From positions 1,240,001-1,304,000 of the forward strand of contig JAQTHY010000001.1 in NCBI GenBank assembly GCA_029433345.1: 64,000 bases of DNA, in the 5' to 3' direction. Below the pieces are notes generated by a model that searched no databases, had not been told where the DNA came from, and was given only the letters and a program-made list of their open reading frames with translations. Positions 1 through 64,000 of this stretch are shown here, in pieces (positions within the stretch are counted from its first letter, which is position 1; each line of letters starts with the position of its first letter). Origin of the DNA: Orbaceae bacterium ESL0727. Lineage in GTDB: Bacteria; Pseudomonadota; Gammaproteobacteria; Enterobacterales; Orbaceae. The position numbers and the translations under genes were made by a program.

Positions 1-2
1 AG

Positions 3-56
3 AAAGTCAAAAATACCGTTGATACAACAGGTGAAATACTTAATCGATTAAATTAA
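3..56 (+). CDS. C-terminal fragment of an unidentified gene
   Basis: An open frame runs in from the left edge and ends at TAA 54-56, encoding a tail that ends TGEILNRLN. A second frame is also open and stops at 49-51, so the frame is not certain. A rho-independent terminator 15 bases later supports a plus-strand gene end here. In E. coli hupB precedes ppiD, but this tail does not resemble the HU end (DAVN). No function can be assigned. Confidence 0.3.
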   Translation, partial: KVKNTVDTTGEILNRLN

Positions 57-70
57 GTGTATTGGATATA

Positions 71-98
71 AAAGACCAACTCGTGTTGGTCTTTTTTT
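71..98 (+). terminator. Rho-independent terminator
   Basis: A perfect 10-bp stem (AAAGACCAAC 71-80 with GTTGGTCTTT 85-94) and a TCGT loop are followed by a T run. It closes the transcription unit that enters from the left edge and insulates ppiD. Confidence 0.85.
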
Positions 99-216
99 AT
101 ACTTTTTTTCCGCTAACAACTGTTGACGGAACAACAACTATCTTGAATGGTCACGGGTATATGCTATACTTTCGCTATTCAAATTTTTCTATTAGATTTA
201 TGGAGAATCGCAGAAT

Positions 217-2079
217 ATGATGGAAAATATTCGTTCGGCAGCAAATCATATTGTTGTTAAGATTATTTTTGCAATAATCGTGTTATGTTTTATGTTCACA
301 GGTGTGGGTTTTCTTGGTTTTGGCGGTAGTCAAAGTTCCCGTGATGCCCAACAATATATTGCTAAAGTGGATGGTGAAGGATTAAGTCGTGCCGCATTTG
401 AAGATCAAGCCAGAGAAGTGACCGACAAAGCAGGTACCATAGGTAATGATCAAAGTTTTATTCGTATGCTGCGTCGTGATGTGTTATTCGCACAAATCAA
501 TAACTATTTAGCGTATAAATTCTCACAAAATATCAAAGCCAGTATTAGTAATGATCAGGTAAAAGATTACATTAGAGATCAAAAAGTCTTTTTTGAAAAT
601 GGCAAATTTAGCAATAAAAAATATTTGGATCTTTTAGCGAATAATGGCTACACACCTGATAGCTATGCCGAAATTTTAAGAACCGCCTTACAACAGCAAC
701 AAGTTGTTGAAGCAGTCATTAATAGTACTTTTGTCCTACCTGTTGATTCCGAATTATCTGTATTGAAAGATGAAACGCGAACCGCCTATGTGGCCCAAAT
801 TAATCCATCGATTGTCAATATGGATGATGTGGTTATTTCACCGGAAGATGAACAAAAATATTATGATGAACATCAAAGTGAATTCTTTAAAAAAGAACGT
901 ATTAAATTCAACTCTGTGATGATATTAAAACAAGATATCAGACAAGAAACTAAAATTAAAGATGATGAAGTCAAACAAGAGTATGACAACAATAGTGCGG
1001 TATACACATTTCCTGCTAAAAGCAGCTATAGTGTGATTTATGTGACAAGCAAAGATAAAGCTGACGAAATTGTTAATCGATTAAAAACAGAAAAATTTGA
1101 TGATGTTGTGGCAGCCACTAATAAAGATAATGTGATCTCTCCTTATGGAAAGAATGGATCATTAGGTTGGTTTGCTGATGATCAAACATTACCACAACCT
1201 TTTAAAGACGCTAAACTTACCGAAGTTGGGCAAATTTCAAATCCAATCGCGGTTGGCGATGGTTATGTGATTGTCAAACTTGATGGTATCCAAGCTGCTA
1301 AAAAGATGGATTTTGATTACGCAAAATATCTGATTCGCTCTAAATTAGAAAACCAAAAAGTTGATAATGCCTTTGAACAACAAGAACAGAAACTACGTAC
1401 CGAATTAGCCAATAAATCTGAATCATTAGCGACTGCTGCTGAAAAAGTGGGGGCTAAAATGGAAACATCAAATTGGGTTTACTTTAATGATATGAGCTCA
1501 GTCATGCGTTATCCAGAAGTAAGAGATGTGGCATTTGGTCGAGACATGTTAGTCGATGGTAAAGCAACTAGCCAAATTTCTGAAATTATCCCGGTTGGTA
1601 AAGATCAAATTGAAGGCGGCGTTGTTATTCAGGTTGTTGATTATCGACCTGAAGGGATAGCACCTTTTGAAGAAGTTCAGCAAATTATTCACAGAAAGAT
1701 CTATTCTGATATTGCTAATGAACGTTTCAACGCGGCTGTTGACGATATTATGAAACAGTTAAATGAAACAGGCGACGCGAAAAATGTTACATTTGCAAAA
1801 CGTTATACGCTAACCCGAAATTCAACTGAATTTCCACCTAAAGTTGTCGATATGATATTTAATATTGTGCCATCCGTCACAAAAGCGAATACCTATGGCG
1901 TACAATTTATCGATAACAGTGCTTATATTGCGGTATTGTCTAAAGTGATACCACCAACAGAACAGCGAGATTTATCTGCTGAATTGTTACCGATATTTAT
2001 TAATGATGGACAATATAACTTTTTATCTCAAATACGCTCTAAAGCGAAAATTGAGGTTATGCCAGACGCGAATTTGTGA
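217..2079 (+). CDS. ppiD: Periplasmic folding chaperone PpiD
   Basis: PpiD is a SecYEG-associated, inner-membrane-anchored periplasmic chaperone of the SurA/parvulin family that helps newly translocated envelope proteins. The 620-residue product starts MMENIRSAANHIVVKI, matching the E. coli N-terminus. A single hydrophobic anchor covers about residues 14-37, followed by a SurA_N-like chaperone region. One parvulin-type domain lies at about 265-358 (SYSVIYV ... GSLGWF ... GDGYVIVKLDG). Length is normal for the family (623 in E. coli). A GGAGAA Shine-Dalgarno sequence precedes the double ATG. Downstream is a terminator and then the ComEA-like gene, as in the E. coli ppiD-ybaV order. Confidence 0.97.
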   Translation: MMENIRSAANHIVVKIIFAIIVLCFMFTGVGFLGFGGSQSSRDAQQYIAKVDGEGLSRAAFEDQAREVTDKAGTIGNDQSFIRMLRRDVLFAQINNYLAYKFSQNIKASISNDQVKDYIRDQKVFFENGKFSNKKYLDLLANNGYTPDSYAEILRTALQQQQVVEAVINSTFVLPVDSELSVLKDETRTAYVAQINPSIVNMDDVVISPEDEQKYYDEHQSEFFKKERIKFNSVMILKQDIRQETKIKDDEVKQEYDNNSAVYTFPAKSSYSVIYVTSKDKADEIVNRLKTEKFDDVVAATNKDNVISPYGKNGSLGWFADDQTLPQPFKDAKLTEVGQISNPIAVGDGYVIVKLDGIQAAKKMDFDYAKYLIRSKLENQKVDNAFEQQEQKLRTELANKSESLATAAEKVGAKMETSNWVYFNDMSSVMRYPEVRDVAFGRDMLVDGKATSQISEIIPVGKDQIEGGVVIQVVDYRPEGIAPFEEVQQIIHRKIYSDIANERFNAAVDDIMKQLNETGDAKNVTFAKRYTLTRNSTEFPPKVVDMIFNIVPSVTKANTYGVQFIDNSAYIAVLSKVIPPTEQRDLSAELLPIFINDGQYNFLSQIRSKAKIEVMPDANL

Positions 2080-2114
2080 TATATCTCGCATAATTTTGGT
2101 ATAAATTGAGAAAT

Positions 2115-2147
2115 AGAAAAGCCACCTACGTGGCTTTTCTCATTTTT
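2115..2147 (+). terminator. Terminator of ppiD
   Basis: An 11-bp perfect stem (AGAAAAGCCAC 2115-2125 with GTGGCTTTTCT 2130-2140) has a CTAC loop and is followed by a T-rich tail. Confidence 0.85.
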
Positions 2148-2243
2148 AGCACTATGATAATTTTTTTATTTTAATTAATGCGATAGTAGTCAGGCAATTT
2201 TACTTGCATGATTAATTAGTATAACTATTAAGGAGTTAATTAA

Positions 2244-2642
2244 ATGAAATTATCTACATTATTATTCATATTATTTACCAGTGCCACTTTCGCTAATGTC
2301 AGTGTCGCTGCACCCATAAGTAACGAATCTACATCAAGACAATCGCTATCGTCTTCACAACAGCCATCCCAACCGGCAAAGTCATCCGCGTCAACCAATG
2401 CAACGACGACGCCATCTTCATCTGCAACTTCGACAAACCAATCTGTTGCACAAATCAATATTAATACTGCCTCTGTTGACGAATTGGCAAAATCCTTAAA
2501 AGGAATTGGCCTAAGTAAAGCACAAAAAATTGTCGAATATCGGGAAAAATTTGGTCCATTTGCTTCAGTAGAACAGCTAAAAGAAGTTTCTGGAATTGGT
2601 CAATCCATATTAGATAAAAATGCGGGCAAAATTGCTTTATAA
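2244..2642 (+). CDS. ComEA-like helix-hairpin-helix exported protein
   Basis: A 132-residue product has a Sec signal peptide (residues 1-22, cut near VSVAA), a Ser/Thr/Gln-rich linker (about 25-70), and a C-terminal double helix-hairpin-helix unit with INTASVDELAKSLKGIGLSKAQ followed by VEQLKEVSGIG. This is the layout of E. coli YbaV and of the soluble ComEA proteins that bind incoming DNA in the periplasm of competent bacteria. Position after ppiD is conserved with E. coli. AAGGAG lies 8 bases before the ATG. DNA binding is inferred from the fold; a role in uptake is not shown because no other competence gene is in the window. Confidence 0.88.
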   Translation: MKLSTLLFILFTSATFANVSVAAPISNESTSRQSLSSSQQPSQPAKSSASTNATTTPSSSATSTNQSVAQININTASVDELAKSLKGIGLSKAQKIVEYREKFGPFASVEQLKEVSGIGQSILDKNAGKIAL

Positions 2643-2660
2643 CGGTTGGTATGACTAAAA

Positions 2661-2684
2661 ATTATAGGGTGAAAGCCCTATAAT
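2661..2684 (+). terminator. Hairpin after the ComEA-like gene
   Basis: A 9-bp perfect stem (ATTATAGGG with CCCTATAAT, loop TGAAAG) begins 19 bases after the stop codon. No T tract follows, so it may be an mRNA 3' stabiliser or weak terminator between this gene and the converging priA. Confidence 0.45.
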
Positions 2685-2875
2685 CCGCAAGTGGTGTAAG
2701 GTCAACAACCCATATCAAGCTCATAACTTAATATCAGATTAATCAGCCAATATTTACCACTCAGCATAAAAAAGGAAAGCGTTGTTTGTTAAAATCTTTC
2801 AGAACTACTACCCATTTCAATCAGTTATGCGTTACAAAATGTTGCTGTTGCGCACAGCTGTTACAGCAATAATGG

Positions 2876-5101
2876 TTAATTTTCCATTGGATCGACATCA
2901 ATACTCCATTTTACTGATTTATGTTCTTGCCATTGATGAATGGCCGGCAAGAGCGTTGTTAAGATCTGTTGTAAAGATTGGCGACTGGTATGTTGTAGTA
3001 ATAATTGCCAGCGATGATAACCGGCTTTTTTAGGTTGATTTGCAGGCATGGGGCCTAATAACCATAAGGCGGAATCAGCATGCATTTTTAAGAAATCATA
3101 TATTTTTTGTAAAAACTGGGGTGCTTGTTGATTGTTGCGATCCGCCGCGCGGATCAACACTTGATGACTAAAAGGCGGTAAAGCGGTTTGTTGTCGTTCT
3201 TGCAATGTTTCTTGTGCAAAAGCTTGGTAGCCTTGTTTCAATAAGACTGTTAATAAGGGATGTTCAGGATGATAAGTTTGCAAAACTACTTCGCCCGCTT
3301 TGTTTGCCCTACCGGCACGTCCAGAAACTTGCGTATAAATTTGAGCAAAACGTTCAGTTGCACGAAAATCGCTAGAAAATAGCGCACCATCGACATCGAC
3401 AATACCAACTAAGGTGACATCAGGAAAATGATGACCTTTGGCTAAAATTTGTGTACCAACCAAAATCTGTGCACCACCTTGCTTAACCGTGGTTAGATAA
3501 CGATCTAAGGCACCTTTTTTACTGACCGTATCGCGATCAATGCGGCTAATGGGGACATCAGGAAATAGCATGACTAACTGCTTTTCAATCTGTTCCGTAC
3601 CAAATCCAACCGGAACCAGATGGGTCGATCCACATTTCGGGCATTGCATAGGCACATTTCTTGGCGTATCACAATAGTGGCAATTTAGTTTATTTTGTTT
3701 TTGATGGTAAGTATAAGGGCGATCACAACGCGGGCACTCGGCAATCCAACCACAATCGTGACACATAAGTAGTGGCGCAAAACCGCGACGATTTAAAAAA
3801 AGCATCACTTGATTATTATGGCTTAAATGTTCTTTTATTTTATCGATTAAGGGAACAGATAAACCGGCAGCCAGTACTAATCCACGGAGATCCAAAATAG
3901 ACTGTGATGCAAAGGTGGCATTGCCAGCTCTTTCCGTCAATATTAAATGTTGGTATTTACCATTTTGTACATTATTGAGTGTTTCAAGTGAAGGCGTTGC
4001 TGATCCCAATATAATGGGAATATGATCGATCTTTGCACGTATAATCGCTAAATCACGAGCATGATAACGCCAGCCTTCTTGCTGTTTATAAGAGCTATCA
4101 TGTTCTTCATCAATAATGATCATCCCGAGGTGATGAAAAGGCGTAAAAAGCGCTGATCGTGTACCTATAATAATGGCATTATCACCACGTTTACTCCTTA
4201 ACCAGACCGCTAATCGCTCTTTATCGGTTAATCCAGAATGTAAAATATCGATCGGTGCATTAAATCGTTGTTTAAAACGGGCGATCGTTTGTGGCGTTAA
4301 GCTAATTTCGGGAACCAGCACGAGTGCTTGTTTTCCTTGCGATAAAATATCGGCAAGTGCATTGAGGTACACTTCAGTTTTACCGGAACCGGTTACGCCA
4401 TCTAATAGAAAGATACCAAATTGGCGGTTTTGCTGATGAATGATGGATATCGCGGTTTGCTGTTCTTGATTGAGCTGTAGATGGCTAGGATTAATTGAAA
4501 ATGTTTGACGCCAATCCAAAACGCTCTTTTGATGGCTGACTAACTCAATAAAGGCTTTTTTTTGCAGCTGACGATAGATCGCACTATGAAAACCGTGATC
4601 AGTTTCAGCATCTAGTGTTTTCTGTTCGCGTAATAACGTTAATAATTGTTGTTGTTTAGGGGATCGCGCTAATGATTTCAGATCGCTAGTTTGGCCAAGT
4701 TCTGTGATCTGCCACTGTTGTTGGCTGGCGAGTTCTGCCGGTTTTCCTTGCCGTAATAAAATAGGCATGGCATGAAAGAGTATTTCGCCCAGCGGGTAAT
4801 GATAATAATCAGCTGCCCAATGTAATAATTGCCAAATCGTTTTGGTAAAAAGAGGTGTGTCATCCAAAATAGCCGTAATTGGTTTTAATTTATCAATAAC
4901 AATATCACTTTGCTGATCAAGACCCACAATGATGCCAATTGCGTGTTGCCGTTTGCCAAAAGGCACCTTGACACGCATACCGACTTGTATAGGGTAAGTG
5001 TGTTGGTTATGGCTGTCGGCTAGCGTCGATTGTGGATCATCAACACGATAATCAAACAGCCGATAAAGTGGCATTGGGAGTGCAATATGAGCAATCAGCA
5101 T
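2876..5101 (-). CDS. priA: Primosomal replication restart helicase PriA
   Basis: PriA is the 3'-5' superfamily 2 helicase that reloads the replisome at stalled forks. The frame stays open to a TTG at 5167, but family alignment places the start at ATG 5101 (MLIAHIALPMPLYRLFDY matches MPVAHVALPVPLPRTFDY), giving 741 residues against 732 in E. coli. Visible are the N-terminal DNA-binding domain, Walker A GVTGSGKT (235-242), the DEEH box, and the zinc-binding cysteine cluster (CHDCGWIAECPRC, CHYC, CPKC). The C-terminus ends WSIDVDPMEN. The gene stands alone and converges on the ComEA-like gene. Confidence 0.96.
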   Translation of the reverse strand: MLIAHIALPMPLYRLFDYRVDDPQSTLADSHNQHTYPIQVGMRVKVPFGKRQHAIGIIVGLDQQSDIVIDKLKPITAILDDTPLFTKTIWQLLHWAADYYHYPLGEILFHAMPILLRQGKPAELASQQQWQITELGQTSDLKSLARSPKQQQLLTLLREQKTLDAETDHGFHSAIYRQLQKKAFIELVSHQKSVLDWRQTFSINPSHLQLNQEQQTAISIIHQQNRQFGIFLLDGVTGSGKTEVYLNALADILSQGKQALVLVPEISLTPQTIARFKQRFNAPIDILHSGLTDKERLAVWLRSKRGDNAIIIGTRSALFTPFHHLGMIIIDEEHDSSYKQQEGWRYHARDLAIIRAKIDHIPIILGSATPSLETLNNVQNGKYQHLILTERAGNATFASQSILDLRGLVLAAGLSVPLIDKIKEHLSHNNQVMLFLNRRGFAPLLMCHDCGWIAECPRCDRPYTYHQKQNKLNCHYCDTPRNVPMQCPKCGSTHLVPVGFGTEQIEKQLVMLFPDVPISRIDRDTVSKKGALDRYLTTVKQGGAQILVGTQILAKGHHFPDVTLVGIVDVDGALFSSDFRATERFAQIYTQVSGRAGRANKAGEVVLQTYHPEHPLLTVLLKQGYQAFAQETLQERQQTALPPFSHQVLIRAADRNNQQAPQFLQKIYDFLKMHADSALWLLGPMPANQPKKAGYHRWQLLLQHTSRQSLQQILTTLLPAIHQWQEHKSVKWSIDVDPMEN

Positions 5102-5410
5102 AAAAAATTCGATGTAAAAAGCGTTATCATGATCGGTTATTGTACGCAGTTTTTGATTGACTCGCAAAAATGAACTGCGTGAGCGCGATAAAAATTTTCA
5201 TAAATGAATCAAAAAAACAGTGGTGATCTAAAAATAGTTTTGATCGCGGAAAAGCTAGATGGGACGAGGTTTTTTGCATAAAACTCGAAAAACCGCATAA
5301 AAAATTAATACGTTACGATGACGGAAAGAATTTTTTTATGTTAGAATTAGTCTGTGGGATAACATTACATAATTTCATGAAATAATGGTAGTGAAACTAA
5401 GGAATTTATC
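5102..5410. promoter_or_regulatory. Divergent region between priA and SinI-like protein A
   Basis: This 309-base gap must carry the promoters of both divergent genes. It holds an imperfect inverted repeat (GGTTTTT near 5269 with AAAAACC near 5288) and the T-rich stretch TTTTTTTATGTTAGAAT near 5333-5349, which could supply a -10 for the plus-strand gene. No RNA gene or repeat was recognised. Confidence 0.35.
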
Positions 5411-6766
5411 ATGCATTCACTCGATACAGAACATATCATGATCAGGCAAATAAGCCGTCCGATATTAGCCACTATTTTCTTATTTTATCTTCCTTTCTCT
5501 GCACAAGCGATCAGTCAATCCATTATCACAGCAAATACGATTCAAGGTAGCGCGCCATACTTGACCTTTGATGGGGGTGTAACCAAAGTAAATGATACCG
5601 TAGCGCTGCAGAGTATCACGTTATCTAATGGGCAAACATTCAACCAAGCAACTAACCCCTCATCGTCAACCCAACCTATCGAATTGCCAGTTGAAGGGCA
5701 AACCTTAGCCAATGTAACGATGTTTGTTCCCACAACTAGAGATTCTATTGACTTGAATGACCTGATTAGTTCACCGAATAATTTTTGGGGTGATGATGAA
5801 GGCGATGGTCAAGGTACTAATGGTATTACGGCGACAGGAACATTGTCTTTGCAGATAACTGATGCCAATGGTAATACTGTAAGACGGAATGATCAGTTAA
5901 CTTCTTGTTTACCTTATTATAAAATCACCTTAAGTAGCACGGCAGGGACATTAAAGACTCTGTATGGTAATCCTAATACTACGCAATTTGCGCCGGCAAC
6001 AACTGTCTACTACATTAAACCTAAACCGCCGACTAGGCCTTATGTTTGCTATGCTCAGCCAAGTTTAGCTTTTAATGGCGCAAATTATGCTGGACCGGCT
6101 AGCCAGTGGGATAATGCAAGGGGCTTTATCCCACAAAATATTAATAACCCTGCGACCAACTTCCCAACCGTTGGGGCCTATGCGCTCTTTTTTAATTTAA
6201 CAGTGGCTAATGGTAACTGGCAAGATATCAGTTATGATAAAACCCCAAGTAGTTCGGGGATAAGTATTACCATTAGCGATGGTGGTGCGACCAATATCGC
6301 TAAACTGTTTTTGACTGGCCCACGCTATAATACCAATAATGCAGCTACCGCTGTACCGACAACCTTTATTATCTATTCGGATAGGGCCAAAACTAATAAA
6401 ATCTACAGTTTTACTATCAGTAAATGGTTTATCACAACGCCTGGCAACAATACAGCGGGAATTTATCGATCCACTTATTGCCGTGATACCTATGGCAATA
6501 ATTACCGTATACCCAGTGTGGCAGAATACACTAATGCCAACAGCCCAGAACGGGGTTGGACCGGTGGGCTTGCTGGGCAAGGAAACAATTACCAACGGCG
6601 TATTGGGGGTGGATTATTATCTGAATGGGGACTGGTGAATACTCAAAACGGTTCTATCTACACGAGCAGCCACTTTGATTCGTATGATCTTTGGGCTATT
6701 GAGACGAATAGTCGCGGCTCGCAATTTTTGTCCATCAGAACAATGGCAGTATTGCTGATAGATTGA
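5411..6766 (+). CDS. Secreted SinI-like adhesion-domain protein A, frameshifted tail
   Basis: A 451-residue product with a signal peptide (IRQISRPILATIFLFYLPF, cut after SAQA) and no membrane anchor, so it is probably secreted or outer-surface associated. It is a paralogue of the proteins at 43499-44905 and 53958-55355: shared blocks are IQGSAPYLTF, IELPVEGQ, NNFWGDDEGDG, TASGT-type turns, RGFIPQNINNPATNFPT, FTISKWFIT and NNYQRRIGGGLLSEWG. These blocks recall the SinI autotransporter-associated/DUF823 family by memory only. The reading frame is broken near its end: at the T5 run 6725-6729 a one-base change restores ...FACVTP and a stop at 6814-6816, matching the GSCVTP end of protein B. AAGGA lies 8 bases before the ATG. 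Confidence 0.7.
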   Translation: MHSLDTEHIMIRQISRPILATIFLFYLPFSAQAISQSIITANTIQGSAPYLTFDGGVTKVNDTVALQSITLSNGQTFNQATNPSSSTQPIELPVEGQTLANVTMFVPTTRDSIDLNDLISSPNNFWGDDEGDGQGTNGITATGTLSLQITDANGNTVRRNDQLTSCLPYYKITLSSTAGTLKTLYGNPNTTQFAPATTVYYIKPKPPTRPYVCYAQPSLAFNGANYAGPASQWDNARGFIPQNINNPATNFPTVGAYALFFNLTVANGNWQDISYDKTPSSSGISITISDGGATNIAKLFLTGPRYNTNNAATAVPTTFIIYSDRAKTNKIYSFTISKWFITTPGNNTAGIYRSTYCRDTYGNNYRIPSVAEYTNANSPERGWTGGLAGQGNNYQRRIGGGLLSEWGLVNTQNGSIYTSSHFDSYDLWAIETNSRGSQFLSIRTMAVLLID

Positions 6767-6968
6767 CCGATACGCCAGTCGCGATGTATGGTCGTTTTGC
6801 GTGTGTTACGCCTTAACAGTTTTTTGCTTTTCTACTTTTTTACTTTTTTATGGCAGGATAGGTTAGCATTATAGGCAGAAAAAATAGATTAATAGATCAA
6901 TTCTTATCACTTTTTTATTTAATTTTATACAATTTATTTTATAAATTTAAAAAATATTTTATTAATCA

Positions 6969-6997
6969 CTTGAAATCGGCTTTATGTGTACTCATGT
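6969..6997 (+). promoter_or_regulatory. Sigma-32-type heat-shock promoter of clpB
   Basis: CTTGAAA at 6969-6975 is an exact sigma-32 -35 element. A partial -10 (ACTCATGT, 6990-6997, against CCCCATnT) follows after 14 bases. It lies 59 bases upstream of clpB, a known heat-shock regulon gene in enterobacteria. Confidence 0.65.
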
Positions 6998-7055
6998 GAT
7001 AACAAGCAGAGTGATTTAACTCGATGAACTTTATTTATTACCAAGGAGATAGTTT

Positions 7056-9626
7056 ATGCGGTTAGACCGATTAACAAATAAGTTTCAGCAAGCATTGGCA
7101 GATGCGCAATCAATAGCTCTTGGTAAGGACAATCAATATATTGAACCTGAACACGTATTGGCAGCTATGCTCGCGCAAGAGGGCGGCAGTATCAAGCCTT
7201 TACTCAATAGTTCAGGGGCAAATTTGAATTTATTGGCAAAAGAGCTAGAACTTGCGATAAATCGGATTCCACAAGTCCAAGGCATTGGTGGGGAAGTGAT
7301 TCCTTCACAGCAATTGATTCGTATTATGAACTTATGCGATAAGTTATCGCAAAAAAATCATGATAGCTATATTTCATCTGAACTATTTATTCTCGCTGCG
7401 CTAGAAGAAAAAGGTGCATTAGGTGATTTATTGAAAAAGGTGGGCGTAACGACTGCCAACTTTACACAAGCAGTTAATCAAGTAAGAGGAAATGATAACG
7501 TGAATGATCCAAATGCAGAAGATCAACGAGATGCACTGAAAAAATATACATTAGATCTGACGGAACGGGCAGAACAAGGTAAGCTTGATCCGGTCATTGG
7601 TCGTGATGAAGAGATTCGTCGTACGGTGCAAGTATTACAGCGTCGTACTAAAAATAACCCAATTTTAATTGGTGAACCTGGTGTCGGTAAAACCGCAATT
7701 GTTGAAGGGCTTGCTCAACGTATCGTCAATGGTGAAGTGCCAGAAGGACTCCGTAATAAACGTGTTCTTTCACTGGATATGGGCGCATTAATTGCGGGAG
7801 CAAAATATCGTGGTGAATTCGAAGAACGTTTAAAAGCGGTATTAAAAGATATCGCTAAAGAAGAAGGCAAAATTATTTTATTTATTGATGAAATTCATAC
7901 CATGGTTGGCGCAGGTAAAAGCGATGGTGCGATGGATGCGGGGAATATGTTAAAACCAGCATTGGCGCGTGGTGAATTGCATTGCGTTGGTGCGACAACA
8001 TTAGATGAATATCGTCAATACATTGAAAAAGATGCGGCGCTTGAACGTCGCTTCCAGAAAGTCTATGTGGCAGAACCAACTGTTGAAGATACCATTGCTA
8101 TTTTGCGTGGTTTGAAAGAACGTTATGAAATCCACCATCATGTCCAAATTACCGATCCAGCAATTGTTGCCGCGGCGATGTTATCACATCGTTATATTTC
8201 TGATCGTATGTTACCGGATAAAGCGATCGACTTAATTGATGAAGCGGCGTCAAGTATTCGTATGCAGATGGATTCTAAACCAGAATCACTTGATCGCTTA
8301 GATCGCCGTATTATTCAGTTAAAATTGGAACAACAGGCACTGAAAAAAGAGTCTGATGAAGCCAGTAAAAAGCGCTTGGATATGTTAAATCAAGAGCTAG
8401 CTGAAAAAGAGAAAGAGTACGCATCACAAAATGAAGAATGGCAAGCTGAAAAAGCAGCCGTTTCTGGTACACAAAGTATTAAAGCAGAATTAGATAAAGC
8501 GCGTGTCGATATGGAAAAAGCACGTCGTGCGGGCGATCTGAATAAGATGTCTGAACTCCAATATGGTCGTATTCCAGAACTCGAAAAGAAACTTGCTTCG
8601 GCAACTCAGCTCGAAGGTAAGACCATGAAGCTTTTACGTAATAAAGTGACCGATGAAGAGATCGCTGAAGTCTTATCTAAAGCAACAGGTATTCCGGTAT
8701 CTAGAATGCTTGAAGGTGAAAAAGATAAATTGTTACGTATGGAACAAGCGTTACATTCGCGTGTTATTGACCAAGATGAAGCTGTTGTTGCTGTGTCGAA
8801 TGCGATTCGCCGTAGCCGTGCAGGGCTTTCTGATCCGAACAAACCAATCGGTTCATTCCTATTCTTAGGTCCAACCGGGGTAGGTAAAACTGAATTGTGT
8901 AAAGCTTTAGCTAACTTTATGTTCGATAGTGAAGATGCGATGGTTCGTATCGATATGTCAGAATTTATGGAAAAACATTCGGTTGCACGTCTAATTGGTG
9001 CACCTCCTGGATATGTTGGTTATGAAGAAGGCGGTTATTTAACCGAAGCGGTAAGACGCAGACCTTATTCTGTCATCTTATTAGATGAAGTTGAAAAAGC
9101 GCATCCTGATGTCTTTAATATTTTATTACAAGTCTTGGATGATGGACGGTTAACAGATGGTCAAGGGCGTACTGTGGATTTCCGTAATACCGTGATTATC
9201 ATGACATCTAATTTAGGTTCAGAGTTAATTCAAGGTAAGATGGAATTAACATATGATGAAATGAAAGCGCTAGTGATGTCAGTTGTGACTAAACACTTTA
9301 GACCTGAATTTATTAATCGTATTGATGAAACCGTGGTATTCCATCCATTGAATGAAAGTGACATTAAAGCGATTGCGAAAATTCAATTGCGACGTGTTGA
9401 AAAACGATTGGAAGAAAATGGTTATACAATGGAAATTTCGGATGCAGCATTGGAACATCTTGCTAAAGTGGGCTTTGATCCAATCTATGGCGCAAGACCA
9501 TTGAAACGTGCTATCCAACAAGAAATTGAAAATCCATTAGCGCAACAGATGTTATCGGGTAAATTAATTCCAGGTAAAGAAATTAAATTAGATCTTAAAA
9601 ACGATACGATTGTGGCTAAACAGTAG
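7056..9626 (+). CDS. clpB: ATP-dependent disaggregase ClpB
   Basis: ClpB is the hexameric AAA+ disaggregase that works with DnaK to pull polypeptides out of aggregates after heat shock. The 856-residue product (857 in E. coli) shows the N-terminal Clp repeat domain (1-145), a first AAA module with Walker A GEPGVGKT at 206-213, a long Lys/Glu-rich coiled-coil middle domain (about 400-530), and a second AAA module with Walker A GPTGVGKT at 605-612. AAGGAGA precedes the ATG by 7 bases. In E. coli clpB follows rluD-yfiH; here it has been separated from them by about 15 kb. Confidence 0.98.
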
Positions 9627-9682
9627 TTATGGTTAGTTTTTACATTGAGATAATTGTGATGATTATAACATTAGCCATAAAT

Positions 9683-9741
9683 TCATCGCTTTTGCGATGA
9701 AGCAAGCATAAACGGGTTATCGGGTAAGAAGGCGATAACCC
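9683..9741. other. Two consecutive hairpins after clpB
   Basis: TCATCGC/GCGATGA (9683-9700, TTTT loop) and GGGTTATCG/CGATAACCC (9714-9741, loop of 10) are perfect stems. Neither has a T tract. Together with the terminator at 9801 they give clpB a strongly structured 3' region. Confidence 0.5.
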
Positions 9742-9800
9742 ATTTCCCCTTGCTAATAAGCTAAGTGCATGGAATTTATTTACGTATCTTATCCTAATTT

Positions 9801-9828
9801 TGCCGACGATGAAGGTCGGCATTTTTTT
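9801..9828 (+). terminator. Terminator of clpB
   Basis: A 7-bp stem (TGCCGAC 9801-9807 with GTCGGCA 9815-9821) is followed by seven T residues. It also sits at the end of the converging Dabb gene, but only the plus strand has a T tract. Confidence 0.8.
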
Positions 9829-9835
9829 AGGTAAA

Positions 9836-10156
9836 TTATAATTTTTTGGTTGGATCAAAATCGAAAGCGATCAGTGATTTCATGCCATTTGCTAGTAGCG
9901 GAATGATTTTATGTGCAACAGCGATATGATCAGGATGTGCAAGGTAATGATCTCTATCTTTAGCATTATCAAATTCTGTTTCAAAACCATATTCGAAACC
10001 TTTATTTTCGCCTTCGTGGCTTTCATATTTACCATAGGTAAAGGTTTTAATTTGTGGAATCGTTTTTTTGAGATCAGTTAATAATTCAAAAATGTGTTTA
10101 ATTTGCTTTTCATTTGTGGTTGCGGCAAATTGCAAAAGTACAATATGTTTGATCAT
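9836..10156 (-). CDS. Dabb (stress-responsive A/B barrel) family protein
   Basis: A 106-residue dimeric alpha/beta-barrel protein of the Dabb family: MIKHIVLLQFAATTNEKQI at the start, GKYESHEGENKGFEYGFETEF in the middle and AHPDHIAVAHKII near the end. Relatives include plant stress proteins and olivetolic acid cyclase-type enzymes. The frame opens two codons earlier at 10162, but CTCCTT (AAGGAG on this strand) lies only 2 bases from that ATG and 8 from the ATG at 10156, so the latter is chosen. It is the last gene of the operon with the two Tm-1-like genes. The substrate is unknown. Confidence 0.85.
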   Translation of the reverse strand: MIKHIVLLQFAATTNEKQIKHIFELLTDLKKTIPQIKTFTYGKYESHEGENKGFEYGFETEFDNAKDRDHYLAHPDHIAVAHKIIPLLANGMKSLIAFDFDPTKKL

Positions 10157-10178
10157 ATTCATAACTCCTTAAGTGAAT

Positions 10179-11024
10179 TTAGTTGCGTGTTATGGCTTTA
10201 AAATCTTCAGTTGTTTTCTTTAAGGCCACTTCGGTTGGTAAACGTTCCATTGAGCTTGCACCATAAAATCCGTTGCAATCTGGGCAATGTTGTAAGATGT
10301 AAGCGGCATCTTTTGGTGTAGCGATTGGGCCACCATGGCAAAGAATGATAATATCATTACGAATGGCTTTAGCTGCTTTTGCCCATTGATTAATCAATGG
10401 CACACAATCGGCTAGGGTACGCGCAGTTTCTGCACCGATATTACCCCCAGTGGTAAGCCCCATATGTGGTACAAGAATATCCGCACCGGCTTTGGTCATC
10501 GCAATCGCGTCTTGTTCACTAAAGATATAAGGTGTGGTTAATAGATCTCTTTCGTGTGCTTTGCGGATCATCTCGACTTCAAGCGCATATCCCATACCGG
10601 TTTCTTCTAGATTAGCACGGAAGTTTCCATCAATGAGTCCGACAGTTGGGAAATTTTGAACACCTGCAAAACCCACTTTTTTGATATCATCTAAAAAGTT
10701 ATCAAATTGGCAAAATGGATCGGTACCATTCACACCGGCAAGCACAGGCGTATGTTTGACGACAGGTAAGACTTCTTTTGCCATATCCATCACGATTTCA
10801 TTGGCATTGCCATAAGCTAATAATCCTGCTAATGAGCCACGGCCAGCCATACGGTAGCGTCCTGAATTATAGATAACGATAAGATCGATGCCGCCCGCTT
10901 CTTCACATTTAGCGGATAAGCCTGTGCCTGCGCCACCGCCAACAATTGGTTGACCTTTGGCGATCATGTCACGGAATTTAGCTAATAATTGTTGTCGAGT
11001 CTGTTTTAGCGTATTTGTTAACAT
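10179..11024 (-). CDS. PEP-hydrolase-like TIM-barrel protein (Tm-1 C-terminal half)
   Basis: A 281-residue TIM-barrel protein of the 'phosphoenolpyruvate hydrolase family', the family that forms the C-terminal half of the tomato Tm-1 protein. Supporting segments are [19 protein letters not shown] (about 20-38), [46 protein letters not shown] and [16 protein letters not shown]. The name reflects the family; hydrolysis of PEP is not demonstrated. AGGAGA lies 7 bases before the ATG. It follows the UPF0261 gene after a 204-base gap and is followed at 22 bases by the Dabb gene, so the three probably act together on a small molecule. Confidence 0.85.
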
Positions 11025-11228
11025 AGTTTTCTCCTATTACTCGGTTTATTACTTTACTGTTTCGCTTCATCGGTCTTGATTTCCGGTGAAGTAGAGAACA
11101 TTTTATGTCTGTAGTGCACGTGTTTATCTGTTCTCTCGTCTGTTTATGCTTATGCTTATGTGTTGATGTATTATCTTTCCCATCCATTAATCACAATCAT
11201 TTGTTATCACGGAATCGCTCATTTTTAA
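11025..11228 (-). other. 204-base gap inside the Tm-1-like operon
   Basis: The gap separates two genes whose products are fused in plant Tm-1. It holds a 9-bp stem with one G-T pair (CTTCATCGG 11065-11073 with CCGGTGAAG 11083-11091) and a short TTATGC tandem repeat near 11146-11161. There is no T tract, so the hairpin is more likely a processing or stability element than a full terminator. Confidence 0.4.
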
Positions 11229-12443
11229 CTAAATTGCTGACATCAGCTGCTTAAATTCACTAATAACGTGCGAACAAAATTCAGGGGAATTAATGTGATA
11301 CGGTAATTTAATTAATTGACGTTTTGGGGTCTGAATAAAGGTTTTTTCGAATGCATCAATAAATGCGCGATCCGCGTCTGGATCCCAAAAATCGCCGCCG
11401 GCAATATCAAGTGCTGAAAAACCTGCTTTTGGAATGATGAAACGCACTTCGCCTTGACATTGATTGAGTTTACTTGCAATCCATTGTCCCATTTTACGAT
11501 TTTCGTCTACCGTTGTGCGCATTAGGGTCACTTGTGGATTATGTGGATAAAAATGGCGATGTTTATATTTTTCAGGAATAGTGTCTGGGCTACCAAAATT
11601 GACCATATCGAGTGCTCCACATGAACCGATATAAGGGACTTGGCTCCTTGCAATTGCACCAAAACGGTCTTGATCACAAGCAAGAACACCGTCGAATAGG
11701 AAATCGCACACTTCAGTTGTCGTCATATCAAGTACACCGCAAAGCAGGTGGCTATCCGCTAATTTTTCCATCGCTTTACCTCCACTGCCAGTGGCATGGA
11801 AAACGAGGCAATCATATTTATCGTGTAATTTAGGTGTTAAGGATTGGACGCATGGCGTTGTCACACCAAACATGGTCAGTCCAATAGCTGGTTTATCGGC
11901 AACGATATCGGGTGCCTTAAATAACATAGTGCCCGCAATAAAATGTGCTGCATTAGTCAGAACTTTGCGTGAGATTACGTTTAGTCCGGCAATATCGGTG
12001 ACAGAATACATCATCGCAATATCACTGGCACCGATATAACCTGAAATATCTCCCGATGCCATGGTTGATACCATCAATTTAGGGATACCAATAGGTAAAG
12101 ATTGCATTGCTGGTGTGATAAGCGCAGTTCCCCCTGATCCGCCTAAACCGATAATCGCACCAATATCGCTTTGTTTGGCTAAATAATTTTTAAATGCCGC
12201 TGCCATAGCAATCATCGCTTTACCGCGATCACCGCAAAAGACTGCATTTTGACCAAGTGGGTGATGACTTGCCACTGTTGCGGCGTCAATATCTGGATGA
12301 TAATTTGATTGGTATTCTTGTGTCGATAAATCGACAACGCAAGTGGAAATATTGAGTGCATTTAGTAACTGTTTTACATAAAAAATCTCTTCACCTTTGG
12401 TATTAAGTGTCGTAACCAGGTAAGCGATCGTCTTATTTTGCAT
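11229..12443 (-). CDS. Tm-1-like ATP-binding UPF0261 protein (Tm-1 N-terminal half)
   Basis: A 404-residue member of UPF0261, the ATP-binding domain at the N-terminus of tomato Tm-1, which inhibits tobamovirus RNA replication in plants; the bacterial role is unknown. Diagnostic segments are [16 protein letters not shown] (4-19), the glycine-rich [18 protein letters not shown] (about 115-132), [35 protein letters not shown], and [23 protein letters not shown] lies 8 bases before the ATG. It is the first gene of the operon and is divergent from a TetR regulator across a 222-base region that holds a 32-bp palindrome. Confidence 0.88.
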
Positions 12444-12516
12444 ATTTATTCTCCTAGAAAGGTAAATAAGTTATGCTATTTTTAACAAAAGTAAGATGGC
12501 TTGTCATGAAGTATAT

Positions 12517-12548
12517 ATTAAAAATGATACTTGAGTCTCATTTTTAAT
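12517..12548. promoter_or_regulatory. Palindromic operator candidate for the TetR regulator
   Basis: Perfect 11-bp arms ATTAAAAATGA (12517-12527) and TCATTTTTAAT (12538-12548) flank TACTTGAGTC, whose core ACTTGAGT is itself a near-palindrome. The dyad is centred in the divergent region between the TetR gene and the Tm-1-like operon, the expected place for an autoregulatory TetR operator. Confidence 0.7.
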
Positions 12549-12665
12549 TATCTTTGCTTAATTATTTAATCAATTAGCTAGGGTTAGTCATAAATATCAG
12601 TTATGATGTCGCTATGAATCCATATTTATTAATATGTTGTATCGTTATTTTTTATTAAAAATCAA

Positions 12666-13283
12666 ATGAATGATAAGAATCTATATAGTGGCGTTAAAAA
12701 ACGCAATTATCAACATTTAATCGATGTTGCTTTAAAAGCGTATGAAGCGGGGCAACTGCTTTCTATTACTGAATTAGCCGAAAAGGCGCATATATCAAGG
12801 GCAACCGCCTATCGTTATTTCCCAACACAAAGCCACTTAATTGCTGCCATTGTTGAAAACTCATTAGGTCCTATTTTTGATTGGGTGTCAGATAAAACGG
12901 ATGTCGAAGAGCGAGTGTGTGATTTTTTAGCTTTTGCGTTTCCACAAATGCTTCACCATGAAGGGGCATTGCGGGCGGCATTGCAACTCTCTTTACAACA
13001 ATGGTCGAAAGAGCGCGCGGCACCAAATTCACAAAAAAATAAATTAATCCGCGGCAATCGTAAGGAAATTCTTAATCGCCTGTTATCACCGCTAGAAGGG
13101 ACGATAACGCCAGAACTTTATGAAACGGTGCTTTATGCACTCTCGATTATTTATGGATCCGAAATTTTTATGGTCTTAAAAGATATTTGGAAATTAGATA
13201 ATGAAAAGATCATTTCATTATCTCAATGGATGGCAAAAGCGATTATTAATCAAGCGAAAAGAGAATCATTAACAGCGGAATAA
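12666..13283 (+). CDS. TetR/AcrR family regulator
   Basis: A 205-residue one-component repressor. The N-terminal helix-turn-helix reads LLSITELAEKAHISRATAYRYF (about residues 34-55), typical of TetR; the C-terminal 140 residues are the ligand-binding and dimerisation part and are not family-specific. It is divergent from the Tm-1-like operon and probably represses it through the 32-bp palindrome between them, responding to a metabolite handled by that operon (inference). The Shine-Dalgarno is weak (ATCAA before ATG). It converges tightly with ttcA, whose stop lies 9 bases away. Confidence 0.88.
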   Translation: MNDKNLYSGVKKRNYQHLIDVALKAYEAGQLLSITELAEKAHISRATAYRYFPTQSHLIAAIVENSLGPIFDWVSDKTDVEERVCDFLAFAFPQMLHHEGALRAALQLSLQQWSKERAAPNSQKNKLIRGNRKEILNRLLSPLEGTITPELYETVLYALSIIYGSEIFMVLKDIWKLDNEKIISLSQWMAKAIINQAKRESLTAE

Positions 13284-13291
13284 AGGCGCTG

Positions 13292-14254
13292 TTATGATAT
13301 TTCTTTCCACAAAATTTTATCTTCGGCTGCTAGATCAGCGTTATGAAAACGTGCTGTATTAGCAGGCACCGTTTTTGCATCAAAGATTTCGCGATCAAAC
13401 GCTAAATCGCCCCCATCTATCGCCGTATCACCTTTTTTAATTCCTTTAAAATCAAATAGATGAGTGTCGCAGAGGTGAGAAAGCGTAATGTTTTGGGTTG
13501 CCCGAAACATGGTTTCTATTCGTCCAGGGAATTTTTTATGCCAATCGCGTAACATCTCTTTGATCACTTGCCGTTGTAAGTTGGGTTGCGCACCGCATAA
13601 ATTACATGGAATGATTGGGAATTGCTTAATTTGGGCATATTTCTCAATATCGTCTTCTTTGCAGTAGGCGAGGGGACGAATAATAATATGTTCGCCTGAA
13701 TCATTCATCAGTTTAGGTGGCATTGCTTTGAGCTTACCGCCATAAAACATATTTAAAAAGAGTGTTTCTAAAATATCGTCGCGATGATGGCCAAGGGCAA
13801 TTTTGGTTGCACCAATTTCTGTTGCGGTGCGATACAAAATACCGCGTCGTAAACGTGAGCAGAGTGAGCAGGTTGTCTTCCCTTCAGGGATTTTTTCTTT
13901 GACAATCCCATATGTATTTTCCTGCACAATTTTATATTCGATGCCAAGCGAATCTAAATAGGCAGGCAAGACATGTTCAGGGAACCCTGGTTGTTTTTGA
14001 TCTAAATTAACCGCCACTAAATCAAAATTAATCGGGGCGCTCATTTTTAGATTCAGTAGAATATCAAGCAGCGTATAACTATCTTTGCCGCCAGATAGGC
14101 AGACCATGACGCGGTCGCCTTCTTCGATCATATTAAAATCAGCGATCGCTTGCCCCGTTAATCGTCGTAACCGTTTATGCAGTTTATTTTGGTTATAATG
14201 TTGCTGATAGCTTGATTTAACCTTTGCTTCGTCATTGTTATGCTTAACTGTCAT
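13292..14254 (-). CDS. ttcA: tRNA 2-thiocytidine synthetase TtcA
   Basis: TtcA makes 2-thiocytidine at position 32 of several tRNAs, using ATP and an iron-sulfur cluster. The 320-residue product has the PP-loop SGGKDS at 54-59, the cysteine pair C129/C132 (TTCSLCSR) and the later PCNLC pair (C217, C220) that supply the cluster ligands. [25 protein letters not shown] aligns with the E. coli enzyme. It starts 5 bases after the stop of efpL, so the two form an operon of translation-related genes. Confidence 0.96.
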
Positions 14255-14259
14255 GTGAT

Positions 14260-14832
14260 TTAGTCGGTACGTCCCATATAGCGGCGTTCAGCAATATGAA
14301 TTTTGATTTTTTCGTGATTATCGATATATTCAGGTACCTGAATCACCAATCCTGTTGATAAGGTTGCTGGTTTAGTCCGTGCACTTGCAGAGGCGCCTTT
14401 AATACTTGGTGATGTTTCGACAATTTCCAGCTCAACTGTTTGGGGTAATTCTAAAGCAAGCACTTCACCATCGGCCATAAGCACTTGGATCCCTTCCATT
14501 CCACCTTCAGGAATAAACAGTAATTCATCTTCAATCTGTTCTTTCTTAAAAATGAACGGCGTAAAATCTTCGTTATCCATAAAAACGTATTCATCACCAT
14601 CGATGTAAGAAAAACTAACCGGACGGCGAGAAAGTTCGATGGTATCAATAATATCATCGCCTTTAAAACGTTCTTCAACCTTTAAGCCAGTTTTAACATC
14701 CGAAAAACGCATTTTATAGAGTGTACTTGCGCCACGAGCACTTGGGCTTTGGATATCAATATCTTTGACAAGTAACAGTTTACCGTTATAAGTGACAGCA
14801 TCGCCACGTTTAATTTCATTTGCTTTAGCCAT
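14260..14832 (-). CDS. yeiP: Elongation factor P-like protein EfpL (YeiP)
   Basis: EfpL is an EF-P paralogue that relieves ribosome stalling at proline-containing and related motifs. The 190-residue product matches E. coli YeiP almost throughout: [19 protein letters not shown], the arginine-tipped loop SPSARGAS in place of the modified lysine of [23 protein letters not shown], and the C-terminal [10 protein letters not shown]. Three beta-barrel domains are expected. The arginine loop distinguishes it from canonical EF-P, so it needs no EpmA modification (family knowledge). It is transcribed with ttcA. Confidence 0.95.
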
Positions 14833-15240
14833 AATAGTCTTATTTTTTCATGTAAAAAGGTGGAAAACAGTCTGCTATTTTACTGCTAATTACCACGACT
14901 CTCCATTAAAATTTTCGTTAATTATGTTGATTCATGAGTGTGATTATTTTTACTAATCTAGCTGATTATAAAAAATTTGTGATGAAAAATAGCAGTGATT
15001 AACATTAAAAGCCAAGTATAGTGGCAAAAAGATAACTTAGATATGAATTATAACGGTATGTGATAGCGATTTGATTCTTTACGATCTCACCCATGGCAAG
15101 AGACAGAACAAAGCCTTCCTTATCATTTGTTTAATCAAACAGGTTATTACTTTTGAATTATTATTAGAATTATTTATCTCGCCGATGGTTTTTTTTGGTA
15201 CACTTCGCCACATTACACTTATTGATTACATTGACGATAA
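14833..15240. promoter_or_regulatory. Divergent efpL/lysP intergenic region
   Basis: About 410 AT-rich bases precede the lysP leader hairpin. A small hairpin TGTTT-AATC-AAACA is at 15128-15141 and a T8 run at 15187-15194. I found no L-box (AGAGGNGC-type) core and no leader peptide rich in lysine codons. It must contain the promoters of efpL and lysP. Confidence 0.4.
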
Positions 15241-15277
15241 AAGAAGATGATTTTAGGTTAACTCATCTTCTTTTTTT
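15241..15277 (+). promoter_or_regulatory. Terminator-like hairpin just upstream of lysP
   Basis: A 10-bp perfect stem AAGAAGATGA (15241-15250) with TCATCTTCTT (15263-15272) is followed by further T residues and ends 11 bases before the lysP ATG. There is no gene upstream on this strand for over 1.9 kb, so it either ends a short untranslated transcript or attenuates lysP. Confidence 0.65.
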
Positions 15278-15288
15278 AGACGAGTATT

Positions 15289-16734
15289 ATGATGAAAAAT
15301 AAATTAAAACGTGACTTAAAAGCGCGTCACTTAACGATGATCGCCATTGGTGGATCAATTGGGACAGGCTTATTTGTCGCATCGGGTGCAACTGTTGCGC
15401 AAGCGGGCCCGGGCGGTGCTTTACTTTCTTATGCCATTATTGGTGTGATGGTCTATTTCTTAATGACTAGCTTAGGTGAATTGGCCGCTTATTTACCTGT
15501 TTCAGGCACATTTGCAACCTATGGTGCGCGTTATGTCGATGAAGCTTTTGGTTTTGCTATCGGTTGGAATTATTGGTACAACTGGGCGATAACTGTCGCG
15601 GTCGATTTAGTGGCTGCCCAGCTGGTTATCTCTTATTGGATCGATTTAGGATCGTTCAGTTGGCTTTGGAGTCTACTCTTTTTGACCATTATTTTTACCC
15701 TTAATTATATTTCGGTGAAAGGTTTTGGTGAGGCAGAGTTTTGGTTTTCATTGATTAAAGTGGTGACGGTGATCATTTTTATTATTATCGGTTTATTGAT
15801 GATTATCGGTATCTTAAATGGTGCAGAAGGGGCTGGATGGCATAATTGGCAAATTGGCGATGCACCTTTTGCGGGTGGTTTTGCGTCGATGATTGGTGTT
15901 GCGATGATTGTCGGTTTTTCATTCCAAGGGACAGAACTGATTGGGATTGCGGCTGGTGAATCACGCGATCCCGAAAAAAATATTCCACGCGCAATGAAGC
16001 AGGTATTTTGGCGTATTTTGTTGTTTTATATTTTTGCGATTTTGGTTATTAGCTTGATCATTCCTTATACCGATCCAAACTTATTACGTAATAGTGCCGG
16101 TGATATTAGTGTGAGCCCATTTACCTTAGTATTCCGTAATGCTGGCTTATTATCTGCGGCGGCGATTATGAATACGGTTATTTTAACTGCAGTATTATCA
16201 GCAGGGAATTCAGGATTATACGCCTCAACCCGTATGCTTTATGCGCTGGCTAAAGAAGGTAAAGCGCCTAAAATTTTTGCTCGCTTATCCTCATCGGGGG
16301 TACCGCGGATAGCTTTGTATGCAACCACATTGATTGCCATGCTCTGCTTTTTAACTTCAATGTTTAAAGATCAGCAAGTCTATTTATGGTTGCTAAATAT
16401 GTCGGGTATGACTGGCTTTATTGCCTGGTTAGGTATCGCAATTAGTCATTATCGCTTTAGAAAAGGCTTCATTGCACAAGGCCATGATCTCAGTGAATTA
16501 CCATACCGAGCCAGTTGCTTCCCGTTTGGTCCTGTATTTGCGTTTATTTTATGTTTGATCATTACATTAGGGCAAAATTACGAAGCCTTCTTACAAGATA
16601 CAATTGATTGGAATGGGGTTGTTGCGACTTATATTGGTTTGCCGCTCTTTTTTGTGATCTTATTTGGATATAAGATAGTGAAAAAGACAAAATGGGTGAA
16701 ATATAAAGATATGGATTTTTCTAAAGCAGACTAA
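15289..16734 (+). CDS. lysP: Lysine-specific permease LysP
   Basis: LysP is a proton-driven lysine importer of the APC superfamily with 12 transmembrane helices. The 481-residue product matches E. coli LysP over nearly its full length, from LKARHLTMIAIGGSIGTG through NYWYNWAITVAVDLVAAQL, GVAMIVGFSFQGTELIGIAAGES and SGMTGFIAWLGIAISHYRFRKG. The high identity justifies the specific name rather than a general amino-acid permease. Start is the first of two ATGs, with a weak GAG Shine-Dalgarno. The hairpin directly upstream suggests transcriptional attenuation. A strong terminator follows. Confidence 0.95.
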   Translation: MMKNKLKRDLKARHLTMIAIGGSIGTGLFVASGATVAQAGPGGALLSYAIIGVMVYFLMTSLGELAAYLPVSGTFATYGARYVDEAFGFAIGWNYWYNWAITVAVDLVAAQLVISYWIDLGSFSWLWSLLFLTIIFTLNYISVKGFGEAEFWFSLIKVVTVIIFIIIGLLMIIGILNGAEGAGWHNWQIGDAPFAGGFASMIGVAMIVGFSFQGTELIGIAAGESRDPEKNIPRAMKQVFWRILLFYIFAILVISLIIPYTDPNLLRNSAGDISVSPFTLVFRNAGLLSAAAIMNTVILTAVLSAGNSGLYASTRMLYALAKEGKAPKIFARLSSSGVPRIALYATTLIAMLCFLTSMFKDQQVYLWLLNMSGMTGFIAWLGIAISHYRFRKGFIAQGHDLSELPYRASCFPFGPVFAFILCLIITLGQNYEAFLQDTIDWNGVVATYIGLPLFFVILFGYKIVKKTKWVKYKDMDFSKAD

Positions 16735-16763
16735 ATTATTAGCTAAAAATAGAGTTTGATGTG

Positions 16764-16800
16764 AACCGCCAGTTATATAAAATCTGGCGGTTTTGCTTTT
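16764..16800 (+). terminator. Terminator of lysP
   Basis: A 9-bp stem AACCGCCAG (16764-16772) with CTGGCGGTT (16784-16792) is followed by TTTGCTTTT. Confidence 0.85.
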
Positions 16801-16826
16801 ATGTCTATACTTATATTAATAATAAG

Positions 16827-16875
16827 AAGTTTTATTAACCATAAGTTTTATTAACGATCAGTTTTATTTGACGAT
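16827..16875. repeat. Three tandem 16-17-bp repeats
   Basis: AAGTTTTATTAACCAT (16827-16842), AAGTTTTATTAACGAT (16843-16858) and CAGTTTTATTTGACGAT (16859-16875) follow each other directly in the lysP-infA gap. No function is evident. Confidence 0.7.
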
Positions 16876-17035
16876 AAATCGATACAATTAATCAATCATC
16901 AAGCGCAGCGTAATAAAAATTTCGCTCAACTATATTCCACTAATAACTGTCACGGAATAAAACCATCACCTTTAAGGGTAACGGTTATAGACAATAGTAA
17001 TAAAACAGCACGTTCAAAGCGCGTATCTCAATACA

Positions 17036-17084
17036 ATGTTTCAGAACTATCATTTCAGAATTATCCTACGTTTATGTCTAATTT
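17036..17084 (+). repeat. Dispersed intergenic repeat, copy 1
   Basis: Contains ATGTTTCAGAACTATC, a second partial copy TTTCAGAATTATCC, then TACGTTTATGTCTAATTT. The core (17053-17084) matches four other intergenic copies in the window. It lies downstream of infA. The duplicated left half is unique to this copy. Confidence 0.75.
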
Positions 17085-17174
17085 CTATTAGATATAGACG
17101 GTTAGATAGAGAAATTATGCTATTTGCGACTCTTTGCAACGTTAATTTAACACACGATTAGGTGATTATTTGTA

Positions 17175-17402
<228 letters not shown>

Positions 17403-17587
17403 TTAATAATAAACACATAGATGTACAAATATAGCGGCAAAATAATGCCGAAAAAAATGGCAGATGTAAAGCGCTTTCTGCAATTCAGCGTTGAAAAAGT
17501 TCAGAGATAAAAAATACTATAGGAATCATTATACGCGATAAACTGCTTTTGTTTCGGTTTTTTCTGCTGTATGCCTGTGAATTAGCA

Positions 17588-18241
17588 TTAATCTTTAACG
17601 CCATACAGCTTTTCAGCCTGAATATATTGCCAAACTTTAGGTGGGAGAAGATCATCACAGTTCGTCTGTTGGGCAATGCGTTGTCTGATTTCAGTTGCCG
17701 AAATATCTTCTAATGGTGTATGTGCGAAATAGATATAACCATGAGGAGCCAGGTGCAGATCTTGGCTATTTAGGGTTTGATGGTTAGCAATCCATGCTTG
17801 TAACTCAGGATTATCTGTTTTTTCAGCATAACCTGGTCGACGACAGACTAATAGATGCGCATAATCTAAGAGTGATTGCCAATTATGCCATGTTGGTAAA
17901 CTTAACAATGAATCTTGCCCCATAATAAAAGCGAGGCCAACGTGATTACCGTTTTCGTGCCGCCATGCCTGTAATGTGTCAATCGTATAAGAAGGATGCG
18001 TTAATCTGACCGATGATATTTCGCGCGCATCAATGGATAACATCGGTATCTCTTCGACAGCTAGCTGTAACATGGCTAAGCGTTGTGATGTTGTTGCTTC
18101 GGGTTGAGGTTTATGCGGCGGGATATGATTTGGCAATAAACTAATCTGCATCCTTTTCACCTCGTGAGCGATGGCAACTGCCGGGAGCAAATGACCATAA
18201 TGGATGGGATCAAACGTACCGCCAAATAGAGCTGTTAACAT
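17588..18241 (-). CDS. nadD: Nicotinate-nucleotide adenylyltransferase NadD
   Basis: NadD transfers AMP from ATP to nicotinate mononucleotide to make deamido-NAD. The 217-residue Rossmann nucleotidyltransferase shows the nucleotide-binding start LFGGTFDPIHYGHLLPA (residues 5-21, with the HxGH motif), PPHKPQPEA, FIMGQDSLLSLPTWHNW and the C-terminal ISATEIRQRIA (ISST-type motif). It lies 35 bases downstream of holA, the gene order lptE-holA-nadD being conserved with E. coli. Confidence 0.96.
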   Translation of the reverse strand: MLTALFGGTFDPIHYGHLLPAVAIAHEVKRMQISLLPNHIPPHKPQPEATTSQRLAMLQLAVEEIPMLSIDAREISSVRLTHPSYTIDTLQAWRHENGNHVGLAFIMGQDSLLSLPTWHNWQSLLDYAHLLVCRRPGYAEKTDNPELQAWIANHQTLNSQDLHLAPHGYIYFAHTPLEDISATEIRQRIAQQTNCDDLLPPKVWQYIQAEKLYGVKD

Positions 18242-18276
18242 TGATTAATTTCCTGTTGTGGCGTGATAAAGTTAGC

Positions 18277-19287
18277 CTATTTTGATAAGTTATCCATGCC
18301 CATAAATTGCATGGTAAAAAGTGACAATTGCTCCCAAATCAGCAAGCTATAATCATTTTTTAGCGCAATTTCAATTTCGGTTAATTTTGCTAATGTATGG
18401 TACAGATTTTCGAGGCTAACGCGCTGTAAATAATCGGTATAAAGAGCGCGTCGATTTTGCCAGATTTTGTAAGTATCATAGAGCTGTTTGAATGATGTCT
18501 GTGCAGACGCTTTTTTTAGGTTGATCACCAAGATTAATTCACGCTGCACTGTTCTTAATAAAATTAATGGCTCTACATCATTCATGTTAAGTTGTTGCAA
18601 AATATGCATAGCACGTTTAGCTTTATTGGCTAACATGGCATCTAGCCAATGGTAAGGCGTAAAAACAGTCGCATCATTGATATTATCTTCGATTTGCGCA
18701 TAACTGATCGCTTTTTCAGGGTAAAGTAGTTTTAATTGTTCAATGAATTGCGTTAAGGCCAATAAATTACCTTCATAATAGTAACAGAGAAGCTCTATGG
18801 CCTTAGGATCAATCACCATATTTTGCTGTTGTAAATAATTTTTAATCCAGAGCGGTAATTGATGAATATCGGGCGTTGTGCAGTTAACCACCACTAATTC
18901 ATGTGATAACGTTTTATACCAAGGCGCGTTTTCCTGAGCTTTGGTTATTTTAGTTAACGTAATGATAAGGACGATATCCGCGTTTAATAATGCGGTTAAT
19001 GTCGCCAGTTTAGCGGCAATAGGCGCGCTCAGTGAATTATCGGCAAAATCTAATTGGATAAGCGTTTTGCTAGAAAAAAGATTTATAGCTTGGCAGCTAT
19101 CATAAACCGTTTGCCAATCAAGGTGATTGTCAATCATAAAGGTGAGTTGTTCATCAAACCCTTGTTGTTTAAAATAGCCGAGCAGCTCAGTTTGCGCAAA
19201 ATAACGTAAATAGGGATCGCTGCCTAATATTAAATAATAGGGGGCGCCTAATTTGGTATGAATATTTTCAGCATTAATCTTTATCAT
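18277..19287 (-). CDS. holA: DNA polymerase III delta subunit HolA
   Basis: The delta subunit is the wrench of the clamp loader that opens the beta sliding clamp. The 336-residue product (343 in E. coli) has the characteristic N-terminal region YYLILGSDPYLRYFAQTELL (about 17-36), followed by SKTLIQLDFADNSLS and the lid-like C-terminal helical part ending WEQLSLFTMQFMGM. It is embedded in the conserved lptE-holA-nadD run with short gaps, consistent with co-transcription. Confidence 0.94.
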   Translation of the reverse strand: MIKINAENIHTKLGAPYYLILGSDPYLRYFAQTELLGYFKQQGFDEQLTFMIDNHLDWQTVYDSCQAINLFSSKTLIQLDFADNSLSAPIAAKLATLTALLNADIVLIITLTKITKAQENAPWYKTLSHELVVVNCTTPDIHQLPLWIKNYLQQQNMVIDPKAIELLCYYYEGNLLALTQFIEQLKLLYPEKAISYAQIEDNINDATVFTPYHWLDAMLANKAKRAMHILQQLNMNDVEPLILLRTVQRELILVINLKKASAQTSFKQLYDTYKIWQNRRALYTDYLQRVSLENLYHTLAKLTEIEIALKNDYSLLIWEQLSLFTMQFMGMDNLSK

Positions 19288-19322
19288 AACGACACATCAT
19301 AACAACATTTCATAAAAACCGC

Positions 19323-19823
19323 TTAATTGGTCGTCCTAATCGTTTTTAATTTGCCAATCAGCTGTTTTGCGGCTTGTTTATACATCTCTTGTTCGATTAA
19401 CGACTGTTCGGTGGTTTTTGCCAATGCCGTAGCCGGGTTATCGAAGAAGGTACGGAAGATACGCACATTTATCGGATAGATATCTTTACCCGCAATCACA
19501 ACTTGCGCTTCAACGGTTAATACCAGCTGATATTCCGCTGCCTTACCATCTTGGTAAATAGAGATAGTATCTCTAGTTAGTTTGCTCTTGACTAGGCGCA
19601 AAGAGGGATATTTGCCTGAGGTGTCATTGTTAAGCAAATTGACCTTGTTATCGCTCAAGATCTCCTTAATATTACGGGATAATTGGCCATAAGGATCATA
19701 GCTGATATAAGACATGGTTTTGAACTGAGGGGGGACTTCTGTATCGTATTGCAGATGAAATCCACATCCTATGAGTAAGGTTGATATTGCTAATAATACA
19801 ATATATGTTAAATATGCTTTCAT
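19323..19823 (-). CDS. lptE: LPS-assembly lipoprotein LptE
   Basis: LptE plugs the LptD barrel and helps insert lipopolysaccharide in the outer membrane. The 166-residue product is a lipoprotein: a hydrophobic signal ends in LLIGC with lipidated Cys20, then GFHLQYDTEVPPQFKTMSYISYDPYGQL, the usual LptE start. In E. coli lptE directly follows leuS; here a 156-base gap with a terminator-like structure separates them, so lptE-holA-nadD may have its own promoter. Confidence 0.93.
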   Translation of the reverse strand: MKAYLTYIVLLAISTLLIGCGFHLQYDTEVPPQFKTMSYISYDPYGQLSRNIKEILSDNKVNLLNNDTSGKYPSLRLVKSKLTRDTISIYQDGKAAEYQLVLTVEAQVVIAGKDIYPINVRIFRTFFDNPATALAKTTEQSLIEQEMYKQAAKQLIGKLKTIRTTN

Positions 19824-19872
19824 ACCTATTTGTTACCTGTAGTCAATACCATTGATAGCGTTGTTTTGTTCA

Positions 19873-19888
19873 GTTGACCATCGTCAAC
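19873..19888. repeat. Short palindrome GTTGAC-CATC-GTCAAC
   Basis: A perfect 6-bp stem with a 4-base loop in the leuS-lptE gap. Its complement GTTGAC-GATG-GTCAAC closely matches the core of the larger palindrome at 45859-45890. Confidence 0.5.
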
Positions 19889-19902
19889 AACATGTAAAAT
19901 GT

Positions 19903-19946
19903 AAAAAAGATCAGGCATTGAGCAGATTGTATCCGCTAACGCCTGA
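19903..19946 (-). terminator. Probable terminator of leuS
   Basis: On the minus strand TCAGGC and GCCTGA (19946-19941 and 19916-19911) enclose a 24-base loop with an inner AGC/GCT pairing, followed by TC and a T6 run (19908-19903). The long loop makes it weaker than the other terminators here. Confidence 0.5.
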
Positions 19947-19979
19947 GATTTTTAGTGACTGTTTTATACAACAATCAGA

Positions 19980-22562
19980 TTATCCCACAACCAGATTTAA
20001 TAATTTACCGGGTACATAAATCACTTTACGAATAGTGACATCGGTCAGGTATTTTTGGATATTTTCTTCTTGTTGTGCTCTTTGTACCACAAAATCCTGA
20101 TCAACATCAGCCGGGACAGTAAATTTACCCCTCACTTTGCCGTTAACTTGCACCACAATCAATTTCTCATCTTCAACCATTGCTGCTGTATCGGCAATTG
20201 GCCAAGTGGTATTGTCGATTGTTTCTTCATGACCAAGTGCTTGCCACATCATAAAGCAAGCGTGTGGCATCATCGGGTAGAGTAATCGAACTACTGCATC
20301 TAAAGCTTCTTGTAATAATGCACGATCTTGTTCGGTTTCTTGTGGCGCTTTTTGCAAGCGATTCATAAATTCCATAATCGCTGCGATCGCGGTATTAAAT
20401 GTTTGACGGCGACCAATGTCATCAGTGACTTTAGCAATGGTTTTATGCAGTTCGCGACGTAAGGTTTTTTGCTCTTCGGTCAATGTAGCGAGATTGAGCG
20501 CGGCTGTTTTACCTTTTTGGGTATGATCATAAACTAAACGCCAAACACGTTTAATAAAGCGGTTAGCGCCTTCAACCCCCGATTCTTGCCATTCAAGCGT
20601 CATATCGGCTGGTGCGGCAAACATCATAAATAATCGCACGGTATCCGCACCATATTTCTCAACCATTTCTTGTGGATCGATACCGTTATTTTTGGATTTT
20701 GACATTTTCGTCATACCCGCATGGACTAATTGGTGGCCTTGATCATCCACCGCTTTGACGATACGTCCTTTGTCATCACGTTCAATAGTGACATGGGTTG
20801 GGGCTATCCAAATACGTTCATTGGTTGGTGATGTATAGTAAAACGCATCATTAAGCACCATACCTTGGCAAAGTAACCGTTTGGCGGGTTCGTCCGATTT
20901 TACCATGCCAAAATCACGCAGTAATTTATGGAAGAAGCGGAAATAGAGCAAGTGCATAATGGCATGTTCAATCCCACCAATATATTGATCTACCGGCAAC
21001 CAGTAGTTAGCTTCTTTAGGATCTAACATACCTTGATCGTAATTAGGGCAGGTGTAACGTGCATAATACCAAGATGATTCCATAAAGGTATCGAATGTAT
21101 CTGTTTCCCTAAGTGCAGGTTGACCATTCACGGTCGTTTTAGCCCAGTTAGGATCTGCTTTTATTGGGCTGGTAATACCATTCATTTCCACGTTTTCAGG
21201 TAACAGTACTGGGAGCTGATCTTCCGGCGTTGGTATGGTGGTACCATCGGCAAGTGTCACCATTGGAATTGGCGCACCCCAGTAACGTTGCCGAGAAACA
21301 CCCCAATCACGTAGGCGGTAATTGACCTTACGTTTACCAATCCCTAAGCCCGTTAATTTATCGGCGATAGCATCAAATGCTTGCGCGAAATCTAAGCCAT
21401 CAAATTCGCCAGAATTGAATAATTTACCATGTTCAGTATAGGCTTGGGTACTTAAGTCAGGTGCTTTACCTTCTTGATCTAAAATGACCGCTGTAATTGG
21501 GAGATGATATTTGGTAGCAAATTCATAATCACGTTCATCGTGCCCAGGCACTGCCATGACTGCACCTGTGCCATATTCGATTAACACAAAATTAGCCACC
21601 CAAACGGGTACTTTTTTACCGGTGAGTGGATGGATAGCATAAAATCCTGTCGCGATGCCACGTTTTTCCATCGTAGCCATATCGGCTTCAGCGGTTTTTG
21701 TGTTCTTACATTCAGCCAGGAATTTGGCAATGTCTGGATTATTTTGTGCCGCTAATTGTGCTAATGGATGTTCAGGTGCAATAGAGACAAAACTTACGCC
21801 CATTAATGTGTCTGGGCGCGTGGTGTAAACGCGTAATTTTTCGGGATAATTTTCAACCGCAAAGTCAAATTCGACTCCTTCCGAACGGCCTATCCAGTTC
21901 CGCTGCATGGTTTTAACTTGTTCTGGCCAGCTTTCTAAGGTATCGAGATCATTGAGCAATTCATCGGCATAAGCGGTGATTTTGATAAACCATTGCGGAA
22001 TTTCTTTACGTTCTACCGGTGTATTACAACGCCAGCAACATCCTTCAACGACCTGTTCATTGGCAAGTACGGTTTGATCGTTAGGGCACCAGTTAACCGC
22101 AGAGGTTTTTTTATAGACAAGGCCTTTTTCGTACAGTTTAGTGAAAAACCACTGTTCCCATTTGTAGTATTCTGGTCGGCAAGTGGTCACTTCACGATCC
22201 CAATCATAACCAAAACCTAATAATTGGAGCTGCTTTTTCATATAAGCAATATTTTCGTACGTCCATTTTGCAGGTGCTGTATTATTTTTGACGGCAGCAC
22301 CTTCGGCAGGTAAACCAAATGCATCCCAACCAATTGGTTGTAAAACATTTTTACCGTTAAGGCGCTGATAACGGGCGATGGTGTCCCCAATACTGTAGTT
22401 GCGAACATGACCAAGATGTAAACGCCCTGATGGATAAGGTAACATCGACAAACAGTAATATTTCTCTTTGTTAGGATCGTCAGTAACGTGGAAGGTTTTA
22501 TTTTCTAGCCAGTGTTTTTGCACGGCAGCTTCAATTTCATCGGGGCGGTATTGTTCTTGCAT
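19980..22562 (-). CDS. leuS: Leucyl-tRNA synthetase
   Basis: LeuRS charges tRNA-Leu and edits misactivated amino acids. The 860-residue class I synthetase (860 in E. coli) has the HIGH-type motif HLGH at 49-52, the zinc-finger-like [14 protein letters not shown] segment, the editing domain with the TTRPDTLMG motif (T-rich), KMSKS at 619-623 and a C-terminal domain ending NLVVG. It is the upstream member of the leuS/lptE/holA/nadD group. A dispersed repeat copy and a possible small ORF lie in the 526-base region before it. Confidence 0.98.
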
Positions 22563-22714
22563 AACGCGTAAATGTCCTATCTATTATGTTTATTAGCACT
22601 GCTGTTTATTTATTCTCAATAATCATTGATCATGAATCATCACGAATAACAACATATTATGAATAAAAACAGATTATCAATAACAACAAAACGTTGCTAA
22701 TAAAAGCGCTGATT

Positions 22715-22804
22715 ATGAATAAAATATTGCTAATTGTATTGGTTATTGCGCTGTTTTACAAACGTTATGTGATAGACCAAGATAAATGGTGTATTGACCT
22801 ATGA
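22715..22804 (+). CDS. Possible 29-residue small membrane protein
   Basis: An ATG frame in the leuS-bamD gap encodes MNKILLIVLVIALFYKRYV then IDQDKWCIDL. One hydrophobic segment (residues 4-15) is followed by the basic KR, the pattern of bacterial single-span small proteins. No convincing Shine-Dalgarno is present and the same GATTATGAATAAAA-like text occurs nearby without a frame, so it may be chance. Confidence 0.25.
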   Translation: MNKILLIVLVIALFYKRYVIDQDKWCIDL

Positions 22805-22866
22805 GCAATGGATAGATTTGATGTATAAATTTGATATATAACTGTATGGATGGCAGTTTGTGCTAA

Positions 22867-22905
22867 AAATTATACATAAACGTAGGGTAGTTCTGAAACA
22901 TCCAA
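22867..22905 (-). repeat. Dispersed intergenic repeat, copy 2 (inverted)
   Basis: The minus strand reads GGATGTTTCAGAACTACC then CTACGTTTATGTATAATTT, matching the other four copies. It lies upstream of leuS and is the only copy in reverse orientation. Confidence 0.75.
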
Positions 22906-23044
22906 ATAAAAAGAGATGAAATAATCGGCGCGTTAAAAGAGAGATTGTTAAAAAGGATTCATTTTTGTGTGATAAATAATTTGTGTAATAAATAATAGGT
23001 GGATTATTTATAGATATTTATAAAGGGTAAATGACTTAGAAAGT

Positions 23045-23070
23045 GATTGCAGGCATATTGACCTGCAATC
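23045..23070 (-). terminator. Hairpin after bamD
   Basis: A 9-bp perfect stem GATTGCAGG/CCTGCAATC with an 8-base loop begins 19 bases beyond the bamD stop codon. The T tail is short (ACTTTC), so it is a modest terminator. Confidence 0.55.
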
Positions 23071-23088
23071 GTGATGTCAAAAAGATAA

Positions 23089-23895
23089 TTAACTACCACT
23101 CAAAACGCTAGTCATTCTTGATAAGAATGAACGCTGTTCTTTTTGCGGCATATTATGCAAATTAGCTTGGATAAGGAGGTCGACTTTTTGTCTTTCGTTC
23201 ACTAATCCTAATTGATCATAAGAATTACGAATTAAGAGTAAGGCTTCTTTAGTCGAATCGGTATCAGGGAACTGTTGTAACATGTTAATGACGCGATTAA
23301 CTACCGCAACATAAGCACCACGTTCTGTATAATATTGCGCCACTTTTAATTGATAACGGGAAAGACGATTTTTTAGAAAGACTAACCGTTTTTGGGCATC
23401 GGCGGCATAAGGGCTGTTTGGAAATCCAGATACTAAGTAGGTAAAATCTTTAAACGCTGCTTGCGCGAAATCAGTATCACGATCAGAACGGTCAACATTG
23501 AACCAGCCTTGGATCATGTTATCATCTTGCGCCATATTTGACAGCCCACGCATATAAATGGCCCAATCAATATTTGGATGCGTTGGATTTAATTTCAAAA
23601 AGCGGTCGATAGAAACAACGGCCAGCGGCAAATCAGCTGATTTATAATATGCATAAATTAGATCGAGTTGCACTTGCTGAGAATAAGGTCCAAAGGGATA
23701 ATTTTTATCCATTGCTTCTAAAAGCTTAATACTGGATTTTATATTCCCGCTTTCAAGCTCGGTTTGGGCTTTTTGGTGAAGTTCGATTTCTGGTACATGC
23801 GACAAATCAGACTTTGATGACGTACAACTGATTAACATGCCACCAACTATTCCACTAATAACAATAGCTAGCAAAGAGTGTAAACGCAATTTCAT
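23089..23895 (-). CDS. bamD: Outer-membrane assembly lipoprotein BamD
   Basis: BamD is the essential TPR lipoprotein of the BAM complex that inserts beta-barrel proteins in the outer membrane. The 268-residue product has a lipoprotein signal (MLISC, lipidated Cys24) and five TPR-like repeats, with EIELHQKAQTELESGN, MDKNYPFGPYSQQVQLDLIYAYYKS, NIDWAIYMRGLSN and FPNSPYAADAQKRLVFLKNRL all typical. It is divergent from rluD, as in E. coli. bamE lies nearby at 25984. Confidence 0.96.
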   Translation of the reverse strand: MKLRLHSLLAIVISGIVGGMLISCTSSKSDLSHVPEIELHQKAQTELESGNIKSSIKLLEAMDKNYPFGPYSQQVQLDLIYAYYKSADLPLAVVSIDRFLKLNPTHPNIDWAIYMRGLSNMAQDDNMIQGWFNVDRSDRDTDFAQAAFKDFTYLVSGFPNSPYAADAQKRLVFLKNRLSRYQLKVAQYYTERGAYVAVVNRVINMLQQFPDTDSTKEALLLIRNSYDQLGLVNERQKVDLLIQANLHNMPQKEQRSFLSRMTSVLSGS

Positions 23896-23984
23896 TCAAT
23901 TCCCAAAATATAAAATAAACATTAACCAACGAGGATGGTATATAATACTCTAAAACATAGTAGCTTAAAACAGATAAATTATAT

Positions 23985-24959
23985 ATGCCTGAGTTAAAAC
24001 TAACGACCGAAATCAAACCGACCCAGCTTGGAATGCGTTTAGATCAAGCTTTATCCGAACTTTTCCCTGATTATTCACGTTCACGAATTAAAGAATGGAT
24101 TTTAAATGAAAGTGTTAAAGTGAACGGAAAGGTGGTAAATAAACCTAAAGAAAAGATGTTGGGTGGCGAAAAAATCACCATTTGCGATCAGATAGAAGAT
24201 GAGACTTATCATCAAGCCGAAGATATTCCATTAGATATTGTTTATGAAGATGATGATATTTTAGTGATTAATAAGCCGCGTGATTTGGTGGTTCACCCAG
24301 GCGCGGGGAATCCGACTGGCACTATTTTAAATGCATTGCTACATTATTATCCACAAATTGCCAGTGTGCCACGCGCCGGCATTGTGCATCGATTAGATAA
24401 AGATACGACAGGATTGATGGTGGTGGCCAAAACGATTATTGCTCAAACCCATCTGGTCGAGTCTTTACAACTGCGTGAAATCACGCGGGAATACGAAGCC
24501 GTGGCAATGGGCGTTATTACCGCGGGTGGGATAGTTGATGCGCCGATTACGCGGCACCCGACTAAACGGACGCATATGGCGGTGTTTCCAACCGGGAAAC
24601 CGGCGGTGACGCATTATCGTGTAATGGAAAGATATCGTCAGCATACCCGTTTGCGATTACGGCTAGAAACCGGCCGAACCCATCAAATTCGTGTCCATAT
24701 GGCACATATTGCGCATCCGTTAATTGGCGATCCACTTTATGGTGGGCGCCCACGTCCGCCGAAAGGGGCAACCGAGGCGTTTATCCAAACATTACGTCAT
24801 TTTGATCGTCAAGCACTGCATGCAACCATGCTAAGACTATTTCATCCAATTAGTGGCGAACAGATGGAGTGGCATGCGCCTTTGCCTGAAGATATGCAAC
24901 AACTGATTAAAGCGCTGCAAGATGACACAGCACTTCATAAAGATGAATTAGATTGGTAA
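23985..24959 (+). CDS. rluD: 23S rRNA pseudouridine synthase RluD
   Basis: RluD makes pseudouridines 1911, 1915 and 1917 in helix 69 of 23S rRNA. The 324-residue product has an N-terminal S4 RNA-binding domain (about 15-75, LDQALSELFPDYSRSRIKEWI) and the RluA-type catalytic domain with HRLDKDTTG, the catalytic aspartate being D138. TGRTHQIRVHMAHIAHPLIGDPLYGG is the second signature. It is divergent from bamD and followed by pgeF, the enterobacterial arrangement. Confidence 0.97.
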   Translation: MPELKLTTEIKPTQLGMRLDQALSELFPDYSRSRIKEWILNESVKVNGKVVNKPKEKMLGGEKITICDQIEDETYHQAEDIPLDIVYEDDDILVINKPRDLVVHPGAGNPTGTILNALLHYYPQIASVPRAGIVHRLDKDTTGLMVVAKTIIAQTHLVESLQLREITREYEAVAMGVITAGGIVDAPITRHPTKRTHMAVFPTGKPAVTHYRVMERYRQHTRLRLRLETGRTHQIRVHMAHIAHPLIGDPLYGGRPRPPKGATEAFIQTLRHFDRQALHATMLRLFHPISGEQMEWHAPLPEDMQQLIKALQDDTALHKDELDW

Positions 24960-25020
24960 ATGCGCTTGTACTCTATATTATCTGTCTGTACTATCTAATA
25001 GTCAAAAGGAGAATAATTAA

Positions 25021-25878
25021 GTGGAGATGATTTATCCTAATTGGCCAGCGCCAACGAATATTCATGCCTTTACCACGACACGGCAAGGTGGCGTGAGTTT
25101 ACCGCCATTTGCTAGTCTTAATTTAGGGAGTCGTACCGGGGATAAGCAAGATCATGTAGCGCAAAACCGTTTGCACGTGAGGCAAACCGAAAAGTTGCCA
25201 AGTGAACCTTATTGGCTTTATCAGACACATAGTACGACTGTGCTGGATATTTCTCATTATCAACCTCAACAGACGCAACAAAATTGTCTCCATAAAATAA
25301 ATTCTTCCCATAAAATAAGTTCTCTCCATAAAATCAATTCTCCCCTTAAAATAGATGAACAGATTAAGCTTGAAGCCGATGCATCTTATACACGGCAGGA
25401 AGGCAAAGTGAGTGTTGTGTTAACGGCGGATTGTTTGCCAGTACTATTTTGCTCACGTTTTGGTGATGAAGTCGCTGCAGCTCATGCGGGATGGCGGGGA
25501 TTATGTCATGGCATTTTAGAAGCGACGAGCGAACGTTTTACTTGTCCTAAAACGGCTATTTTAGCTTGGTTAGGGCCGGCAATTGGCCCTCAGCAGTTTG
25601 AAGTTGGTGAAGAGGTTAGGCAGCAATTTATCGCTGTCGATCCTGAAGCAAGTAAAGCATTTCAGCCGATTCTTCCCACTTCACAGTGTGAATCAAAAAT
25701 AGCAGAAAAAAAATATCTGGCTGATCTCTATTTATTGGCGAGACAGCGCCTTGCGGCTGTTGGTATTACCGATGTTTATGGTGGTGATCATTGCACTTAT
25801 CGTGAAGCTGATAAATTTTATTCTTATCGTCGAGAAAACGTAACAGGTCGTATGGCATCGATGATCTGGTTTGAATAA
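25021..25878 (+). CDS. pgeF: Peptidoglycan editing factor PgeF (YfiH family)
   Basis: PgeF/YfiH is a laccase-domain enzyme; relatives correct wrongly incorporated amino acids in peptidoglycan precursors and some have purine nucleoside activity. The 285-residue product has AFTTTRQGGVSLPPFASLNLG, TADCLPVLFC, AAHAGWRGLCHGI and SYRRENVTGRMAS, the family motifs with catalytic His and Cys. GTG 25021 is chosen because AAGGAG ends 9 bases before it; the in-frame ATG is at 25027. Between residues 90 and 113 it carries a four-unit hexapeptide repeat (LHKINS-like), an insertion not seen in the E. coli protein as I recall it. Confidence 0.93.
   Translation: MEMIYPNWPAPTNIHAFTTTRQGGVSLPPFASLNLGSRTGDKQDHVAQNRLHVRQTEKLPSEPYWLYQTHSTTVLDISHYQPQQTQQNCLHKINSSHKISSLHKINSPLKIDEQIKLEADASYTRQEGKVSVVLTADCLPVLFCSRFGDEVAAAHAGWRGLCHGILEATSERFTCPKTAILAWLGPAIGPQQFEVGEEVRQQFIAVDPEASKAFQPILPTSQCESKIAEKKYLADLYLLARQRLAAVGITDVYGGDHCTYREADKFYSYRRENVTGRMASMIWFE
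25288..25359 (+). repeat. Four in-frame 18-bp repeats inside pgeF
   Basis: Four consecutive 18-base units encode LHKINS, SHKISS, LHKINS and PLKIDE. Units 1 and 3 differ at one position. They fall in the loop between the YWLYQTH and EADASYTR segments. Confidence 0.85.
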
Positions 25879-25983
25879 GGGAAATCTGGTCGCCTTAAGA
25901 CAAGAATTTGTTAAATTGGGTAGCACTTAATGAAAATATCAGCGATAATACGACCATTGTTTTTTGAAAATGGATTGAGTTAG

Positions 25984-26463
25984 ATGCAGTTGCGTAAATT
26001 TACTACTTTAATGATTGTTTCTTGGACTTTGCTTAGCGGCTGTTCGTTAGTTGATCGCTGGGTTTATAGACCGGATATTAACCAAGGAAACTATGTCACC
26101 CAAGAAGCATTAGATAAATTACAAATTGGCCAAACTAAAGAACAAGTCACCTTTATTATGGGTTCGCCGATGCTCACTTCTGCATTTGGTGATAATACTT
26201 GGTATTATGTGTTTCGCCAGCAACCGCAACATGGTAGTGTGAGTCAGCATACTTATATTGTTTTGTTTGATAAAACTGATCATGTGATAGATATCAAAAC
26301 GTCAGAATTAGAAAATTCTAAATCACTTGAAGAGATGGATAAACAAGGTATTTCTGACGATATTAGTAATCTTAAAGATAAAACAAGTGGCCAGCAAAAA
26401 CCAGCTGCACCATCACAATCGCAACAAGGTCAGAACAAGAATTCTTCTTCATCTCGTTATTAA
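25984..26463 (+). CDS. bamE: Outer-membrane assembly lipoprotein BamE
   Basis: BamE (SmpA) is a small lipoprotein of the BAM complex that supports BamA-BamD interaction. The 159-residue product has a lipoprotein signal (LLSGC, lipidated Cys20), then VYRPDINQGNYVTQEALDKL and the conserved IGQTKEQVTFIMGSPMLTSAF and NTWYYVFRQ. The C-terminal 45 residues are a low-complexity Gln/Ser tail longer than in E. coli (113 residues). Its nearness to bamD suggests shared physiology but not an operon. Confidence 0.95.
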   Translation: MQLRKFTTLMIVSWTLLSGCSLVDRWVYRPDINQGNYVTQEALDKLQIGQTKEQVTFIMGSPMLTSAFGDNTWYYVFRQQPQHGSVSQHTYIVLFDKTDHVIDIKTSELENSKSLEEMDKQGISDDISNLKDKTSGQQKPAAPSQSQQGQNKNSSSSRY

Positions 26464-26478
26464 TTCCTTTCTTAATCT

Positions 26479-26512
26479 ATGCAGTCAGCGAATGAGTTGA
26501 CTGCATGGTTTT
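26479..26512 (+). terminator. Terminator of bamE
   Basis: A 9-bp stem ATGCAGTCA (26479-26487) with TGACTGCAT (26498-26506) is followed by GGTTTTT. Confidence 0.8.
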
Positions 26513-26550
26513 TGTCTTCTATTTTTTTTTAAAATCTAACGAATAAAAGA

Positions 26551-26578
26551 TAATAAAAAAGCCCCATAAAGAGGCTTT
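26551..26578 (-). terminator. Terminator of the secreted alpha/beta hydrolase
   Basis: On the minus strand AAAGCC and GGCTTT enclose a 9-base loop and run into TTTATTA. It faces the bamE terminator, giving back-to-back terminators for converging genes. Confidence 0.7.
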
Positions 26579-26625
26579 GATTAAATCCTATCTAACGGTA
26601 CCCGAGAAAACGAGTTAGCCGTTGT

Positions 26626-27693
26626 TTATTTTATCTTTTCTAAGAATTTGACTAATTGATCTTTCCATAAATCCGCTGTCATAGTGGTACCGTGTCCGCT
26701 AGTTTTATCACTGGCTGGAATTAGGTAATATTGCGCGGTTGGAATTTTAGCAATAGCGGCTTCCATCAAGCCTGTTGAAGCTGGATTTCGTTCATCATCG
26801 GCAGAGTTGATTGCAAGGATTTGCGCTTTGATTTTTGATAAATCAGCAGTTGGGTCGAAAGTTCTTGATGCATTCCATTGATATAAGAAATCATTTGCAT
26901 CCATAGTGACTTTCTTCTTGAGTTCGTTATTTAATACTTCCTCAGTTTTTTTAGTGGTAGGGGCTTTATTTTGCCACGCGATATCACCACCATTAGTCGC
27001 TATATTATAATAGGTATAGGCAGTTTGGAATTTTTCAGGTTGTTTTTTATAAAAACCATTTTTCCAATCTGGATCTTGTTCGATGGCATTAATGACCATT
27101 TTTCGCATTATCCAGTTACGGCTTGCCATTGGGGCTGGGGTAGCTGCCATTGGAATTGCTGCAGTGATGTAATCTGGATACATCGTCACAAATTTCCATG
27201 TATTCATTCCGCCCATTGAGTTACCAATCACTAGTTTTAGATGGTTGATTTTTAGGCCATCTTTTAATAATTGATAGTTGGCATTAACCATATCTTCATA
27301 ATCATAACGAGGGAAATTACCTTTTAATCCATCAGATGGTTTAGATGAAAGGCCAGAACCGATTGAATCAGGAATAATGATATAATATTTTGCTGCATCA
27401 AGTGGCATGCCTTCAGCAAAAAGTTTTTGTCCAAAACTTTCGCCTAACATAGATTTAGCATCGCCAGTGGTACCATGTAGTACTAATACTGGCTGACCAT
27501 TTGGGCTACCAAGTGTGGTGTAATGGATTTTGAGATTATCAATGGTTTTGCCATCATGAAAAGTAAATTTTTTGATGACATAATCACCTTCATGTTGATT
27601 AGTGAATGTTGCAGCATAACCAAAAGTAGAAAAAGATAGACAAAATGCAACGACTGCTACTGGTTTTAGAATAACTGAATTAAAATTTTTCAT
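26626..27693 (-). CDS. Exported alpha/beta hydrolase, MetX-like fold
   Basis: A 355-residue protein with a cleavable signal peptide (cut near FGYAA) and an alpha/beta-hydrolase domain of the homoserine acetyltransferase-like group. Visible are the oxyanion region VLVLHGTTGDAKSM, the nucleophile elbow GNSMGG with Ser159, an acid in INSADDERNP and the histidine in SGHGTT. The export signal argues against the cytoplasmic methionine-pathway enzyme, so a periplasmic esterase or lipase-like role is likely. The substrate is unknown. It is monocistronic. Confidence 0.85.
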   Translation of the reverse strand: MKNFNSVILKPVAVVAFCLSFSTFGYAATFTNQHEGDYVIKKFTFHDGKTIDNLKIHYTTLGSPNGQPVLVLHGTTGDAKSMLGESFGQKLFAEGMPLDAAKYYIIIPDSIGSGLSSKPSDGLKGNFPRYDYEDMVNANYQLLKDGLKINHLKLVIGNSMGGMNTWKFVTMYPDYITAAIPMAATPAPMASRNWIMRKMVINAIEQDPDWKNGFYKKQPEKFQTAYTYYNIATNGGDIAWQNKAPTTKKTEEVLNNELKKKVTMDANDFLYQWNASRTFDPTADLSKIKAQILAINSADDERNPASTGLMEAAIAKIPTAQYYLIPASDKTSGHGTTMTADLWKDQLVKFLEKIK

Positions 27694-27965
27694 CGAATCT
27701 CCCTGTTTCTGTTAAATGATTTTAACTTGATGAATTTGATTTAATTACGTTAATATTGAAATAAGATGAATTGATTCAGTGTATCATCAATCTTTTTAAC
27801 TATGAATTCTTCTTATTTATGCTCAATATTAGGTTAATGTTCTACCACAATGTTTTTTATAGGTCAATTAAAATGGAAATCTACGTAAATTTTCGAGTAA
27901 AAGAGATTTGAAAATTATAAAAAAAGTGAATAATATATTTTTATTCTGATATTTTTGGTTACAGC

Positions 27966-28940
27966 ATGAAATCTACCCTAAATCGTTTTTCTGTCGCGCC
28001 CATGTTAGATTGGACAGATAAACATTGTCGCTATTTTCACCGGATTTTATCTAAACAAGCACTGCTTTATACAGAAATGGTGACGACTGGTGCTATTTTG
28101 TTTGGTAAAGGGGATTATTTAGCGTTTAATGAAAAAGAACAACCAATCTGCCTACAACTGGGTGGAAGTGATCCGCAAGCTTTAGCAAAAAGTGCAAAAT
28201 TAGCGCAAGAGCGAGGATATAACGAAATTAATCTCAATGTTGGTTGTCCGTCTGATCGGGTACAACATGGTCTATTTGGCGCCTGCTTAATGGCAAAAGC
28301 AGCGCTTGTTGCTGACTGTATTCATGCTATGCAAGATGCGGTAACGATTCCAGTAACAGTCAAAACGCGGATCGGTATTGATGATCAAGATAGTTATGCC
28401 TTTTTATGTCATTTTATTGAAACGATCATGCCTTATACAGATACATTTATTATTCATGCCCGTAAAGCGTGGTTATCTGGGCTTAGTCCGAAAGAAAATC
28501 GCGACGTTCCGCCACTTGATTATGAACGTGTTTATCAGTTAAAACGTGACTACCCCCAATTGACTATTGCAATTAATGGTGGCATAAAAAACTTTGCTGA
28601 AATTAAGCAGCATTTAGCGCATGTCGATGGTGTGATGGTGGGTCGCGAAGCGTACCAAAATCCAATCTTATTAAGCCAAGTTGATCAACAACTATTTGGT
28701 AGTCAAACACCTATAGTTGATGCAGTTTCGGCTATTTTACAACTCTATCCTTACATTGAAGAACAACTTACCCAAGGTGCGCAATTGAATCATATTATGC
28801 GGCATACCTTAGGTTTATTTAATGGACGCAAAGGTGCTAAACAGTGGCGTCGTTATTTAAGTGAAAATGCACATAAAAAAAATGCCGGTATTGAAGTAGT
28901 TGAAAAGGCGCTCTCGTTCATCGAATCCCCGACTGATTGA
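27966..28940 (+). CDS. dusA: tRNA-dihydrouridine synthase A
   Basis: DusA reduces uridines 20 and 20a in the tRNA D-loop using FMN and NADPH. The 324-residue TIM-barrel protein starts with [20 protein letters not shown], the DusA-specific N-terminus, and has [12 protein letters not shown] with catalytic Cys94, [29 protein letters not shown] and AINGGIKN. It is a single gene; a PmrA-box-like repeat starts 31 bases after its stop. Confidence 0.96.
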
Positions 28941-28970
28941 TTATGAATAAGAGAGAAAAATATTGCCGCA

Positions 28971-28990
28971 TTAAGGTTCTTTTAAGGTTC
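28971..28990 (+). promoter_or_regulatory. PmrA-box-like direct repeat upstream of eptA
   Basis: TTAAGGTTC at 28971-28979 and again at 28982-28990 are direct repeats with an 11-bp period, the form of the PmrA (BasR) box (CTTAAG-N5-CTTAAG). A TTAAACTAT stretch at 28996-29004 could serve as -10. The downstream operon encodes the PmrA homologue, so autoregulation is likely. Confidence 0.7.
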
Positions 28991-29256
28991 CCCCTTTAAA
29001 CTATCCCATAAAGGTAGCATCTACAAACAAAGAGAACTTCCCCTATATCGCTAACGATGAAGGTGAATATATGGGTAATTCTTATTTCCTCACGACAGCT
29101 ATTTAAAAATGGCTAACAATGTTAAAAAAATGAAAAATGGTTAAAAACCGCTAATTGATTGCCAACGGTTAATGTGATTTTATGACAAGGTTATTGATTA
29201 AAGCGTTACTATAATTTTATGGTAGCGCGATGATTATTGCCTTAAGAAAGGGATGT
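28991..29256 (+). promoter_or_regulatory. Long eptA leader with possible leader peptide
   Basis: If transcription starts just after the PmrA-like box, the eptA mRNA has a leader of about 240 bases. It includes a 12-codon frame at 29071-29106 (MGNSYFLTTAI, stop) preceded by AAGGTG at 5 bases. Whether it is translated is unknown. Confidence 0.35.
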
Positions 29257-30996
29257 ATGAAACATTTTTTTACCCAGATAACGACACATGCAATCAGTAT
29301 TAATCTATTGATTATCTTGATTTCGTTATATCAGGCGACATGTTTAAATCTAGCCTATTATCACCAGGTTTTGACAAGATTAGTGTTAAATTCATTGGAC
29401 AATATTCTCTTTTTCGTATCAATGCCGATCGTGATTTTTTGTTTAGTATTTATTATCCTCAATTTATTAATCAATAAATGGCTGATTAAAATTGTGGCTG
29501 CTTTGTTGATGTTAATTGGCGCACCTCTCTCTTATTTTATGCTCAAGTTTAGTATCGTTATTGATCGTGGCATGTTACAAAATGCGTTAGAAACTAATTT
29601 GGCAGAAACAACGGCATTAGTGACACCAAATTTAATTGGCTATGTGGTGATATTGGGCGTGATTCCGGCCATTATCGTATTAATGGTAAAAGTAAAACCT
29701 TATCACAGCAGCTTTCATTTTATCTGCATGCGTCTTATTGCGATCATGGCAACACTCTTAATCATTGGATTGTTAGCACTACTTTTTTATAAAGATTACG
29801 CTGCATTTATGCGCAACAATAGTAAAATTATTAAGTACTTACTGCCATCAAATTACATTAGTGCTGCCTATGGGCAATATCAATTTGAAAAATATAAAAA
29901 TCAGACTTTTTTGACGATAGGTGATGATGCACATCAGCGTGTATACAATGATTTATATAAAGATGATCTATATAAAAATGATCTGCCTAAAAAAGAGAAG
30001 AGCGCTTCGATGACATCGAGAAAAAATGTATTGATATTGATTGTTGGGGAGACCGCGAGGGCAGAAAATTTTTCTCTCAATGGTTATCATAAAGAGACAA
30101 ATCCATTACTCGCGCAACGCGATGATGTGATTGCGTTCCAAAACGTTTCGTCGTGTGGTACTTATACGGCTTATTCGCTGCCTTGCATGTTTTCGAATAT
30201 GCCACGTAAAAATTATGACGAAAATCGCGCACAGCATCAAGAAAATGTGTTAGATATTTTGAAAAAAGCTAATGTCGATGTGACATGGCTTGATAATGAT
30301 AACGGTTGTAAAGGTGTATGTGATCGCATTAATCATATCGATGTGGATAAAGCATATCAGGCTAAAGCCAGTAAATTTTGCCAAGGTGATACTTGTTATG
30401 ACGGTGTACTTCTGCAAGCGTTAGCTGAAAAATTACGCAGTATCCAGCAAGATAATTCTCGCAATTCGCCTAATAATATATTGATTGTATTGCATATGAT
30501 AGGTAGCCATGGGCCCACTTATTATCAACGTTATCCCGAAAAATTTAAAAAATTCCAACCTACCTGTGATACGAATCAGATTAATAATTGTCAGTCAGAT
30601 AGTTTAATCAATAGTTATGATAATACGATTGTGTATACTGACTTTATTATCGATCAAACCATTGCGATGTTACAAAATGGGCAAGATGAATTTAATGGTG
30701 CGGTAATTTATTTATCTGATCATGGGGAATCTTTGGGCGAAAATGGTGTCTATCTACATAGTTTGCCCTATTCGATAGCACCTAAGCAACAGACACAAAT
30801 TCCATTGATTATGTGGCTATCAACAGCATGGCAACAGCAAAAGCATATTGATTATGATTGTGTAAAATCACTGGCGCAACAAAATGTATTTTCGCACGAT
30901 AATTTATTTCATACTTTATTAAGTACTTTTGATATCGAAACCAAAGAGTATAATAAGTCGCTCGATATTTTGCACACTTGTACACTAAATCAATAA
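29257..30996 (+). CDS. eptA: Lipid A phosphoethanolamine transferase EptA
   Basis: EptA moves phosphoethanolamine from phosphatidylethanolamine to lipid A phosphates, lowering surface charge and giving polymyxin resistance. The 579-residue product has five N-terminal membrane helices (to about residue 175) and a periplasmic sulfatase-fold domain with the nucleophile Thr266 in GETARAEN, SSCGTYTAYSLPCMFSN, SDHGESLGENG and HSLPYS for zinc binding. The frame opens at ATG 29230, but family N-termini begin near MKHFFTQ (29257), which has AAGGGA upstream. It heads eptA-pmrA-pmrB, the order known from eptA-basRS of enterobacteria. Confidence 0.94.
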   Translation: MKHFFTQITTHAISINLLIILISLYQATCLNLAYYHQVLTRLVLNSLDNILFFVSMPIVIFCLVFIILNLLINKWLIKIVAALLMLIGAPLSYFMLKFSIVIDRGMLQNALETNLAETTALVTPNLIGYVVILGVIPAIIVLMVKVKPYHSSFHFICMRLIAIMATLLIIGLLALLFYKDYAAFMRNNSKIIKYLLPSNYISAAYGQYQFEKYKNQTFLTIGDDAHQRVYNDLYKDDLYKNDLPKKEKSASMTSRKNVLILIVGETARAENFSLNGYHKETNPLLAQRDDVIAFQNVSSCGTYTAYSLPCMFSNMPRKNYDENRAQHQENVLDILKKANVDVTWLDNDNGCKGVCDRINHIDVDKAYQAKASKFCQGDTCYDGVLLQALAEKLRSIQQDNSRNSPNNILIVLHMIGSHGPTYYQRYPEKFKKFQPTCDTNQINNCQSDSLINSYDNTIVYTDFIIDQTIAMLQNGQDEFNGAVIYLSDHGESLGENGVYLHSLPYSIAPKQQTQIPLIMWLSTAWQQQKHIDYDCVKSLAQQNVFSHDNLFHTLLSTFDIETKEYNKSLDILHTCTLNQ

Positions 30997-31019
30997 GTTA
31001 GATTAATGGATGAGAAAAG

Positions 31020-31685
31020 ATGAAAATATTAGTTGTGGAAGACGATAATTTACTGCAAAAAGGACTCCATGATGGAATAACGTCGGCAGGTTATGTGTGT
31101 GAGGTAGCTGGAAATGGTAAACAGGCAGAACAGCATCTGCAATTTGGCCAATTTAGTTTAATTGTACTTGATTTAGGTTTACCCGATTGTGATGGATTAG
31201 AGTTGTTATCGCGGTGGCGTAAAGCAGGTATTGCCATACCGGTATTAATTTTAACCGCACGTGATACTATCGAAGATAAGGTGGAAGGATTAGATCTTGG
31301 GGCCGATGATTATTTAATCAAACCTTTCGCGTTAACCGAACTATTGGCGAGAATTCGCGCCTTAATTCGACGTAACCAAGGTACGGCAGATAATCTTTTG
31401 ACTTTTGGTCCAATTGTTATCGATATCAAGAAGCAGACCGTTTTTGTCAATCAACAAGAAGTGGTATTAACACCGAAAGAGTTTATTATCTTATCCCGTT
31501 TAATGCTCAAAAATGGCGAAAAAGTGCATCGTGATTTATTGCAAAATGATCTTTATGATTGGCAAAATGATCCGAGTTCTAATGTGTTAGAAGTCTATAT
31601 TCATGGATTACGGAATAAATTAGGCAAAAACCTGATTCGTACGGTAAGGGGGTATGGTTATCAAATGAGCTTAGATAATCAATAG
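31020..31685 (+). CDS. pmrA: OmpR-family response regulator PmrA (BasR)
   Basis: A 221-residue response regulator: receiver domain with phosphorylated Asp51 (IVLDLGLPDCDG), the LTARD switch threonine and Lys in LIKPFALTELLARIRAL, then a winged-helix DNA-binding domain (VVLTPKEFIILSRLMLKNGE, NVLEVYIHGLRNKLG, IRTVRGYGYQM). Sequence alone would also fit QseB; the eptA neighbour and the upstream PmrA-box-like repeat favour PmrA. It lies 23 bases after eptA and 21 before the kinase. Confidence 0.9.
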   Translation: MKILVVEDDNLLQKGLHDGITSAGYVCEVAGNGKQAEQHLQFGQFSLIVLDLGLPDCDGLELLSRWRKAGIAIPVLILTARDTIEDKVEGLDLGADDYLIKPFALTELLARIRALIRRNQGTADNLLTFGPIVIDIKKQTVFVNQQEVVLTPKEFIILSRLMLKNGEKVHRDLLQNDLYDWQNDPSSNVLEVYIHGLRNKLGKNLIRTVRGYGYQMSLDNQ

Positions 31686-31706
31686 ATAAAATGAGATTGA
31701 GATAAC

Positions 31707-32789
31707 ATGATTGCAGATTCAATTAATAAAATTCGCCATAGTATCCGGTGGAATCTATTTTTTACGCTGGCGGCTATCATGTTGGTGTGTCAAATTATTA
31801 CCGTTATTTGGCTATGGCATGAAAGCAAAGAACAGATTGATGTGTTAGTCGATCTTACGTTGAGTCAGAATAAAATTGATGAAGTGATCGAAGAAGAAGA
31901 GATTGAGGCGATTTTTGCCCTATTTTGTTCAGTCTTTACCATGATGTGTGTCACGCTATTTTTATCTTATAAAGCGATTAAATGGATCATTAAACCGTTA
32001 GAAATATTAGAAAATGATCTTAATCAACGTACTGATGAAAATCTCAAACCTATCCCTGAGATTAGTAATATGCGTGAAATCAAATCGATGACGACGGTAC
32101 TGAATAATCTGTTTATGCGCTTAAATGATACACTTTACCATGAACGATTATTTACGGCAGATGTTGCCCATGAATTGCGCACACCTTTAGCGGGAATTCG
32201 GCTCCATTTGGAATTATTAGAGACAAAAAATCAGATTGATTGTACTGAATTAATCGATCGTATAGATAGATTAGTGAATACGGTCGAACAGTTATTAATG
32301 CTGGCTCGTGCAAGCCAAAAATTTACCGCAGGGCAATATCAACATATTAATTTTTATCATGATATTGAAGTTCCGCTTATCGACGAATTGAGTGAATTGA
32401 TTGCCCCAAAACAGCAGCAATTGCGATGGCGTCATATTGATAAGACGGTCTCTTTTTATGGCGATGCTACCTTAATCCGTCTATTAATTCGTAATTTGGT
32501 AGAAAATGCATACCGATATAGTCCAGCTAAGAGCAATATTGATATTAGCTGTTATCGAAATAATATGCACATTGTGCTCGAAGTGAAAGACGAAGGCTCC
32601 GGCATTGATGAAAGTAAGAGCGAAAAATTAACGCAAGCTTTTTTTAGAATGGATAGAAAGCATGATGGCATCGGGCTTGGGCTCAGTATTGTGAGCCGAA
32701 TTGCAAAATTACATCATGGCTGTTTTACGCTTACCAATCGCAAAGATGGTATTCGGGGTGCCATTGCTCAGTTAGAATTGATATCCTGA
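31707..32789 (+). CDS. pmrB: Sensor histidine kinase PmrB (BasS)
   Basis: A 360-residue membrane kinase: helix 1 at about 16-37, a short periplasmic loop rich in Glu/Asp (EVIEEEEIE), helix 2 at about 70-90, HAMP-like linker, dimerisation helix with His155 in ADVAHELRTPLAG, and an ATPase domain with NLVENAYRYSP, DEGSGID and GIGLGLSIV. The acidic periplasmic loop fits metal or peptide sensing as in PmrB. Its last 22 bases overlap the end of the converging yrbL. Confidence 0.9.
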   Translation: MIADSINKIRHSIRWNLFFTLAAIMLVCQIITVIWLWHESKEQIDVLVDLTLSQNKIDEVIEEEEIEAIFALFCSVFTMMCVTLFLSYKAIKWIIKPLEILENDLNQRTDENLKPIPEISNMREIKSMTTVLNNLFMRLNDTLYHERLFTADVAHELRTPLAGIRLHLELLETKNQIDCTELIDRIDRLVNTVEQLLMLARASQKFTAGQYQHINFYHDIEVPLIDELSELIAPKQQQLRWRHIDKTVSFYGDATLIRLLIRNLVENAYRYSPAKSNIDISCYRNNMHIVLEVKDEGSGIDESKSEKLTQAFFRMDRKHDGIGLGLSIVSRIAKLHHGCFTLTNRKDGIRGAIAQLELIS

Positions 32790-33406
32790 ACCAATTTTTT
32801 AATCAATCTATTTTGCTTATTTTCGTTAATTATTGCGACTAAAAACCGTTGCCACGTGCGTTCAATTTTAGCCGTAGCCATAAAACCAAGATAATTTGCC
32901 ACGGGAATAAACGTTGCATTACCAATATTATCAATAATAATTAAGCGATTTTTACCGTTAGATTCTATAGCGTTTTCAGGTGTGACTTGATGTTGAAAGA
33001 GAATATTTTTGCTCTTAATGGTCATCGTAATAATACGATCTTTCAATAATGCTTTTTTTAGATTTTTGAAGGAACTGACCAAGGCATCATAATACTTTTC
33101 TGTTAATTGTTCACTGGCAAGATAATGTTCTAACGGGGTCGAAATTTGGCCATCAGCATCACGAATAAGATCAAAAACATGACCGATTCCTTCATTCGTT
33201 TCAACAGGCCCATAATATTTGGCTAAACTATCCCAGTTAATCTTGCGTTTAATAAGGTGCTTGTAATACGCAATTTCGCGATTGGTCTCTTCCTCGGCAC
33301 CGTCATTATAGTTCACCTTTATACATTTCTGATTATCTTCGGGATGAATATAACATTTACGATGCAAGCCGCGGCTAATATAGTATTTATCATTTAAATA
33401 GATCAT
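32768..33406 (-). CDS. yrbL: YrbL family protein (PhoP-regulated kinase-like)
   Basis: A 212-residue YrbL family protein, a kinase-like fold whose E. coli member is under PhoP/PmrA-type control; its biochemical role is unknown. The start ISRGLHRKCYIHPEDNQKCIKV, followed by EIAYYKHL and KYYGPVETNEGIGHVFDLI, matches E. coli YrbL (GRHRKCYAHPEDAQRCIKI). AAGGTGAT lies about 7 bases before the ATG. It overlaps pmrB tail to tail by 22 bases, which places it physically with the lipid A regulon. Confidence 0.9.
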   Translation of the reverse strand: MIYLNDKYYISRGLHRKCYIHPEDNQKCIKVNYNDGAEEETNREIAYYKHLIKRKINWDSLAKYYGPVETNEGIGHVFDLIRDADGQISTPLEHYLASEQLTEKYYDALVSSFKNLKKALLKDRIITMTIKSKNILFQHQVTPENAIESNGKNRLIIIDNIGNATFIPVANYLGFMATAKIERTWQRFLVAIINENKQNRLIKKLVQDINSN

Positions 33407-33613
33407 GCTAAGATCACCTTATAAAATTTAGTCTTATAGTTATCTGTTTTATTTATCTGTTTTGAAAAAAACAGCATTACTCAAACCAATCAAGTCGATT
33501 AGCGTAACATAGATTATGACTGGGTGGGATGACTTTTCACAAATTTGGCTAAAATCAATACGTTTTTTTAAGCTGATTTTTTAAATCAATATAGTTTTTT
33601 TATACTTTTTCTG

Positions 33614-33664
33614 TATAATATTGCCACCCACGTTACAACAGTGTTATTCCCAACACTGTTTTTA
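33614..33664 (+). promoter_or_regulatory. rplM promoter -10 and leader hairpin
   Basis: A consensus TATAAT at 33614-33619 is followed, about 10 bases after the expected start, by a perfect 9-bp hairpin AACAGTGTT (33637-33645) with AACACTGTT (33652-33660) and a short T run. The rplM-rpsI leader of E. coli is the site of L13 feedback, so this hairpin is a candidate autoregulatory element. The remaining leader to 33799 shows no further strong structure. Confidence 0.6.
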
Positions 33665-33799
33665 GTTTGTAAAGGTTAATAAAGTGACTCGAAGGGGTTG
33701 ACTGATTAATTGTTGCAGGCAAAAAGTGTCGATAAATCCTTTTCTAAAGCAGAAGTGATTTATTAACGTGAGATTAATTTTAATTTGGATAAATTATAA

Positions 33800-34228
33800 A
33801 TGAGTACTTTTTCAGCAAAACCAGAAACAGTTAAACGCGACTGGTATATTGTCGATGCAGCAGGTAAAACGTTAGGTCGTTTAGCTACTGAGATCGCTAG
33901 TCGTTTGCGTGGTAAACACAAAGCAGAATATACACCTCATGTTGATACAGGTGATTACATCATCGTTATCAACGCAGAAAAAGTGGCTGTAACAGGTAGA
34001 AAGCGTACCGATAAAATCTATTATCGTCATACTGGTTACATCGGTGGATTAAAAGAAGCCTCTTTCAAAGAGATGATTGAACGCCATCCTGAACAGGTAA
34101 TTGAAATTGCCGTAAAAGGTATGTTACCGAAGGGTCCTCTTGGTCGTGCAATGTATCGTAAGCTAAAAGTTTACGCCGGCAATGAGCACAACCATGCGGC
34201 ACAACAACCGCAAGTATTAGATATTTAA
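33800..34228 (+). CDS. rplM: 50S ribosomal protein L13
   Basis: L13 is an early-assembling 23S rRNA-binding protein of the large subunit. The 142-residue product has the standard length and sequence: [44 protein letters not shown] and [21 protein letters not shown]. It forms the usual two-gene operon with rpsI 11 bases downstream. Confidence 0.98.
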
Positions 34229-34236
34229 GGGGATAA

Positions 34237-34632
<396 letters not shown>

Positions 34633-34655
34633 GTTATATTTATCTGTTTGTTCAG

Positions 34656-34685
34656 AGGCACTTCCGCAAGGCAGTGCCTTTTTTT
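34656..34685 (+). terminator. Terminator of rplM-rpsI
   Basis: A stem AGGCACT (34656-34662) with AGTGCCT (34673-34679) and a T6 run. Confidence 0.85.
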
Positions 34686-34823
34686 ATGGAAAGAAATTGC
34701 ATTTATTATCTATCTTGCCCAGCGATATCATAGCTCACTACATAGGAACCAAGTTCATTATTTTGTATAGTCACTAATGCTTGACCGCTATGCTTATAAA
34801 GTGACTCTATTATATCTAATTGA

Positions 34824-35468
34824 TTATTTACGATTATTTTTTATTAATCTAACTGCCATATTTAATTTTGATGCTTTATTTAAAGCCATGAATGCGATAA
34901 ACCCACCAGAAATTACGATATAACTAACAACAGCTATTTTTTCCCATGATAGTAATACATTAAATTTGTTTATGATATCATTCCCAAATAAAGTAGGTGC
35001 AAGCAAAGGACTAATTAACATAACACATCCTGCAAAATAGAGTATGGTAAGAAATAATTTTACAATGCCACGATAAAATTTATATTTATATCTTTTTCTA
35101 ATCCATGAAAATTTACCATTTCTAGTGTTAACATTTACTGATAGGTAGTTGGCGCATTTACTGTATTTATCTATATCAGTGACAGGATCTGTTGAGCTTA
35201 ATAAAACAAGCCGTTGTTCTATATTTAGCCCTTTGTCTCTGGTTAATGCAGCATATCCGTATTCTTTTGCAACTTTTTTTAAATTTTCATCTTCAAATTG
35301 TTTATATAATGCGTAGGAAAATTTACTTAACTCTGAACGTTGAGAAAAGATACGATCAGAACTATAAATCCATCCCGAACGCAAGGCAATTATTGATACA
35401 ATTAATGAAAATATAGGTATAAAAAATTGGGGTATTAGATCTACTAGGTTTATTAATATATAGGACAT
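34824..35468 (-). CDS. Unknown membrane protein beside ssrA
   Basis: A 214-residue protein I do not recognise. It has a hydrophobic segment at about 6-28 (VDLIPQFFIPIFSLIVSIIAL), a soluble middle with several Lys/Tyr-rich stretches (KRYKYKFYRG), and two more hydrophobic segments at about 150-170 and 184-204. The frame opens at 35522, but ATG 35468 has GGAG 8 bases upstream and is preferred. It is more AT-rich than its neighbours and lies between the rpsI terminator and the 3' end of ssrA, a common integration site, so horizontal acquisition is possible. Two-helix effector families such as SLATT were considered but not supported. Confidence 0.75.
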   Translation of the reverse strand: MSYILINLVDLIPQFFIPIFSLIVSIIALRSGWIYSSDRIFSQRSELSKFSYALYKQFEDENLKKVAKEYGYAALTRDKGLNIEQRLVLLSSTDPVTDIDKYSKCANYLSVNVNTRNGKFSWIRKRYKYKFYRGIVKLFLTILYFAGCVMLISPLLAPTLFGNDIINKFNVLLSWEKIAVVSYIVISGGFIAFMALNKASKLNMAVRLIKNNRK

Positions 35469-35681
35469 GACTTTTACTCCATGTTTTATTAGTTTTTGGA
35501 TATTATAATTATCGTTTTTCATATTGAATATTTATTATTATTGAATAATAGATAATATAATGATTAAAATGCGAGGGATAGATGAGTTATATTTTAGCTG
35601 TTTTAGTGTGACAGGAATAAGATCTTTTACCTATATCCATATTTGGATTAGATTTATCTTGGATAAGTTGGATTTTATAGG

Positions 35682-35712
35682 AAAAAGCGCTGTAATTTTT
35701 TATTTTACAGCG
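35682..35712 (-). terminator. Terminator of ssrA
   Basis: On the minus strand CGCTGTAA and TTACAGCG form an 8-bp stem with a 9-base A/T loop, followed by C and a T5 run (35686-35682). Confidence 0.8.
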
Positions 35713-35749
35713 TATTACGGGATTGAATGAACTACTATGAAAAAATAGT

Positions 35750-36113
35750 TGGTGGAGCTGGGGGGATTTGAACCCCCGTCCGAAATTTCTACATCCTTGG
35801 CGCTACATGCGTAGTTTGTCTTTGAATTTCATTTACCCGCTGCGAACAAACACGCCACTGATAAACTAGCTTGATTAAGTTTAATGCTTCCGCCCCAAGC
35901 AAGGCTTCCACACGATCTCGTTTGGGTTTGACTCTCCTTGATCCCCGTCCTACGAGCGGAGGCTAGGGAGGAGAGGCTCTGAACAGGTTATTAAGCTGCT
36001 AAAGCGTAGTTTTCGTCGTTTGCGACTATTTTTTGCGGTTTATTTACGAGGCCTACCGCACCTCGGCATGCTCCTTGGGTTTCGCAAATCCCGTCGAATC
36101 CAGAATCAGCCCC
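35750..36113 (-). ncRNA. ssrA: Transfer-messenger RNA (tmRNA)
   Basis: tmRNA rescues stalled ribosomes and tags the nascent chain for proteolysis. On the minus strand the 5' end GGGGCTGATTCTGGATTCGA is at 36113 and the 3' end, with the T-arm GGTTCAAATCC and encoded CCA, at 35750: 364 nucleotides against 363 in E. coli. The tag frame (36023 to 35991) encodes ANDENYALAA and stops at TAA, identical to the E. coli tag. The partner gene smpB is not in the window. Confidence 0.97.
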
Positions 36114-36141
36114 AATAAGTTCTTACTACAGATATTGAGGC

Positions 36142-36170
36142 ATTATAGGAGAATTCAAGGCTAAATACAA
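36142..36170 (-). promoter_or_regulatory. Sigma-70 promoter of ssrA
   Basis: On the minus strand TTGTAT (36170-36165), a 17-base spacer and TATAAT (36147-36142). The start would lie about 20 bases before the mature 5' end, fitting RNase P processing of pre-tmRNA. Confidence 0.75.
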
Positions 36171-36185
36171 GTTAACAACGTAAAG

Positions 36186-37166
36186 TTAGCCAACATCGGG
36201 ATTCACCCAATTTTGGGTTGGTTTTTCTTCTTTTAATGCAGCAATAATATTGTCAACAGCACATTTTGCCATGGCATAACGCGTTTCAGCGGTTGCTGAG
36301 CCCACATGTGGGGATAACAGAACATTATCGAGTTCGAGTAATGGTGAATTCATAGGTAGGGGCTCGACTTCATAAACATCTAATCCCGCAGCTCGAATGA
36401 CATTATTTTGCAGCGCTTCGACTAAGGCAGCTTGATCGATAATACGTCCACGCGCGCCATTAATTAAAATTGCCGAAGGTTTCATGAGGGCTAATTTTTC
36501 TTTAGTGATTAATCTTTCGGTCTCTTTAGTCAGTGGCAGAATAACAACCACAAAATCGGCCTGTTTTAATAGATCATCTAATGGTAATCGTTTGGCACTC
36601 AATTCTTGCTCAATATCGAGATGTGTTGAGCGATTATAATAGAGCACGTCCATATTAAAACCACAATGGGCACGTTTAGCAATGGCTCTAGCAATTCGTC
36701 CCATTCCCAAAATACCGATAGTTTTACCAAATACATCCGTCCCATAATAATTCGGGGTAATGCTCTTCGTCCACTTTCCCTCATGGATAAGATTAGACAA
36801 TTCCACTGTGCGGCGAGCGGTAGCCATTAAAAGTGTAAAAATGAGATCAGCGGTAGCTTCAGTTAAGACAGTTGGTGTATTCATGAGGCGTACACCATGC
36901 TTTTTTAATGCCGCCAGATCGTAATTATCAAAGCCAACCGAAATAGTTGCCGCCGCTTTTAATTTGGGCGTTTTAGACAAAAAAGCATCATCAATACGGG
37001 TTGCCATATTAGAACCAATCATGCCATCAGCCTGACTTAATGCGTGCATAAAATCAGCTTGATTGGCATCTGGACTTTTATCAAATACGGTAAGATTAAA
37101 CTCTTTTTCCAATCTTGCTTGTTGATCAGCAGGAATCTTATTGAATAATACAACATTTTTTTTCAT
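36186..37166 (-). CDS. ghrB: Glyoxylate/hydroxypyruvate reductase GhrB-like
   Basis: A D-isomer-specific 2-hydroxyacid dehydrogenase that reduces glyoxylate and hydroxypyruvate with NAD(P)H. The 326-residue product aligns with E. coli GhrB: PKLKAAATISVGFDNYDL, NTPTVLTEATADLIFTLLMATARR, the Rossmann loop GILGMGRIARAIAKRAH, INGARGRIIDQAALVEAL (catalytic Arg) and SPHVGSATAETRYAMA (catalytic His). Its stop lies 16 bases from the ssrA promoter. 2-Ketoaldonate reductase activity is also possible for this family. Confidence 0.88.
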   Translation of the reverse strand: MKKNVVLFNKIPADQQARLEKEFNLTVFDKSPDANQADFMHALSQADGMIGSNMATRIDDAFLSKTPKLKAAATISVGFDNYDLAALKKHGVRLMNTPTVLTEATADLIFTLLMATARRTVELSNLIHEGKWTKSITPNYYGTDVFGKTIGILGMGRIARAIAKRAHCGFNMDVLYYNRSTHLDIEQELSAKRLPLDDLLKQADFVVVILPLTKETERLITKEKLALMKPSAILINGARGRIIDQAALVEALQNNVIRAAGLDVYEVEPLPMNSPLLELDNVLLSPHVGSATAETRYAMAKCAVDNIIAALKEEKPTQNWVNPDVG

Positions 37167-37367
37167 AGACTCTCCTTAGTATCCGGCAATAGTGAGATTA
37201 TCATCGGTATGGGTTACTGCTTTTTAGGTGATCTTATTTCGTCGGCAAGTCTCGACAAACTGTATAGAAAGGGTAAATTTTATCGTTTTATAGGATTAGC
37301 ACTCATAACGAATTTCTGGATTTAGTATAACATTAATTAGCAATGATGGCATAAACTGTTTTTTTCA

Positions 37368-37424
37368 ATGTTTCAGAGTTATATGGCGTTTATGTCAAAT
37401 ATATTGGGTAAATTCAGCTACAAA
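37368..37424 (+). repeat. Dispersed intergenic repeat, copy 3
   Basis: ATGTTTCAGAGTTATATGG, then CGTTTATGTCAAATAT and, further on, AATTCAGCTA. It shares about 57 bases with copy 5, including the AATTCAGCTA right end, so the full element is longer than the 35-base core. Confidence 0.75.
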
Positions 37425-37726
37425 GTGCATATTTCTTATCCGTAAAACGTGTAATTTGGTTTTGGTGATGATGATGGTAATAGTTATGATGATGTGATTA
37501 GTTTTTTAAATTATCTCTATCGCTAATTATATCTATCCTCTATCTCATTTTTTAGATAAATCATCTTTTCAAACGAAATAATGATAAAAATATAAAGTAA
37601 ATAATTTTTTAAAATCAATAAGATAAAATAAAATCGATAAAATTATTCAAATAAATAGAATAATTTTGAACTTTTTATTATTTACACTGTCTATATTTGT
37701 ACATTACGTTTTTTCATTTTTTGCCC

Positions 37727-37756
37727 TCCACTCGCCTTTTCGAGTGGATTTTTTTT
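37727..37756 (+). terminator. Orphan rho-independent terminator
   Basis: A perfect 8-bp stem TCCACTCG (37727-37734) with CGAGTGGA (37741-37748) and a T8 tract. The gene upstream is on the other strand and starts at 37166, so about 560 bases of plus-strand transcript with no evident gene could end here. The promoter of the next gene lies beyond it. Confidence 0.8.
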
Positions 37757-37862
37757 GCCTACTGTTTTTATAACGGTGGATTGTCTATTTTTAAGCATCA
37801 TTTAAGTGGACGAGGAATAATCATGCTATGATAGCACTATTTTTATGAATCGAGTGCTAGTC

Positions 37863-38768
37863 ATGTTATTATCAACAAAAACAAAAGGGCATTTAATTGC
37901 CTTAATGACAGTATTTATTTGGGGTATAACTTATATTTCGACAAAAGTGTTGTTAGTCGATTTTAAACCAATTGAAATCCTTTTTTTCCGTTTCTCTCTT
38001 GGTTATCTTACCTTATGGATCCTATCGCCACACGTATTGCCGTGGCAAGGTGTAAAGCGAGAATTACTATTTCTCGGCGCCGGTTTTTGTGGTGTCACCT
38101 GTTATTTTTTATGTGAAAATATTGCATTGACCTATTCAACAGCATCTAATGTCGGAGTAATTACCACATTGGCGCCTATTTTTACGGCTATTTTGGCTAT
38201 CTTCTTCTTAAAAACCGAAATGCCACCGCTGCGATTTTATGTCGGTTGTCTTTTTGCGATTGTTGGGGTCGCGTTAATCAGTTTTAATGGTAAATTTGTA
38301 TTATCATTAAATCCCATCGGGGATTTTTTAGCTATTCTCGCCTGTGGTTTTTGGGCCTGTTATTCTATTTTGACAAAAAAGAGCAGTAATTACGGCTATA
38401 ATATTATTCAGCTTACTCGGCGGTTCTTTTTCTACGGTATCCTTTTTATGTTACCAACATTCCCGATTTTCGGTTTTGAGTGGCAACTATCCCGTTTTGC
38501 CCATCCTATTAATTTAGTCAATATTGTCTTTCTGGGCATTGGGGCTTCAGCCATCTGTTTTGCATCTTGGAATTATGCAGTAAAATTAGTGGGTGCAGTG
38601 AAAATTAGCTTGTATATCTATCTGATTCCGATCATTACGATTATCAATGCGGTGCTGATTTTAAATGAAAAATTTACTTGGCTTGCTGCACTGGGTACGG
38701 CATTAACCCTTTGTGGATTATTGTTATCAGAAGGGAAAATTAAATTTCGCCAATCTAATGGTAAATAA
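37863..38768 (+). CDS. EamA/DMT superfamily transporter
   Basis: A ten-helix inner-membrane transporter of the drug/metabolite family with two EamA repeats. Signature segments are GHLIALMTVFIWGITYISTKVLL (helix 1), TLAPIFTAILAIFFL (end of repeat 1) and YLIPIITIINAVLILNEKFTW (end of repeat 2). The frame opens at ATG 37845, only about 6 bases after the start predicted from TATGAT at 37827-37832; ATG 37863, with GAG upstream, is chosen. The substrate (an amino acid or other metabolite) cannot be told from sequence. Confidence 0.87.
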   Translation: MLLSTKTKGHLIALMTVFIWGITYISTKVLLVDFKPIEILFFRFSLGYLTLWILSPHVLPWQGVKRELLFLGAGFCGVTCYFLCENIALTYSTASNVGVITTLAPIFTAILAIFFLKTEMPPLRFYVGCLFAIVGVALISFNGKFVLSLNPIGDFLAILACGFWACYSILTKKSSNYGYNIIQLTRRFFFYGILFMLPTFPIFGFEWQLSRFAHPINLVNIVFLGIGASAICFASWNYAVKLVGAVKISLYIYLIPIITIINAVLILNEKFTWLAALGTALTLCGLLLSEGKIKFRQSNGK

Positions 38769-38987
38769 TAATGCTGAATGCGGGGAGTGAAAAATAGCTT
38801 ATGGCGTTATTTTAACGGCTATAGAACCGATACTATGGTTTGAAGATTCCTTGATTAGATTGGTAGAATAGCGAAACACAAAGTGGATAGAATCTCTGTG
38901 TGGGCACTTTGTAATGATGCGAATCCGCGTTATTTTTAGCAAAAATGCAGACTATTCGTGCCCATTTGTTAGAGAAAGAATAAGTGA

Positions 38988-40307
38988 TTATTGCATGCGT
39001 TTATCAATCGCATTCATAATGACTTGCCCTAAATGATCATAGTTTTCATCAAAATGGTGTCCACCTGGGAGCTGAAAAGCTTCACCTGTCATCTCTTTTT
39101 GTAAACAGCCACTCTCTTTCTTTTCATCTTTTCCATAGATACAAAAGAGTTTCTTGGACGGTATTTTGCTGACTTCAGAACCGGTTTGTGTTTCATCGGC
39201 CGTACCACCGACCCAGCCGGTTACGTCGATTTCAAAATCTGCAGTTTTAGAAAAGGCAATCAATATGAGTGCTTTTACGCTATTTTGATCAGCAGTGGAC
39301 AGGCGATTATAGAGTGCGGGTAACATATCACCCCCAAATGAATAACCGGCTAGAACAAATTGTGTGGCGCCCCATTTTTCGCGATATTGCTGCATGAGAT
39401 TAGCTAAATCTTTCGCGCTGCGTTCCGGTGAACGATGTTGCCAAAATAGTTTGAGTGCATCGACGCCTACCACGGAATAACCATGCGTTTGCATATATTC
39501 AGCTGAGACTTTATCCAGATCGCGCCAGCCGCCATCTCCCGAATAGTAAAATGTGACAGTATGCGGGTGCGTTTCAGGCTTTGATGAATTAACCGGTAAT
39601 TCAATCACCGGCAACTCTTCGCGTTCGCCGAATAATACAGAAGCTAAATGTAAACTGAGTAATTCCGTCGGTGTAGCATCATATTCTCCAATCGCGGTAT
39701 TGACCTGAATAGTTTTTTGTTCACGTGGGAAAAGTGCTACATCATCATCGGGTGGATTATTCCAAATCACTGTCCACTTACCATGACTAGCTTGTTTAGG
39801 TAACGGATCATCACAATCTTTATGATCTAATGTGAACTCAATAGATAAAGCGCTCGCGTTATCATCAGATTGTGTGGTTAGCCAACGGTAGGCAAATGCG
39901 GCACCTTCTTCCATGCCGGCAACCGCAAATGATTTTTCACCTAACATTTTTTGCGCTTGAGCAAAGCGGGCTTGTTGTTCAGCGCAGCTACCTTGTGGTT
40001 TTAGTTCGAACTGTACTAATTTAGCCCCCATCTGTTGTGATAAGGTAAATAGCTGTTCTTTAGTGAAGTGATTGTCTTGTGTTCCGGCAATAATTGCTGA
40101 GGCTTCCGGCGCTTTCTTTGGGGTGGCGATGATTAATGTCGTCCCTTCCTTAGTGGTAGTTTCAGTGACTGACGCAAGACTTCGATTTTTATAAAAATAT
40201 CCCGCAGTGATAGCGATAATGATAATCAGAATGATAAAAAGGCTACCAAGTAATAACCGTTTTATTAAACGCCGTTTGGGAAAATGAGAATCTACTTTTT
40301 TGTTCAT
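38988..40307 (-). CDS. AcvB/VirJ family lysyl-phosphatidylglycerol hydrolase
   Basis: A 439-residue protein anchored by one N-terminal helix (about 18-41) with a periplasmic AcvB/VirJ domain of alpha/beta-hydrolase fold. Characteristic segments are TFYYSGDGGWRDLDK, YSVVGVDALKLFWQHRSPE and the nucleophile elbow AGYSFGGDM with Ser323, and the histidine in PGGHHFD. In alphaproteobacteria AcvB hydrolyses lysyl-phosphatidylglycerol made by the neighbouring LpiA/MprF enzyme. Here it follows mprF by 17 bases, which supports the same make-and-remove pair. Confidence 0.88.
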   Translation of the reverse strand: MNKKVDSHFPKRRLIKRLLLGSLFIILIIIIAITAGYFYKNRSLASVTETTTKEGTTLIIATPKKAPEASAIIAGTQDNHFTKEQLFTLSQQMGAKLVQFELKPQGSCAEQQARFAQAQKMLGEKSFAVAGMEEGAAFAYRWLTTQSDDNASALSIEFTLDHKDCDDPLPKQASHGKWTVIWNNPPDDDVALFPREQKTIQVNTAIGEYDATPTELLSLHLASVLFGEREELPVIELPVNSSKPETHPHTVTFYYSGDGGWRDLDKVSAEYMQTHGYSVVGVDALKLFWQHRSPERSAKDLANLMQQYREKWGATQFVLAGYSFGGDMLPALYNRLSTADQNSVKALILIAFSKTADFEIDVTGWVGGTADETQTGSEVSKIPSKKLFCIYGKDEKKESGCLQKEMTGEAFQLPGGHHFDENYDHLGQVIMNAIDKRMQ

Positions 40308-40324
40308 GTGATTAAGTTTATCTT

Positions 40325-42946
40325 TTATGTTGTTGATTTATTTTTCTTTAATCCACTAATGCCACCCGAAATCAGCATAGTTGTGTCGAGTAGAGCCAGT
40401 AATGGATCAAGTCCAGCAGGAACCGCCATATAACGTGATTCCCAATGCGTCGCAAATTTTTCTTTAAAACGGCGTAACCCTTGGAAATTATAAAAACGAC
40501 CACCACGCCTAAAGACTAATGCACCTAAACGTTGGATTAATGGGGCACCGCGGCTTCTTTGCATACCGGAAAGGGGGACCATGCCCAAACTAAAATAGTG
40601 AAAACCACGTGCTTGGTAATGCAATATGAGTCCTACCATTAAAAATTCCATGGTCAATTTGGGAATATCTTGCATCACGCGCATCAGATCGATGCTCGCA
40701 GAGTAACATTGATCCGTTTCTAATAAATTGGCAAATGCAATAATCCGGCCATTATGTTGGATGGTGGCAATACTAAAATTATCCAAATAGGTTTTAGAAA
40801 ACGATCCTAATGAAAAACCTTTTTCTTTAGATTGTTTGTTTTTTAACCATTCATCCGATACCTGTTTTAACGCGTCGAGTGGGGCTTCGCCCGGTGGATA
40901 AAATACCAAGGAAAGACCATCACGTTGCCCACGATTCCACGTATAACGGAGATCTTTACAGCCTTTTGATTCCAAATTAAAACTGGTCAAGTCAACTAGC
41001 GCCTCTTCACCTAATTTCACTGCGCGTAAGCCGATATCCATATAATAAGAGAGATTACTGGCATGGACTTGATAAAAAACCGGGCGTAAGCGGTGTTGAT
41101 CGCAAAGATCACGGAATTCCCAAATTAAATCAGCACATTCTTGCGGATTACTGGTTTTGCCTAAAATAGGATCATAGAGCGCAATCATGCTGCGTCCCCG
41201 TCTTGCATACATAATAAAAGCGGTTTGGTTGGCATTAAACATTAATGATTTATCGCCACTCATCGCCAATCCACCTTCGGGCTGTTTCGAATCTAATATG
41301 ATTTGACGCGCTTTTTGTAATTGTGCTTCGTCGGGTTTGGTTAAAATCGGTAAGGCAGGGCGGAATAACCAAAATAGCATAATGCAGCTTAATAACACAA
41401 TACTGCCTAATGCGGCTCGCAGTGCCCGTGGTACACGGCTATTGAGTTCAAATTGCCACCATAATTCATCTGTATAAGGTACATCTTGATAGATAAATAA
41501 GATGACCCAAACAAACAGGGCAATGAGACAAAAGCAGATAACAAAAAATTTCGCCGAAAAAGGGATGATCGTTAAGCGGCTTTTGCGATAAAAGGAGCGT
41601 CTAAAATGGATGAGTAACAGGGCGATAGTGAATAATATCAGTGCCTCAACCCAATGTAATCCCCGTAATATCGAAAAAAAGCTCCCCGCCAACAGTAAAA
41701 TGGTGCTGATTCCCCAAGCCGAAAAGAGTCGACGTCTGAGTCCCATCGCCATTAATAAACATAAGATACCGATCAAGCTGGCAACTAAGTGAGCAATGTT
41801 GATCACTTTGTCTGGAATTAAGGTGCTCACGAGGTGATGATTAAAGCCAGGGATGATGCTAGAGAACATCATGATGATACCAGCGGCAAATACCATGGCC
41901 GATAAAACCGGTGCCGCAATACCTGATGTGTTTTCTTTGGTTTGTTGGGGCGCAGTGAGATAGCGTTTACTTTCATTGAGTAATAACAGTATCGCAGCAA
42001 TAATTAGCGGAATAATAATGTAGATGATACGGTAAATGACTAGGGCAACAGTTAACGATGCCGGGCTAATTGTGGATGAGAGTGCAGCTAGGATAATCGC
42101 TTCGAAAACACCGACACCACCCGGTACATGGCTAAGCACACCGGCAACGAGTGCTAAAATATAGACCATGATAAAGGTGATAAAGTTGGGTTGCTCCGGT
42201 AATAAAAAGTAGAGAATCGCACCAGCAAAAATTGCATCTAACAAGGTAATGGCAAATTGACTGGCTGCTAAGCGACAACCTGGTAAGCAGATCTTCCAAC
42301 GAAAAATTTGAAATAATCGTGTATAAGGATTCGGTTTTTCAGGTAATTGTTGACGCCATAAAAACAGCAGTAGCGCAATATAAAGGGCGATGACAGCGAA
42401 GGCGATGCCTTTTACGCTATTTGCCGATAAATGCAGGGCTGACATCGTGTCATCAACATGAATTAATGCGGTAACGGCGGCAAGTAAAGGTAATGTACAA
42501 CCTAGCGATAAGGTCACAAAGATAGACATGCGCGCAACCGCAATGGCGGTTAAGCCGTGTTTAAAATAGAGCCGACAACGAACCGCACCGCCAGATAAGG
42601 CGGAAAGGCCGATCGCATTGCCAATGGCAGATGCACAGATTCCCCCCATAATTAATGTGGGCAAGGGTAAGTTAACACCGGCATAACGTGCGGCGGAAAT
42701 CTCATAAAAAATGAGCATAATATAGCTACCCATAGCAGCTAAGCAGGCATAAACAATGACATGGACTGATAATTGATGCATCGCCCATTTTATATCATCA
42801 AGATTAATCTCTTCTAGCAATTTCCAGCATACAAACAGCGCAATGACAAAAATCAGCAAGCCAAATAGCAGTACTAAAATTTGGCGATAACGTGAAAAAT
42901 ACTCAATAAGTTGCCAGGGTAAAACTCGACGAGTTAATGTTTTCAC
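40325..42946 (-). CDS. mprF: Phosphatidylglycerol lysyltransferase/flippase MprF
   Basis: MprF adds lysine from Lys-tRNA to phosphatidylglycerol and flips the product to the outer leaflet, reducing cationic-peptide binding. The 873-residue product has the N-terminal flippase domain (GNAIGLSALSGGAVRCRLYFKHGL; GVLSHVPGGVGVFEAIILAAL), about 14 membrane helices up to residue 535, and a C-terminal synthase domain of the DUF2156 GNAT type (MSGDKSLMFNANQTAFIMYARRG; HYFSLGMVPLSGMQ; YNFQGLRRFKEKF). It is the first gene of mprF-acvB. Confidence 0.95.
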   Translation of the reverse strand: MKTLTRRVLPWQLIEYFSRYRQILVLLFGLLIFVIALFVCWKLLEEINLDDIKWAMHQLSVHVIVYACLAAMGSYIMLIFYEISAARYAGVNLPLPTLIMGGICASAIGNAIGLSALSGGAVRCRLYFKHGLTAIAVARMSIFVTLSLGCTLPLLAAVTALIHVDDTMSALHLSANSVKGIAFAVIALYIALLLFLWRQQLPEKPNPYTRLFQIFRWKICLPGCRLAASQFAITLLDAIFAGAILYFLLPEQPNFITFIMVYILALVAGVLSHVPGGVGVFEAIILAALSSTISPASLTVALVIYRIIYIIIPLIIAAILLLLNESKRYLTAPQQTKENTSGIAAPVLSAMVFAAGIIMMFSSIIPGFNHHLVSTLIPDKVINIAHLVASLIGILCLLMAMGLRRRLFSAWGISTILLLAGSFFSILRGLHWVEALILFTIALLLIHFRRSFYRKSRLTIIPFSAKFFVICFCLIALFVWVILFIYQDVPYTDELWWQFELNSRVPRALRAALGSIVLLSCIMLFWLFRPALPILTKPDEAQLQKARQIILDSKQPEGGLAMSGDKSLMFNANQTAFIMYARRGRSMIALYDPILGKTSNPQECADLIWEFRDLCDQHRLRPVFYQVHASNLSYYMDIGLRAVKLGEEALVDLTSFNLESKGCKDLRYTWNRGQRDGLSLVFYPPGEAPLDALKQVSDEWLKNKQSKEKGFSLGSFSKTYLDNFSIATIQHNGRIIAFANLLETDQCYSASIDLMRVMQDIPKLTMEFLMVGLILHYQARGFHYFSLGMVPLSGMQRSRGAPLIQRLGALVFRRGGRFYNFQGLRRFKEKFATHWESRYMAVPAGLDPLLALLDTTMLISGGISGLKKNKSTT

Positions 42947-43498
42947 TTAACATCCTATTTTTGATCTACAAAAAATTAAAAACAGATTTCGTAAAGACTC
43001 TGCTTTATTGAATCAGGCATTCTACCGTTTTCATTTTATGAAAACAATTCTTTCCAGATAGAGACTTGAAAAAACTATGGGGATGATGTGGGTTGTTTGA
43101 TTTAATGTGGAAATAATTATTTTTGCATTTTATTTAATGTTTATTTATTTTTGTTTTTATTTTTTATCTGGTTTCGTGTTGAAAAATTTTTTTTGATAAA
43201 AATAGTGATTTTATATTTTTTTGTTTTATTTGTTTATCTTAAATTGTGAAATTTCATCTTTTAAAGATAATTAGTTTGTTAATTTCTCTTAATAATAAAT
43301 TTAATTAAATTTTATTCTGTTGTTATCATTGATTGTCTATTAAATAAGCGCTATCTTCATTCGTTAGATTCTATGTAAAAAAATTTTAATTTAAATTAAT
43401 TATATTTTTTTATTTAAATTTAAATTTAAAAACGTTATTAGGGATATTATTTTATTTTTTCTGCTAAATTGGAATAAACGTGGAGGCGGCAGTATTGT
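42947..43498. promoter_or_regulatory. AT-rich divergent region mprF/SinI-like protein B
   Basis: About 550 very AT-rich bases, with TTTAAATTTAAATTTAAA-like runs at 43385-43432. It must hold the promoters of two divergent genes. No hairpin terminator, RNA gene or copy of the dispersed repeat was seen. Confidence 0.4.
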
Positions 43499-44905
43499 AT
43501 GGATACACAATTAACCAATAATATGGCAAGAATAAATTCGTTATTAAAAAGGCCATTATTATCTCATTGGTTATATAATATTGTTTTTGGTTGTATTGTT
43601 TTTTCGACTAATGTTTCTGCATCATTGATTGCCGTGACAAGTAATAAAATACAAGGCCAAGCGCCATATTTTACACTTAATCAAGGACAAACAAAGCTGA
43701 CCACTCTGGATGAATTTTTAACTATTAAATTGTCGAATGGCGTTGAATATTCTATCGCGAATAATCCATCGCAAATTAATCATCCGATTGAATTGCCAGT
43801 TATTGGACAGAGTATGGCCGATGTCACGATGCAAATACCGGCTACGCTTGATAATGTTGCTTTTAATACATTTGTGAGTGATCCTTATAATTATTGGAAA
43901 GACGATAATGGTGATGGCAACGCAACCGCGACCGGGACATTAAGCGTAACAATTACCGATGTAAATGGTAATGCCGTTAATCGATCGACTACGTTAGATG
44001 GCTGTAATGCACCTTATAAAGTCAAATTAGCGAGTACCAATGTGACATTACGTACATTATATGGCTACACTAATAGTACCAACTATGCTGCAGTTAGTGC
44101 TATCTATTATATTAAGCCTAAAGTCGATACACCGTCTGCTTGCTTTGCTCAACCTAATTTACAATCACATGGACAAAATTATGATGGCCCGGCAAGCATG
44201 TGGAATGCAACGAAAGGTTTTATATTGCAATCATTGTCTGATCCATCAAAAAATTTCCCAACAATGGGGGCCAATAATCTCTTTTTTAATTTGACGGTTT
44301 CGGGCGTGTTTGGTAGTGACGTGACTTATAGTAAAACACCAAGTAATTCCGGGATTGATTTAATTATCGAACCTATCACTAATAAGAATGTGGCTAAGAT
44401 AACCTTAACTGGACCTAGCAAAAGTGCAACAGATGCGGTGGCTGCCACAGCCGTACCGACAACATTTACCTTATATTCTGACAGGGATAGAAGTAACGCA
44501 ATATATCGTTTTACTATCAGTAAATGGTTTATTGGTCAAGGTGATGATAAGATGACGCACACTCAATTAGCGTCACGTTGTAGTGCGATTCATTATCGAA
44601 TCCCCGATGTCACTGAATATACTAATGCCAATTCTGGAGCAAGTTATGGGAATTGGCAAGGCGGTTTAGCGGGCCAGCCGAATAATTATCAACGACGTAT
44701 CGGTGGGGGCTTGTTTGCTGAGTGGGGGAATACATCAACTCCTTACTATACTGGCAGTGATTATTCGAGCGGGGCTAATTGGGCGGCCAATGAGGGTGAC
44801 AACAGTTCTTCACGAACGTTGTATTATATTGTCAGTTCGAATATCGGGTTTATTAATATCTATGACCAAACTATGACTATTTTCGGATCTTGTGTGACAC
44901 CTTAA
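43499..44905 (+). CDS. Secreted SinI-like adhesion-domain protein B
   Basis: A 468-residue paralogue of the proteins at 5411 and 53958, and the clearest full-length member. The signal peptide spans about 18-42 (WLYNIVFGCIVFSTNVSA). Shared blocks are IQGQAPYFTLNQG, IELPVIGQSMADVTMQIPA, YNYWKDDNGDGNATATGTLS, GFILQSLSDPSKNFPTMG, YRFTISKWFIG, YRIPDVTEYTNAN and NNYQRRIGGGLFAEWG. Cysteines near 165, 210, 360 and the C-terminal SCVTP could form disulfides. GGAGG is 12 bases before the ATG. No inverse autotransporter gene is beside it. Family name (SinI/DUF823-like) is from memory and tentative. Confidence 0.7.
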   Translation: MDTQLTNNMARINSLLKRPLLSHWLYNIVFGCIVFSTNVSASLIAVTSNKIQGQAPYFTLNQGQTKLTTLDEFLTIKLSNGVEYSIANNPSQINHPIELPVIGQSMADVTMQIPATLDNVAFNTFVSDPYNYWKDDNGDGNATATGTLSVTITDVNGNAVNRSTTLDGCNAPYKVKLASTNVTLRTLYGYTNSTNYAAVSAIYYIKPKVDTPSACFAQPNLQSHGQNYDGPASMWNATKGFILQSLSDPSKNFPTMGANNLFFNLTVSGVFGSDVTYSKTPSNSGIDLIIEPITNKNVAKITLTGPSKSATDAVAATAVPTTFTLYSDRDRSNAIYRFTISKWFIGQGDDKMTHTQLASRCSAIHYRIPDVTEYTNANSGASYGNWQGGLAGQPNNYQRRIGGGLFAEWGNTSTPYYTGSDYSSGANWAANEGDNSSSRTLYYIVSSNIGFINIYDQTMTIFGSCVTP

Positions 44906-44918
44906 TATCGAGATATGT

Positions 44919-44971
44919 TATAATTTCCTTATCTAATCATTTATTTAATCAATTGGTTAATCAAATGATTA
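44919..44971. promoter_or_regulatory. TATAAT and 38-bp dyad before the aldo/keto reductase
   Basis: TATAAT (44919-44924) precedes a long dyad: TAATCATTT (44934-44942) with AAATGATTA (44963-44971), enclosing the near-palindrome TAATCAATTGGTTA. It could be an operator of the reductase or an AT-rich terminator for protein B. Confidence 0.45.
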
Positions 44972-45005
44972 AATAATTACTTAATGAATAAGGGGAGGAG
45001 TGATA

Positions 45006-45851
45006 ATGGGACTTTCTATCAACACAACGATCACGTTAAGCAATACGGTTACGATTGAACAGTTGGGTTTTGGCACCTATAAATTGACTGATCCAAACGA
45101 ACTAAAATGTGCAGTGGATGCGGCAATTCATGCTGGGTATCGTGCATTTGATACCGCCGAACTTTATAACAACGAAAAGCAATTAGGGCAGGTGCTAGCG
45201 CAATGTGGCGTTAAACGCAACGATCTGTTTATTACCTCAAAGATTGCCAACGAAAAACAAGGTTATGAAAACACCTTAAAAGGTTTTGAGCAGACATTAA
45301 ACGATTTGCAGTTGGATTATATTGATCTCTTTTTGGTGCACTGGCCATTGCATGATACCTTTTTCGAAACGTGGGAAGCGTTTGAACGAATTTACGAGGA
45401 AAAACGAGCACGTGCTATTGGCGTCTGTAATTTCCAGATTTCCCATTTAGAAATGTTGGCCACACGTGCGAATATTAAGCCGATGATTAACCAAATAGAA
45501 CTCCACCCTTATTTGACGCAAGAAGTGCTAGTGAATTATCTGCGAGAACAAGATATTGCTATCGAAGCCTGGTCACCATTAGCGCGCAATAAAGTCTTAC
45601 ACGAACCATTATTAATCAAAATGGGCGAAAAATACCACAAATCAGCGGCACAAATCACATTACGTTGGCAATTGCAACATGGTCATATTGCGATACCTAA
45701 ATCAGGTCACCCTGATCGCATTGCTGCCAATGCTGATATTTTTGATTTTGCGCTTACCGCTAGTGAAATGGCACAAATCGATGGTTTGAATAAAAATGAA
45801 CGTGTTGGGCCAAATCCCGATGATGTTTATCGCAACAATGGTTTTTTATAA
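45006..45851 (+). CDS. Aldo/keto reductase (DkgA-like)
   Basis: A 281-residue NADPH-dependent carbonyl reductase with the AKR barrel. The catalytic residues are in FDTAELYNNE (Asp, Tyr), FITSKIANE (Lys) and LVHWPLHD (His); PKSGHPDRIAANADIFDF is the cofactor-binding signature. GTG 45000 overlaps the Shine-Dalgarno AGGGGAGGAG, so ATG 45006, 7 bases after GGAGG, is the better start. It is the only gene between SinI-like protein B and the converging transporter. Substrate likely a small aldehyde or keto compound. Confidence 0.9.
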   Translation: MGLSINTTITLSNTVTIEQLGFGTYKLTDPNELKCAVDAAIHAGYRAFDTAELYNNEKQLGQVLAQCGVKRNDLFITSKIANEKQGYENTLKGFEQTLNDLQLDYIDLFLVHWPLHDTFFETWEAFERIYEEKRARAIGVCNFQISHLEMLATRANIKPMINQIELHPYLTQEVLVNYLREQDIAIEAWSPLARNKVLHEPLLIKMGEKYHKSAAQITLRWQLQHGHIAIPKSGHPDRIAANADIFDFALTASEMAQIDGLNKNERVGPNPDDVYRNNGFL

Positions 45852-45858
45852 ATAGTTT

Positions 45859-45890
45859 GCTATTCCGTTGACGATGGTCAGCGGAATAGC
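45859..45890. terminator. 14-bp-stem hairpin between converging genes
   Basis: GCTATTCCGTTGAC (45859-45872) pairs with GTCAGCGGAATAGC (45877-45890) with one G-T pair and a GATG loop. It has no T tract on either strand. A similar TATTCCG/CGGAATA hairpin is at 53880-53909. Confidence 0.6.
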
Positions 45891-45903
45891 GTTGCTTATG
45901 TTG

Positions 45904-46827
45904 TTAAAAAGGTACAGGTGCACCCACTAAATAGAGCACAATGGGTAATGTCACTAAACTGATCAGTGTACTGAAAAAAGTGGCGCTCGAAACCAGTTCT
46001 GGTTTTGTGTTAAATTGTACTGACATCAGTGTGGTATTGGCAGCGGTAGGCATGGCGGCAAGCACAATCAGTACCTGTTTATAGATAGGATTGATTGGCA
46101 TAAAATAGACCAGCAGTAAGGCAACCAGTGGTGATACCACCATTCGCGTGCAAAGCGCAAATGAAATTTTCGGGTAATCTAGCTGTTTAATCTTTAATTT
46201 AGCGAGCTGCATGCCTAAAATAATCATAATTACCACGATAGACGAATCACCAATCATGGCAACTGACATCATAATCGATTTAGATAACGGGATCTGGCAT
46301 AATTGGAAAAAAATTCCAAGAAATGCACCATAAGCAACCGGCATGCGGATCACCCTTTTAAGCACATCTTTTTGCGTAACCGTTTCGCTATAACCACTGC
46401 CTTTAGCCGCATAATAGATCCCAACAGTACTCATGACAAACTGTTGCAAGACCATCATAATAACCCCAAGATCAAAGCCAGTCGCCCCAAAAAAGACCAA
46501 AATTACGGGCGTACCATAATTACCGTTGTTCATAAAGCAAGAACTTAGAATCAACGCACAGCGCTCTTTAACCGAATATTTTAACAGGTAAGACCAGATA
46601 GAAACGATAATAACCAGCGCAAAGCAGAGTGCAAAAATGTAGAAAATATAATAGAGATAAGCGGTGGTTAAGGTGTGCGTATAAAAGGTTTTAAAGGCTA
46701 AAAAAGGTGATAATACATACAGGGACATTTTAGACAAAGCTGCGGTATCGAACTGTAAAGCTTTTTGCGCAATAAAACCGACAATAAAAATACAGAAAAT
46801 AGGAAATAGAATAATAAAAAATTGCAT
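45904..46827 (-). CDS. AEC family transporter
   Basis: A 307-residue auxin-efflux-carrier-type permease with about ten helices in two halves. Supporting segments: MQFFIILFPIFCIFIVGFIA at the start, CFMNNGNYGTPVILVFFGATG (the broken-helix region with NNGNYG) and AAMPTAANTTLMSVQFNT (second broken helix). Bacterial members export or import small organic anions such as malate. It converges on the aldo/keto reductase. Confidence 0.88.
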   Translation of the reverse strand: MQFFIILFPIFCIFIVGFIAQKALQFDTAALSKMSLYVLSPFLAFKTFYTHTLTTAYLYYIFYIFALCFALVIIVSIWSYLLKYSVKERCALILSSCFMNNGNYGTPVILVFFGATGFDLGVIMMVLQQFVMSTVGIYYAAKGSGYSETVTQKDVLKRVIRMPVAYGAFLGIFFQLCQIPLSKSIMMSVAMIGDSSIVVIMIILGMQLAKLKIKQLDYPKISFALCTRMVVSPLVALLLVYFMPINPIYKQVLIVLAAMPTAANTTLMSVQFNTKPELVSSATFFSTLISLVTLPIVLYLVGAPVPF

Positions 46828-46867
46828 AATAAATTCTTCGTGTTGATATTTTTAAGGTAAAAAACCG

Positions 46868-49573
46868 TTAATCCATCGCATCAACGGATGTCATGATCGC
46901 TTCACGTAACACGTAACAGATATCATCATTTAAGGCATTGTTATTATTATCGACCAAAATGAAAAGATCTTCTACATGTTCACCCATGGTAGCAATTTTA
47001 GCACTGCGTAATGAGAGATCTAAATTCGCAAATATCTCACCAACACAGGCAAGTAATCCGGGTCTATCTAAGGCAATGAGCTCCATATAGGTTTTGCGAT
47101 CACTGAGCGTGGATAAAAAATTGACTTGCGTAGGTACCGAAAATGGACGCAAACGCTGCTTTAATGGTTTTAGCGGTGATCGCTTATAAATAGGTTGTTG
47201 TAATACTTTTTCAAGGCTTTGTTGAATCATTTGATGACGATTTTGCGCCACAGTTTGTCCATTAGGTTCTAATACAATAAATGTATCTAAGGCAAATCCT
47301 TTTTTGTTGGTGCTGATTAATGCATCATGAATATTGAGATTACGCAGATTGAGATCATTACAGACCGAGGCAAATAGATAGCGTTTATCGGGTGAATAGA
47401 TAAAAATCTCGGTGCCGCCATGAAAAGGTTCTGTATTAATTAAGACTAACGTTTTACTGAGATCATGTCTGAGTAAGTTATGTGCATGCCAAACGATCTG
47501 TTCAGTCGTGTAGCGCACAAAATAATCAAACCGATAATCCAGCCAAAAAGTACGGATGGTTTGCGCATCGTAACCTTGTTGACATAAAATCGCAAAAGCT
47601 TCGCGTTTATGATTTCTGGCGATACTTCGTTGTTCGGGAATTTGGTGGATGCCTAAATCAAAGGATTGTTCGGCCGAAAAATAGAGTTCGCGCATTAAAC
47701 TTTGCTTCCAACTATTCCATAATGTTTCGTTGGTTGCGCAAACATCGGCCACCGTTAAGCAGAGTAAATATTGTAAACGGCGTTTATTTTTTACTTGTTG
47801 CACAAATTCACGGATAACGGCTGGATCTTGCAGATCGCGACTTTGTGCGGTCACTGACATCAGCAAGTGGTAACGGACTAACCAGACAATCAATTGGGTA
47901 TCTTTATCATCTAAGCCATGTTGTCGGCAAAATTTTTCGACTAATTGCGCGCCGAGTTCGGAATGATCCCCTTGGCGACCTTTAGCAATATCATGGAACA
48001 GTCCTGTAATTGTTAATAATTCGGGTTTAGCTAATTGGGCAAAGACGTGTGTACTGTTTGGGTGTTTTTGGGCATGGCTTTTGTTGCGTAAGCCATCGAG
48101 CTCAAGCAGCAGGCGAATGGTATGTTCATCGACGGTATAAGTATGGAATAGATCAAACTGCATCATGCCTGTAATATGTTTCCAATTAGGGATATAGGCA
48201 GCTAAAATGCCATGTCTATGCATCGGTAAAATCGCTTTTTTGATGGCATCGGGATGCTGAATAATGCGCATAAAAAGTTCGCGTGCACGAGGATCTTCAC
48301 TCAGTAATGTTGGCAGTTTGCGTCTTGCTGATCGCAGCTGCCGAAGTGTGTTGGAATAAATGCCTATCACGTGCGGATGTTGTAAAAGCGTATAAAACAA
48401 CTGCATTATCATTAAGAGGTCATGATGAAAAAGTTGATTATCACGGATATCGATCAGATTGTCACGAATTTGGAAATGTTCATCAATCGGATAAGGTTTA
48501 TTGTTCGGTGTTAGCGCTAATATCGATTCGGCAAATAACTGTAATAAGAGTTGATTTAATTCGGTAATATTATGCGCAACACGATAATAATCACGCATCA
48601 TTTTTTCGACAGGCGTATTGCGCTCACCTTTATAACCGAGCATTTTGGCAATGCTTAATTGGCGATCAAATAAGAGTCGATTATCGTAACGATTGATCAC
48701 CGAATGTAGCGCAAAACGCATTCGCCATAAAAAGCGTTCACAAGTTTTGAGCTCTTCGAGCTCTTCGGGCGTTAAATAATTTAGTTGAGCAATGTCAGAA
48801 AGGGGCACTCCCCCAAAATGACGGATTGCAATCCAGTGGATGGTTTGAATATCACGCAATCCTCCTGGACTATTTTTGAGGTCAGGCTCAAGATTGTAGG
48901 TGGTACTATGGTACTGTTTATGTCGTGTCGTTTGTTCATCGATTTTAGCACGATAAAAGGTAGCCGATGGCCAAATTTTATTAGTAAAAATCTGTTTGCG
49001 TAGTGCCTCTAGCAAAGTGGGACTACCGGCGATAAGGCGTGATTCAATCAAATTGGTCATCACCGTAATATCATTTTTCGCTTCTTGTAGACAGGTTTGT
49101 AGCGTTCTGACACTTTGCCCGATATCTAAATGCAGATCCCACAGTAAACGCATCAGATTACCAATTTGCTCTTCTATCGATTTGGTTAAAGGTTTATCAC
49201 TGAGAATCAAAATATCAATATCTGATAATGGATGTAGCTCGGCGCGCCCATAACCGCCAACAGCAATTAATGCGATACGGTTGCGCTTAAAAAGTGAGGA
49301 AACCTGTTCGGGAATTTGATAGTAATGCCATAAACGTTCGAGTAATTCATCAATAAAATGGCTACGCAAAGAAATGAGTTCTTCGATATCAATCTGCTGT
49401 TTATTCACGGATTGCTTAAGCGGCTTTTTTACCACATGTTCGGTAAACTGTTTGAGTGACCAAGCTTGGAAGGCGTCTAATTGTTGCTTTAAAAAGGTCA
49501 CATTGATCTGATTATCCAGAAAATTAAGCGGTGAAATAGGATAGGTGAGCGATGATCGCTTGCATTCATTCAT
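46868..49573 (-). CDS. glnD: Bifunctional uridylyltransferase/uridylyl-removing enzyme GlnD
   Basis: GlnD senses glutamine and adds or removes UMP on PII proteins, the top of the nitrogen cascade. The 901-residue product has the nucleotidyltransferase motif GGYGRAELHPLSDIDIL, the HD domain (TITGLFHDIAKGRQGDHSELG) and two C-terminal ACT domains (ALDTFIVLEPNG; MELIALDRPGLLACVGEIF). The frame opens at 49624, but ATG 49573 has AAGG 5 bases upstream and gives a length near that of E. coli (890). glnD is not next to map or dapD here. Confidence 0.95.
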   Translation of the reverse strand: MNECKRSSLTYPISPLNFLDNQINVTFLKQQLDAFQAWSLKQFTEHVVKKPLKQSVNKQQIDIEELISLRSHFIDELLERLWHYYQIPEQVSSLFKRNRIALIAVGGYGRAELHPLSDIDILILSDKPLTKSIEEQIGNLMRLLWDLHLDIGQSVRTLQTCLQEAKNDITVMTNLIESRLIAGSPTLLEALRKQIFTNKIWPSATFYRAKIDEQTTRHKQYHSTTYNLEPDLKNSPGGLRDIQTIHWIAIRHFGGVPLSDIAQLNYLTPEELEELKTCERFLWRMRFALHSVINRYDNRLLFDRQLSIAKMLGYKGERNTPVEKMMRDYYRVAHNITELNQLLLQLFAESILALTPNNKPYPIDEHFQIRDNLIDIRDNQLFHHDLLMIMQLFYTLLQHPHVIGIYSNTLRQLRSARRKLPTLLSEDPRARELFMRIIQHPDAIKKAILPMHRHGILAAYIPNWKHITGMMQFDLFHTYTVDEHTIRLLLELDGLRNKSHAQKHPNSTHVFAQLAKPELLTITGLFHDIAKGRQGDHSELGAQLVEKFCRQHGLDDKDTQLIVWLVRYHLLMSVTAQSRDLQDPAVIREFVQQVKNKRRLQYLLCLTVADVCATNETLWNSWKQSLMRELYFSAEQSFDLGIHQIPEQRSIARNHKREAFAILCQQGYDAQTIRTFWLDYRFDYFVRYTTEQIVWHAHNLLRHDLSKTLVLINTEPFHGGTEIFIYSPDKRYLFASVCNDLNLRNLNIHDALISTNKKGFALDTFIVLEPNGQTVAQNRHQMIQQSLEKVLQQPIYKRSPLKPLKQRLRPFSVPTQVNFLSTLSDRKTYMELIALDRPGLLACVGEIFANLDLSLRSAKIATMGEHVEDLFILVDNNNNALNDDICYVLREAIMTSVDAMD

Positions 49574-49637
49574 AACAACCTTATTTATAACAGTTGGCAT
49601 TTGACACAGATAATAATAAGACACCCAATTTTAATTT

Positions 49638-49676
49638 GGATGTTTCAGAGTCACTATACGTTTATGTAAAAATTTT
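49638..49676 (+). repeat. Dispersed intergenic repeat, copy 4
   Basis: GGATGTTTCAGAGTCACTA then TACGTTTATGTAAAAATTT, just upstream of glnD. It shares the GGATGTTTCAGA left end with copy 2. Confidence 0.75.
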
Positions 49677-50006
49677 ATTCTCATCCATGATTTCAGTAGG
49701 TTACCAATATACTCTATTATCTAAAATAGTGGTGAGAAACAGTTTATAACATTACTGAATAAATAACGCGAAAAAACTATCAAACAAACTACCGAACAAG
49801 CTACCGAAAAAACGCCTGAAAAACGACTTGATACAAAAATAGGCGAAATGTTGCTGCTGCGATTTAGGTACTAACTTCGGTATTGAGACGTTGTTGTTAG
49901 GACTTTGATACTGAGACTCTAGTATGGAGAATATCGTCCTCAGATCAGTTTATTTAGCCTGTTATGTTATTGATGTTGTGTGATTAATATTGTGTTATTG
50001 ATAATG

Positions 50007-50059
50007 TACGGTGAAAAAAGGAATTTAGGATTTGCAAACTTAATGCTTTTTTCACCGTA
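50007..50059 (-). terminator. 14-bp inverted repeat downstream of nrdB
   Basis: TACGGTGAAAAAAG (50007-50020) and CTTTTTTCACCGTA (50046-50059) are perfect inverted repeats with a 25-base loop. They lie 100 bases beyond the nrdB stop and may end that transcript, although no T tract follows. Confidence 0.5.
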
Positions 50060-50118
50060 ACATATTATATTATACCGTAAGATACTATACCGTAACATAC
50101 TATATCATAACATATTAT
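50054..50118. repeat. Four tandem 15-bp repeats
   Basis: ACCGTAACATATTAT, ACCGTAAGATACTAT, ACCGTAACATACTAT and ATCATAACATATTAT in line, with 5 extra bases after the first. The first unit overlaps the right arm of the 14-bp inverted repeat. Confidence 0.8.
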
Positions 50119-50159
50119 AAGGGTATCACAGCCGATCTTAACCGATCATTCAGCTAGAC

Positions 50160-51296
50160 TTAGAGTTCGAATTTACTCAGATCATGTTCGTCAATTTCGG
50201 AATCAATCTGTCCAACTAAATAAGAGCTCATTTCGGCTTCTTGCGGCGCGACTTGCACGTTATCCGAAACCAGCCAATTGTTAATCCATGGGATAGGGTT
50301 GGATTTGGTTGGGAAAGGTAAGGCTAGCCCAACAGCATGCATACGAATATTGGTGATATATTCGACATATTGACATAAAATTTCTTTATTGAGGCCGATC
50401 ATCGAGCCTCCTTCAAACAGGTAATCTGCCCACTCTTTTTCTTGATTAGCGGCTTGTAAGAATAGGTCATAAGCTTCTTGCTCACATTCTTTAGCGATAT
50501 CGGCCATTTCAGGATCATCTTCGCCACTGCGTAACGTATTGATCATAAATTGCGTACCGGTTAAGTGTAATGCTTCATCACGTGCGATTAGTTTGATAAT
50601 TTTTGCGTTACCTTCCATCAATTCACGTTCGGCGAAAGCAAAAGAGCAGGCAAAGCTGACATAAAAACGGATCGCTTCGAGGGCATTAACGCTCATTAAA
50701 CAGAGGTAAAGCTTCTTTTTCAGTTCTCGGCGGTTAATTGTTATCGTTTTGCCATTGACGGTATGTTTACCTTCACCCAGTAAATTGTAGTAGCTCGAAT
50801 AACTAATCAGATCATCATAAAAACCGGCAATATCGCTCGCGCGCTTTTGAATTTCGGTATTGGTGACAATATCATCAAAAATAATAGACGGATCATTAAC
50901 AATATTGCGGATAATATGTGTATAAGAACGGGAATGGATCGTTTCTGAAAACGACCAAGTTTCGACCCACGTTTCCAGTTCGGGAATCGAAATCAGTGGC
51001 AGTAAAGCGACATTGGGACTGCGCCCTTGAATAGAATCCAGCAGAGTTTGATATTTTAGGTTGCTAATAAAAATATGTTTTTCGTGTTCAGGCAAACTGG
51101 CGTAATCGATACGATCTTGTGAAATATCGACTTCTTCAGGGCGCCAAAAGAATGAAAGCTGTTTTTCGATTAATTTTTCAAACATCTCATATTTTTGCTG
51201 ATCATACCGAGCAACGTTAACCGATTGTCCTAAAAACATCGGTTCTTTTAATTGATCATTATGCACTTGTGAAAATGTGCTGTAATTCATACTCAT
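50160..51296 (-). CDS. nrdB: Ribonucleoside-diphosphate reductase beta subunit NrdB
   Basis: NrdB holds the diiron-tyrosyl radical cofactor of aerobic class Ia ribonucleotide reductase. The 378-residue product matches E. coli NrdB closely: [43 protein letters not shown] (iron ligands and the radical tyrosine), [13 protein letters not shown] and the C-terminal [14 protein letters not shown] that docks to NrdA. ATG 51296 has AAGGAG 8 bases upstream, favouring it over the ATG two codons later. It follows nrdA by 95 bases. Confidence 0.98.
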
Positions 51297-51391
51297 AAGA
51301 GCGACTCCTTAACGGAAAAGTAGGGGAAATATATAAGCATTGCTTCCCTAATTATCTTATTATGTTTGGTGATATTCGCTTAATCACTATC

Positions 51392-53677
51392 TTAAATTTT
51401 ACACGCACCACCTGCGCAATCATCATCATTTGCTGTTGCGGCTATATCATCTTGCATATCTTCGGCACCATCGCGTGTATTATGGTAATACAATGTTTTG
51501 ATACCATATTTATAGGCGGTAAGCAGATCGGCAAGTAGTTGTTGCATCGGTACTTTATCGTTAGGGAATTTAGTCGGATCATAATTGGTATTTGCCGAGA
51601 TAGATTGATCGACAAATTTTTGCATGATACCCACTAATTGTAAGTAGCCTATGTTATTAGGAATCTGCCATAACAGTTCATAATTATTTTTTAAATGTTC
51701 ATAATCGGGTACCACTTGGCGCAAGATACCGTCTTTTGACGCTTTTACACTCACATAACCACGTGGAGGTTCGATACCATTAGTGGCATTCGAAATTTGT
51801 GACGAGGTTTCGGATGGCATGAGTGCGGTTAATGTTGAATTACGTAATCCGTAGGTTTTGATGGATTCCCGTAAACTTTGCCAATCATAATGGAGTGGTT
51901 CTTGGGTTAATTTATCTAACTCTTTCTTATAGGTATCAATCGGTAAAATACCTTGTGAATAATTGGTTTCGTTAAATAATGGGCAGGCTCCCCTTTCTTT
52001 AGCCAGATTATTGGATGCTTTTAATAGATAATATTGCATCGCTTCAAAAGTACGATGAGTTAAATTATTGGCACTGCCATCGGAATATTTTACCCCGTGT
52101 TTGGCTAAATAATAGGCATAATTAATGACGCCGATGCCCAGTGTGCGGCGATTGAGCGATGATGAGCGAGCCGCAGGCACAGGATAATCTTGGTAATCCA
52201 ATAATGAATCGAGCGCACGGACCACTAAATCGGCTAAATCCTCGAAATCATCTAATGACTCAATTTGACCTAAATTGAAGGCGGATAATGTGCAAAGCGC
52301 GATTTCGCCATTGGCGTCATTAATATTGGTCAGCGGTTTGGTTGGTAACGCGATTTCCATACATAAATTAGACTGCTTAACCGGTGCTAGGCTAGCAATA
52401 AATGGACTATGCGTATTGCAATGATCCACATTTTGAATATAAATTCGCCCAGTCGAAGCCCGTTCTTGCATTAATAGCGCAAACAGTTCGGTTGCTTTGA
52501 CTTCGCGTTTACGAATTTGCGGATCCTGCTCATATTTTTGGTACAGTTCTTCAAATTTAGCTTGATCAGCAAAAAATGCATCATAAAGCCCTGGGACATC
52601 GGATGGACTAAATAGCGTAATATTTTCGTTTTTGATTAATCGTTGATACATAAGCTTATTTAGCTGTACACCGTAGTCCAAATGGCGGACACGGTTTTCT
52701 TCAACACCACGGTTGTTACGTAGCACTAATAAGCTTTCCACTTCTAAATGCCAAATTGGATAAAAGACAGTGGCCGCACCACCACGTACGCCACCTTGTG
52801 AACAAGATTTTACGGCAGTTTGGAAATATTTATAAAAAGGAATACAACCTGTATGGAAGGCTTCGCCACCGCGAATAGAACTGCCAAGGGCGCGAATTCT
52901 GCCGGCATTCACACCAATACCCGCCCGCTGTGAAACATATTTGACAATGGCACTGGCAGTCGCATTGATTGAATCTAAACTGTCATCACACTCAATAAGT
53001 ACACAAGAGCTAAATTGACGAGTTGGTGTGCGCACACCCGCCATAATAGGGGTCGGTAAGGAGATTTTGAATGTCGATACGGCATCATAAAAACGGTGAA
53101 TATAATCAAGACGCGTTTCTTTCGGGTAATTAGCAAAAAGGCATGCCGCAACAAGGATATAGAGGAATTGCGCACTTTCATAGATCTCACCGGTCACGCG
53201 ATTTTGGACTAAATATTTGCCTTCTAGCTGTTTTACTGCAGCATATGAAAAGGTCATATCGCGCCAATGATCAATAAAACTATCCATCTCGGCAAATTCT
53301 TCTGGCGTATAATCGGTTAATAAATGTTTATCATACCGTTTCATCGCAACTAATTTGCTGACATGATCATAAAGTGTTGGTGGCGTAAATTGGTTATACG
53401 CTTTTTTGCGGAGATGGAAGATAGCTAAACGCGCTGCTAAATATTGATAATCAGGGGCATCTTGCGAAATCAGATCAGCGGCTGCACGAATAATGGTTTC
53501 ATGGATATCAGAGGTTCGAATACCGTCATAAAACTGAATATGCGAACGGAGCTCGACTTGCGACACGGATACATTGTGTAATCCTTCCGCAGCCCAAGTG
53601 ATCACACGGTGGATTTTGTCCAGGTTAATTGGTTCTTTTTGTCCGTTTCGCTTAGTGACTAATATCGATTTGTTCAT
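51392..53677 (-). CDS. nrdA: Ribonucleoside-diphosphate reductase alpha subunit NrdA
   Basis: NrdA is the catalytic subunit that converts ribonucleoside diphosphates to deoxy forms. The 761-residue product (761 in E. coli) has an N-terminal ATP cone (SILVTKRNGQKEPINLDKIHR), the active-site cysteine of SSCVLIECDDSL, the NLCMEIALPTKPL loop and the C-terminal redox pair CAGGAC. It heads nrdAB. Two NrdR-type boxes 31 bases apart lie 66-112 bases upstream. Confidence 0.98.
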   Translation of the reverse strand: MNKSILVTKRNGQKEPINLDKIHRVITWAAEGLHNVSVSQVELRSHIQFYDGIRTSDIHETIIRAAADLISQDAPDYQYLAARLAIFHLRKKAYNQFTPPTLYDHVSKLVAMKRYDKHLLTDYTPEEFAEMDSFIDHWRDMTFSYAAVKQLEGKYLVQNRVTGEIYESAQFLYILVAACLFANYPKETRLDYIHRFYDAVSTFKISLPTPIMAGVRTPTRQFSSCVLIECDDSLDSINATASAIVKYVSQRAGIGVNAGRIRALGSSIRGGEAFHTGCIPFYKYFQTAVKSCSQGGVRGGAATVFYPIWHLEVESLLVLRNNRGVEENRVRHLDYGVQLNKLMYQRLIKNENITLFSPSDVPGLYDAFFADQAKFEELYQKYEQDPQIRKREVKATELFALLMQERASTGRIYIQNVDHCNTHSPFIASLAPVKQSNLCMEIALPTKPLTNINDANGEIALCTLSAFNLGQIESLDDFEDLADLVVRALDSLLDYQDYPVPAARSSSLNRRTLGIGVINYAYYLAKHGVKYSDGSANNLTHRTFEAMQYYLLKASNNLAKERGACPLFNETNYSQGILPIDTYKKELDKLTQEPLHYDWQSLRESIKTYGLRNSTLTALMPSETSSQISNATNGIEPPRGYVSVKASKDGILRQVVPDYEHLKNNYELLWQIPNNIGYLQLVGIMQKFVDQSISANTNYDPTKFPNDKVPMQQLLADLLTAYKYGIKTLYYHNTRDGAEDMQDDIAATANDDDCAGGACKI

Positions 53678-53742
53678 TCATTGTTACCCATTTTTCTCAA
53701 CACATTACATAACGGTTATCATAATGGATATCTTGAATTAAT

Positions 53743-53789
53743 ACAATATATAGTATGTGCTAATATTTTTATTACCACATATAGTAGCT
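53743..53789 (-). promoter_or_regulatory. Pair of NrdR-type boxes upstream of nrdA
   Basis: ACAATATATAGTATGT (53743-53758) matches 13 of 16 positions of the NrdR box consensus ACACWATATATWGTGT. A second, weaker box ACCACATATAGTAGCT (53774-53789) shares 11 of 16 positions with the first. Their centres are 31 bases apart, about three helical turns, the known spacing of paired NrdR boxes. Confidence 0.7.
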
Positions 53790-53879
53790 TAAGGCTAATA
53801 ATTGTTTTTTAATCAAAATTGGGCAGGAGTGCGTATTTAATAACCAGGATTCGGTTGGCGTTGTGTTGGGTGCAGGCGT

Positions 53880-53909
53880 CTATTCCGCCACTGATGATCG
53901 ACGGAATAG
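53880..53909. terminator. Hairpin after SinI-like protein C
   Basis: CTATTCCG (53880-53887) with CGGAATAG (53902-53909) and a 14-base loop, 49 bases beyond the stop of protein C. No T tract. It resembles the hairpin at 45859-45890. Confidence 0.5.
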
Positions 53910-53957
53910 TATACTGCAAGATAACCACCATTGGCAAAGATAATGGTGGTAAACAAG

Positions 53958-55355
53958 TTAGCGAGAGGAGACCGAAGTACAGATCCCATTTTTTGAATCT
54001 GCTTCACTAACACAGTGATATTTCGCATTATAAGTATGTAAATCACAATACTGATTTCTGCCAGTATCATATAACCAAATACGACGATATGCATTCCCTT
54101 GTGATGACGCAGCTGCCCATGAACCTGGATAAGTGGTTTGGGTCGGATCGCCCCATTCTCCTAAAAGCGTCCCTATTTCACGGGTAAAGTTTGCCGAACC
54201 TGCCGAATTACCAAATGGGGCGTTACTGACTTCATCAGAATTGCTGATACGGTAGATTCCAGGCGTGTCTAAACAACCTGCCACAACATTAGGTGCCGAT
54301 GTGGTATTGGCTAGATTTTTCCCTGCTTGATTTTTATCCCAACTGGTAAACCATTTAGTAATGGTAAACGGATACTCAATTTTATAACCGGTTGTTTTAT
54401 GGATACCTTGTACAAGAACAGAATAACCGGTACCCGAACCGATGACATAATTCCAAGCGGTTTGTGAACTGAGTGCGGCAGCTGTATTAAACGTGATAGT
54501 CACAACGTTAGCATTGCTTGTTAGTGAAGCAAGTTCATTGCCGCGTACCAGTGTCCAATTATATTGATTTGCCACCCCATCTTTAGCTAAAAGTAAATCA
54601 AATTTCGCACCATAAAAAGCAGTGGTAGGGAAATTTATAGCTGGATTGGTATGGGATTGTATTAAAAAACCATTTCTAGCATCCCATTGTGTGGCTGATA
54701 CCCCAGTTGCTTGGGTAGGATTCAATTCAGGTTTTGCATAACAAAATCCGGTATCTTCTAATATCGTATAAGTTCTCGACGGTTGGGTCGTCACAATATC
54801 ATTAGGATATGGCGTATTAATCGGATTGCCATATTTGGATGATAACAGTAAATTAGCGGAAACTTTTACTTTGAATGGACCGGCTTTCCCTGCTTTAGTC
54901 AGCGAACAGAAGGTGTCGGTAGCAGTAGGGGTAAATTCGACTAATTTATTAGTACTATCAGTATAGTACCATGTCATGCTTATCGGTGAGGTCGCCACTA
55001 AATCTTTGAATTCATCACCATCAAGATCAACATATTCACTACTGTTGGGTTGCTTTAATGGCGCAATTGCAAATTTATCTTTAAAGGGATAGGCTGTTAA
55101 TAAGAACATATTTTTGATATCATCACCATAATGGTTATTACCGTTAACAGCTAAACCAAAAAGATCAAGATTATCAATATGTGTTTCCATATCGGTTGTA
55201 AATGTTGGTCGATGGCCTTGCAATTCCTTGACAGTCGAAATATCTAAGGTTGCTTGACAAAGGGGGATTATGTTAAATAGCAATATGTTATAAAGCATTG
55301 TCTTTATAAATGCTTTTGAAACAAATTTTTTGCTCATAAAGCGACTTATTTTCAT
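53958..55355 (-). CDS. Secreted SinI-like adhesion-domain protein C
   Basis: A 465-residue divergent paralogue of the proteins at 5411 and 43499. The signal peptide covers about 14-35 (FIKTMLYNILLFNIIPLCQA). Shared blocks: LQGHRPTFTTDM, DGDEF, RNGFLIQSHTNPAINFPTT, YPFTITKWFTSWD, YRISNSDEVSNAPFG and FTREIGTLLGEWGDP. Unlike A and B it ends with a cysteine-rich tail (YCDLHTYNAKYHCVSEADSK). The frame opens at 55379, but ATG 55355 has AAGGA 6-7 bases upstream. It stands alone between nrdA and rarA. Family assignment is tentative. Confidence 0.7.
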   Translation of the reverse strand: MKISRFMSKKFVSKAFIKTMLYNILLFNIIPLCQATLDISTVKELQGHRPTFTTDMETHIDNLDLFGLAVNGNNHYGDDIKNMFLLTAYPFKDKFAIAPLKQPNSSEYVDLDGDEFKDLVATSPISMTWYYTDSTNKLVEFTPTATDTFCSLTKAGKAGPFKVKVSANLLLSSKYGNPINTPYPNDIVTTQPSRTYTILEDTGFCYAKPELNPTQATGVSATQWDARNGFLIQSHTNPAINFPTTAFYGAKFDLLLAKDGVANQYNWTLVRGNELASLTSNANVVTITFNTAAALSSQTAWNYVIGSGTGYSVLVQGIHKTTGYKIEYPFTITKWFTSWDKNQAGKNLANTTSAPNVVAGCLDTPGIYRISNSDEVSNAPFGNSAGSANFTREIGTLLGEWGDPTQTTYPGSWAAASSQGNAYRRIWLYDTGRNQYCDLHTYNAKYHCVSEADSKNGICTSVSSR

Positions 55356-55833
55356 ATTTTGTCCTTTTTTATTCACCATTGGTAAATAATTTATATTTAT
55401 TATTTTTAAATTTAATTTTAATTTTAATTTTAATTTGAAGAGATAACGAATTGTTCTTTATAAAATAATTTGATTAAAAATCATTACGGTAAGAGATCGA
55501 TTATTAAAAACTATCTATATCATTATTATCCTTCCTTAAAAATATCAATAATCATTGATGAATTATCTGTTTACCGTCTATAAATGAATAAAAAATAACT
55601 AATTCATATGATTAAGTTAATTAACTAACTGTGATTTGGTATGTTTTATTTTAGTGACGAAATGGAATTAAGTAAATAGATTATTTATATTAATTATTGC
55701 TAAATTGATAAAATATATAAAATATATAAAATAAATAGACTCTTAAAAGAGTTTAAGGGGCAATTTGTTTCTTTTTTTACGTGGGTGATAGGGTGATAAC
55801 GATGCTAAAAACAATGGTAAAAAATGGAGATTC
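55356..55833. other. AT-rich gap between SinI-like protein C and rarA
   Basis: About 480 bases containing TTTTAATTTTAATTTTAAT-like repeats near 55405-55435 and AAAATATATAAAATATATAA near 55710-55730. It must include the promoter of protein C. No gene or structured RNA was recognised. Confidence 0.4.
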
Positions 55834-55867
55834 AAACTAATGCCTCTACATTGAAAGGCATTAGTTT
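55834..55867 (-). terminator. Terminator of rarA
   Basis: AAACTAATGCCT and AGGCATTAGTTT form a perfect 12-bp stem with a 10-base loop, 11 bases beyond the rarA stop codon. Confidence 0.7.
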
Positions 55868-55878
55868 GCGTATGACTA

Positions 55879-57222
55879 TTATTTTTTATTGGTTGGATAA
55901 CGCTTAATTGGACTATTTTGGTTTTGCATTTCGATCCACGCCAATTTTTCGCGATAGTTTTTTTCTGCGCCACGTGTAGTTGGATGGTAATAGTGAGTAT
56001 CGGCCATTTCGGGTGGAAAATAGTTTTCACCTGCGGCAAACGCGTTAGGTTCATCATGTGCATAGCGGTATTGTGCGCCATAACCTAACTCTTTCATCAA
56101 GTTGGTTGGTGCATTGCGTAGATGATCGGGAACATCGTAATCCGGCAATGCTTTGGCATCTTTTATGGCTTGCTTGAAGGCGAGGTAAACAGCATTACTC
56201 TTGGGTGCACACGCCAGGTAAATAATTGCTTGCGCGATGGCTCGTTCACCTTCGGCGGGGCCAACACGCGTAAAACAGTCCCAAGCGGCTAGCGCAACTT
56301 GCATGGCTCTAGGATCGGCATTACCCACATCTTCAGAAGCAATCGCTAATAAACGACGCGCAACGTAAAGTGGATCGCCGCCGGCAGTAATAATGCGGGC
56401 ATACCAGTAAAGTGCAGCATCGGGCGCTGAACCTCGAATCGATTTATGCACGGCAGAGATCAGATCATAAAAGCGATCACCTTGATTATCAAAACGTGCA
56501 CTACGTTCCCCAATGACCTCTTTCAGTAAAGCAGGTGTTAAGGGCTCACCATTAGCCATATCGATCAACAATTCAAGAGTATTCAAGGCACGGCGCGCAT
56601 CACCGCAGACAAATTCGGCAATCTGTTTTTGTGTCTCTTTCGGCAATGTGATGTCTGTTTTTCCATAACCGCGATCAGGATCACTCATCGCTTGTTGTAA
56701 AATCTTCTCAATATCTTCAGGGGTTAATGATTTTAAAAGATAGATTCGTGCTCGTGAAAGTAGTGCAGAATTTAATTCAAAAGATGGATTTTCGGTGGTT
56801 GCGCCAATAAACGTCACGGTGCCATCTTCAACAAAAGGAAGAAAAGCATCTTGCTGACTTTTATTAAAACGGTGCACTTCATCCACAAATAAAATAGTCC
56901 GAATACCGGCTTGTTGATTGATTTTAGCCCGTTCAACTGCTTCGCGAATATCCTTAATTCCTGCTGTTACAGCAGACAGTCGTTCGACTTTGGCATGGGC
57001 ATGGTGGGCAATAATTTCAGCCAAGGTGGTTTTGCCTGTTCCCGGTGGCCCCCACAAAATCATCGAATGCAAATTACCGGCTTCGATGGTTTTAGGCAAC
57101 GGTTTGCCTTTGCCAAGCAGGTGGGTTTGTCCAATATATTCATTTAATGTTCGTGGGCGCATGCGTGCAGCTAGCGGCTTGAATTCATCACTGTTGGCAA
57201 ACTCAAAAGCAAGACTTGACAT
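55879..57222 (-). CDS. rarA: Replication-associated recombination protein A (RarA/MgsA)
   Basis: RarA is an AAA+ ATPase of the clamp-loader group that acts at blocked forks. The 447-residue product has [17 protein letters not shown], Walker [10 protein letters not shown] at 58-66, Walker B DEVH at 115-118, the [18 protein letters not shown] sensor region and the tetramerisation domain ending with [14 protein letters not shown]. It is divergent from lolA, whereas in E. coli lolA and rarA are consecutive on one strand, so this pair has been inverted. Confidence 0.96.
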
Positions 57223-57352
57223 AAAAAATCACCTATTACTGTAAATCATTTTGTGATTGCAAATAATCGATATATTATACAACTTGCGCTGTAAAAGCGG
57301 TATCTTAAAAATGGTATCCTAACGACAGTCTTATAAAGAAGAAGGATTGCTT

Positions 57353-57946
57353 ATGAAAAGTTTTTTATTTATTGTTGGATTATTTGCCTGTTTTGCTGTG
57401 TCGGCGGGTGATAAAGAGCTGTTACAGCAACGCTTAGATAAAATTGATGGTTTTTATGCTCGCTTTAGCCAAGATGTCAAAACAGCTGATAACCAACCTG
57501 TTCAGCAGGGGAAAGGTGATCTCTGGGTGACGCGCCCTAACTATTTTAATTGGACGATGAATGAACCCGATGTGACATCGATTATTTCTGATGGCAAAAA
57601 TATGTGGGTTTATACGCCCGCGGTTGAGCAAGTGAGTATTATGTCCTTAAATAAAGCGGTAGATAATCGTCTATTACTGCTGATTACTGATAGTCATAGT
57701 CCAATTTGGGCGGCATATAATGTCTCTCGCAAACAAGATGCATTTACCTTAAAACCGACTGATGGTTCGAATCAAGATTTTATTATTTCTGTATTACCGA
57801 CCGGTATGATTGCCAATTTCACCATTATTGATGAAGATGGGCAGCGCAGTTTTTATGATCTCTCCCATCAAGAATTGGGCAAAGTGGATCTGCAAAAATT
57901 TCAATTCACACCACCAGCTGGGGTCACCATTGATGATCAAAGATAA
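57353..57946 (+). CDS. lolA: Outer-membrane lipoprotein carrier LolA
   Basis: LolA shuttles lipoproteins through the periplasm from LolCDE to LolB. The 197-residue product has a signal peptide (cut near AVSA), then LQQRLDKIDGFYARFSQDVK, GKGDLWVTRPNYFNWTMNEP, SDGKNMWVYTPAVEQVSI and the C-terminal KFQFTPPAGVTIDDQR. The frame opens at a TTG 57347, but ATG 57353 has AAGGA 6 bases upstream. It supplies the lipoproteins BamD, BamE and LptE encoded elsewhere in the window. Confidence 0.95.
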   Translation: MKSFLFIVGLFACFAVSAGDKELLQQRLDKIDGFYARFSQDVKTADNQPVQQGKGDLWVTRPNYFNWTMNEPDVTSIISDGKNMWVYTPAVEQVSIMSLNKAVDNRLLLLITDSHSPIWAAYNVSRKQDAFTLKPTDGSNQDFIISVLPTGMIANFTIIDEDGQRSFYDLSHQELGKVDLQKFQFTPPAGVTIDDQR

Positions 57947-58014
57947 TACTTTATTATCATTATAGATATTAGATATTAGATATTATAGATGTTATCAATG
58001 CGATAGATGATATC

Positions 58015-58070
58015 GATGTTTCAGAGTTACTATACGTTTATGTCAAATATTTTAAGGATAATTCAGCTAA
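58015..58070 (+). repeat. Dispersed intergenic repeat, copy 5
   Basis: GATGTTTCAGAGTTACTA, TACGTTTATGTCAAATAT and, after a short gap, ATAATTCAGCTAAATT. With copy 3 it defines an element of at least 56 bases. A TAGATATTAGATATTAGATA microsatellite lies just upstream (57963-57985). Confidence 0.75.
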
Positions 58071-58200
58071 ATTGAAATTAAGGATGTAGCGCCATTTTAC
58101 ATTTAGTAAATTAACTAATTGTATTTTAATGAAATATCTAAAATAGATTGATTAGCGATACGCGTTTATTTGCTTTAGCGGTGATTATGTTGATTAACCT

Positions 58201-58226
58201 CTAAAAAGCCACCCGAAGGTGGCTTT
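58201..58226 (-). terminator. Terminator of pckA
   Basis: AAAGCCACC and GGTGGCTTT form a 9-bp stem with a 4-base loop, followed on the minus strand by TTTAG (58205-58201). Confidence 0.85.
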
Positions 58227-58265
58227 GGCGTTAGATGAGAGACGTGATTATCTTCATCCATGATC

Positions 58266-59849
58266 TTAAAGTTGAGGACCTGTTGCAACTAATTTTTTCC
58301 CTTCATCATTCGTCGCAAATTTTTCGAAATTCTTAATATATTTTGCGGCTAACACTTTTGCTTTGACTTCCCACTGGGATGCATCAGCATAAGATGATCT
58401 TGGATCTAAGATATCGGACACATTATCTAAATGTGTCGGATAGGTCAGGTTGAGATAAGGAAGAGTCGTTGTGGCTGCGTTTTCGATAGAACCGTCAATA
58501 ATCGCATCAACAATAGCGCGCGTATCTTTTAGCGAAATCCGTTTGCCGGTCCCATTCCACCCCGTGTTCACTAAATAGACTTTAGTATGATGTTGCTGCA
58601 TTTTTTGTTCTAACGTTTTTGCATAAACAGTTGGATGCAAGGATAAGAACGCTTGCCCAAATGCGGCAGAAAAGTTAGGTGTTGGCTCGGTTACACCATT
58701 TTCGGTGCCTGCTAATTTCGACGTATAGCCAGAGATAAAATAATATTTAGCTTGCTCTGAATTTAATATCGAAACGGGTGGTAATACACCAAATGCATCG
58801 GCAGATAGATAGATGATTTTATTGGCATGTCCCGCTTTTGATGGCAGAACAATCTTATTGATATGATAGATAGGATACGAAACACGGGTATTTTCGGTAA
58901 TCGATTTATCCGCAAAATCAGGTACGCCATTTTTAATGACAACATTTTCTAATAATGCATCTCGTCTGATTGCCGACCAGATATCCGGTTCTTTTTCTTC
59001 ACTTAAATCGATCACTTTTGCATAACAGCCGCCTTCATAGTTAAAGACACCGTTAGCATCCCAGCCATGTTCGTCATCACCGATTAGATATCTTTTTGGA
59101 TCAGCCGATAATGTGGTTTTACCTGTCCCCGATAAACCAAAGAATACGGCGACATCACCTTGTTCGCCAACATTAGCCGAACAGTGCATTGAGGCAATGC
59201 CTTTTAATGGATTGTAATAGTTCATCATTGAGAACATTCCCTTCTTCATTTCGCCCCCATACCACGTGCCACCAATAATTTGGATTTTTTCGGTGAGGTT
59301 GAACATAACAAAGTTTTCGGAATGTAAACCCTGTTTTTGCCAATGAGGATTGACGGTTTTAGAACCATTCATCACGATAAAATCAGGTTCGCCAAAATTG
59401 GCGATCTCATATGCATTAGGACGAATAAACATATTCGTCACAAAATGTGCCTGCCAAGCCACTTCCATAATAAAGCGTACTTTCATGCGCGTATCTAAAT
59501 TGGTACCACAAAAAGCATCCACGACATACAATTTTTTATTCGATAATTGATCAGTCACTAATTTTTTACACGAATCAAAAATCGCTTTAGTGGTTTCTTG
59601 ATTGTTTTCCCACCAAACGGTATCTTGAGTAGTCGCATCTTTGACGATATATTTATCTTTAGGTACTCTACCTGTAAACTTACCTGTGTTAACCGCAACT
59701 GCGCCAAGAGAAGTTAATTCTCCTTTCTCAAAACCTGCCGCGTTTGCCTGCATCTCATCTTGATATAATCTTTCATATCCAGGATTATGAATAATATCTA
59801 TGGTTCCTGTGATACCAAGCTTTTCGAGTGATTTTTTTAATTGTTCCAT
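58266..59849 (-). CDS. pckA: ATP-dependent phosphoenolpyruvate carboxykinase
   Basis: PckA converts oxaloacetate and ATP to PEP and CO2 in gluconeogenesis; in some anaerobes it runs towards oxaloacetate. The 527-residue product (540 in E. coli) has [11 protein letters not shown], the P-loop [13 protein letters not shown] at 238-250, the metal-binding DDEHGWD and YTSKLAGTE. It is monocistronic with its own terminator. Without fermentation genes in view the direction of the reaction is not decided. Confidence 0.97.
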
Positions 59850-60291
59850 AATTCCAACTTATGATATGTGTTGTGAGTTTGCCTTAACACAGAGCGTGAT
59901 CGAATCTGTGTCGTGAGTTAATTTACAAGCATTATCATTTTGGCTTGTAAGCTATTATAACTTGAAATTTTTCTATTAGATAACCCAGTTTGGTAAAATT
60001 ATTTTTTAACTTTGCATGGCTGAACAATAAAATCTCATTCAACAGAATTCTTATGCTAACTAACGCTTATCCTGCATAATTTTCACTCAAGATAGTATCC
60101 ATTCCAGATAACGCGCATTTAAGATAAAATGTCTAAACGTATTAAGCTAAAACGGGATGCGGATAAATGGGGAGATAGTGACGGAGTAAATTCGGTGGGT
60201 ACAACGCGTGTAGTCAGTATTGCCTTCTTTGTTGAGTGCAATACTGACGAATTAAATTATTTCTGTTTTATCGGCTTTGCAAATAAATAAG
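59850..60291. promoter_or_regulatory. pckA upstream region
   Basis: This 442-base gap has an inverted repeat ACACAG (59887-59892) with CTGTGT (59906-59911) 38 bases upstream of the pckA start. It is not a good CRP site. No gene or structured RNA was seen in the remainder. Confidence 0.35.
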
Positions 60292-60833
60292 TTAGTGAGC
60301 GTGAATCAAAATCTGTTTTTGTAGCTGTTGGCTATGCTGCAATGATTTTTGGATAATCGCATCGCGAGTATAACCCGAAACCGTTGAAACGCCATATAGA
60401 ATAATCAGTTCTAGATAATTCATTTGCGTATACATTGCCGATTTTCTTACTGATTGTAAAAAGTGATTAATTGTATTGTCGTTATCAGCGTAAAAATTTT
60501 TTTCAGGCTGCCCAACCGTTAAACTAACCAGTAATTTCTTGCCTTTTAATTTGTCCCCTTGTGAACCATACGCAAATTTATAGGTAAATACGCTATCAAA
60601 CCACATTTTTAAAATCGCGGCATATTAAACCAATACATTGGATATTGTAAAACAATCAGATCATGTCTTAGTAATGCCGCTTGTTCTTCTTCTATATTAA
60701 TTTGATAATCAGGATAAAGTTGATGAATATTACGGATTTCTGTATCAGGTAAATGTTGTTGCACACTTTCACTTATCGTTTTATTGGTAATGGAATGATC
60801 TATATCGGGGTGTGCTAATATCATTAATGTCAT
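60292..60833 (-). pseudogene. Flavodoxin-fold NAD(P)H oxidoreductase, frameshifted
   Basis: Two adjoining frames together encode one quinone-reductase-like protein (KefF/MdaB/YwrO group). The first (60833-60609) reads MTLMILAHPDIDHSITNKTI through LIVLQYPMYWFNMPRF and stops; the second (60606-60292) resumes with MWFDSVFTYKFAYG. Inserting one T in the TTTTAAAAA run (60614-60606) restores MPRFLKMWFDSVFTY and a 180-residue protein of normal length. AGGAGG precedes the first ATG. The gene is divergent from an HxlR regulator, a pairing typical of quinone or azo-reductase control. Real inactivation and sequencing error are both possible. Confidence 0.85.
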
Positions 60834-60867
60834 TATTATTCCTCCTAATTAGACTATTATTTTTATG

Positions 60868-60890
60868 GTTACTATTAATTTTATAGTAAC
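60868..60890. promoter_or_regulatory. HxlR operator candidate
   Basis: GTTACTAT (60868-60875) and ATAGTAAC (60883-60890) are perfect inverted repeats 7 bases apart, in the 122-base divergent region between the reductase and the HxlR gene. A second dyad AACTAA-AG-TTAGTT overlaps at 60888-60901. Confidence 0.65.
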
Positions 60891-60955
60891 TAAAGTTAGT
60901 TTATTTAAAAATAGTTTTATGGCAATATCTATCAAAATAGATAGTGGGGATATAT

Positions 60956-61339
60956 ATGAATCAAAATCTGCAAAAAAAGCCAATAGTCTACGAAGGGAAG
61001 TGTTTTGATTGTCCTATAAGCATGGCCATGGCATTAATTGGTGGTAAATGGAAGGGGGTTATTTTGCATTATTTAAAAGATAATCAAAAACGCTTCAATG
61101 AACTAAAAAAAGATATTCCGGCTATCACTGAAATGACGCTCAGTCTACAGCTAAAACAGTTAGAACAAGATGGATTAATCACGCGTCAAGTATTTGGTGA
61201 AAAGCCACCGATTAAAGTTGTGTATGCTTTGACACCTAAAGGACGCGACGTGAGTCCAGTTTTAGATGCGCTCTGTTTGTGGGCAAAAAAGATAAGCGAA
61301 GAAAATATAAGCAAAGAAAGTATGACGCAATCTGTGTAA
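60956..61339 (+). CDS. HxlR family transcriptional regulator
   Basis: A 127-residue winged-helix regulator of the HxlR/DUF24 family. Features are CFDCPISMAMALIGGKWKGVIL, with the conserved N-terminal cysteine that senses electrophiles in YodB-type members, FNELKKDIPAITEMTLSLQLKQLEQDGLI (HTH) and KVVYALTPKGRDVSPVL (wing). A GTG at 60944 extends the frame, but ATG 60956 has GGGG 6-7 bases upstream. It is divergent from the broken reductase, which is its probable target. Confidence 0.9.
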   Translation: MNQNLQKKPIVYEGKCFDCPISMAMALIGGKWKGVILHYLKDNQKRFNELKKDIPAITEMTLSLQLKQLEQDGLITRQVFGEKPPIKVVYALTPKGRDVSPVLDALCLWAKKISEENISKESMTQSV

Positions 61340-61526
61340 CAATTTACTCATCATAGAGATAGACATTGAAGTTCTGTCAAGTTAAGCGCTGCTTTGTCTA
61401 AGCATAAGCATATATTGATAGATAAACATAAAATTACTGGTTAAAAAGTAACCCTTATTCTTTTTGAAATTCTTTTTGAGGTATTTTTTGATGATTGGGT
61501 AATTTGTGCAAAGCCTTGTGGGAAAA

Positions 61527-61614
61527 TGGCGGAAGCGCAGAGATTCGAACTCTGGAAGGGTCGCCCCTCGCCGGTTTTCAAGACCGGTGCTTTCAACCGC
61601 TCAGCCACACTTCC
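61527..61614 (-). tRNA. serT: tRNA-Ser (UGA)
   Basis: An 88-nucleotide class II tRNA with a 7-bp acceptor stem (GGAAGTG/CGCTTCC), a long variable arm, T-arm GAGTTCGAATCTC and encoded CCA. The anticodon TGA is at 61580-61578. Sequence closely matches E. coli serT. Confidence 0.97.
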
Positions 61615-61807
61615 GCAATGCCGCAGAATATTAAAGTAGAGCGGACGGTTTGTAAATAGCTAAATTCGAAAAAAGATTTGTTTGCTTTAAATTTCACCAA
61701 TTCCTATGGAATCATTTAGAATAGCCATGCTTTTGTTAGCAAAAATAGTGTTGCATTTTATTTAATTGGGTATAATACGGAGCAAATAAGATACGATTTT
61801 TTGAAAA

Positions 61808-62125
61808 ATGTTAGAACATATTGAAACTGACGAACAAGGTTATTTAAAGAATTGGCAAGATTGGTCAGTTGATCTTGTTGCAGAACTAGCAGAAAAAGAG
61901 TCAATCACATTAACACCAGAACATTGGGAAGTGATTCTGTTTGTGCGTGAATTTTATTTAGAAAATAAAACATCACCGGCTATTCGTCTATTAGTGAAAG
62001 CGATGGAAAAAAAATTTGGTGCCGAAAAGGGGAATAGCCGTTATTTATATAAATTGTTCCCAGAAGGTCCAGCAAAACAGTCAACCAAATTAGCTGGCTT
62101 ACCTAAACCAGTTAAGTGCATATAA
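61808..62125 (+). CDS. tusE: Sulfurtransferase TusE (DsrC family)
   Basis: TusE accepts persulfide sulfur from TusBCD and passes it to MnmA for 2-thiouridine formation in tRNA. The 105-residue product has [65 protein letters not shown] and the invariant C-terminal Cys (LPKPVKCI). The N-terminus is a few residues shorter than in E. coli because an in-frame stop precedes the ATG at 61802. No clear Shine-Dalgarno is seen. Confidence 0.95.
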
Positions 62126-62144
62126 AATAAAAGGTAATGATGAG

Positions 62145-62438
62145 ATGATAAGATGGAAATTACCTTTATTATTGCTTGCTGTACTGGCGTATTTACAATA
62201 CTCACTTTGGTATGGCAAAAATAATGTCTATGATTATCAGGATAATGTATTACTGCTTGCCAGTTTGCATGATGATAATAATCAACTCAAAGCGCGAAAT
62301 GAACAGATGTTTGCCGAAATCGGCGACTTGCAAAAAGGTTTTGAAGCGGTAGAAGAGCGAGCGCGTAGCCATCTAGGTATGGTAAAGCCGAATGAATATT
62401 TTTATCGTATTATTACCGATTCTAATTCAGAGCAGTAA
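62145..62438 (+). CDS. ftsB: Cell division protein FtsB
   Basis: FtsB is a bitopic inner-membrane protein that joins FtsL and FtsQ in the divisome. The 97-residue product has a short cytoplasmic start, one membrane helix (about 5-20, LPLLLLAVLAYLQYSLW), then a periplasmic leucine-zipper-like coiled coil (about 30-70) and the conserved EERARSHLGMVKPNEYFYRII. It is 9 bases upstream of ispD, the enterobacterial order ftsB-ispD. Confidence 0.95.
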   Translation: MIRWKLPLLLLAVLAYLQYSLWYGKNNVYDYQDNVLLLASLHDDNNQLKARNEQMFAEIGDLQKGFEAVEERARSHLGMVKPNEYFYRIITDSNSEQ

Positions 62439-62447
62439 AGGTTAAAG

Positions 62448-63170
62448 TTGAAAGATATCCTGCAAAATACACAAAAAATAGTGGATAAATCCAAAATAGT
62501 GGCTATCGTGCCGGCGGCAGGGAATGGATCGCGTATGCATTGTGACATCCCAAAGCAATATTTGAAAATTGAATCAAAGACTATTATAGAATACACACTA
62601 CAAAAATTATTAACGCATCCTCAAATCGATCATATTATTGTCGCGATTAATGCGCAGGATGCGATTTTTAATACATTGCCAATTGCGAAAAATCGTCGAA
62701 TTACTGTTGTCACTGGTGGTCTTACCCGTGCAGATTCAGTGCTTGCAGGGTTACAACAGGTTGATGACAATGATTGGGCATTAGTCCATGATGCTGCGCG
62801 GCCTTGTGTGCAGCAAACTGATATAACGGCTTTGATTACAGCTGTTTTGTCAACACAACAAGGTGGTATTTTGGCGACGAAGGTTAGTGATACGATAAAA
62901 CGTGCGTATCCACATGATGCGTGTATTGAATGTTCTGAAGATCGCACTTATTTATGGGCAGCGGCAACGCCACAGCTTTTTAACGCTGGTCAACTAAAGC
63001 GCTGTTTATTGAGTGCCGCGCAAAATGGGATAACGGTTACCGATGAAGCTTCGGCGATTGAGTATGGTGGTGGGCATCCATTATTAGTCGAATGTCGACG
63101 CGATAATATTAAAATTACAAAACCTGAGGATTTGGCGTTAGCCACTTTTTATTTAAAAACGGTTAGTTAA
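62448..63170 (+). CDS. ispD: 2-C-methyl-D-erythritol 4-phosphate cytidylyltransferase
   Basis: IspD makes CDP-methylerythritol in the MEP isoprenoid pathway. The 240-residue product has the CTP-binding VPAAGNGSRM (21-30) and PKQYL, VTGGLTRADSVLAGL, VHDAARPCV and DEASAIEYGG. The start is TTG 62448, supported by AAAGG about 7 bases upstream and by the absence of any in-frame ATG before the catalytic motif. The last codons and stop are part of a 14-bp tandem repeat. Confidence 0.95.
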   Translation: MKDILQNTQKIVDKSKIVAIVPAAGNGSRMHCDIPKQYLKIESKTIIEYTLQKLLTHPQIDHIIVAINAQDAIFNTLPIAKNRRITVVTGGLTRADSVLAGLQQVDDNDWALVHDAARPCVQQTDITALITAVLSTQQGGILATKVSDTIKRAYPHDACIECSEDRTYLWAAATPQLFNAGQLKRCLLSAAQNGITVTDEASAIEYGGGHPLLVECRRDNIKITKPEDLALATFYLKTVS

Positions 63171-63202
63171 AAACAATTAGTTAAAAACGTTTAGTTAAAA
63201 TT
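63161..63202. repeat. Three tandem 14-bp repeats at the ispD stop
   Basis: GGTTAGTTAAAAAC, AATTAGTTAAAAAC and GTTTAGTTAAAATT. The first unit contains the ispD stop codon (GTT AGT TAA). The rest of the 275-base ispD-ispF gap is T-rich with no clear hairpin. Confidence 0.75.
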
Positions 63203-63445
63203 TTTTAATGCAAATTTTTCTTAAAAAGCTTTTTATTTGAAAGCGTTTTCTTTTAAAGAAGGCTTTAGTCAGCCGCGATAATTTAACTAAATTATTTTTT
63301 ATGAAAAGTTTGCTTTAACAAGCTGATCTTTTAACCGCATGGTTTTGTTAACAAGTTTTTATCTGGCAAGAATTTTCGTTTAATCGATAGGTTTGTCATT
63401 AACAACCATCAAATAAGTTTTTACACGTTAATAGGTAGTAAACAT

Positions 63446-63922
63446 ATGAGAATAGGGCACGGCTTTGATGTGCATAAATTTGGTGGTGAAGGCCCCATTA
63501 CCCTTGCTGGGGTAAAAATTCCTTACCAATATGGACTGATTGCACATTCTGATGGTGATGTTGTTTTACATGCCATTACTGATGCATTAATTGGTGCATT
63601 AGCATTAGGGGATATTGGCCAATTATTTCCTGATACCGATCCTAAATATAAAAATATCGATAGTCGATTGTTGTTAAAAGAGGTCTATAAAATGATCCAA
63701 GCAAAAGGTTATCAATTGCTTAATCTAGACACAACGATTATTGCCCAAGAACCCAAAATGGCGCCGCATATTGCGCAAATGCGCGTCAATATTGCAGAAG
63801 ATTTAGGTGTTCATTTTGATCAAATTAGTGTGAAAGCGACCACGACTGAACACTTAGGATTTACAGGCCGTAAAGAAGGCATTGCCTGTGAATCTGTTGT
63901 TTTATTAAAAAAATTGCTATAA
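63446..63922 (+). CDS. ispF: 2-C-methyl-D-erythritol 2,4-cyclodiphosphate synthase
   Basis: IspF closes the cyclic diphosphate, two steps after IspD. The 158-residue trimeric enzyme begins [14 protein letters not shown] with zinc ligands Asp8 and His10, and has His42 in [35 protein letters not shown] is the C-terminal signature. In most gammaproteobacteria ispD and ispF are adjacent or overlapping; here 275 bases separate them, so ispF may have its own promoter. Confidence 0.97.
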
Positions 63923-63948
63923 ATTCATAATAGGGTAGATTAACTCAT

Positions 63949-64000
63949 ATGCAAAGTATAAGAATGCAATCTTTAATCAAATTATTGCGTCAGAAAGGGA
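63949..64000 (+). CDS. Start of a possible gene cut by the window edge
   Basis: An open frame from ATG 63949 (MQSIRMQSLIKLLRQKG) runs off the right edge. It does not match the start of TruD, the usual gene after ispF. A second ATG is at 63964. Too short to identify. Confidence 0.3.
   Translation, partial: MQSIRMQSLIKLLRQKG

Follow-up and report, generated by a model that had tools for sequence, protein, structure and literature searches.

A frameshifted paralog in an amplified, repeat-bearing family of putative secreted proteins of bee-gut Orbaceae

Within the 64,000-nucleotide stretch of the Orbaceae bacterium ESL0727 genome analysed here (the window; contig JAQTHY010000001.1, positions 1,240,001 to 1,304,000), the gene for a protein that we call A closes in one reading frame, and a second tail lies open in another frame beyond a run of five T residues. 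This arrangement raises the question of which of the two ends is the proper C-terminus of the protein and of what the change of frame represents: a phase-variable switch, a decayed gene, a second functional end or an error in the assembled sequence.

The two ends of protein A

Protein A is encoded on the forward strand at 5411-6766 and, as listed among the open reading frames, consists of 451 residues that finish in IRTMAVLLID before a TGA stop codon, which is the end that the initial annotation had described. Its ATG is in frame and is located 105 nt upstream of the mature domain, with no repeat array at the 5' end. By our own reading the protein comprises a signal peptide, two Ig-like regions and a truncated C-type-lectin-like tip. 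At the T5 tract (TTTTT, 6725-6729, forward strand) the conserved tail leaves the frame of the protein body, as judged from the sequence, a frameshift-aware alignment and a census of tracts. Downstream of the tract the encoded frame yields a replacement end, SIRTMAVLLID followed by TGA (6731-6766, forward strand), and the other frame carries a family-type tail, IFVHQNNGSIADRLTDTPVAMYGRFACVTP, that runs to a TAA stop codon at 6814-6816 (6724-6816, forward strand) and has YGRFACVTP as its final residues. The frameshift-aware alignment of A with its closest relative contains a single lesion, which falls within the T tract at about position 6728 of the window, and zero internal stops; it thereby confirms the change of register that had been proposed at the T run, with the exact position of the lesion inside the tract being arbitrary. 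The closest relatives that we found for A, at 64% identity, are encoded by Orbaceae bacterium ESL0721 (genome G004), and the source genome, ESL0721 and Gilliamella sp. wkB171 (G013) belong to one genus.

Two paralogs of A lie in the same window. Protein B (43499-44905, forward strand) is uninterrupted, ends in GSCVTP and is 48% identical to A over 426 columns. The third paralog (53958-55379, reverse strand) is a distant one of 473 residues, with a BLAST E value of 1e-10 to A. The gene for B stands between genes that we take to be mprF-like and aldo-keto reductase-like. Elsewhere, family members occur near an mprF-like gene in loci L023, L024 and L025 and near an aldo-keto reductase-like gene in L028 and L029, so the site of B may be an old family locus. 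The neighbours of A, presumably priA- and clpB-like, did not recur next to any of the family loci retrieved, and its site therefore allowed no comparison across species.

The relationship of the other-frame tail to the rest of the family was assessed with a profile of C-termini built from 29 hand-picked family ends, that of protein B included. Against this profile the tail of A, taken as a separate piece, scored 16.5 bits (E 0.001). Over 1,819 ends of open reading frames in the window, only the end of B (23.4) and the tail of A extended by one residue (16.7) outscored it, with the encoded end of A at 8.5 (part of the body included) and no end other than those of A and B above 6.0. The nearest tails to that of A come from the ESL0721 relatives, with ends such as RFACITP and RFACVTP. 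Moreover, a cysteine is located among the last six residues of 58 of the 60 distinct long single-frame family members (loci L021-L093), and the two members that do not have it (in L055 and L063) are broken genes themselves; the background for such a cysteine is three of the 41 stop-to-stop window reading frames of at least 150 residues, B being one of these three. Taken together, the profile ranking and the cysteine in 58 of 60 members indicate that the other-frame tail is the C-terminus of the family and not a chance frame, so the earlier observation that this tail, with its conserved cysteine, matches the end of protein B was right.

Predicted fold of the C-terminal region

Protein B was predicted to fold with a mean pLDDT of 78 (66-89 in the last six blocks; a weak stretch at residues 379-402 falls below 50). 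Residues 211-468 of this predicted fold superimpose on residues 795-985 of Yersinia invasin (1cwv) with a Z score of 16.1 and an rmsd of 3.0 for 182 aligned residues, and on residues 753-939 of EPEC intimin (1f00) with a Z score of 14.1 and an rmsd of 3.1 for 171 aligned residues. The best structural match besides these two has a Z score of 7.7. In a Foldseek search with B, intimin ranked first (E value 6.7e-07), although its TM-scores, 0.28 and 0.43, were modest. The prediction for B thus shows an Ig-like domain followed by a C-type-lectin-like domain, the fold of the invasin/intimin tip, as the modelled C-terminal part of the family. As in the tips of invasin and intimin, the predicted Ig-like and lectin-like fold of B continues to the C-terminus and has a cysteine near its end. 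In contrast to these adhesins, the family profile had no sequence match to any PDB chain up to an E value of 10, and A and B are short and showed no match to PF11924, the beta-barrel that marks inverse autotransporters. The source genome does contain one PF11924 inverse autotransporter gene (G000:C2:127650, locus L059, an open frame of 881 residues on contig C2), the product of which is a possible partner of the secreted family.

In invasin and intimin, a disulfide near the C-terminus closes the lectin-like tip. Both candidate disulfide cysteines, one in the YCRDTYG stretch and one at the C-terminal end, are conserved in the family. The segment that is absent from A corresponds to the last three strands of B (residues 439-446, 452-456 and 464-466) together with Cys466. 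When A was folded as encoded, its Ig-like regions mostly had pLDDT values of 80-95 and residues 344-372 and 392-451 were below 50; the alignments behind the two folds had 10 and 9 rows, B has a weak stretch as well, and AlphaFold judges truncations poorly, so this low confidence agrees with a loss of the tip and supports it but does not decide the matter.

The name "SinI-like" that the initial annotation had given to A was not confirmed, and the predicted fold points instead to the invasin/intimin tip. A likeness of A and B to the "SinI family autotransporter-associated protein" of Salmonella is, we presume, plausible by name alone. A and B match no NCBIfam or Pfam model above chance; for all three paralogs of the window, both collections gave sub-threshold matches only. 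Over the rows of the family alignment, the same collections returned one weak Invasin_D4 match (E 0.049, one of ten rows) and a "spurious translation" repeat model in two of ten rows (E 2.3e-07), a model that marks translated repeat arrays. The phrase "SinI family autotransporter-associated protein" was not found in the literature searched.

Repeat arrays at the start codons of the family

Tandem arrays of 4-, 7- or 8-nt units adjoin the start codon in 61 of 131 distinct 5' ends of family members, with a 7-nt unit in 47 of them, an 8-nt unit in 10 and a 4-nt unit in four. These 5' ends came from loci L080-L093, L094-L153 and L060-L078, with 20 members each from genomes G026, G006 and G022, and only ends that agreed over all 120 bases around the mature start were merged, which leaves near-identical loci (for example L052/L055/L058 and L037/L054) counted apart. 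The layout in ESL0721 is a ribosome-binding site, the ATG, a perfect tandem array of 7 to 26 copies of a 7- or 8-nt unit and then the signal peptide. Arrays of 2.7 to 4.4 copies of a 7-nt unit are present in 12 of 20 members of G026, seven of 20 of G006 and 13 of 20 of G022, the unit being mostly common within a genome, and three G006 members carry 20 to 26 copies of a 4-nt unit. Across the whole ESL0721 genome, one 8-nt unit occurs at four sites, three of which are family gene starts and the fourth of which precedes a partial family match by about 1.2 kb. In the source genome, an open frame of 1,556 residues (L074:1019-5686) has several stretches that match A and an 8-nt array of 8.4 units near its 5' end.

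All 61 arrays are open in all three frames. Over the stretch from the array to the mature domain, the frame of the gene is open in 59 of 61 cases, and the other two frames are open in one and two of 61, respectively. An in-frame ATG between the array and the mature domain is absent in 58 of 61 (GTG and TTG were not counted). Relative to the gene, the start ATG of the 61 array-bearing units is in frame in eight, out of frame in 49 (in nine of these, all from G022, a further ATG at the edge of the array is in frame) and in frame with an intervening stop in two; two units have no ATG. The corresponding numbers for the 70 units without an array are 39 in frame, 19 out of frame, 11 in frame with a stop and one without an ATG, where the automatic choice of start codon was crude and several of the 19 and 11 look wrongly chosen by eye. 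Among neighbouring genes in G006, three have 3.4 units and are out of frame and one has 4.4 units and is in frame. The copies of one ESL0721 locus (L052, L055, L056 and L058) have 25, 25, 26 and 25 units and are 95.0-98.6% identical, with for example 105 gaps in 9.3 kb; as weak evidence, their unit differences may reflect either slippage or duplicate, poorly corrected contig ends.

By its sequence, this combination of array and start codon has the anatomy of translational phase variation, and switching of the genes is predicted from it. The region around the ATG also contains TTGACA and TATAAT-like stretches in several genomes, and it may include a promoter; the 59 of 61 cases with an open gene frame, against one and two for the other frames, and the lack of an in-frame ATG in 58 of 61 nevertheless lead us to prefer the start-codon reading. 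Contingency genes with tetra- to octanucleotide repeats are found, for example, in Haemophilus and Neisseria. The family resembles such genes, as they are described in a review (PMC11868660), in that many members have an ATG adjoining a 4-, 7- or 8-nt array, a coding frame that is open behind it and an ATG that is in or out of frame. It differs in its host genus, which is an insect-gut symbiont group, and in the case of A, which has no array and has its lesion at the 3' end. Both A and B lack a 5' array and start in frame; A is therefore no contingency gene of the kind seen in the family, and its T5 tract bears no likeness to one. We found no report of phase variation or of tandem-repeat contingency loci in Gilliamella in the literature searched, as judged from listings, and absence there is not absence from print.

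Probable erosion of the family and the lesion in A

Searches with A gave 36 matches in its own genome, nine rows of which contain internal stops. By hand count from the alignments, 15 of 23 family units in this genome are broken, 13 by a frameshift or stop and two present as fragments only; the 23 units are A and 22 others, with the 1,556-residue multi-domain protein and the distant third paralog excluded. The lesions include stop codons and large deletions, which homopolymer errors do not make. In ESL0721, four of 22 units are broken in the body (Fisher p 0.0023 against the 15 of 23, from hand counts of paralogs that are not independent). When five ESL0721 frameshift flags in the array/signal-peptide region are added, the count becomes nine of 22 and the contrast is weak (Fisher p 0.14). 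Three of the four ESL0721 units counted as broken are 95-98% identical copies that differ by numerous small gaps and resemble contig ends of poor quality. Among the matches listed for G004, G006, G022 and G026, internal stops occur in two rows.

Two of the eight open units of the source genome have no start ATG before their array. The array-bearing paralogs L060 and L067 of this genome showed no ATG ahead of the array from which to start, and by their sequence they are apparently locked off. Three sister genes of A in the source genome (L063, L066 and L078) change frame where the conserved EWG codons form a run of G residues (G6, G5 and G7), which makes this run a possible slippage hotspot.

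We consider it moderately likely that A is a recently inactivated paralog, truncated by a real indel, in a redundant family that is eroding in this genome. According to this explanation, A would be one member of a family, large and amplified, whose secreted proteins have an invasin/intimin-type tip, and a one-base indel, probably from replication slippage in the T5 tract, would have shifted its last ~30 codons. The product would keep the two Ig-like regions, but its tip would lack the last three strands as well as the terminal cysteine, which, if invasin and intimin are a guide, would form a disulfide with the cysteine of the YCRDTYG stretch. The tip of the truncated protein would not fold, and A would most likely be inactive as a result. 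Its loss would be tolerated because many paralogs remain and because the genome sheds the family generally, and the event would be recent because there is a single lesion and the tail is still open over 30 codons to the family motif. Against this, a lone lesion of this kind would also be expected from a sequencing error.

Such an error, in base calling or assembly of a short homopolymer that in truth belongs to an uninterrupted gene, is the strongest alternative, and we regard it as unlikely, if not to be neglected. Besides the nature of the lesion, one base in a homopolymer, it is favoured by the absence of a T5 at the aligned site in relatives, by the three paralogs whose frame likewise changes in the G residues of the EWG codons and by the occurrence of low-quality assembly ends in the genus, for example in ESL0721. 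The window also has a second frameshift of the one-base type, in a Flavodoxin_2 gene (60295-60848, reverse strand), where two overlapping frames meet around 60612-60624. On the other hand, 36 long reading frames of the window stay open with 310 A/T and 17 G/C tracts of at least five bases, a census that is biased in that a broken gene would leave the list; what breaks many sister genes is a stop codon or a large deletion; and the genome is rated 99.96% complete in two contigs. As far as mutS and mutL show, both being present and stop-free in the five genomes examined, a defect in mismatch repair was rejected as the source of homopolymer indels.

There is a slim chance that the short end serves the protein as a second, functional C-terminus, or that ribosomal recoding yields both ends, as the other-frame tail is still open. 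The conservation of the cysteine end in 58 of the 60 distinct long single-frame relatives argues against an alternative end. A canonical slippery heptamer follows the rule X XXY YYZ, to which CAA TTT TTG does not conform, and the RNA 3' of the site shows no exceptional folding (z -0.54, with an equally good fold in 60 of 200 shuffles). On these two grounds, programmed ribosomal frameshifting at the T5 tract was rejected.

A phase-variable switch of the C-terminus of A at the T5 tract, the first of the possibilities (phase variable, decayed or a base-calling error) that the initial annotation had named, is highly improbable: a G5 tract in Pseudomonas aeruginosa mucA is a known -1 hotspot (PMC2781719), and switch-like repeats occur elsewhere in the family, but the mucA precedent is from a mutS-deficient strain, whereas mutS and mutL are present here; the tract is commonplace, with 219 A/T tracts of exactly five in the 36 reading frames; it is below the length of seven or more given for the homopolymer contingency set of Campylobacter jejuni (PMC4965091); a T5 or longer tract occurs within 12 nt of the aligned site in none of 29 relatives and so has not been conserved across the family; and the family arrays are at the 5' end, where A has none. 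The short tract, its absence from 29 of 29 relatives and the presence of mutS and mutL thus make phase variation at this site unlikely, and of the possibilities named it is decay that gains support. The frameshift itself is probably ordinary, that of a decayed paralog.

The frameshift of A matters as a pointer to a repertoire of secreted invasin-like proteins in bee-gut symbionts that spans many loci and looks phase-variable. We think it likely that bee-gut Orbaceae, Gilliamella among them, encode tens of secreted paralogs with an invasin/intimin-type tip, a large part of them with start-codon arrays of 4-, 7- or 8-base units through which each gene could be switched by slippage, and that this repertoire is decaying in the source genome, with the array-less, frameshifted A as one casualty. 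If true, an insect symbiont would have a large phase-variable repertoire spread over many loci. The family around A merits a study of its own.
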